Of a stretch of 32,489 nt of DNA, positions 1-32,489 are shown in pieces. The first letter of the stretch is position 1. Each line of letters starts with the position of its first letter. The notes beneath the pieces are model-generated. The model saw nothing but the letters and a program-made list of their open reading frames with translations. It was not told where the DNA came from and did not search any database. The position numbers were made by a program, and so were the translations under genes. The stretch is from Gammaproteobacteria bacterium (GTDB lineage Bacteria; Pseudomonadota; Gammaproteobacteria; SURF-13): contig JAURVQ010000110.1 of assembly GCA_030655395.1 (NCBI GenBank), forward strand, positions 1 to 32,489, given 5' to 3'.

Positions 1-117
1 CATCAAGCCGTGAAACACCGCATCTTCGACGTCAAAGCTGTTTTTGACAAGCTCTATTCGCGCGGGTGGCAGGGCGCGTCTGGGTGCAGCGGCCACGGGG
101 ATGTCTTTGAGCGCCAT
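1..117 (-). CDS. 5' end of an unidentified gene running off the left edge
   Basis: An ATG on the minus strand at 115-117 opens a frame that stays open for 39 codons to the window edge; it starts MALKDIPVAAAPRR. I do not recognise the product from this fragment. A TATAAT hexamer lies just upstream on the same strand (125-130), which supports a real divergent gene facing grxD. The fragment is Ala/Pro/Arg-rich at its beginning and shows no signal peptide. The start is not certain because no purine-rich ribosome binding site precedes it. Confidence 0.4.
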   Translation of the reverse strand, partial: MALKDIPVAAAPRRALPPARIELVKNSFDVEDAVFHGLM

Positions 118-124
118 AACCGGC

Positions 125-130
125 ATTATA
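125..130 (-). promoter_or_regulatory. Candidate -10 box (TATAAT) of the left-edge gene
   Basis: A perfect TATAAT is read on the minus strand. The -35 region at about 148-153 reads TTTCAG, a weak match. Transcription would begin about 118-119, one or two bases before the ATG at 117, so the message would be almost leaderless unless the true start codon lies further downstream. Confidence 0.3.
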
Positions 131-210
131 GGAGCACGCGCGCCGTACTGAAAGACCATAACAACCATGGTGGATTATGCCCTGAGACGCAAGAGCGGGC
201 GCGCCGGTTC

Positions 211-219
211 TGTTATAAT
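211..219 (+). promoter_or_regulatory. Extended -10 promoter of grxD
   Basis: TGTTATAAT matches the sigma-70 extended -10 (TGnTATAAT). No good -35 hexamer sits 17 bp upstream, which is usual for extended -10 promoters. Predicted transcription start is about 226, giving a leader of about 27 nt that includes the AGAGGT ribosome binding site at 241-246. Confidence 0.55.
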
Positions 220-252
220 TCCCGGCAGTGCAACATAGACAGAGGTAATGCC

Positions 253-591
253 ATGGATGTTATGGAAAGAATCAAGCAGCAGGTGGAAGGCAGCCCGATC
301 ATCATCTTCATGAAGGGCACGCCGCAGATGCCGCAATGCGGCTTTTCGTCACGTGCCACGCAGGCGCTCAAGGCGGCGGGCGCGGAATTCGCGCATGTGA
401 ACGTGCTGGCGGATCCGGAGATTTTCCAGAACCTGCCGCGCTACGCCAATTGGCCGACCTTCCCGCAGGTTTACATCAACGGCGAGCTGATCGGCGGTTG
501 TGACATCACCGTGGAGCTGTTTGAGAGCGGCGAGCTGCACAAGATGGTCGCCGAGGTGCAGAATCAGCCGGCCAAGGCCAACACCCACTAG
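253..591 (+). CDS. grxD: Monothiol glutaredoxin Grx4 (Grx4/Grx5 family)
   Basis: A 112-aa protein of the CGFS-type monothiol glutaredoxins, which bind a glutathione-ligated [2Fe-2S] cluster in dimers, often with BolA, and pass clusters to target proteins. Seen: the cluster-binding CGFS motif within MPQCGFSSRA near residue 30, the TPQMP segment before it, WPTFPQVYINGELIGG (cis-proline loop and glutathione site) and a GGCD segment. Length is normal for the family. I chose the ATG at 253 because AGAGGT lies 6 nt upstream and the homologous part begins there; the frame stays open upstream to base 10 but that part resembles nothing and lies before the promoter. A strong terminator follows the stop. 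Confidence 0.95.
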   Translation: MDVMERIKQQVEGSPIIIFMKGTPQMPQCGFSSRATQALKAAGAEFAHVNVLADPEIFQNLPRYANWPTFPQVYINGELIGGCDITVELFESGELHKMVAEVQNQPAKANTH

Positions 592-604
592 TCCTGCCCT
601 CCAC

Positions 605-639
605 AAGCTACGGGCAGACGGTATCTGCCCGTAGCTTTT
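605..639 (+). terminator. Rho-independent terminator after grxD
   Basis: A perfect 14-bp stem (605-618 with 624-637) closes a 5-nt loop and runs into TTTT. It ends only 7 nt before the ATG of the next gene, so transcripts that read through would carry this hairpin directly upstream of that start. Confidence 0.85.
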
Positions 640-645
640 CCGTAC

Positions 646-1563
646 ATGAAAACCCTCCGCCGCCTTCTTGTCCCGCTGCTGCTGTGGGCGCCGCTCGCCG
701 CGCCCGTGCTGCTCCACGCCGCGCCGCTGCAAACGGCGTCAACGACGGCGTCCGCCGCCACTTTCAGCAAGGGCCTGTTGTGGAAGATCGAGCGGCCGGG
801 CGTCAAGCCGAGTTACGTGTTCGGCACCATCCACTCCGAGGATGCGCGCGTACTCGCTGTGCCGCCGATGGTGCAGCAGACCTTTGACGGCGCGAAGAGT
901 TTTACCATGGAAGTGGTGCTCGACGAGGCGGTGTCGCAGCAGATGGCCGCCAGAATGTTTCTCGGCTCAGGGCCGGACTTGAAGAGTCTGCTCGGCGCAG
1001 AGCTGTTTGAGCGTGCCGCCGTGCTCATGGCGAACTACGGCATGCCGCGCGAGGCGGTGCAGAAGCTGAAACCCTGGGTGGTGTTCACCACCTTGAGCCT
1101 GCCCAAACCCCAGGCCGGGCTGTTTCTGGACTTGGTGTTGCAGGTCAACGCCGCGCAGCAGGGCAAACCGGTGTACGGCCTGGAGAGCGCTGACGAGCAG
1201 CTCGCGGTGTTCGACGGCATGGCGTTACAGGATCAAATCACGCTGCTCAAAGAGGCGGTCGAGAACTACGCGCAACTGACGCAGGAATTACAGCAGACCA
1301 TCGAGCGCTATCTGGCGCGCGACCTGGCCGGCATGGAGCAGTTGAGTAACGATGAGTCGAGCAAGCTGGGCGATGCGCGCCTTGTCGAGACGATCAACCG
1401 GCGCATGATTTATGACCGCAATGTGCGCATGGTGGAGCGCATGACGCCGCGCCTTAAAGAAGGCAATGCCTTTGTCGCCATCGGTTCCCTGCACCTGCCC
1501 GGAGATCAGGGCGTGTTGCGCTTGTTACAGCGGCGCGGATATAGCGTGTCGGTGATGTATTAG
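646..1563 (+). CDS. TraB/GumN family protein (putative exported metalloprotease-like)
   Basis: 305 aa. Residues 1-26 form a clear Sec signal peptide (MKTLRR, hydrophobic core, Ala-x-Ala), so the product is periplasmic or lipid-anchored elsewhere. The mature part matches the TraB/GumN (TIKI-like) family: GTIHSE at residues 60-65, a YGLESADEQL segment in the middle and AIGSLHLPGDQGVL near residue 280, which carry the conserved His/Glu residues of the family. TIKI relatives are metalloproteases; the function of bacterial members is mostly unknown. No ribosome binding site is visible, because the grxD terminator occupies the region immediately upstream; the signal peptide argues for this start all the same. 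It converges on pyrC. Confidence 0.85.
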   Translation: MKTLRRLLVPLLLWAPLAAPVLLHAAPLQTASTTASAATFSKGLLWKIERPGVKPSYVFGTIHSEDARVLAVPPMVQQTFDGAKSFTMEVVLDEAVSQQMAARMFLGSGPDLKSLLGAELFERAAVLMANYGMPREAVQKLKPWVVFTTLSLPKPQAGLFLDLVLQVNAAQQGKPVYGLESADEQLAVFDGMALQDQITLLKEAVENYAQLTQELQQTIERYLARDLAGMEQLSNDESSKLGDARLVETINRRMIYDRNVRMVERMTPRLKEGNAFVAIGSLHLPGDQGVLRLLQRRGYSVSVMY

Positions 1564-1616
1564 TGTAGTGCGCCGTTCTGTTTAGAGCTTATCAGTCCGG
1601 CAGGGCATCGTGGCCT

Positions 1617-1681
1617 CAAATCCCCCCTCGCTAACGCTCGACCCCCTTTGTAAAGGGGGTGGCCGTAGGCCGGGGGATTTG
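1617..1681. repeat. 65-bp palindromic repeat with CAAATCCCCC/GGGGGATTTG ends
   Basis: The outer arms CAAATCCCCC (1617-1626) and GGGGGATTTG (1672-1681) are a perfect 10-bp inverted repeat. Inside are a near-perfect hairpin ACCCCCTTTGTAAAGGGGGT (1641-1660) and a small GGCC-GTA-GGCC hairpin (1661-1671). It lies in the tail-to-tail gap between the TraB/GumN gene and pyrC (165 nt) and may end transcription from both sides. It has the look of the REP-like elements common in proteobacteria. The rest of this gap holds nothing I recognise. Confidence 0.7.
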
Positions 1682-1728
1682 GGGTCGCGCTGTGTCAATA
1701 TAAGATTCATTAATTTCAGGGCAGGCCA

Positions 1729-2760
1729 CTAGGTGAGTAGCCGCCACGCCACGGTTTGACCTGCGCGTAGTGGTACAACGGCCTCGTCACCGGCACCGTA
1801 TTCCTGCGGCACCGTCCACGCCTCTTTAATCAGCGTGATTTTTTCCTCGTTACGCGGTAGGCGGTAGAAATCCGCGCCGTAAAAGCTCGCGAAACCCTCC
1901 AGTTTATCCAGCGCCCCCTCCTGTTCGAAGGCCTCGGCGTACAATTCGATGCCTGCGTGCGCGGAGTAGATGCCGGCGCAGCCGCAGGCCGATTCCTTCG
2001 CGCTTTTCGGATGGGGTGCACTGTCCGTGCCGAGAAAGAATTTGGGGTTACCGCTGATGGCCGCGCGCAACACCGCTGCACGATGCTGCTCGCGCTTCAA
2101 CACCGGCAGGCAATAGTGGTGCGGGCGCATACCTCCCTCAAACATCGCGTTGCGATTGAGCAGCACGTGATGCGCAGTGATCGTCGCGGCGATAGTGCGC
2201 GGCGTGGAATGGACAAACTCGACGGCTTCCTGCGTCGTGATGTGCTCCAGCACGATACGCAATTTCGGAAAGCGTTTTACAATTTCACTCAGGTGACGGT
2301 CAATGAACACCTTTTCACGGTCGAACACATCGACGTCGTTGCCAGTAACCTCACCGTGTAGCAGCAGCGGGAGATCGTGCTCCTCCATGGCGGCGAGCGC
2401 AGTGTAGGTTTTGGGTAATGCGGTAACACCCGATTCGGAATTCGTCGTCGCCCCCGCAGGATAATATTTCACCGCTGTGATCTGGCCAGTTTTTGCTCGG
2501 GAGATTTCTTCCGCTGTCGTGTTGTCGGTGAGATACAGCGTCATCAGCGGCTCGAAGCGCAGCCCTTGGGGGAGTGCGGCCAGGATGCGCTTGCGGTAAG
2601 CTAGCGCCAGCGCGGTGGTTGTTACCGGCGGTTTGAGGTTCGGCATCACGATGGCGCGCGCGAAGCGGTGCGCGGTGTGCGGCAGCACCGCCGCCAGCGC
2701 CACGCCGTCACGCAAGTGCAGGTGCCAATCGTCGGGGCGGGTCAGGGTGAGGGAAGACAT
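1729..2760 (-). CDS. pyrC: Dihydroorotase (class II)
   Basis: 343 aa, normal length for the E. coli-type enzyme, which interconverts N-carbamoyl-L-aspartate and dihydroorotate in pyrimidine synthesis. The binuclear zinc site is complete: H13 and H15 in DWHLHLRDG, the carboxylated lysine K98 in [12 protein letters not shown]135 in LLLHGEVT, H173 in LEHITTQE and D246 in [10 protein letters not shown]. All sit at a constant offset of about four residues from the E. coli ligands. ATG at 2760; the gene is divergent from the inositol-monophosphatase-family gene with under 60 nt between the starts, so their promoters must be close or overlap. Confidence 0.97.
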
Positions 2761-2818
2761 TTTATGCCACGGATATCAGCATGTGTGTAGTTTAACAGAG
2801 CAGGCAGAGAGCGCACCT

Positions 2819-3634
2819 GTGAAAAATGAAATAAATCTCACGCTGTCCGAGCTGGCGCAGTTGCGCGATATCGTGAGCCGCGCCGCGCGCGAGGAACTGC
2901 TACCCCGCTTTACCGTGTGCCTGCGCCATGAAAAGGCCGACGGAAGTACCGTGACGGAGGCGGATTTTGCCCTGCAACACCGCCTGCAACACGAGCTTGC
3001 GCAGCACTGGCCCGGTTATGCCTTTCTCAGCGAGGAGATGACGGCGCAACAGCAGCAGCAGCTGATGCAGCATGCAGAAACCGGGTTGTGGTGCCTCGAC
3101 CCGCTGGACGGCACCACGAATTTTGCCGCCGGTATTCCGTTTTTTGCCGTATCACTCGCCCTGCTGGTGGCAGGTGAAGCGCGTGCCGCCATCGTCTACG
3201 ACCCGATACGGGATGAAATCTTCAGCGCGTGCAAGGGCCAGGGCGCGTGGCTGAACGGCGAGCGCCTGAGCGCGCGGCCTGAGCAGCGCAGTCTCCGGCA
3301 GTGTGTCGCGGTAGTGGATTTCAAGCGCCTCTCCGCACCGCTGGCGGCAAGTCTCGGCCGGCAGCCGCCGTATCTGTCGCAGCGTAACTTCGGTTCCGTG
3401 GTATTGGAGTGGTGCTGGCTCGCCGCGGGGCGCTTCCACGTCTATCTGCACGGCGGCCAGAAGTTGTGGGACTACGCCGCAGGCAGCCTGATCCTGAGTG
3501 AGACGGGTGGCTTCGCGCTTACGTTGAAAGGTGCGCCGGTAGGCTGCGCGGACTTGCAGCCGTCCTCGGTAGTGGCGGCGCTGGATGAACGACTGTTTCA
3601 GGAATGGAAAGAATGGCTGGCGGGCGAGTGCTGA
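2819..3634 (+). CDS. Inositol monophosphatase-family phosphatase (CysQ or SuhB/HisN-like)
   Basis: 271 aa from a GTG start. The Mg2+-dependent Li+-sensitive phosphatase signatures are present: DGSTVTEADFALQ (residues 41-53), SEE at 71-73, the main metal site DPLDGTTN at 94-101 and the C-terminal KLWDYAAG, where the Asp binds metal. Family members act on inositol phosphates, 3'-phosphoadenosine 5'-phosphate, histidinol phosphate or fructose 1,6-bisphosphate; the sequence alone does not settle the substrate. The frame is open upstream, overlapping the start of pyrC on the other strand; no in-frame ATG lies near, so GTG 2819 was preferred over GTG 2783 because the conserved part begins shortly after it. 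The start is therefore provisional. Confidence 0.8.
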   Translation: MKNEINLTLSELAQLRDIVSRAAREELLPRFTVCLRHEKADGSTVTEADFALQHRLQHELAQHWPGYAFLSEEMTAQQQQQLMQHAETGLWCLDPLDGTTNFAAGIPFFAVSLALLVAGEARAAIVYDPIRDEIFSACKGQGAWLNGERLSARPEQRSLRQCVAVVDFKRLSAPLAASLGRQPPYLSQRNFGSVVLEWCWLAAGRFHVYLHGGQKLWDYAAGSLILSETGGFALTLKGAPVGCADLQPSSVVAALDERLFQEWKEWLAGEC

Positions 3635-3690
3635 GAGAAGAATAAAAGGGTGGTTTCTGATCCCAAGTGCGCGTGTGCTTGCGTTGCTTG

Positions 3691-3833
3691 TTATACATGA
3701 CGACATAAATGCTGCCGCATCGTGTGTAGGTCAGGCTGCGAAGCTGCCTGACAGAAGCTGTGTCACGGAGCGCTGCGCGCACCGTGACCTACGTGCCGAG
3801 ATGATGCGGCATTATTTAAGACGCTATGTTTAG
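3691..3833. mobile_element. 143-bp MITE-like element, TATACATAGCG family
   Basis: The ends at 3691-3721 and 3803-3833 form an imperfect 31-bp terminal inverted repeat; the outer 20 bp (TTATACATGACGACATAAAT and, reversed, CTAAACATAGCGTCTTAAAT) match the ends of the elements at 31551-31752 and 32397. Between them lies a cloverleaf-like core: outer arms GTAGGTC (3726-3732) and GACCTAC (3786-3792) enclose the hairpins GTCAGGC/GCCTGAC and GTCACGG/CCGTGAC. No ORF is encoded. The right end reaches into the stop codon of the neighbouring DUF3592-like gene (TAA at 3830-3832, minus strand). Confidence 0.65.
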
Positions 3834-4264
3834 TTGCCGAAAAACAGGGCGAATATCCCAAAGGCCATTGCGGCGATTCCCAGGGCGAGTATCATCCAGT
3901 CGCCGCTGGCCAGGCCAGGCTCAAGTGTGGCCTGCTCGGGCTGATCGGGGTTGTAATACACGGAAACTTTGGCGCCGGCGGCGTATTTCCCGGCATAGCC
4001 GGCAGCGAGCTCCGGCGAGGAGCTGGCGCCGCCTGGAAACTCCAATGCGCGCTGATAAGTGTGCGCGGCCACCGTATAGCTGAACAGGATGTGCGGTGGT
4101 AGGCCGTCGGTTGCTGACGTGGGCGCGGATTGTTCAATGGTGCCTTCAACCATGGGCCAGCGCCGCGTTTTTCGCGCCTTGGCGATAATGAACCAGCCCC
4201 ACAAGGCAACAATAAAACCGGCGATGATGAAGAGGCCGAGAATGATCGCATACGGGTTGAACAT
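3830..4264 (-). CDS. DUF3592-like membrane protein
   Basis: 144 aa. Hydrophobic helices at about residues 6-28 and 117-141 bracket a soluble middle part with the DUF3592 pattern: RWPMVEGTIEQS, a beta-rich FSYTVAAHTYQ segment, YAAGAKVSVYYNPDQP and a LEPG ending before the second helix. The function of the family is unknown; the arrangement suggests an inner-membrane protein with its central domain on one side. I chose ATG 4264 because GGGAG lies about 7 nt upstream; an ATG nine codons earlier lacks this. It is the last of three minus-strand genes after the aminopeptidase and Sel1 genes. Its stop codon lies in the end of a MITE-like element, so its last residues may derive from the insertion. 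Confidence 0.7.
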   Translation of the reverse strand: MFNPYAIILGLFIIAGFIVALWGWFIIAKARKTRRWPMVEGTIEQSAPTSATDGLPPHILFSYTVAAHTYQRALEFPGGASSSPELAAGYAGKYAAGAKVSVYYNPDQPEQATLEPGLASGDWMILALGIAAMAFGIFALFFGN

Positions 4265-4358
4265 TGGATCTCCCTTTTCAAACAAGCCCATCCGGGGTCA
4301 GAGCGTAGGGCAATGGCATGGAAGGAATGGCTGGTGACCGGCGGCTGAAGGTCGCGGT

Positions 4359-4772
4359 CTACTTCGATAACTTGCTCAGCGCCTCCTGCGCCTGCGGCAC
4401 CCCTTGGGCGGCGGCCTTTCGATACCATGCTGTGGCCTCGGGAAGATTTTTTTCAACGCCTTCGCCGTTGGCGTACAGGTTGCCGAGATAATACTGGGCC
4501 AGCGCATTACCTTGCTCCGCTGCCTTGCGATACCACTTCGCGGCCTCAGCCAAATCCTTCTTCACGCCACGGCCATGTTCGTAGAGCGCGCCAAGGTTGA
4601 ATTGCGCCAGCATATCGCCCTGTTCCGCCGCCGGACGCCACGCCTGCAGCGCCCCCTTTAGATCGCCTTTCTCATAGGCGGATACGCCGTCATGAAAGCC
4701 TCTGGCATAGAGAGGTCCGGCCAGCGTCGAAAGTAGCAGTACCGTGGCTATTTTTAGTATGCGTTTTTTCAT
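4359..4772 (-). CDS. Sel1-repeat (TPR-like) exported protein
   Basis: 137 aa with an N-terminal signal peptide (MKKRILK, hydrophobic core, cleavage likely near residue 23). The rest is two to three Sel1-like repeats of about 36 residues, visible as AQFNLGALYEHGRGV, AAKWYRKAAEQGN, AQYYLGNLYANGEGV and ATAWYRKAAAQGV. Such repeats form alpha solenoids that mediate protein contacts. No catalytic domain is present, so it is likely a periplasmic adaptor of unknown partner. It starts 18 nt after the aminopeptidase stop, which suggests co-transcription. Confidence 0.85.
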   Translation of the reverse strand: MKKRILKIATVLLLSTLAGPLYARGFHDGVSAYEKGDLKGALQAWRPAAEQGDMLAQFNLGALYEHGRGVKKDLAEAAKWYRKAAEQGNALAQYYLGNLYANGEGVEKNLPEATAWYRKAAAQGVPQAQEALSKLSK

Positions 4773-4790
4773 GGGTGCTGTGGCTCCTCT

Positions 4791-6293
4791 TTACTGTGAG
4801 CGCGTCATGAGCGCCTGATCCAATAACAAATTGAGCGTAAGGCGCACGCCGACGCCGGTAATGTCGGTCGGGATATGTGCGAGGCCGCCTTTATGGTTAC
4901 CGCTCGATAAATCCACATGCACCCAAGGTATTGTTTTATCCACGAAGCGGTTTAAAAATCTTGCGGCGAGGATGTGATCGGCTTCGCCTTCCGTGCTGCA
5001 TTGTTTGATGTCGGCGATTTTGCTTTCGAGTTGTGTGTCGTAGTCTTCATCCATGGGGAAGGGCCACACGCGTTCGCCGCTGGCGCGGCCGGCTTCGATG
5101 AGGGTGGAGTTCCATTCCGGCTGATTGGTGAATGCGCCGCTGTACGTTGTGCCCAGCGCATAGACGCAGGTGCCGGTGAGCGTGGCGTAGTCAATCATGA
5201 GCGCGGGTTTGCGTTTGCAGGCGAGGGCGAGTGTGTCGGCGAGTATCATGCGGCCTTCGGCGTCGGTGTGTACGACTTCGATGCTGGTGCCGTTGCACGC
5301 GCGCACGACGTCGTTTTGTTTATAGGCGTTGGGGCCGATGTGGTTTTGCACCAGCGCAAGCCAGCAGTCCACCGGGAAATCGACTTTAAGCTCAGTGAGG
5401 GCGAGCAATGTGCCGAGTGCGACTGCGCTGCCTTCCATGTCTTCGTGCATGCCGTACATGTGCTTGGCGGGTTTGAGATTGGTGCCGCCGGTGTCGAAGC
5501 AGACGCCTTTGCCGACCAATGCGACGGGTGGTTTGCGTGTGCGCGCAGGCTGGTAACGCAGATGCACGATGCCGGCGTCTGGCACGCTGCTGCCTTGGGC
5601 GACGGCAAGAAACGCGCCGGCTTTTAGGCGCTTGAGTTTTTTGATGTCCATAAATTCCATGCGCCAGCCGTGCTCTCTGGCGAGTGCGGCGATGCGTTGG
5701 CGATACAGCGCGGGTGTCAATTCATTCGGCGGCAGCACGGTGAGGTGGCGCGCGAGATTGTTGCCTGCGGCTTCCGCGCAGGTGCGGCTGAGATCCACGG
5801 CTTTCTGTAATCCATAGATTTCAATCGTTGCAAGTTTGCCGGGTTTGTCCTTTTTGGTTTTAAAGTGAGGCAGGCGGTAGCTTGCGGCAAGCAACGCGGC
5901 GACCAGCGCCTCCGCCATGCGTGCCGCGAGCGCATGACTCAGGCCTGCCATGCCCAGCGTGAGGGTGCGCGGGTTGTGCGCCAGAGCCGCCGCTGCCAGC
6001 TTGCGCGCGAGCGTGAGCAGTTCAAAGCTGCCCATCGTTTCATCCACCGCACCCAGCGCCACCGGTGTGCCGGCATCATTGGGGAGATCGGTGACGAAGG
6101 GGGTGCCGGCGCTGTCACTGGCGCAGTCATGTTCCGCGCGCGCGGTGAGGCGTTTTTTCAGCACATCACTGAAAGGAAAAGCTGGCCAGGCGGTCTTGAT
6201 GCGCGCCTTGGGGAGCACGATGATCAGCGCGTCCGTGCCATCCACGCGGGGCAGGGGCTTAGCGTGTTGTTTTACCTTGACTTTACTGTTCAT
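4791..6293 (-). CDS. M17 family leucyl aminopeptidase-like protein
   Basis: 500 aa, close to PepA in length. The C-terminal catalytic domain carries the two-zinc site: K262 and D267 in GKGVCFDTGG, D285 in HEDMEGSA, and D344/E346 in HTDAEGRM, with the catalytic Arg R348 in the same motif. These are the expected M17 ligands, so the enzyme should cleave N-terminal residues. Departures from the PepA consensus are DMEGSA for DMGGAA and HTDAEGRM for NTDAEGRL, pointing to a divergent M17 subgroup rather than PepA itself. ATG 6293 was preferred; a TTG four codons upstream would add MRTI. It heads a minus-strand group with the Sel1 and DUF3592-like genes. Confidence 0.85.
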   Translation of the reverse strand: MNSKVKVKQHAKPLPRVDGTDALIIVLPKARIKTAWPAFPFSDVLKKRLTARAEHDCASDSAGTPFVTDLPNDAGTPVALGAVDETMGSFELLTLARKLAAAALAHNPRTLTLGMAGLSHALAARMAEALVAALLAASYRLPHFKTKKDKPGKLATIEIYGLQKAVDLSRTCAEAAGNNLARHLTVLPPNELTPALYRQRIAALAREHGWRMEFMDIKKLKRLKAGAFLAVAQGSSVPDAGIVHLRYQPARTRKPPVALVGKGVCFDTGGTNLKPAKHMYGMHEDMEGSAVALGTLLALTELKVDFPVDCWLALVQNHIGPNAYKQNDVVRACNGTSIEVVHTDAEGRMILADTLALACKRKPALMIDYATLTGTCVYALGTTYSGAFTNQPEWNSTLIEAGRASGERVWPFPMDEDYDTQLESKIADIKQCSTEGEADHILAARFLNRFVDKTIPWVHVDLSSGNHKGGLAHIPTDITGVGVRLTLNLLLDQALMTRSQ

Positions 6294-6395
6294 TATGGTT
6301 CTCAATCAAAGGGTTGGGAGAGGGGTTTTCCTTGACCTCCCGATTTAAAACACCGATCATAACGCGGTTGCCATCCCCGGGGGTATCGCTGCGTC

Positions 6396-8426
6396 ATGTA
6401 TATCACGAAAGCCATGAGTACCGCGGACGCGCCGCACACATTGAGTGTCGCCGATAAAAAACGCCTGCTGCGCGAGATGCTGTTTGCGCGCCGTTTCGAG
6501 GAGCGCTGCTACGAGGCGTATGTCGAACGCAAGATCGGCGGCTTTTTGCATCTCTATCCCGGTCAGGAGGCGTGCGCGCACGGCGTGCTGGAGGCCGCGC
6601 GCCCCGGCCAGGATTATGTCATCACCGGCTACCGCGATCATGTGCACGCGATCAAGTGCGGCAGCGACCCCAAGGCGGTGATGGCGGAACTGTATGGCAA
6701 GGAAACTGGCGTGTGCAAAGGCCGCGGCGGTTCCATGCACATCTTCGATGTCGCGCACCGCTTCATGGGCGGTTACGCGCTGGTGGGCGGACCGTTCCCG
6801 CTCGCGGCGGGCATGGCGAAGGCCATCAAGCTCAAGGGCGGCGACGAGATCGCGATTTGCTTTTTGGGCGACGCGGCGAACAATCAGGGCACCTTCCATG
6901 AAACGCTCAACATGGCGAAGGTGTGGAATCTCCCCGTGTTGTTCGTGTGTGAAAACAATCTGTACGGTATCGGTACGCGCATCGACCGCTCCACCGCGGT
7001 GCTCGACCAGTACAAGCGTGCGGCGGCGTATGACATTACCGCGCAGCAGGTGGACGGTCAGGATATCGAGGTGGTCTACGCAGCAGCCAGGCAGGCCGTG
7101 GATCACGTGCGCGGCGGCAACGGCCCGTATTTCCTGGAGCTGATGACCTACCGCTATCGCGGACATTCGATGTCCGACTCCAATGCCTACCGCGTGAAAG
7201 ACGAGGAGCGCACCTGGAATAAACGCGACCCGATTGTCATGTTGCGCGACCGTCTGATCGCGGCCGGGCAATACACCGAAAAAGAATATCAGGCGCTGGA
7301 TGACGAGATCATCAAGCACATCGAAGACGACATCATCAAATTCGCCGAAGAGTCGCCGGAGCCGAAGGCGAGCGAGCTGGAAAAATATGTACTGGCGGAA
7401 AACGATCCGTGGGTGCGCGGTAAGCCCGCGCCGAAAGGTGGCAGCAAGGAAATCATGTACTGGGAGGCGATACGCCGCGCGCATGATGAAGAGATGACGC
7501 GCGACCCGCTGGTCATCGCCATGGGCGAGGACATCGGCGTGGTGGGCGGCACCTATAAAGCCACCAACGGGCTGTACGACAAATTCGGCGCCGAGCGCGT
7601 GATGGACACGCCGATTTCGGAAAACGGTTATACCGGTCTGGGCATCGGCGCGTCGTTTGCCGGTGTGCGTCCCATCATCGAGATCATGTCAGTGAATTTC
7701 GCCTGGCTCGCGCTCGACCAGATCGCCAACTCCGCCGCCAAGGTGCGTTACATGTCGGGCGGACAGCTCACCGCGCCGGTGGTGATCCGTTCGCCGGGCG
7801 GCACCGCGCACCAGTTGGGCGCGCAACACTCGGCGCGCATGGAAAAGGTGTTCATGGGCATCGCGGGCTTGCGTGTGGTGACGCCGTCGAGCCCAAGACA
7901 GGCCTACGGCTTGCTCAAGTCTGCGCTGCGCTGCAACGACCCGGTGTTTATCAATGAGCACGAACTCATGTACAACATGAAGGGCGAGGTGCCGGAGGGC
8001 GAATACTTCCATCCGCTGGAAGGCTCCGAGGTCACGCGCGCCGGACGCGATGTCACGCTGTTGTGCTATAACATCTCCGTGCACTGGTGCTTGAAGGCCG
8101 CCGAGATTTTATCCAGCCAGCACGGCATCGACGCCGAGATCATTGACCTCTACGCGCTCTCGCCGCTCGATCGCGCGGGTATCAAGGCATCCGTTTCCAA
8201 AACGCACAAGGCGGTGATCGTGGAAGAGGCGGAACCGGCGGTGGGCGTGGGCGCGGAGGTCATGGCCATCATCAACGAGGAGTGCTTCTTCGAGCTGGAC
8301 GCCGCGCCGGTGCGCGTGTCCGCCGTCAGCGTGCCGATACCTTACAATCACACGCTGGAAAAGGCCGCGATCCCGAATGCGCAGGACGTGGTAAACGCCG
8401 TGCTTGAATTGTTCGGCAAGGTGTAA
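6396..8426 (+). CDS. 2-oxoacid (pyruvate) dehydrogenase E1, alpha and beta subunits fused
   Basis: 676 aa. Residues about 20-330 are a complete E1alpha: GGFLHLYPGQEA (48-59), the thiamine-diphosphate segment GDAANNQG (159-166) ending in CENN, and the phosphorylation-loop region YRYRGHSMSD (252-261) typical of pyruvate-type E1. After a charged linker (about 320-350), residues 351-676 are a complete E1beta: AMGEDIG (375-381) and TPISENG with its Glu, then the C-terminal transketolase domain (VIVEEAEP). The usual alpha2beta2 enzyme is thus one chain, presumably a dimer. It decarboxylates the oxoacid and acylates the lipoyl domains of the next gene. M1 or M7 (ATG 6414) could be the start; neither has a good ribosome binding site. 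Pyruvate is inferred from E1alpha similarity; a branched-chain substrate is not excluded. Confidence 0.9.
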   Translation: MYITKAMSTADAPHTLSVADKKRLLREMLFARRFEERCYEAYVERKIGGFLHLYPGQEACAHGVLEAARPGQDYVITGYRDHVHAIKCGSDPKAVMAELYGKETGVCKGRGGSMHIFDVAHRFMGGYALVGGPFPLAAGMAKAIKLKGGDEIAICFLGDAANNQGTFHETLNMAKVWNLPVLFVCENNLYGIGTRIDRSTAVLDQYKRAAAYDITAQQVDGQDIEVVYAAARQAVDHVRGGNGPYFLELMTYRYRGHSMSDSNAYRVKDEERTWNKRDPIVMLRDRLIAAGQYTEKEYQALDDEIIKHIEDDIIKFAEESPEPKASELEKYVLAENDPWVRGKPAPKGGSKEIMYWEAIRRAHDEEMTRDPLVIAMGEDIGVVGGTYKATNGLYDKFGAERVMDTPISENGYTGLGIGASFAGVRPIIEIMSVNFAWLALDQIANSAAKVRYMSGGQLTAPVVIRSPGGTAHQLGAQHSARMEKVFMGIAGLRVVTPSSPRQAYGLLKSALRCNDPVFINEHELMYNMKGEVPEGEYFHPLEGSEVTRAGRDVTLLCYNISVHWCLKAAEILSSQHGIDAEIIDLYALSPLDRAGIKASVSKTHKAVIVEEAEPAVGVGAEVMAIINEECFFELDAAPVRVSAVSVPIPYNHTLEKAAIPNAQDVVNAVLELFGKV

Positions 8427-8436
8427 GATGAAAACT

Positions 8437-8474
8437 AAATCCCCCTCCTGTCACAAGGAGGGGGATTTTGTTTT
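8437..8474. terminator. Strong hairpin between the E1 and E2-E3 genes
   Basis: A perfect 13-bp stem (8437-8449 with 8456-8468) around a 6-nt loop; the plus-strand tail is TTGTTTT, preceded on the other side by an A-rich stretch, so it could act on either strand. The arms begin AAATCCCCC and end GGGGGATTT, the same motif as the ends of the repeat at 1617-1681. It would separate or attenuate expression of the two genes of one enzyme complex. Confidence 0.7.
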
Positions 8475-8519
8475 GGAACATTGATTGAATAATTAAACCA
8501 ACACTCTCAACTGGCGCTT

Positions 8520-11500
8520 ATGTCCGAACCCCATCCCATAAAAATGCCGCAACTCTCCGACACCATGACCGAAGGTGTCGTGGTGAGCTGGGAAAAGAAT
8601 ATCGGTGACAAGATTTCGCGCGGCGACGTGGTGGCGACGGTGGAAACCGACAAGGCCATCATGGATGTCGAGGTGTTCCGCGACGGCTTTCTGTCCGGCC
8701 CGCGCGCAGCGCTGAACAGCGTGGTGGCGGTGGGGGCGCCGATCGCCTTTCTGGTGGCGAGCGCCGCCGAGGTGCAGGCGGAAGGCGCCGGTGCACCTCA
8801 GCCGTCGGCGCCTCGCGCAGAATCAAAGCCAGTATCTGCACCCGTAACCGCAACGCCCGCCCAACCTGCTGCTACTCCAGCGCCGCAAGCAGCCACCCAT
8901 ATCATCAAGATGCCGCAACTCTCCGATACCATGACCGAAGGTGTCGTGGTCGGCTGGGCTAAAAAGGTGGGTGACAAAATTGAGCGCGGCGATGTCGTCG
9001 CGCAGGTCGAGACCGACAAGGCGATCATGGACGTGGAAGTATTCCGCGCCGGTTTCCTGTCCGGCCCCATCGCGCCGGTGGACAGCGTGGTGGCCGTGGG
9101 TGGCGCGCTCGCTTATCTGATGGACAAGGCCGCAGACGTGGTGCACACCAGTCTCGCCGTGATGGGCAAGGGTGCGGTGGACAATGTCACCAGCCCGTCG
9201 GAACAGGAGGAGCGACATCGCCTCGCCGCCGCGCATCCCGCGCCGGGACACAAGGCGCCGCTCATGGGCGCCGAGCCGAGTGTGCCGGTGGCGCGCCCCG
9301 AGAACAAACAGGCGACGCCGCAGGCGCGCAAGCTCGCCGCAGAGCTGCACGTCAATCTGAACACGCTCAAGGGCAGCGGCCCGGACGGCGTGATCACCGC
9401 GCAGGACGTGCGCCGCGCGCAACCGCTGGAGCGCCCGAGCGAGGTCGCGCCGCAAATCCCCGCGCACGTGATGCCGGAAGTCCAGGTGCCGGGGCATGGC
9501 CGCGCCATGACCGCGATGGAGCGTGCGGTGACTCACTCCATGACGGCGGCGCTCACCATGCCGACGTTCCGTGTCACGTTGCACGCCAAGCCGGAAAATC
9601 TTATCAAGGCGGCGAAGCGCAAAGGCGTCTCGCTCACCGTGCTCATCGCCAAGGCCTGCGCGGAGGCAATCAAAAAACACCCGACCGTCAACTGGGCCTA
9701 TCAGCCGGTAGACAAACTGGTCGAGCGCGATGGTGTGGATATCGGCATCGCAGTCTCGGCGGATGGCGGCGGTCTCGTGGTGCCGGTGCTCAGGCACTGC
9801 GAATCGCGCGGCCTGGATGAATTAAACACGTCATGGCAGGATATGGTCGAGCGCGCACGCGTGCGGCGCCTGAAGCCGGAGGAGTATGCCAATCCGACCT
9901 TCATGATTTCCAACATGGGCATGCTCGGCGTGAGTTATTTCGACGCCATCCCCACCCCCGGCACGGCGGCCATTCTCGCCATCGCCACCACGCAGGAACA
10001 GGGCATGCCGCTCACCGTCACCGCCGATCATCGCGTGGTGAACGGTGCGGAGGTGGCGCTGTTTCTCAATACCTTGAAAGCTTATATCGAACAACCGGAG
10101 AACTGGATGGGAACGCTCGGCCCCGCCATACCCGAAGGCAAGTGGGATTACGACGTAGTCGTCATCGGCGGCGGCCCGGGCGGCGAAGACTGCGCGCGCG
10201 AACTCGCCGAACACGGCATCAAGGTGGCGCTGGTGAACGACGCGCCGCTGCCCGGCGGCGAATGCCTGTGGCGCGGCTGCATTCCATCGAAGGCTTGGCG
10301 CGCGGCGGCGGACCGCTTGCGCGACCGCGCGCACGACGCGCACCTCGGCGTGGAAGGCACCACCGGGGGCACATTGAATTTCGCACTGCTGGAAAAGACG
10401 CGGCGCAAGGTGCTGGAGACGCGCGGCGAGATGGCGAAAAAGACCGACACCGGCGTCAAGATCAAGCTCATCCAGGGTTTTGCCAGCTTTGAAACCGACC
10501 ATCGTTTATTTGTGGACACCTCCGCCAACGGCAACGACCCGCACCCGCGCGCACCGTTGGGCAATGGTTCCAAAGGCGAGCACATCACCTTCGGCTGCGC
10601 CGTGATTGCCGCCGGTGCGCCGCCGTTTGTGCCGCCGATACCCGGCGCACAGGAAGGCCTGAAAAACGGCGGCGTGCTGACCTCCGACACGGTGTGGACG
10701 CTGAAACAGGCGCCGAAAAAACTCGCCATCGTCGGCGGCGGCGCCATCGGTGTCGAGATGGCGCAGATTTTCCAGGACTTCGGCAGCGAGGTCACGCTGC
10801 TCGAAGGCCAGCCGCGCCTGCTCGCCGAAGTCGAACAGGAGATCGCCAAAAATCTGGCCGAGATTTTGAATAAAGACCCGCACCTCACCGTGCACGTCGC
10901 CGCCAAGGTGCAGGACATCAAGGGCAAGCCCGGTGCGATGAAGCTGAGCTTTGCCGATGCGGAAAATAAAACCCACACGCTGAGCTGCGACTACGTGCTG
11001 ATGGCGACCGGCAAGCGCCCGCTGCTGGAGCCGCTCAAGCTGGACAAGGCCGCTGTCATGGTCGAGAGCGGCGTGATCAAGGCCGATGCGCGCTGCCGCA
11101 CCAGTGTGCCGCACATCTTCGCGGCGGGCGATGTGATTGGCGGCTACATGCTCGCGCATACCGCAGCCACGCAAGGCCGTGTGGCAGCGGCCAATATCAT
11201 CGGCGAGGATGCCAAATACAACCAGAACAAGGACTGCGGCGTGATCTTCACCCGCCCGCAGGCCGCGTTTGTCGGCTTGTCCGTGGAGCAGGCCAAGGCC
11301 AAAAACATGGACGCCGTCGAAGTCAAAGTGCCGATGAGTATAGACGCCAAGGCCATGATCACCGATGAAACGCTGGGCCTGATTAAAATCGTTGCCGACA
11401 AGAAAACGCACCGCATCATCGGCGTGCATTTTCTCGCCGACCACGCCGACACTTTAATCGGCGAAGCGGTGATGATGGTGGCGGGCGACATGACGCTGGA

Positions 11501-11615
11501 GCAGGTGGCGCACGCGATTCATCCGCATCCTACCCAAACCGAACTGTTCGGCGACATGGCTCGACGCTTGTTGTCGCGCCTGCGGCGTACGGAAAAAGTA
11601 GCAAGTGGTAAGTAG
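8520..11615 (+). CDS. Dihydrolipoyl acyltransferase (E2) fused to dihydrolipoyl dehydrogenase (E3)
   Basis: 1031 aa. Order: lipoyl domain 1 (about 5-80, lipoyl lysine K45 in ETDKAIMD); Ala/Pro-rich linker; lipoyl domain 2 (about 128-203, K167, same motif); peripheral subunit-binding domain (about 262-300); E2 catalytic domain (about 325-530, H504 in DHRVVNGA); E3 (about 542-1031). E3 has the FAD motif [10 protein letters not shown], the redox cysteines C582 and C587 in CLWRGC, the NAD motif [16 protein letters not shown] and the C-terminal His/Glu pair in HPHPTQTE. The chain moves the acyl group to CoA and re-oxidises lipoate, with E1 from the gene upstream. The Asp usual in the E2 motif HxxxDG is Asn (N508). 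Its 3' end lies in a heptad repeat and gives the tail EKVASGK. argG follows after 2 nt. Confidence 0.92.
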
Positions 11616-11618
11616 AAA
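11598..11618 (+). repeat. Three 7-bp tandem repeats at the E2-E3 stop / argG start
   Basis: The heptads GTAGCAA, GTGGTAA and GTAGAAA follow directly on each other. The last contains the TAG stop of the E2-E3 gene, and its final A is the first base of the argG ATG. The same degenerate unit (GNNNNAA) builds the larger arrays at 17599-17682 and 25654-25731. Confidence 0.55.
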
Positions 11619-12835
11619 TGTCTGAAATTAAAAAAGTCGTACTCGCCTACTCCGGAGGTCTCGATACCTCCGTCATCCTCAAATGGCTGCAAGAAAATTA
11701 CCGCTGCGAGGTGGTGACCTTCACCGCCGACATCGGCCAGGGCGAAGAGGTCGAGCCCGCGCGCGCCAAGGCCAAGGCGGCTGGGGTGAAGGAAATCTAC
11801 ATCGACGATCTGCGCGAGGAGTTTGCGCGCGATTTCGTATTTCCCATGTTCCGCGCCAATGCGATTTACGAGGGCGAGTATCTGCTCGGCACTTCCATTG
11901 CGCGGCCCTTGATCGCCAAGCGCCAGATCGAGATCGCCAATCAGACCGGTGCGGACGCCGTGTCGCACGGTGCGACGGGGAAGGGTAATGACCAGGTGCG
12001 TTTCGAGTTGGGCTACTACGCACTCAAACCCGACGTGCATGTGATCGCACCCTGGCGTGAATGGGATCTGACCTCGCGCGAGAAACTGCTGGCCTATGCG
12101 GAGCAGCATGCCATTCCCGTCGAGATGAAGCGCGGCAAGAAATCGCCGTACTCGATGGATGCCAATCTGCTGCACATCTCTTACGAAGGCGGGGTGCTGG
12201 AAGACCCGTGGGCCGAGGCGGAGGAGGACATGTGGCGCTGGACGGTGGCGCCGGAAAAGGCGCCCGACAAGGCGACTTATCTTGAATTGACTTATGTTGG
12301 GGGCGATATTGCCGCTATTGATGGTGAGGCGATGACGCCGGCCAGGGTGCTGGAGACGCTGAACCGCATCGGCGGCGCGAACGGCATCGGGCGGCTGGAT
12401 ATCGTCGAGAACCGTTACGTCGGCATGAAGTCGCGCGGCTGTTACGAAACGCCGGGCGGCACCATCATGCTCAAGGCGCATCGCGCCATCGAGTCCCTCA
12501 CGCTGGATCGCGAGGTCGCGCACCTCAAGGACGAGATGATGCCGCGTTATGCGAGCCTGATCTACAACGGCTACTGGTGGAGCCCGGAGCGCGTGCTCAT
12601 GCAGCAGATGATCGACGCCTCGCAGGCCACCGTCAACGGTGTGGTGCGCGTGAAGCTCTACAAGGGCAACGTCAGCGCCGTCGGTCGGAAATCCGCTACC
12701 GACAGTCTGTTTGATCCCGGTATCGCTACCTTCGAGGAGGACGCCGGTGCGTATAATCAGGCCGATGCTGCGGGGTTCATCAAGCTGAACGCGTTGCGCA
12801 TGCGGATTGCGCGCCGCTTGAGAGACAGGAAATGA
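11618..12835 (+). CDS. argG: Argininosuccinate synthase
   Basis: 405 aa, normal for the short bacterial type. It joins citrulline and aspartate using ATP in arginine synthesis. Seen: the ATP pyrophosphatase P-loop AYSGGLDTS (residues 10-18), the TADIGQGEE segment, [11 protein letters not shown], the citrulline/aspartate-binding loop [15 protein letters not shown] and [10 protein letters not shown] in the synthetase domain. The ATG lies 2 nt after the stop of the E2-E3 gene with no distinct ribosome binding site other than GGTAAG, so translation is probably coupled. It overlaps ppnP by ATGA. Confidence 0.98.
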
Positions 12836-13140
12836 GCTTCAAGAATGCGGAAATCCACCGCAAGGCCAACGTCTATTTTGACGGCAAGGTGACGAGCCGC
12901 TCCATCATCACCGCCGACGGCGAGATGAAGACGCTGGGCGTGATACTGCCCGGCGTTTACCGGTTTTCCACGCAGGCCCCGGAGCGTATGGAAATCACGC
13001 AGGGGCATTGCCGCGTCAAGCTGGCCGACAAGCAGGGCTGGGAGGACTATCAAGCTGGCGCGAGCTTTTTCGTGCCGGCCAATTCGCACTTCGAGATTGA
13101 GGTGGATGAGTTGCTCGATTATATCTGTCATTATGGCTAG
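12832..13140 (+). CDS. ppnP: Pyrimidine/purine nucleoside phosphorylase PpnP (DUF1255)
   Basis: 102 aa, small single cupin-like domain. Typical family features are visible: a [13 protein letters not shown] segment near residue 11, [14 protein letters not shown] in the middle, [12 protein letters not shown] and the ending DYICHYG. E. coli PpnP (YaiE) splits many nucleosides with phosphate to base and pentose 1-phosphate. The ATG overlaps the argG stop by four bases (ATGA), so it is the distal gene of the argG unit. Promoter-like sequence for the next gene follows it. Confidence 0.9.
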
Positions 13141-13165
13141 CCTGGGCCGGCCAGTGGCACTGTTG

Positions 13166-13194
13166 TTGCATTGTATTCAGTGTGTTGTTACAGT
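13166..13194 (+). promoter_or_regulatory. Candidate sigma-70 promoter of pbpG
   Basis: TTGCAT (13166-13171), a 17-bp spacer and TACAGT (13189-13194). Transcription would start near 13201, leaving a leader of about 18 nt. Both hexamers are imperfect. Confidence 0.4.
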
Positions 13195-13218
13195 ATTGTT
13201 CAAGTGATGGGTTAAGTA

Positions 13219-14145
13219 ATGATGAATAATAAAATGACCGCAAAGATCACAGGGCTGCTCAGGGCGATGTCTGTCTACGTCGCCGTAGGCACGCTGGGGC
13301 TCGCCTACAGTACGGCTGCGCTCGCGCTTTCTGAAACTGGCAAGGGGCCCAAGCTACTCTCCGACGGCGTTATCGTGGTGGACATCTCCAGCGGCCAGGT
13401 GCTGTACGCCAAGAATGCCGGCGTGGAACGCCCCATCGCCTCGATCACCAAGCTGATGACGGCCATGGTCACGCTCGACGCGAAACTCCCGATGGGGCAG
13501 AAGATACGCGTCACCCAGGAGGATGTTGACAGGCTGCGTAATTCCCATTCCCGGTTGCGGGTGGGTACGGTACACACGCGGCGCGAACTGCTGCAACTCG
13601 CCCTCATGTCGTCTGAAAACCGCGCCGCCGCTGCCTTGGCGCGCACCTATCCGCGTGGCCGCCACGCCTTTTATGCCAAGATGAATGCCAAGGCGCGTCT
13701 GCTCGGCATGAAGCACACACGTTTTGTTGAGGCTACCGGCCTGGACAGCGACAACGTCTCCACGGCAGAAGATCTGGTGCAGCTGGTGAGTGCCGGTTTC
13801 ACTTACCCCCTGATTCGGGCGATCACTACTACGACGAGTTACGAAGTTCGGCAGAAGCGCGTGGTCAAATACCGCAACACCAACCCTCTGGTGCGCAACG
13901 ATGACTGGCAGATCGGTCTCAGCAAAACCGGCTATATCAAACCCGCCGGCCATTGTGTCGCCATGCAGGCACAGATCGGCGACCGTCCGCTTGTCATCGT
14001 CCTGCTTGACGCTGCGGCACGCTACTCCATCATTGCCGACTCCAACCGTATCAAAAACTGGATCGAGGCTTCAGCAGAGACTAATACGCTGGCCGTGCAG
14101 GAACAGGAAGACGTGACCGGCTACAATGTAGCCGAGCTTTTCTAG
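13219..14145 (+). CDS. pbpG: D-alanyl-D-alanine endopeptidase (PBP7 type, S11 family)
   Basis: 308 aa. Residues about 8-38 form a signal sequence ending in Ala-Leu-Ala. The low-molecular-weight penicillin-binding fold shows all three active-site motifs: SITK (S75-K78), SEN (132-134) and KTG (236-238). The pattern ALMSSENRAAAALARTYP and the absence of a C-terminal amphipathic anchor fit the PBP7/PBP8 endopeptidase rather than DacA carboxypeptidases. It would cut D-Ala-meso-DAP cross-links of peptidoglycan in the periplasm. Two adjacent ATGs (13219, 13222) are possible starts. It converges on recJ with 26 nt between the stops. Confidence 0.92.
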   Translation: MMNNKMTAKITGLLRAMSVYVAVGTLGLAYSTAALALSETGKGPKLLSDGVIVVDISSGQVLYAKNAGVERPIASITKLMTAMVTLDAKLPMGQKIRVTQEDVDRLRNSHSRLRVGTVHTRRELLQLALMSSENRAAAALARTYPRGRHAFYAKMNAKARLLGMKHTRFVEATGLDSDNVSTAEDLVQLVSAGFTYPLIRAITTTTSYEVRQKRVVKYRNTNPLVRNDDWQIGLSKTGYIKPAGHCVAMQAQIGDRPLVIVLLDAAARYSIIADSNRIKNWIEASAETNTLAVQEQEDVTGYNVAELF

Positions 14146-14171
14146 ACGGGCTTTCTCGCACCCCCTTCTTT

Positions 14172-15899
14172 TCATTTCATGATGTGCTCGATGACGAGCT
14201 GCGCGCTGCGTACTCCACGGTAATCGTTGATATCAAGCTTGTAGACCAGATGCGCCCGTGAGGCGCCCTCCAGCCTTGAGAGATCATCCGCCGCAATGTT
14301 GAACGCGATGGCATCCAGCGCCGGCCCGCCCTGAGGATGCCTCACTGTCAGCTTGAGGTGTTTCTCACCCACCTTGCGCTGTTTGAGTATTTCAAACTCT
14401 CCATCGAATACGGGTTCCGGAAAGCCCTGGCCCCAGGGTCCGGCGTCACGCAGCGTTTGCGCCAGCGCCACGTCCATGGCATCGGCGTCGAGTTCACCGT
14501 CACTCAGAATAATGCGCTGCATCTGTTCGGGCGCGAGGTGACGCCGTACTTCAAGATCGAAGGCGCGGCTGAAGTCATCGAGCTGCGTGCGCCTGAGAGT
14601 GAGGCCCGCGGCCATGGCATGACCGCCGAACTTGCTGAGCAGGCCGGGGTGGCGTGCGGCGATGGAATCGAACACATCACGGATATGCACCCCCGGCACC
14701 GAGCGTGCAGAGCCTTTGATCTCCTCGCCATCAGTTTGCGCAAAGGCAATCACGGGACGGTGTACACGTTCCTTGATGCGTGCCGCGAGTATGCCGATGA
14801 CGCCTTGATGCCAGGCGGGATCGAATAAACAGAGTCCGTGGGGCAATGCGGTTTCATCATCGAGCTGCATCGCCGCAAGCGCGCTCAACGCCTGTTCCTG
14901 CATGTCGCTCTCGATGGCGCGCCGCTCACGATTCAGTTCGTCGAGCCGCTGCGCCATGCCCAGTGCGGCCGCGTAGTCATCGCACAACAGGCATTCGATG
15001 CCGAGCGCCATGTCTTCCAGCCGGCCCGCGGCGTTGAGGCGCGGTGCCACGGCAAATGCGAGATCGGAGGCACCGATGCGCTCCGGCTGCCTCCCCGCCA
15101 CGGCGAGCAGTGCCCGGATGCCCGCGTTAGAACGCGCGCTGCGGATGCGTTGCAGGCCCTGTGCGACCAGAATGCGGTTATTGTTGTCGAGTGTGACCAC
15201 GTCCGCCACCGTGCCGAGCGCCACCAGGTCGAGCAGTTGCGCGAGATTGGGTTCGGGTATATTTTTCTCGCGGAACCAGTGGGTCGTGCGCAGGTGCGCG
15301 CGCAGCGCCAGCATCACGTAAAAAATCACGCCGACGCCCGCAAGGTTTTTACTTGGGAACTCTTCGCCTGGTTGATTGGGATTGACGATGGCATCGGCCT
15401 CCGGCAGCAACACACCCGGCAGGTGATGATCGGTGATGATGACCTGCATACCATTCTGTTTGGCCGCCAGTACGCCTTCCACGCTGGAGATGCCGTTGTC
15501 CACGGTGATGAGCAGGTCGGGGGACAGTTGTGCAGTGACTGCCACAATTTCCGGTGTGAGGCCGTAACCGTATTTGAACCGGTCGGGCACGACGTAGCGT
15601 ACATCGCGCGCGCCCATGAGGCGCAATGCACGCAGCGCGAGCGCGCAACTGGTGGCGCCGTCGGCGTCAAAATCCGCAACGACGACCATGCGTTTGTTTT
15701 CGGCCAGCGCGGTGGCAAGCAGGGTTACCGCGCGGTTCATGTTGCTGCCGAACGCGGCCGGGGTGTGCAGATGTTCCAGGGAGTAGTCCAGCTCCTGCGC
15801 GGAGCCGATATTGCGCGCGGCATAAATGCGTTGCAGCACCGGCTGCATACCATCCAGAAGATGAGACGCGTCAGTCGCAGTACGTCGGATGATTTTCAT
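14172..15899 (-). CDS. recJ: Single-stranded-DNA-specific exonuclease RecJ
   Basis: 575 aa, normal length. RecJ degrades single-stranded DNA 5' to 3' in recombination and mismatch repair. DHH-family motifs are present: DFDADG (residues 76-81), DNGISS from 134, DHH (157-159) followed by the NPNQPG segment, and GGHAMAAGLTL of the DHHA1 domain further on; the C-terminal OB-fold region is intact. I chose ATG 15899: it overlaps the stop of the upstream RpfE-type gene (ATGA, TGA at 15896-15898) and has AGGT about 6 nt upstream. An ATG six codons earlier is less likely. Confidence 0.96.
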   Translation of the reverse strand: MKIIRRTATDASHLLDGMQPVLQRIYAARNIGSAQELDYSLEHLHTPAAFGSNMNRAVTLLATALAENKRMVVVADFDADGATSCALALRALRLMGARDVRYVVPDRFKYGYGLTPEIVAVTAQLSPDLLITVDNGISSVEGVLAAKQNGMQVIITDHHLPGVLLPEADAIVNPNQPGEEFPSKNLAGVGVIFYVMLALRAHLRTTHWFREKNIPEPNLAQLLDLVALGTVADVVTLDNNNRILVAQGLQRIRSARSNAGIRALLAVAGRQPERIGASDLAFAVAPRLNAAGRLEDMALGIECLLCDDYAAALGMAQRLDELNRERRAIESDMQEQALSALAAMQLDDETALPHGLCLFDPAWHQGVIGILAARIKERVHRPVIAFAQTDGEEIKGSARSVPGVHIRDVFDSIAARHPGLLSKFGGHAMAAGLTLRRTQLDDFSRAFDLEVRRHLAPEQMQRIILSDGELDADAMDVALAQTLRDAGPWGQGFPEPVFDGEFEILKQRKVGEKHLKLTVRHPQGGPALDAIAFNIAADDLSRLEGASRAHLVYKLDINDYRGVRSAQLVIEHIMK

Positions 15900-16903
15900 A
15901 TAAACCTGTAAAACCATGGGCGCAGTGTCCGCCGTGTGTTATGGAATACTCTGCCGTCCTCAGTGTACATATCCAATGTCTCGATGGCGCCGGATTTGAG
16001 CGCGCTGAGCAGCGGCGCGCACCATGTGGCGCTGAAGTCTTCGAGGCAATGCCCTGTGTCTGCTGCAGCGGGTGGGGCTATGGCCACCAGATGGCTGCCG
16101 GCCAGTGTCGCCCGCTGCAACCACTCCGCGCCGCTCGCGGGCACTGCGGCGGATGCCGCACCGTTCAGACGCGCGAGGCCCAGGCTGATCGGTTCATGGC
16201 TCCATACCTGCACGAAACGCTGTGACGCCACGACAGGCAACGGGCCACCACCCCAGAACCACACACTGTTGACGGGTACTTCACCCCGCGCTGCGCGTGT
16301 CCGATTGACCGGGCTGACGTGCAACTGCATCTGCACTTCGTTCAGCAGGCTGCGCCAGCGCGCAGCCTCGCGCGCGTCCTGAGCTTGCGGCAGGTGGTGC
16401 ATGATGTCGTGTCCCACCACGTCGTCGAGCGCGGTCAGCGTTACACAGGGATCCTGCGCCAGCCGCAGGTACCAGCGCTTCGGATGCGGCGTGCTGAACT
16501 CGAAGCCGCGCGCAGCAAACACGTCGTGGAGTTCCGCGCCCAGGGCGGCGGCCTCATCGGCACGAAGCGAGAGCGCATGATTGCCCAGCATCAGCAGCCG
16601 GTCACCGTCCGGCCGCAGCGAGACCGGATCGGCGCGCAGCCACCAGCCCGTGCCGGCGTTGTCATTGGCGCTGCCGGCATCATAGGCGTGAGTGACGGCG
16701 GCCACGGGCGGCGGCATGGTTTTATCGTACTCCGCCGCAAACAAGTCGAACAGGAGGCGCTCACGGCTCGCTGCGCACGCAGAGGTTTGTCCGCGCGCGA
16801 GCAGGGTACGCAGCGCCTTGGTTCTGGATTTCGGCGCGGACGCCAGCGCCGGATGTATCTGCGCCGGTACGATCAGACTCAAATGGCGCTGTGTCTGTGC
16901 CAC
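15896..16903 (-). CDS. RpfE-type protein (predicted phosphoglycerate mutase-like)
   Basis: 335 aa from a GTG start. It resembles the RpfE-type regulatory proteins that lie beside recJ in Xanthomonas and some other proteobacteria; they are also annotated as predicted phosphoglycerate mutases of the alkaline phosphatase superfamily. Visible landmarks are WLRADPVSLRPDGDRLLMLG, RWYLRL, GHDIMHHLPQG-like sequence, LNEVQMQLHVSPVN and NSVWFWGGGPLP. The biochemical role is not established; the Xanthomonas gene belongs to the rpf cluster that controls virulence factors. The identification rests on my recall of the family and the recJ adjacency. The gene starts 13 nt after the O-methyltransferase stop and overlaps recJ by 4 nt, so the three are probably one operon. 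Confidence 0.6.
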   Translation of the reverse strand: MAQTQRHLSLIVPAQIHPALASAPKSRTKALRTLLARGQTSACAASRERLLFDLFAAEYDKTMPPPVAAVTHAYDAGSANDNAGTGWWLRADPVSLRPDGDRLLMLGNHALSLRADEAAALGAELHDVFAARGFEFSTPHPKRWYLRLAQDPCVTLTALDDVVGHDIMHHLPQAQDAREAARWRSLLNEVQMQLHVSPVNRTRAARGEVPVNSVWFWGGGPLPVVASQRFVQVWSHEPISLGLARLNGAASAAVPASGAEWLQRATLAGSHLVAIAPPAAADTGHCLEDFSATWCAPLLSALKSGAIETLDMYTEDGRVFHNTRRTLRPWFYRFI

Positions 16904-16916
16904 GTAAGGGCGCCCT

Positions 16917-17588
16917 TTATGCGTCGCTGCGCTTCAGCGCGAGCGTGATGCCGTCCGCGACGGGAAGCAGGCTCAAGGTGATGCGCTCATCGTGCAGAAG
17001 CTTTTCATTGAGCGCGCGGATCGCCACGGTGCCCTCGTCGTGCACGCTGGGGTCGGCTACGTCGCCGTTACGCAGCATGTTGTCGAACATGATCAGCCCG
17101 CCGGGGCGCATGAGTTGCAGCGTGCGCTCGTAATAATCGTCGTAGCCGGTCTTGTCGGCGTCGATGAAGGCAAAATCAAATGTGCCGGCCTCGCCGTTGT
17201 GCAATAAACGGTCGAGGGTGTCGCGTGCCGGCGCCAGGTGCAGCTCGATCTTGTGCGCGACGCCTGCTTCCTGCCAGTAACGCCGCGCGATCTGTGTCCA
17301 TTCATCGCTTACGTCACAGGCGACGAGCTTGCCGCCGGGCGGCAGCGCCATGGCCACGCACAACGAGCTGTAGCCGGTGAACACGCCGATCTCCAGTGCC
17401 TTTTTGGCGCCCATGAGCTGCACCAGCAGCGCCATGAACTGGCCTTGCTCGGGTGCGATCTGCATGATGGCGAGCGGGTCACGCGCAGTTTCCGCGCGCA
17501 GGCGCTGGAGTAATGGCGGCTCACGCAAGGAGACGCGCGTAATGTAGTCGTACAGGGAATCGGTCAGCGTGATGGATTTGTTGGTCAT
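16917..17588 (-). CDS. SAM-dependent O-methyltransferase (caffeoyl-CoA O-methyltransferase family)
   Basis: 223 aa. Class I methyltransferase fold: the SAM-binding motif ALEIGVFTGYSS (residues 64-75), VACDVSDEW after strand 2, FAFIDADKTGYDDYYE with metal-binding acidic residues near 141, and GLIMFDNMLRNGDV for the second metal/substrate segment. The family methylates catechol-like hydroxyls with Mg2+; bacterial substrates are mostly unknown. I chose ATG 17588 because the conserved part begins there; the frame stays open upstream to 17660 but that portion encodes the heptad-repeat region and is probably not translated. No clear ribosome binding site is visible. Lies between tsaB and the RpfE-type gene on the same strand. 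Confidence 0.88.
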   Translation of the reverse strand: MTNKSITLTDSLYDYITRVSLREPPLLQRLRAETARDPLAIMQIAPEQGQFMALLVQLMGAKKALEIGVFTGYSSLCVAMALPPGGKLVACDVSDEWTQIARRYWQEAGVAHKIELHLAPARDTLDRLLHNGEAGTFDFAFIDADKTGYDDYYERTLQLMRPGGLIMFDNMLRNGDVADPSVHDEGTVAIRALNEKLLHDERITLSLLPVADGITLALKRSDA

Positions 17589-17598
17589 ATTAGAAACA

Positions 17599-17682
17599 GT
17601 GACAAGTAGCAAGTTACAAGTGGCAAGGAGGATAATGATGGTAGCGATGTTTGCTTGCAACTTATAACTTGCTACTTGCTAC
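17599..17682. repeat. Opposed arrays of degenerate 7-bp repeats (tsaB / O-methyltransferase junction)
   Basis: Left arm 17599-17626, read forward: GTGACAA, GTAGCAA, GTTACAA, GTGGCAA. Right arm 17655-17682, read on the minus strand: GTAGCAA, GTAGCAA, GTTATAA, GTTGCAA. The arms are inverted with a 28-nt spacer, so a transcript could fold into a long imperfect hairpin (21 of 23 bases pair in one stretch). The right arm encodes the last residues and the stop of tsaB. Confidence 0.75.
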
Positions 17683-18360
17683 TTTTTTCCAAGTCACTTC
17701 GTTACGCAAATAGACCGGAAGCGCCTGTTCCGCGCTCACCGCCAGTCCGTGTTGCAAGCCGTGCGCGCCCAGACGCGCCACATCGCGCGCGCGCGGGTGG
17801 CGTTGCGCGTGCGTGGCGGTGACCCGCCCTGCAAGACGCGCCTGCAATACAGCGCCGTAGCTCGCCCAGCCGCTGCCGACACCTTGCCACTGATCTGGTT
17901 CAGGAACAGGAACGCGATCCGGCGCATACACGCCTTCTTCAGCTTGAAGCTGCACGATTCCATCATCGCCACACCGGTATGCGCCCCAATAGACTTCGTG
18001 CATGCGCGCATCGAGTGCCGCCAGCACATGCGCAGCGCCGAACTCGTCGCACGCGCCCTGCGCGAGCGCCGCCAGTGTGGACACCGGCACCACCGGAAGA
18101 TCGGCGCCGAAGGCGATGCCCTGCGTGATGCCCGCGGCGATGCGTACGCCGGTGAACGAGCCGGGCCCGCAACCGAAGGCGATCGCGTCAAGCTGGGTGA
18201 GCACGACCCCGGCCTCCGCCAGCAGCGACTCCACCATCGGCAGGATCAGTTGCGAATGCGCGCGCGGCGCAATTTCGAAGCGCTCGTGCACCTCACCCGC
18301 GAGCGACAGGGCGGCGGAACAGGCGTCGGTAGAGGTGTCGATGGCGAGAATGTTGCTCAT
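17662..18360 (-). CDS. tsaB: tRNA threonylcarbamoyladenosine biosynthesis protein TsaB
   Basis: 232 aa. TsaB is the scaffold partner of TsaD in making t6A at position 37 of tRNAs reading ANN codons. The ASKHA N-terminal pattern is clear: NILAIDTSTDACSAAL, RAHSQLILP, and GCGPGSFTGVRIA (63-75), with LDARMHEVYWG in the second half. The last residues, KKVASSKL, are encoded by the heptad repeat and its stop TAA lies within one unit; TsaB proteins do not normally share such a tail with the E2-E3 chain, which here ends KVASGK. It lies next to the YoaA-type helicase gene, a neighbourhood also found in E. coli, and leads the run to recJ. A repeat begins about 20 nt upstream of its ATG. Confidence 0.95.
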   Translation of the reverse strand: MSNILAIDTSTDACSAALSLAGEVHERFEIAPRAHSQLILPMVESLLAEAGVVLTQLDAIAFGCGPGSFTGVRIAAGITQGIAFGADLPVVPVSTLAALAQGACDEFGAAHVLAALDARMHEVYWGAYRCGDDGIVQLQAEEGVYAPDRVPVPEPDQWQGVGSGWASYGAVLQARLAGRVTATHAQRHPRARDVARLGAHGLQHGLAVSAEQALPVYLRNEVTWKKVASSKL

Positions 18361-18380
18361 ACGTCAGTAAGTAACACGAC

Positions 18381-18500
18381 ACTTCCCGCTACGTCCCCGC
18401 CCCTTGTTTAGGGGGCGGGACAGGGTGGGGGTAGGGTAAATACGGTATTTACTCAGGAGACACAATTTGTGAGGTGTCGCCATTAGTGTGTCTCCTGAGT
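18381..18500. repeat. ~120-bp repeat, copy 1, with 14-bp inverted repeat at its end
   Basis: The first part holds a strong GC hairpin (CCCGCCCC...GGGGGCGGG, about 18393-18419) followed by ACAGGGTGGGGGTAG; the second part (18451-18500) is a 50-bp unit with perfect 14-bp inverted ends, ACTCAGGAGACACA and TGTGTCTCCTGAGT. A copy in the same orientation lies at 20451-20571, just upstream of the same helicase gene. The last T of the unit is part of that gene's TGA stop (18500-18502). No ORF is encoded. The 139-nt gap between tsaB and the helicase gene is almost wholly this repeat. Confidence 0.75.
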
Positions 18501-20431
18501 CATGTTACATCCTCGGCGGCGAAAAATTCTTCGACGTCGGTCACGCTGCGCGTGAGCGGCACGGGCGGCAGGCTGTTGATAAAAATCTTGCCATAGGATT
18601 TGCTGAACAGACGCGGGTCGCACAGCATCAACACGCCGCGGTCGCGCGTATCGCGGATCAGGCGTCCGACGCCCTGCTTGAGGGCGAGCACCGCTTGCGG
18701 CAGTTGATAGTCGATGAACGGGTTGCCGCCCGCCGCGCGCAGCGCTTCAAGGCGGGCCTGCATCAGCGGATCGCCGGGCGAGGCGAAGGGCAGTTTGTCG
18801 ATGATGACGCATGACAGCGCCGGGCCGCGCACATCGACACCCTCCCAGAAACTTGCGCTGCCGAGCAGTACAGCGTTGCCGAGTGTGCGGAAGCGGTCGA
18901 GCAATTCCGCGCGCGGCGCGCTGCCTTGCACCAGCAGGGGAAAGCCGAGCCTGTCCTTGAGCAGCTCTGCCGCTTCACGCAGCGCGCGGTGACTGGTGAA
19001 CAGCAGGAAGGCGCGCCCGCCGCTGGCGTTGAGCACCGGCAGCGCGGCTTCGATCACGGCGGCGGTGTAGTGCGCCTCCGCGGGGTCGGGCAGATTGCGC
19101 GGCACGTACAGCAGGGCGAGGCGGGCAAAATCAAACGGACTGTCCCAGCGCCGGGTGATGGCGTCTTGCAGGCCGAGGCGGGCGGTGAAGTGCGCGAAGC
19201 TGTCGCCGACCGCGAGCGTCGCTGAGGTGAAGACCCATGCGCACTTTTGCGCCTGAATGCGTTCGTGAAATTGGTGGGCGATGTCGACCGGGGTGAGGTT
19301 GAGCGTGAAGGCACGCGTCCAGGTTTCAAACCAGGCGACGTGGTTCTCCGGCGCCGCTGCGGTAAAGAGTTCGAGGCGCTCCTGCAATGCAATACAGCGC
19401 CGCCAGCAATTTTCCAAACCCTTGCCACGCACCGCTGCGACTTCCAGCACATTTTGTAATCCGTTGAGCGCCTGCTCCAGTGCCTTCAACGCGGAGGTAA
19501 ACGCGGCCTGCTGTTGCACTTCGCGCCATGCGCCACGGCGCTCGTCCACACCGAACGCCAGACGCAGATCGCGCGTCGTCTTTTCCAGGTGCTCCGCGGT
19601 GGTAGCGAGTTCACGCATGTCGCCCGCCTCCTTGAGGTATTCCGCTACCGTGTCCTGGGCAAGATCGATGAGCTGGCGGCTGCCAAGGGCGACGCCGAAA
19701 AATCCGGCGGCGATCTCCGCCAGTTGATGCGCCTCGTCGAAGATGACGCCCTGCACGCCGGGGAGCAGATCACCGAAGCCCTCCGCGCGCAGCGCCATGT
19801 CGGCGAAGAACAGATGATGATTGATGACCAGCACGTCTGCCGCCTGCGCTTCGCTGCGCGCGCGAAACACATGGCAGTCCTTGAGTGATGGGCACTGTTG
19901 TCCGAGGCAATTGTCGGCGGTGCTGGTCACCTGCGGCCAGAGCGCGGAGTCCTCGCGTATGCCGGACAGCTCGGCGATGTCGCCGCTCTTTGTCTGCCCG
20001 GCCCAGGCGCGGATGCGCGCTAGTTCCGCAGTCTGCGCGGGCGCGTGATAGCGTTGCTGCTGTTCCGTCAACTCCAGCCGATGCAGGCACAGATAGTTCG
20101 CGCGTCCCTTGAGCAGGGCCACGCGGCCCGGTGCGGCGAGCGCCGCACGCACGGCGGGGAGATCACGCTGGTACAACTGATCCTGCAGGGTCTTGGTGGC
20201 GGTGGAAACAATGATTTTTTTACCGGACAGCAACGCGGGCACGAGATAGGCGAAGGTCTTGCCCGTGCCGGTGCCGGCCTCGGTGATGAGTGTGTCCTGA
20301 TTGGCCAGCGCATCCGCCACGGCGTCGGCCATTTCCTGCTGCGCTACGCGCGCGGCAAAGCCTTCGATACCACGCGCGAGCGGGCCGTCCGGGCCGAAGA
20401 TGCTGGCGGGGGAGTGCGTGAGGTTGCTCAT
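18500..20431 (-). CDS. yoaA: ATP-dependent DNA helicase, YoaA/DinG (XPD-like Fe-S) family
   Basis: 643 aa, the length of YoaA. Superfamily 2 helicase: Walker A EAGTGTGKT (residues 51-59), motif Ia STATKTLQDQL, DEAH box (232-235), and the C-terminal GSASFWEGVD and GVGRLIRDTRDRG motifs. Four cysteines (C115, C175, C180, C186) in the right place bind the [4Fe-4S] cluster of the XPD-like group. The family unwinds 5'-tailed DNA; in E. coli, YoaA works with HolC in repair of replication damage. The shorter length and the tsaB neighbourhood favour YoaA over DinG. Its stop codon coincides with the end of a repeat, and a second copy of this repeat lies about 20 nt upstream of its start. Confidence 0.93.
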   Translation of the reverse strand: MSNLTHSPASIFGPDGPLARGIEGFAARVAQQEMADAVADALANQDTLITEAGTGTGKTFAYLVPALLSGKKIIVSTATKTLQDQLYQRDLPAVRAALAAPGRVALLKGRANYLCLHRLELTEQQQRYHAPAQTAELARIRAWAGQTKSGDIAELSGIREDSALWPQVTSTADNCLGQQCPSLKDCHVFRARSEAQAADVLVINHHLFFADMALRAEGFGDLLPGVQGVIFDEAHQLAEIAAGFFGVALGSRQLIDLAQDTVAEYLKEAGDMRELATTAEHLEKTTRDLRLAFGVDERRGAWREVQQQAAFTSALKALEQALNGLQNVLEVAAVRGKGLENCWRRCIALQERLELFTAAAPENHVAWFETWTRAFTLNLTPVDIAHQFHERIQAQKCAWVFTSATLAVGDSFAHFTARLGLQDAITRRWDSPFDFARLALLYVPRNLPDPAEAHYTAAVIEAALPVLNASGGRAFLLFTSHRALREAAELLKDRLGFPLLVQGSAPRAELLDRFRTLGNAVLLGSASFWEGVDVRGPALSCVIIDKLPFASPGDPLMQARLEALRAAGGNPFIDYQLPQAVLALKQGVGRLIRDTRDRGVLMLCDPRLFSKSYGKIFINSLPPVPLTRSVTDVEEFFAAEDVT

Positions 20432-20450
20432 GAGTTCATTATTAAGACTA

Positions 20451-20571
20451 CACTCTCCGATACGTTCCCGCCCCCTATTGAGGGGGCGGGACAGGGTGGG
20501 GGTAGAGTAAACAGGTTATTACTCAGGAGACACATACCCAAGAGTGTATCCTTGCTTCGGGTCTCCTGAGT
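20451..20571. repeat. ~120-bp repeat, copy 2
   Basis: Same organisation and orientation as 18381-18500: GC hairpin CCCGCCCCC...GGGGGCGGG (about 20466-20490), ACAGGGTGGGGGTAG, then a 51-bp unit (20521-20571) with perfect 11-bp inverted ends ACTCAGGAGAC and GTCTCCTGAGT. The centre of the unit has diverged between the copies while its ends are kept. It fills the divergent gap between the helicase gene and pirin. Confidence 0.75.
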
Positions 20572-20579
20572 ATTATAGT
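20552..20579 (+). promoter_or_regulatory. Candidate promoter of the pirin gene, partly in the repeat
   Basis: TTGCTT (20552-20557), a 16-bp spacer and TATAGT (20574-20579). The -35 lies in the repeat and the -10 directly after it, so the repeat may have supplied part of the promoter. The pirin ribosome binding site TAGGAGG follows at 20606-20612. Confidence 0.35.
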
Positions 20580-20620
20580 GAAGTTGGTGGAAAACTTCGG
20601 GTTTATAGGAGGACGCCGTC

Positions 20621-21319
20621 ATGATTGTCTTGCGCCCCAGCGCCGAACGCGGCCACGCCCAGCACGGCTGGCTCGACAGCTATCACAGCTTTTCCTTCGC
20701 CGATTACCACGACCCCGCCCACATGGGGTTTCGCGCCTTGCGCGTCATCAACGAAGACCGTGTGCAGCCCGGGCAGGGGTTCGCCCCGCACAGCCACCGC
20801 GACATGGAGATTATCACTTATGTGCTCGCGGGCGCGCTTGAGCACAAGGACAGCCTCGGTAACGGATCAGTGATGCGCTATGGCGACGTGCAGCGCATGA
20901 GCGCAGGTACCGGCATTACCCACAGCGAATACAATCACTCAAAGAGCGAGCCGGTACATCTGCTGCAGATATGGATACTCCCGGACAAAGACGGCATTGC
21001 ACCGGGCTACGAGCAGCGCAGCTTCAGCGTTGAGGACAAGCGCGGCAGACTGTGTCTGATCGCTGCGGGTGGCGGGCGTGGCAATGGGGTCGCATTACAG
21101 CAGGATGCGGATGTGTATGCCGGTATTCTCGCCGCGCATGAGCGCGTGCTACATGCGCTGGCCCGGCGCCATGCTTGGCTTCAGGTGGCGCGTGGTGTAG
21201 TCGATTTACGGGGTATGAGGATGGTCGCCGGTGACGGCGCCGCAGTGAGTGATGAAACGGCGCTTGAGATTTCCGGTGTGGCGGCGGAATCGGAGTTTCT
21301 GTTGTTCGATCTGGCCTAG
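20621..21319 (+). CDS. Pirin family protein (YhhW-like bicupin)
   Basis: 232 aa with a good ribosome binding site (TAGGAGG). The N-terminal cupin has the full metal site: H57 and H59 in PHSHRDME, H101 and E103 in THSEYNHS, the ligands known for pirins. Other family marks are HGWLDSYHSFSFADYHDP near the start and LLQIWILPD in the middle. E. coli YhhW shows quercetin 2,3-dioxygenase activity in vitro; the physiological role of bacterial pirins is unclear. Divergent from the helicase gene and convergent with secF (stops 10 nt apart). Confidence 0.93.
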   Translation: MIVLRPSAERGHAQHGWLDSYHSFSFADYHDPAHMGFRALRVINEDRVQPGQGFAPHSHRDMEIITYVLAGALEHKDSLGNGSVMRYGDVQRMSAGTGITHSEYNHSKSEPVHLLQIWILPDKDGIAPGYEQRSFSVEDKRGRLCLIAAGGGRGNGVALQQDADVYAGILAAHERVLHALARRHAWLQVARGVVDLRGMRMVAGDGAAVSDETALEISGVAAESEFLLFDLA

Positions 21320-21329
21320 CAGGTGATTG

Positions 21330-22262
21330 TCAGGGCCGGTCATCGGCCTCGCCGTCTTTCTTGACCGGCATCATGTCAGCGCGCGAGATGCCGAGCCACA
21401 CCACGATGGGACTGGCCACGAATACTGAAGAATAGATGCCCACCAGGATGCCGATAGTGAGCGTGAGCGCGAAATAATACAGTGTCTCTCCGCCCAGAAA
21501 CAAGATGGCGAGCACCATCAACTGAGTGGTGAACGCGGTCATGACGGTGCGGCTCAAGGTGCGTGTGATGGCGTTGTCTATGATCTCCGGAATCGTGCCC
21601 TTGCGCATCTTGCGGAAATTTTCGCGGATGCGGTCGAATACCACCACGGTATCGTTCACCGAGTAACCCAGGATGGCCAGCACCGCCGCGAGTACGGAAA
21701 GTGAAAATTCCCACTGAAACAGGGCGAACAGTCCGAGGATGATGATAACGTCGTGCGCCGTGGCGACGATGGCGCCAATCGAGAAGCGCCACTCAAAGCG
21801 CATTGCCAGATAGAGCATGATGCCGATGGAGACCAGAATCAGCGCCAGCCCACCGTCGTTCACCAGTTCCGCGCCCACCTGCGGCCCGACAAACTCCACG
21901 CGCCGCAATTCTATGGAACTGTCCTGCGCGCGCAGGGTGTCACGGACTTTTTCGCTCAACTTTTCGTTGCTCACACCTTCCTGGTTGGGCAAGCGGATCA
22001 ATACGTCTTTCGCGGAGCCGAAGCTTTGCGCCGAGACATCCTTGAAGCCGTCTTTCGCCAGCACCTCGCGGATGAGGTCGAGTTGCGCAGGCTGGGTGTA
22101 GCGCACCTCGATCAGCGTGCCGCCGGTAAACTCGATGCTCAAATTCAGGCCGCGCGCGATGAGCAGCGCAATTGCGGCAACAAAGAGCAGCGCGGAAACA
22201 AAGATCGTCGTGCGCGCCGAGCGCATGAACGGGATGTCACGTTGGATGCGGAAAAATTCCAT
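21330..22262 (-). CDS. secF: Protein translocase subunit SecF
   Basis: 310 aa, normal length. Six membrane helices: one after the N-terminal MRSARTT (about residues 17-38), then five in the C-terminal half with the SecD/SecF pattern, including LGYSVNDTVVVFDRIRENF near residue 200, typical of the family. The short periplasmic part lies between helices 1 and 2 (EFTGGTLIEVRY). With SecD and YajC it uses the proton motive force to assist SecYEG-dependent export at the inner membrane. It starts 2 nt after the secD stop. Confidence 0.97.
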   Translation of the reverse strand: MEFFRIQRDIPFMRSARTTIFVSALLFVAAIALLIARGLNLSIEFTGGTLIEVRYTQPAQLDLIREVLAKDGFKDVSAQSFGSAKDVLIRLPNQEGVSNEKLSEKVRDTLRAQDSSIELRRVEFVGPQVGAELVNDGGLALILVSIGIMLYLAMRFEWRFSIGAIVATAHDVIIILGLFALFQWEFSLSVLAAVLAILGYSVNDTVVVFDRIRENFRKMRKGTIPEIIDNAITRTLSRTVMTAFTTQLMVLAILFLGGETLYYFALTLTIGILVGIYSSVFVASPIVVWLGISRADMMPVKKDGEADDRP

Positions 22263-22264
22263 GG

Positions 22265-24124
22265 CTAGATGACCAGTTTGGCGAGCTTGCGCCGCCGGCC
22301 GTAGAGCAGGTTAACCATGGCGCGCGACACCGTCACCGCAGTGAACATGGAGGTGAGGATACCGATACAGAGCGTGACGGCGAAACCGCGTATCGGGCCG
22401 GAGCCGAGCATGAACAACGCAAAACCCGCGATCAGAGTGGTGATGTTGGAGTCGAGAATGGTATCGAAGGCGCGGTCGTAGCCTGCGGCGATGCTGGCCT
22501 GCGGACTGTTGCCGTTGCGCAATTCCTCGCGGATGCGTTCGTAGATCAACACGTTGGCGTCTATCGCCATGCCCACGGTGAGCGCGATACCGGCGATGCC
22601 GGGCAGGGTGAGAGTGGCCTGCAACAGGGACATGATCGCGAGCAGCAAGATGATGTTGACGCTCAGCGCGAGGCTGGCGATGACGCCGAAGAAATAATAG
22701 TAAATCGTCATGAACAGGGCGATGGCGGCGAAGCCGATGAGCGTGGAGTTGACGCCTTTTTGAATGTTTTCCGCGCCCATACTGGGGCCGACGGTGCGTT
22801 CCTCGATGATCTCTATGGGCGCGGTCAGCGCGCCCGCGCGCAGCAGCAGCGCAAGGTTGCGCGCCTCGTCGGCGCTGTCGAGACCGGTGATCTGGAAACG
22901 TTTGCTGAGCTGCTCGCGGATCACGGCCTGATTGATGACTTCTTCCACCTTGCTCTTGACCTTGGTGGGCTTGCCGTCGATGACGCGCGTCTCGCTCTTG
23001 TTTTCGATGAACACGACGGCCATCAGCTTGCCGACGTTGTCCTTGGTGGCGTTGCTGAAGATGCCCGCACCCTTGCCGTCGAGCGTGATGAACACGGCGG
23101 ATCCGCCGCTTTGCTGTTCAATGCCGGAGGCGGCGTCGGTGATGTAATCGCCGGTGAGCATGACCTGGTTCTTGAGCAGGGTATGGCCACCTTCACGCCG
23201 CTTGTAGAGCTTGGCGCCGGGAGGTACGCGGCCCGCGAGGGCCTCTTCGACGCGGTGTTCTTCGTCCACCAGGCGGAATTCGAGTGTGGCGGTGGCGCCG
23301 AGGATTTCCTTGGCGCGCGCGGTGTCCTGCACACCCGGCAGCTGCACCACGATGCGGCTGTCGCCCTGCTGCTGAATCACGGGCTCGGCCACGCCGAGTT
23401 CGTTCACGCGGTTGCGCAGCGTGGTGATGTTTTGCTGCAAGGCGAACTTGCGCACCTCGCGCTGTTCTGTCTCGGAAATGGTGGCGACCAGAGTAAAGCT
23501 GTCGGCGCTGTCTTCATCCTTCAGCACCAGGGTGGGATATTCGTTGCGCACCACGTCGCGCGCCTTGTCGCGCTCGTCCTTGCTGCGGAACTTGAACTCG
23601 AGGCCTTGGGTACCGCGCGCGATGCTCAGGTAGCGCAGTTTTTTGTCGCGCAGCAGGGTACGCACGTCGCTTACATAGCGCTCTTCCGCCTGACCCACGG
23701 CGGCGTCCATGTCCACTTCCATCAGGAAGTGCACGCCGCCGCGCAGGTCGAGGCCGAGGTACATGGGCTGCGCGTTCAGCGCCGTGAGCCAACGGGGGGT
23801 GGCGGGCGCGAGATTCAGCGCCACCACGTAGCCGCCGCCCAGCGCGTCCTTCAGGATATCCTTGGCCTTGAGCTGGGTTTCGGTGTCGTTAAAGCGCACC
23901 AGCAGGCTGTGTGTGTCACGCGCCGCGGATTTGTAGGCGAGGGTGTTTTGTTTCAGCAGTCCCAGCACTTGATCTTCGGTGGCGGCATCCACCTTGGTGG
24001 TGCGCGTGGCGGAGACCTGCAGGGCGGGGTCTTCACCATACAGGTTGGGCACGCTGTATAACACGCCGATGGTGACCGCGCACAGGATCAGCAGGTATTT
24101 CCACAACGGGTACTGATTCATCAT
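22265..24124 (-). CDS. secD: Protein translocase subunit SecD
   Basis: 619 aa, normal for gammaproteobacteria. It begins MMNQYPLWKYLL, matching the E. coli start in position, with the first helix at about 9-25. GLDLRGG (124-130) opens the large periplasmic region, followed by RVNELGVAEPVIQQQG and VQLPGVQD; the last third holds five helices with GMAIDANVLIYERIREE, carrying the acidic residue of proton-coupled SecD. Acts with SecF and YajC on proteins crossing SecYEG. Follows yajC after a gap of about 37 nt. Confidence 0.97.
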   Translation of the reverse strand: MMNQYPLWKYLLILCAVTIGVLYSVPNLYGEDPALQVSATRTTKVDAATEDQVLGLLKQNTLAYKSAARDTHSLLVRFNDTETQLKAKDILKDALGGGYVVALNLAPATPRWLTALNAQPMYLGLDLRGGVHFLMEVDMDAAVGQAEERYVSDVRTLLRDKKLRYLSIARGTQGLEFKFRSKDERDKARDVVRNEYPTLVLKDEDSADSFTLVATISETEQREVRKFALQQNITTLRNRVNELGVAEPVIQQQGDSRIVVQLPGVQDTARAKEILGATATLEFRLVDEEHRVEEALAGRVPPGAKLYKRREGGHTLLKNQVMLTGDYITDAASGIEQQSGGSAVFITLDGKGAGIFSNATKDNVGKLMAVVFIENKSETRVIDGKPTKVKSKVEEVINQAVIREQLSKRFQITGLDSADEARNLALLLRAGALTAPIEIIEERTVGPSMGAENIQKGVNSTLIGFAAIALFMTIYYYFFGVIASLALSVNIILLLAIMSLLQATLTLPGIAGIALTVGMAIDANVLIYERIREELRNGNSPQASIAAGYDRAFDTILDSNITTLIAGFALFMLGSGPIRGFAVTLCIGILTSMFTAVTVSRAMVNLLYGRRRKLAKLVI

Positions 24125-24161
24125 GGCGCTTATGAATATCTAGGGGCTTGCAGCGGAATGT

Positions 24162-24494
24162 TCAGGCCGACGTGATGGTGCCCTTGGGCATGATGGTCGC
24201 CACGGACTGTTTCTGCACCTTCACGACGATGCCGTTGGCGATTTCGAGGCTGATGAAGTCGCTGCCCACCTCGGTGATGCGCCCCAGCACGCCACCGCCG
24301 GTGACGACCTCGTCGCCCTTGGCGAGTGCGTTCAGCAGGCTTTTATGTTCCTTGGCGCGCTTCATCTGCGGGCGGATGAGCAGGAAATAGAACAGCACGA
24401 AAATACCGATCAGCGGCAAAAAGCTGAGCAGGCTGGATTCTGGTGTGGCAGCGGACGCGGGCTGGGCCAGCGCATCGGAGATAAAGAAGCTCAT
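24162..24494 (-). CDS. yajC: Sec translocon accessory subunit YajC
   Basis: 110 aa. One membrane helix (about residues 22-42, ending FYFLLIRPQMKRAKEH, the family signature) followed by a small cytoplasmic beta domain with GDEVVTGGGVLGRI. YajC associates with SecDF. Its position between tgt and secD is the standard proteobacterial order. Confidence 0.97.
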   Translation of the reverse strand: MSFFISDALAQPASAATPESSLLSFLPLIGIFVLFYFLLIRPQMKRAKEHKSLLNALAKGDEVVTGGGVLGRITEVGSDFISLEIANGIVVKVQKQSVATIMPKGTITSA

Positions 24495-24528
24495 GATCGT
24501 TCCTGAATGATGGATTTAATGCCGCCGA

Positions 24529-26750
<2,222 letters not shown>

Positions 26751-26758
26751 ATAGTTAA

Positions 26759-26900
26759 GGGCGCCTCTATAAAATGATGGATTTTGCTTCAAGACAAGGC
26801 GCAGCGCCGTCGAGCAGCGCAGCATACACGTCAGTATGTGAGCAGCGGAGACAAGCTGCAACGCAGTATTGGAGCAAAAGACGCATTTTGAGAGGTGCCC
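26759..26900. mobile_element. 142-bp MITE-like element between queA and tRNA-Leu
   Basis: Ends are inverted: GGGCGCCTCTATAAAATG (26759-26776) and, reversed, GGGCACCTCTCAAAATG (26884-26900), differing by one substitution and a one- to two-base change. Near the middle is CATACACGTCAGTATG, a small hairpin. No ORF belongs to it. It begins 9 nt upstream of the queA start codon and must hold or displace that gene's promoter. Its ends differ from those of the TATACATAGCG family. Confidence 0.65.
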
Positions 26901-26938
26901 GAGGGCAATGCCATCTACCGCCGTATACAGGGAACGTT

Positions 26939-26944
26939 TATACT
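26939..26944 (+). promoter_or_regulatory. Candidate -10 box of tRNA-Leu
   Basis: TATACT lies 9 nt before the tRNA. No -35 match is seen at the normal distance. A second possible -10, TATACA, lies at 26924-26929. Confidence 0.3.
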
Positions 26945-26953
26945 ACGCGACAT

Positions 26954-27037
26954 GCCGGGGTGGCGGAACTGGTAGACGCGCCGGACTCAAAATCCGGTGG
27001 TGGTGACACCGTGTCGGTTCGATTCCGACCCTCGGTA
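26954..27037 (+). tRNA. tRNA-Leu (anticodon CAA)
   Basis: 84 nt to the discriminator A. Acceptor GCCGGGG pairs with CCTCGGT (G-T at position 1-72, as in other bacterial leucine tRNAs); D-arm TGGCGGAACTGGTAGAC; anticodon stem CCGGA/TCCGG with loop CTCAAAA, so anticodon CAA reading UUG; a long variable arm (TGGTGGTGACACCGT region) as expected for class II tRNAs; T-arm GTCGGTTCGATTCCGAC. The 3' CCA is not encoded (ACAA follows) and must be added. Confidence 0.95.
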
Positions 27038-27121
27038 CAAATACAAAGCAATACCGTCAGGCATACCCGTTGTAAGCGCCTTTGCTGTCATTGCGCGCCG
27101 CAGCAGCGCAGAAGGCCCTCT

Positions 27122-27976
27122 ATGAAAATCCCCAAAAGAATTGAACCGCTGGTCGAGGATGGTCTCGTCGATGGGGTCATCCGTCAGCTCATGAGCGGCA
27201 AGGAGGCCATGGTCTACGTGGTCCGTTGTGGCGAAGATATCCGCTGCGCGAAGGTCTACAAAGAGGCCAACAAACGCGGCTTCCGCCAGGCCGCCAATTA
27301 CACGGAAGGCCGCAAGATGAAAAGCAGCCGCCGTGCCCGCGCCATGGAGAAGGGCACCCGCTATGGACGCAAAGCGCAGGAAGACGCATGGCAAAGCGCC
27401 GAGGTGGACGCCTTGTACCGACTCGCCGCCGCCGGCGTGCGTGTCCCGCAGCCCTATCACTTCCATGCGGGCGTGCTGTTGATGGAGCTGGTGACCGACA
27501 GCAATGGCGAAGCCGCCCCGAGGCTCAACGATCTGGTGCTGACGGCAGAGCAGGCGCGCGAGTACCACCGCATGCTGATCAGGCAGGTTGTGCGCATGCT
27601 CTGCGCCGGGCTCGTCCACGGCGATTTGTCGGAATATAACGTGCTCGTCGGCAGTGAAGGGCCCGTCATCATCGATTTACCCCAGGCCATTAACGCCGCA
27701 GGCAACAACAACGCCTTCAGCATGCTCGAGCGCGACATCAACAATCTGGCCACCTACTTCGGCCGTTTTGCTCCCGAAATCCTGTCCACCGACTATGCCA
27801 TGGAGATATGGTCACTCTACGAGAGCGGCAAGCTGCACCCGGAGAGCGAGCTGACCGGGCACTTCGCGCGCAGCGAAAAACCCGCCGATGTGGACGGCGT
27901 CATGCGGGAGATCGACGCCGCGATCAGGGAAGCAGAAGAAGAGCGGCAACGCTACATTCAGAGACTGGAGCAATAG
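27122..27976 (+). CDS. RIO-family atypical serine kinase
   Basis: 284 aa. RIO1-like fold: P-loop region SGKEAMVY (25-32), K44 in CAKVYK, the RIO insertion with KSSRRARAMEKGTRYGRK (about 67-84), catalytic loop HGDLSEYN (166-173, D168) and metal-binding D185 in IIDLPQ. Archaeal and eukaryotic RIO kinases work in small-subunit ribosome maturation; the role of proteobacterial members is poorly known. The ATG at 27122 has AGAAGG about 9 nt upstream. The frame is open further upstream through the tRNA gene, which cannot be coding. No terminator was seen between the tRNA and this gene, so they may share a transcript. Confidence 0.88.
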   Translation: MKIPKRIEPLVEDGLVDGVIRQLMSGKEAMVYVVRCGEDIRCAKVYKEANKRGFRQAANYTEGRKMKSSRRARAMEKGTRYGRKAQEDAWQSAEVDALYRLAAAGVRVPQPYHFHAGVLLMELVTDSNGEAAPRLNDLVLTAEQAREYHRMLIRQVVRMLCAGLVHGDLSEYNVLVGSEGPVIIDLPQAINAAGNNNAFSMLERDINNLATYFGRFAPEILSTDYAMEIWSLYESGKLHPESELTGHFARSEKPADVDGVMREIDAAIREAEEERQRYIQRLEQ

Positions 27977-28016
27977 GGCGCCCTTTGACTTGATCCCCAC
28001 CTTTGCGCTAGTCTTG

Positions 28017-28028
28017 CTACTTAAGTAG
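28017..28028. promoter_or_regulatory. Perfect palindrome CTACTTAAGTAG, putative antitoxin operator
   Basis: A 12-bp perfect palindrome 20 nt before the ParD-like start codon, downstream of a possible promoter TTGACT (27985-27990) / TAGTCT (28009-28014, 18-bp spacer). Type II antitoxins usually repress their own operon at such sites; the assignment here is inferred from position only. Confidence 0.45.
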
Positions 28029-28048
28029 TAATGCTGGAGGAAGAAGCC

Positions 28049-28276
28049 ATGGGCATGCCTGTCAGAATCGACGACGAACTGTACGAACAAGCCAAATCAG
28101 AGGCCGCAGCAGAACATCGCACCATCGCCGGCCAAATCGAATTTTGGGCCAAGGTCGGGCGCGCCGCATTGGACAACCCCGACCTGCCGGTGAGCTTCAT
28201 CGCCGAATCGATGATCTCCATGGCGGAACCGCGCGACAGCGCCACTCCTTTCTTACCACGCAATCGTCGTGCATGA
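28049..28276 (+). CDS. ParD-like antitoxin
   Basis: 75 aa. Sequence begins MGMPVRIDDELYEQAK and continues with EAAAEHRTIAGQIEFWAKVG, the pattern of ParD-like antitoxins with an N-terminal ribbon-helix-helix DNA-binding domain and a C-terminal part that binds the toxin. ATG 28049 was chosen because GGAGG lies 8 nt upstream (28036-28040); the ATG at 28031 has none. The stop overlaps the start of the toxin gene by four bases (ATGA), the classic layout for translational coupling. Regulation is probably by the palindrome upstream. Confidence 0.8.
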   Translation: MGMPVRIDDELYEQAKSEAAAEHRTIAGQIEFWAKVGRAALDNPDLPVSFIAESMISMAEPRDSATPFLPRNRRA

Positions 28277-28551
28277 GCTATGAAGTCGTGCAAACCCGCC
28301 GCTTTGGGCGGCAATACAAAAAGCTGCACGATAACGTGGCGGAAGATGTGGATAGCGCCATTCAATCCGTCGCAGACAACCCCAAAATTGGGGAACGCAA
28401 AAAAGGCGATCTAGCGGCCTTGCGCGTCCACAAATTCCGTAGTCAGGGGCAGCTTTATCTGCTTGGATACACCGTGGACGATACGATCAGACTGGTTTAT
28501 CTGGAGGCCGTCGGAGCGCATGAAAATTTCTACCGCGACTTGAAGCGGTGA
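28273..28551 (+). CDS. RelE/ParE-family toxin
   Basis: 92 aa, basic. It begins MSYEVVQTRRFGRQYKKLHD and has AIQSVADNPKIGERKKGDLAALRVHKFRSQ in the middle, then YLLGYTVDDTIRLVYLEAVGAHENFYRDLKR at lengthier detail: the core strand LLGYTV and the final HENFYRDL segment fit RelE/ParE-type toxins. RelE members cut ribosome-bound mRNA while ParE members poison gyrase; the sequence does not decide between them. Paired with the ParD-like gene by a 4-nt overlap. Confidence 0.78.
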   Translation: MSYEVVQTRRFGRQYKKLHDNVAEDVDSAIQSVADNPKIGERKKGDLAALRVHKFRSQGQLYLLGYTVDDTIRLVYLEAVGAHENFYRDLKR

Positions 28552-28582
28552 TTTTTTTGAAAAATGTTATGCGCAAAATACC

Positions 28583-29497
28583 ATGACAACCCATACAGGC
28601 CAGCCGGCACAAAACGCAGCCCAGGACGCCAGCTCCGTCGCGGCGGAAGAGGCGGCGCACCTGGAGGCCATTTGCAAATTCATCGACGACCATGACATCG
28701 GTTTCGATTTCAATGTACTGAACGTGCTTGATGATGAGAAGGCGACGCCGACCATGATTGAGGCGCTCAAGGACAAGTTGGGCCCGACGGTGGCGGCGCG
28801 TCTTTTCTGCATCGCCAATTCTGTCCATTTCGGCAAGACCCGCTCCGGCAAGATCACCAAGTTTATGGCGGTGGTAAACCACTTGGGCACCCGCATGACA
28901 AAATCAACCGCGATCTTTATCGCCCTGTTTTCGCAGGCGAGCACGGAAGAGATGACCGTGGTGCTGGCCCGCTGTTTTTCCGCCAGCAAACTCTCCGAGA
29001 TGCTGGCCTACAAGCTGGCCTTGTCCGACAGCGACCGGATCACGGTAACCCTCGGCGCCTTGTTCAGCGAGATCGGGAAATTGATGATGCTGTTGTATCG
29101 CGCTAAAAGCGACGTACAGCTTGATGAGGATTTTATCGAACGTCACTACCCAGAGATGAACGTGAAGATCGTCGCAAAGTTCCGCTTGCCGGATGAACTG
29201 CTGGAAATCGTCTCCCGTCCGTCCTTCCGTTTCGTGAAAAAGGATTCATTGGCGCTGTCGGCGGTGGTGGAGCTGGCGTACGGTGTCGTGACCAACAGTT
29301 TTGCCCGGCATGGAAAACTGGTAGTACAGTCGAGCTTGCCTGATAAGGAGGGGGTTCTCTACACCAGCACCGCCGGCTCATCCCTCGCCGAACAGTTTCA
29401 GACCATCGGGCTGGGCAGTTATTTGCAGGTGATTCCGAATGAATTGACAGACACCGAAAAAAGCCTTCTGGACAAGTATGGCCAACAGTCAAAGTAG
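28583..29497 (+). CDS. HDOD-domain protein
   Basis: 304 aa. Residues about 50-230 fit the HDOD domain, a relative of HD phosphohydrolases that usually lacks catalytic residues: LGPTVAARLFCIANSVHFG (66-84), AVVNHLGT (96-103), a long helical stretch, and GALFSEIGKLMMLLY (158-172), where the HD position of active relatives (LLHDIGK) reads LFSEIGK. It is therefore expected to bind or signal rather than hydrolyse. The N-terminal 25 residues are Ala/Gln-rich and probably flexible. HDOD proteins take part in signalling and stress control. No partner gene is adjacent; the toxin gene ends 31 nt upstream and the start has no clear ribosome binding site. Confidence 0.8.
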   Translation: MTTHTGQPAQNAAQDASSVAAEEAAHLEAICKFIDDHDIGFDFNVLNVLDDEKATPTMIEALKDKLGPTVAARLFCIANSVHFGKTRSGKITKFMAVVNHLGTRMTKSTAIFIALFSQASTEEMTVVLARCFSASKLSEMLAYKLALSDSDRITVTLGALFSEIGKLMMLLYRAKSDVQLDEDFIERHYPEMNVKIVAKFRLPDELLEIVSRPSFRFVKKDSLALSAVVELAYGVVTNSFARHGKLVVQSSLPDKEGVLYTSTAGSSLAEQFQTIGLGSYLQVIPNELTDTEKSLLDKYGQQSK

Positions 29498-29655
29498 AGG
29501 GATGGACGGACCTGTAAGACCAGAAGACAACGGCGAATGGCTAATGGAAAAAGGGGACGGTCGTCTGGATGCGTGATTGCAAGACCTGGCTCTGTGCCTT
29601 GCTGTGTGTGCTTGCGGAATTTTCTGTGGTCAGGCCGTGGCTGAGAACAAATCAA

Positions 29656-30273
29656 TCAAGATTTCTTCTCGGATGATATACGCTGGAGTTCGTGTTCTCC
29701 GAGAATCTGGAGCTTTATGCTGCGAATTGTCGGCGGATGAGGTGCTAGTTCGTCAGATTTTGAATGCCGCTCTGGTTCGTTATTCAATCGACTACAAAGA
29801 TTACCCAAAGAAAATTGAAGGGCAACAAATTCATAACGGACCTTAACGATATCTCTCAGACAAAGCGCTCTAGGCAATGGTTTTGTGTCACCAGCCTTAC
29901 GCATGTCCTTTTTCAAAAATATCCACGGCTCCAACGCTAATCGTCTGCCTGCCTTTCCTTTGACAATTTCGCGCATTCTCCAGTGGGCAAGTTTGTTTCT
30001 GTGTGCCGACGCACGGCGAGTGCGATCGGCCAGTATTTGCCAATCATCGAAGTGCGCGCCTCTTAGGTGCGTTCTCCCCAACACCTTATCGACAAATTCG
30101 AGCTTCGATCTAAAATTCTCTATGGATAAAAACCCGAGAGATATGGCATTCCGATCTTTTTCCTTAAGGCATGCCAAGACAATCAGCCGCAATTTGTCCT
30201 CGATATTCGACCACGAATTTATTGCGAGGCCGAGTTCGGCAAAGAAGCACACTTTTTCTTCGTCCAAGGTCAT
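29656..30273 (-). CDS. Orphan protein with HEPN-like RNxxxH motif
   Basis: 205 aa; I do not recognise a named family. Residues 12-35 (LGLAINSWSNIEDKLRL and on) and 55-66 form likely helices, and HRNKLAHW (91-98) contains R92-N93-x3-H97, the Rx4-6H motif of HEPN domains, many of which are RNases in toxin-antitoxin or phage-defence systems. The C-terminal 60 residues look divergent. Base composition is visibly lower in G+C than in neighbouring genes, which suggests acquisition. ATG 30273 was chosen because GGAAAG lies upstream and the helical part begins there; the frame continues to 30528 with unconvincing sequence. Function is inferred only from the motif. Confidence 0.5.
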   Translation of the reverse strand: MTLDEEKVCFFAELGLAINSWSNIEDKLRLIVLACLKEKDRNAISLGFLSIENFRSKLEFVDKVLGRTHLRGAHFDDWQILADRTRRASAHRNKLAHWRMREIVKGKAGRRLALEPWIFLKKDMRKAGDTKPLPRALCLRDIVKVRYEFVALQFSLGNLCSRLNNEPERHSKSDELAPHPPTIRSIKLQILGEHELQRISSEKKS

Positions 30274-30656
30274 TTTGGCTTTCCGAAATCTAACTGCAAT
30301 TGCCCTTTGGATTGGATTCGGAAGCGTGCGGAAAAACCAAAGGGTCACAAAACCAGAAGCAAAAGGTCGGGTCTTGCAGTAACACACATCATTGCGCTCA
30401 TGCCTCGTCGCCACCAGTTTACCGTACTGTAATGTACTCCAAAGTGACGGGCAATCGCACGGAGGTCTGTGGTCTGCGGGAAAAAAGGCCGTGCCATGGC
30501 CGGGTTGGGTCTTTAGCCCTCTACTCATATAGCGGAATCAGGCGGCCAAGCCCTTAAATGCTTCTCTATGGCGCGGACTTGGATGACAAGCCCAGCCCCC
30601 CGCCGGTACAATTGGGCGATTCTCGCTTTCAATTTGAATCCTTAGGGAGTTCCAGC
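30274..30656. other. 383-nt divergent intergenic region before phosphoribulokinase
   Basis: The stretch up to 30528 is an open upstream extension of the minus-strand orphan gene with no recognisable protein sequence. The remainder carries the prkB promoter candidate and ribosome binding site. I see no repeat, RNA gene or terminator here. Confidence 0.4.
30583..30612 (+). promoter_or_regulatory. Candidate promoter of prkB
   Basis: ATGACA (30583-30588, five of six to TTGACA), an 18-bp spacer and TACAAT (30607-30612, five of six to TATAAT). Start near 30619 gives a leader of about 38 nt with AGGGAG at 30643-30648. Confidence 0.5.
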
Positions 30657-31544
30657 ATGTCCAAGAAGCACCCTGTGATTGCGGTGACGGGTTCGTCCGG
30701 CGCCGGCACAACGACCGTCAAGCGCGCGTTTGAGCACATCTTCCTGCGCGAAAAGATCAACGCCGCCGTGGTCGAAGGCGACAGCTTTCACAGCTTGTCA
30801 CGCGTCGACTTCAAGGAAGCCGTCAAAAAGGCCGAGGCCGCAGGCAATCGTCACTTCAGCCATTTCGGCCCGCAAGCCAACCATTTCGACAAGCTGGCCG
30901 AACTGTTCAAGACCTATGGCAAAACCGGTGGCGGCAAGAAGCGCTATTACATCCACAGCGATGCGGAGGCGGCTCATCACAACAAGCGCCTCAACACCAG
31001 CCTGAATGTGGGCGAATTCACCCCGTGGGAAGACGTGCCGGCGGGTTCCGATGTGCTGTTCTACGAAGGCCTGCACGGTCTGGCCAAGAGCGACGATGTC
31101 GATGTGTCGGAGCATGTCGATCTGGGCATTGGTGTGGTACCCATTGTCAACCTGGAATGGATCCAGAAAATCCATCGCGACAGCGCCGAGCGCGGATATT
31201 CCGCCGACGTGATCGTGGACACCATCCTGCGCCGCATGCCCGATTACGTGAACTACATCACCCCGCAGTTCTCACGCACCGACATCAACTTCCAGCGCGT
31301 GTCCACGGTGGACACCTCCAACCCCTTCATCTCGCGCGATATCCCGACGCCGGATGAAAGCTTCATAGTGATCCGCTTCCGCGACCCGAAGGGCGTGGAT
31401 TTCCCCTACCTACTGAACATGATCCCCAATTCCTTCATGTCGCGCCGCAACACTATCGTCGTACCCGGCGGCAAGATGGGGTTTGCCATGGAACTGATTC
31501 TGGCGCCGATCATTCATGGCATGATTGAGGGCAAGAACAAGTAA
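30657..31544 (+). CDS. prkB: Phosphoribulokinase
   Basis: 295 aa, the size of the proteobacterial (class I, octameric) enzyme, which makes ribulose 1,5-bisphosphate from ribulose 5-phosphate and ATP for RuBisCO. Seen: P-loop GSSGAGTTT (12-20), EGDSFHSLSR (40-49) with the catalytic Asp, HFSHFGPQANHFDKL (66-80), the YYIHSDAEA and TPWEDVPAGSDVLFYEGLHG segment, and RRMPDYVNYITPQFSRT. ATG 30657 has AGGGAG 8 nt upstream; the open frame before it is not conserved. Its presence is the main evidence for autotrophy. RuBisCO genes are not in the window. A MITE-like element begins 6 nt after the stop. Confidence 0.97.
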   Translation: MSKKHPVIAVTGSSGAGTTTVKRAFEHIFLREKINAAVVEGDSFHSLSRVDFKEAVKKAEAAGNRHFSHFGPQANHFDKLAELFKTYGKTGGGKKRYYIHSDAEAAHHNKRLNTSLNVGEFTPWEDVPAGSDVLFYEGLHGLAKSDDVDVSEHVDLGIGVVPIVNLEWIQKIHRDSAERGYSADVIVDTILRRMPDYVNYITPQFSRTDINFQRVSTVDTSNPFISRDIPTPDESFIVIRFRDPKGVDFPYLLNMIPNSFMSRRNTIVVPGGKMGFAMELILAPIIHGMIEGKNK

Positions 31545-31550
31545 GCGGGT

Positions 31551-31752
31551 TTATACATAGCGCCCTAAATCTACTGCGCGTCTTTGATGCGGGGTCGTGC
31601 GGTGCTCGGAATCCTCATGTACTTCTATGTACACTCCGGTTCCTCCGCTCCACCGCCCCCGCCTGCGACGCACATGGATGTGCTAGTGTCGCGGGAGGCA
31701 GGATGCCGGGAGCGACCAAGCCGCTCGCTACGATTTATGTCGCTATGTATAG
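31551..31752. mobile_element. ~200-bp MITE-like element, TATACATAGCG family, copy with both ends
   Basis: Ends are TTATACATAGCGCCCTAAAT (31551-31570) and, reversed, CTATACATAGCGACATAAAT (31733-31752); the inner TATACATAGCG is a perfect 11-bp inverted repeat. The interior has an imperfect hairpin around GTACTTCTATGTAC (about 31620-31633). No ORF belongs to it. A second copy of its left 95 bp begins at 32397 and the ends match the element at 3691-3833. Together with the terminator it fills the 282-nt gap between prkB and orn. Confidence 0.8.
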
Positions 31753-31766
31753 CTTGCGGGAAAATG

Positions 31767-31796
31767 AAAAACGGAGCCAAGTGGCTCCGTTTTTTT
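31767..31796. terminator. Terminator between prkB and orn
   Basis: The stem ACGGAGCC / GGCTCCGT (31771-31778 with 31783-31790) closes an AAGT loop, with A-rich flank on the left and a run of seven T on the right. It can end prkB transcripts (plus) and, through the complementary A-rich side, perhaps orn transcripts (minus). The MITE-like element separates it from prkB, so prkB messages would carry the element. Confidence 0.85.
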
Positions 31797-31826
31797 AGCG
31801 AATGATCGGGTGTAGGCGGCTGTGCT

Positions 31827-32372
31827 CTAAATCTTGAAAAAGCAGTCGCGGTAATACTTCATTTCGCGGATCGAATCGCGTACGTCTTCGAGCGCCTGAT
31901 GGGCCGGGGTTTTCATAAAGCCGTTGGCCAGCGACGGGGCCCAGCGCCGTGCCAGCTCCTTGACCGTGCTCACATCCAGATTGCGGTAGTGGAAATATTT
32001 CTCCAGGTCAGGCATCGAGCGGAATAAGAAGCGCCGGTCCTGGCAGATGCTGTTGCCGCACATGGGAGATTTGTTGCGCGGCACGTATTTCTGGATGAAT
32101 TCCAGCGTCTTCTGCTCGGCCTCGATTTCGTTTACGCGGCTTGTGCGTACGCGTTCCGTCAGTCCGGACTGACCATGCTGCTTGGTGTTCCAGTCGTCCA
32201 TGCCGTGCAGCATCTCGTTGTTCTGGTAGATGGCGAGAACCGGGCCTTCCTCCAGGATGTTGAGATTGCTGTCGGTGATAATGGTGGCGATCTCGATGAT
32301 GAGGTCGGTGTCGGTATTCAACCCGGTCATTTCGAGATCGATCCAGATCAGATTGTTAGGGTCTTGAGCCAC
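31827..32372 (-). CDS. orn: Oligoribonuclease
   Basis: 181 aa. DEDDh 3'-5' exonuclease that degrades 2-5-nt RNAs, including pGpG from cyclic di-GMP turnover. Exo I: D12 and E14 in WIDLEMTGL; Exo II region with [12 protein letters not shown]; Exo [14 protein letters not shown] with the catalytic His and Asp. Length is normal. A copy of the MITE-like element starts 24 nt upstream of the ATG, so its promoter must lie in or across the element. The ATG has a GGAT-type weak ribosome binding site. Confidence 0.97.
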
Positions 32373-32396
32373 GGGTATCCTTTATTTAGCGATGCA

Positions 32397-32489
32397 TTAT
32401 ACATAGCGCCCTAAATCTACTGCGCGTCTTTGATGCGGGTGCGTGCGGTGCTCGGAATCCTCATGTACTACTTGTACACTCCGGTTCCT
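32397..32489. mobile_element. MITE-like element, TATACATAGCG family, cut by the window edge
   Basis: From TTATACATAGCGCCCTAAAT onward it matches 31551-31645 in the same orientation with few differences; the clearest are in the hairpin loop, GTACTACTTGTAC against GTACTTCTATGTAC. With the copy at 31551-31752 it forms direct repeats around orn. Confidence 0.8.

Follow-up and report, generated by a model that had tools for sequence, protein, structure and literature searches.

The window, a stretch of 32,489 nucleotides from a gammaproteobacterial genome, carries two opposed arrays of degenerate heptads at the junction between tsaB and the gene that follows it. The features of this junction and the related arrays elsewhere in the window are:

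16917 to 17588, minus strand: co-directional gene downstream of tsaB, methyltransferase-like by reading
17599 to 17626, plus strand: arm 1, four heptads, GTGACAA GTAGCAA GTTACAA GTGGCAA
17627 to 17654: loop, the 28-bp spacer separating arms 1 and 2
17655 to 17682, minus strand: arm 2, four heptads, GTAGCAA GTAGCAA GTTATAA GTTGCAA
17683 to 17689, minus strand: outer unit of arm 2, degenerate, GAAAAAA
17662 to 18360, minus strand: tsaB, matching TIGR03725 over residues 4-219 of 232; arm 2 encodes its KVASSKL and stop
11591 to 11618, plus strand: solo degenerate arm just before argG
25654 to 25731: second inverted element, at the queA/tgt junction, GATACAA GAGGAAA GATACAA GATACAA ... GAGAAAA GAGGCAA GTGAAAA GAGAAAA

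The initial annotation had described two opposed arms of four GTNNCAA heptads each, able to pair and supplying the end of TsaB. The arms are real and far above chance. Structure prediction bears out their pairing: minus-strand RNA, the strand of tsaB, has a predicted fold of -42.5 kcal/mol (z -6.75; none of 200 shuffles folds as well), and the plus-strand RNA has a predicted fold at z -4.2. The first three units of arm 2 are the codons closing tsaB, and the array does supply both the tail codons and the stop; the peptide first given as KVASSK, however, omits one leucine, the protein ending in ...TWKKVASSKL*. The downstream gene, for which no NCBIfam match was found, likely starts at an ATG ~11 nt beyond arm 1. 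Genes were called with a small hexamer-based finder, and starts are approximate; a TTG start called at 17660, within the array, was set aside and the ATG conserved in relatives was preferred. An Rfam search of the window returned tRNA only, with no match to the array element. Another inverted repeat, TACTCAGGAGACACA ... TGTGTCTCCTGAGT (18448-18502), separates tsaB from the helicase-like gene next upstream; it is not a heptad array.

We compared this junction with five other genomes of the same family (G001-G005, the window's genome being G000). In 5 of 5 relatives, tsaB and the downstream gene are adjacent without any array, and TsaB ends after its conserved core in LSERIL, LSDQPTL, QGSQV or CE; the tail VASSKL is absent from all of these repeat-free homologues. 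G001 TsaB is 89% identical to that of the window, yet the element is absent. Since the five relatives lack the element and have other tails, comparison of the sequences indicates that the array at the tsaB end was gained in the lineage of the window's genome. The proposal that entry of an array re-tails a protein holds for tsaB against the five relatives and also for a second gene: the upstream gene at L181 ends in GVK* at the empty site in G001 and in SEAEKR*, within the array, in the window's genome. No target-site duplication is recognisable at tsaB, at L181 or at the cas10/cmr3 junction described below, and the old spacer appears to have been replaced. Absence of the tail from array-free homologues and the finding of further arrays in the genome were tests set beforehand; both were run and the reading withstood them, the second yielding dozens of arrays.

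Pattern searches and sampled stretches describe these arrays genome-wide. In the 1.72-Mb genome, runs of three GTNNCAA units number 43 and runs of four GNNNNAA units 116; when either pattern is reversed, the count is 0. The GNNNNAA arrays divide into a GT vocabulary (GTAGCAA, GTTACAA, GTGACAA, GTGGCAA and others) and a GA vocabulary (GAGAAAA, GATACAA, GAGGCAA, GAGCAAA). A sample of 38 stretches contains 33 opposed pairs, and exactly four units are present in 44 of 66 arms. The constant heptad positions are nearly invariant, and neighbouring units within arms differ from each other. Agreement between the two arms at the variable positions is, in the window's genome, no better than in arm-swap and order-shuffle controls; pairing therefore depends on the constant bases, which gives a stem interrupted at regular intervals. 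The notion of a finely selected RNA stem was dropped because the arms of this genome do not covary beyond these controls. A transposase gene as the content of the spacer was likewise rejected, as the arrays at L142, 1.3 kb apart, enclose an ordinary sugar-epimerase-like gene. The solo arm before argG encodes the tail KVASGK* of a pyruvate dehydrogenase E2/E3 fusion ORF, in nearly the same words as the TsaB tail.

Plain heptad microsatellite slippage, selfish only at the level of replication error, would fit the unit numbers that differ at orthologous sites (L203 vs L238) and the difference of one heptad among Coxiella strains (PMC4990558). But adjacent units differ, arms usually have four units, and slippage can neither create inverted pairs nor enclose one protein family, as the arms described below do. 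Slippage is refuted as a full explanation and has next to no probability; it may still alter the number of units.

The elements occupy short gaps between co-directional genes. Of the 31 elements with both neighbours called, 29 have co-directional neighbours, 2 convergent and 0 divergent ones, compared with 65, 10 and 23 among the remaining junctions that are 60 bp or longer (p=0.002; p=0.09 without the length filter). The first arm contains or overlaps the upstream stop at 14 of the 29 co-directional junctions; at the other 15 the stop ends 4-10 nt ahead of the arm. The next start lies 1-11 nt past the second arm in 15 co-directional cases. The outer edge is often TAA-NRCA next to the stop and TGCCTTTATG next to the start.

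A stable predicted stem on both strands, with a T-run after the plus-strand stem, could suggest bidirectional terminators, or hairpins for mRNA processing, that arose at their present sites. An intrinsic terminator, however, is expected where transcription should end, and 29 of 31 elements lie within co-directional runs, often 7-11 nt before the next start, where termination would silence the next gene. In addition, the variable positions show no covariation, and the arms around the IVP genes introduced below have no sense-strand G-U preference (48 vs 52), the 30 vs 17 in small elements being suggestive at most. We consider such an origin improbable.

REP elements prefer transcribed untranslated gaps behind stop codons and avoid divergent promoters. 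The arrays have the same bias, as would be expected of REP/BIME-like extragenic palindromes spread via the RAYT/Y1 transposase. Nevertheless, Y1 transposase (PF01797) has 0 matches in the window's genome, a draft that is 98% complete, although some relatives have it. The arms are heptad arrays around a variable spacer instead of a fixed imperfect hairpin, and what they enclose is IVP, not Y1. A spread of the REP kind is therefore very improbable.

An orthologous junction was found in G001 for 30 array rows (29 elements). The vocabulary is kept in 10 of the 30 rows, 12 hold GTNNC[GT]A heptads, 3 hold octads of the ACGCMAAG type, and 5 were scored empty, including L173 (a shortened element) and L184 (ambiguous); besides tsaB, two further junctions are empty in G001. 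Some sites are kept in place between the two genomes. There are junctions at which both have an element with conserved flanks, and sometimes a conserved loop, yet with different heptad vocabularies. At L190/L244 and L199/L249, the spacer and borders are conserved and the arm vocabulary differs, so that the arms appear to have been rewritten in place. In G001, inverted octad elements of the form ACGCAAAG ACGCCAAG ACGCAAAG ... CTTTGCGT are located at L229, L248 and L220, orthologous to L174, L196 and L172, which are heptad elements in the window's genome. L173 (2487-2574) and L227 of G001 carry the spacer in opposite orientations with respect to the flanks, as if by recombination between the arms. 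The spacer readings at L190, L199 and L173 were made by eye.

A distant arm pair in the window's genome (L187, 84-501) encloses a 118-aa ORF that matches PF05635 (E=1.5e-32), the 23S rRNA intervening-sequence protein (IVP), and also TIGR02436, a four-helix bundle; its nearest solved relatives are 2gsc and 2rld. An IVP gene is present in 6 of 6 family genomes, and in each of them at least one arm-bracketed copy stands at a rpsI–IVP–tRNA-Gln junction; a further copy in G004, at another site, has GTGAGGS heptads. The IVP arms are of GA type in G000 and G005, GTNNC[GT]A in G001 and GTNNCAA in G002. The GA-type short elements share arms with the window genome's own, single IVP element, whose arms are GAGAAAA/GAGGCAA/GATACAA. 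The tsaB element has no IVP ORF inside, and no vocabulary-matched IVP helper for its GTNNCAA arms was found in the window's genome; an IVP with arms of that vocabulary is present in G002 and others. The short elements of the family genomes, counted as GTNNCAA / GTNNCKA / GANNMAA, are:

G000: 43/26/88
G001: 23/109/31
G002: 9/33/6
G003: 3/55/2
G004: 1/1/102
G005: 25/5/89

The commonest of the three counted vocabularies is that of the IVP arms in only 4 of 6 family genomes, and this match is suggestive, not proof.

Across bacteria, inverted flanking arrays bracket 100 of 112 IVP loci from 50 genomes, a locus being counted as bracketed when its 5'/3' inverted match lies above all 60 dinucleotide shuffles; the other 12 did not pass this threshold. 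At IVP loci, the tandem period that fits best is 7 in 95, 8 in 10 and 9 in 5. An inverted match was obtained for 4 of 68 control genes (p=3.5e-31 against the IVP loci, which share genomes and hence are not fully independent). PF05635 occurs in 42 of 47 array-bearing genomes vs 8 of 50 array-free class relatives (p=8e-14), and in 0 of 14 named controls. The array-bearing genomes span many phyla, and IVP genes on cyanobacterial and Riemerella plasmids likewise have inverted arrays. IVP copies each have their own heptad (GTTCAAG, AGGGGTC, GTTGAGA, TGTAAAC and many others), and GTNNCAA arms flank only 12 of the 104 IVP copies retrieved from array genomes, which are part of all copies. Going by the names of MAGs and genomes, the exact inverted GTNNCAA pattern occurs, among the matches listed, in Gammaproteobacteria (Muproteobacteria, Acidiferrobacterales, Thiohalomonas), Acidobacteria/Pyrinomonadaceae, Verrucomicrobia/Opitutae, Planctomycetes, Saprospiraceae and other Bacteroidetes, Patescibacteria, Omnitrophota, Calditrichaeota, KSB1, Gemmatimonadales, Chloroflexi and Acidimicrobiia. 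The pattern was found in 0 of 50 genomes from other families of the class to which the window's genome belongs. L095, L128, L130, L145 and L169 (Singulisphaera MAG) matched the inverted pattern, and no array of at least 3 units was decoded there. The opposed-arm architecture is restricted neither to gene ends nor to the window's genome: IVP-bearing elements have it as their terminal structure.

Alternatively, the arrays could be immobile chromosomal sites for a regulator or nucleoid protein, with one contact per heptad and with IVP inside some of them by chance. Independent protein contacts would fit the invariant constant positions and the freely differing variable ones, some sites occupy the same places in G000 and G001, and IHF/HU binding has been proposed for the class 3 paired sites of Geobacter metallireducens, five tandem MTYCTGA heptads in opposed pairs (PMC2700814). 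Such sites would leave unexplained why 100 of the 112 IVP genes, from 50 genomes, have arrays on both sides and why each has a heptad of its own. In addition, the positions are at stop codons, not promoters, and the empty sites are unaccounted for. We regard regulator sites as an unlikely explanation.

IVP elements are also found in CRISPR operons, at L374 (cas10/IVP/cmr3 in Picosynechococcus PCC 7003) and L377 (cas6/IVP/cas4 in Anabaena). The cas10 stop of PCC 7003 is now a TGA in the arm; PCC 7002 lacks the element and has a 12-nt gap between cas10 and cmr3. These elements are likely hitchhikers, and hitchhiking may be the reason why PF05635 is listed among CRISPR-linked domains (PMC10910872). 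A search of phages for IVP found no relative.

Taken together, we put at roughly two in three the probability that the tsaB array is an ORF-less derivative of a selfish element, resembling the 23S rRNA intervening sequence (IVS), that inserts at stop/start junctions. The full-length element consists of two opposed arms, each of about four degenerate heptads (28 bp), around the PF05635/TIGR02436 IVP gene, and short derivatives retain the arms around a spacer of ~10-120 bp. The elements sit in short co-directional gaps, at or a few bases past the stop and usually ~7-11 nt ahead of the next start. Once transcribed, the arms may fold into a long interrupted stem, the base of which would bring together the stop and the start codon. 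RNase III may trim this stem, as it does that of the 23S rRNA IVS, and insertion would then cost the host little. The comparisons establish the architecture, the placement, the gain of elements at sites that are empty elsewhere and the enclosure of IVP genes by such arms; we infer that IVP acts on the arms, in their mobilisation, maintenance or rewriting, and that the element moves by or with IVP. A wider proposal is more tentative and less likely than not: IVP elements might be a widespread mobile class in mRNA operons, in which the four-helix ring of IVP recognises heptad arms in trans and a shift of its specificity leads to genome-wide rewriting of the arms, with position and spacer kept.

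The arrays at tsaB look like a pared-down copy of a selfish element, previously known from bacterial rRNA genes, that is scattered through operons in many phyla and as a rule carries an IVP gene. PF05635/TIGR02436 proteins are common orphans of no known function, labelled 'four helix bundle' or 'S23 ribosomal' protein, and the inverted heptad arrays around IVP at operon junctions offer a candidate substrate for them. Genes neighbouring IVP may have been misinterpreted, CRISPR linkage being one example. Unexplained heptad repeats and the spread of 23S rRNA IVSs become one problem, and through these elements essential genes such as tsaB can gain new C-terminal tails.

Our search of freely accessible papers found no report of dispersed heptad pairs linked to IVP, and searching by the repeat letters returned no paper. 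Several known systems share part of the architecture. The TAACTGA heptamers of Beggiatoaceae (PMC4679880) and cyanobacterial STRR are also intergenic heptad arrays adjoining coding sequences, but they are direct instead of inverted pairs and have one fixed heptad without a degenerate vocabulary. REP/BIME are palindromic and extragenic, lie behind stop codons and avoid divergent promoters; they differ in having a fixed hairpin core and the Y1 (RAYT) transposase. According to the published description, the Geobacter metallireducens class 3 sites are opposed tandem-heptad pairs, intergenic and multicopy, whereas they were read as regulator binding sites and no link to IVP was drawn (PMC2700814). 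The DGR accessory protein Avd belongs to a homologous four-helix family (PMC10053308); the array elements showed neither a reverse transcriptase nor a template/variable repeat.

The closest precedent is the 23S rRNA IVS, not the cyanobacterial direct heptads to which the initial annotation had pointed. In Coxiella burnetii, the IVS has a 28-bp terminal stem, within which RNase III cleaves to excise it, and tandem GACAGAT heptamers, whose number varies between strains, beside an IVP ORF whose protein is thought not to be produced (PMC4990558). Four heptads are also 28 bp (4 x 7). Both systems have a PF05635 ORF in the loop, 28-bp terminal inverted repeats, number-varying tandem heptamers beside the ORF and a sporadic distribution, and the tsaB element, too, has terminal inverted repeats that are predicted to form a stem. 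Unlike the 23S rRNA IVS, the tsaB element sits at a junction of protein genes and not within an rRNA gene. In general, the elements described here are dispersed in protein operons at stop/start junctions with many copies per genome, are mostly ORF-less, use several vocabularies per genome and have both arms built wholly of degenerate heptads.
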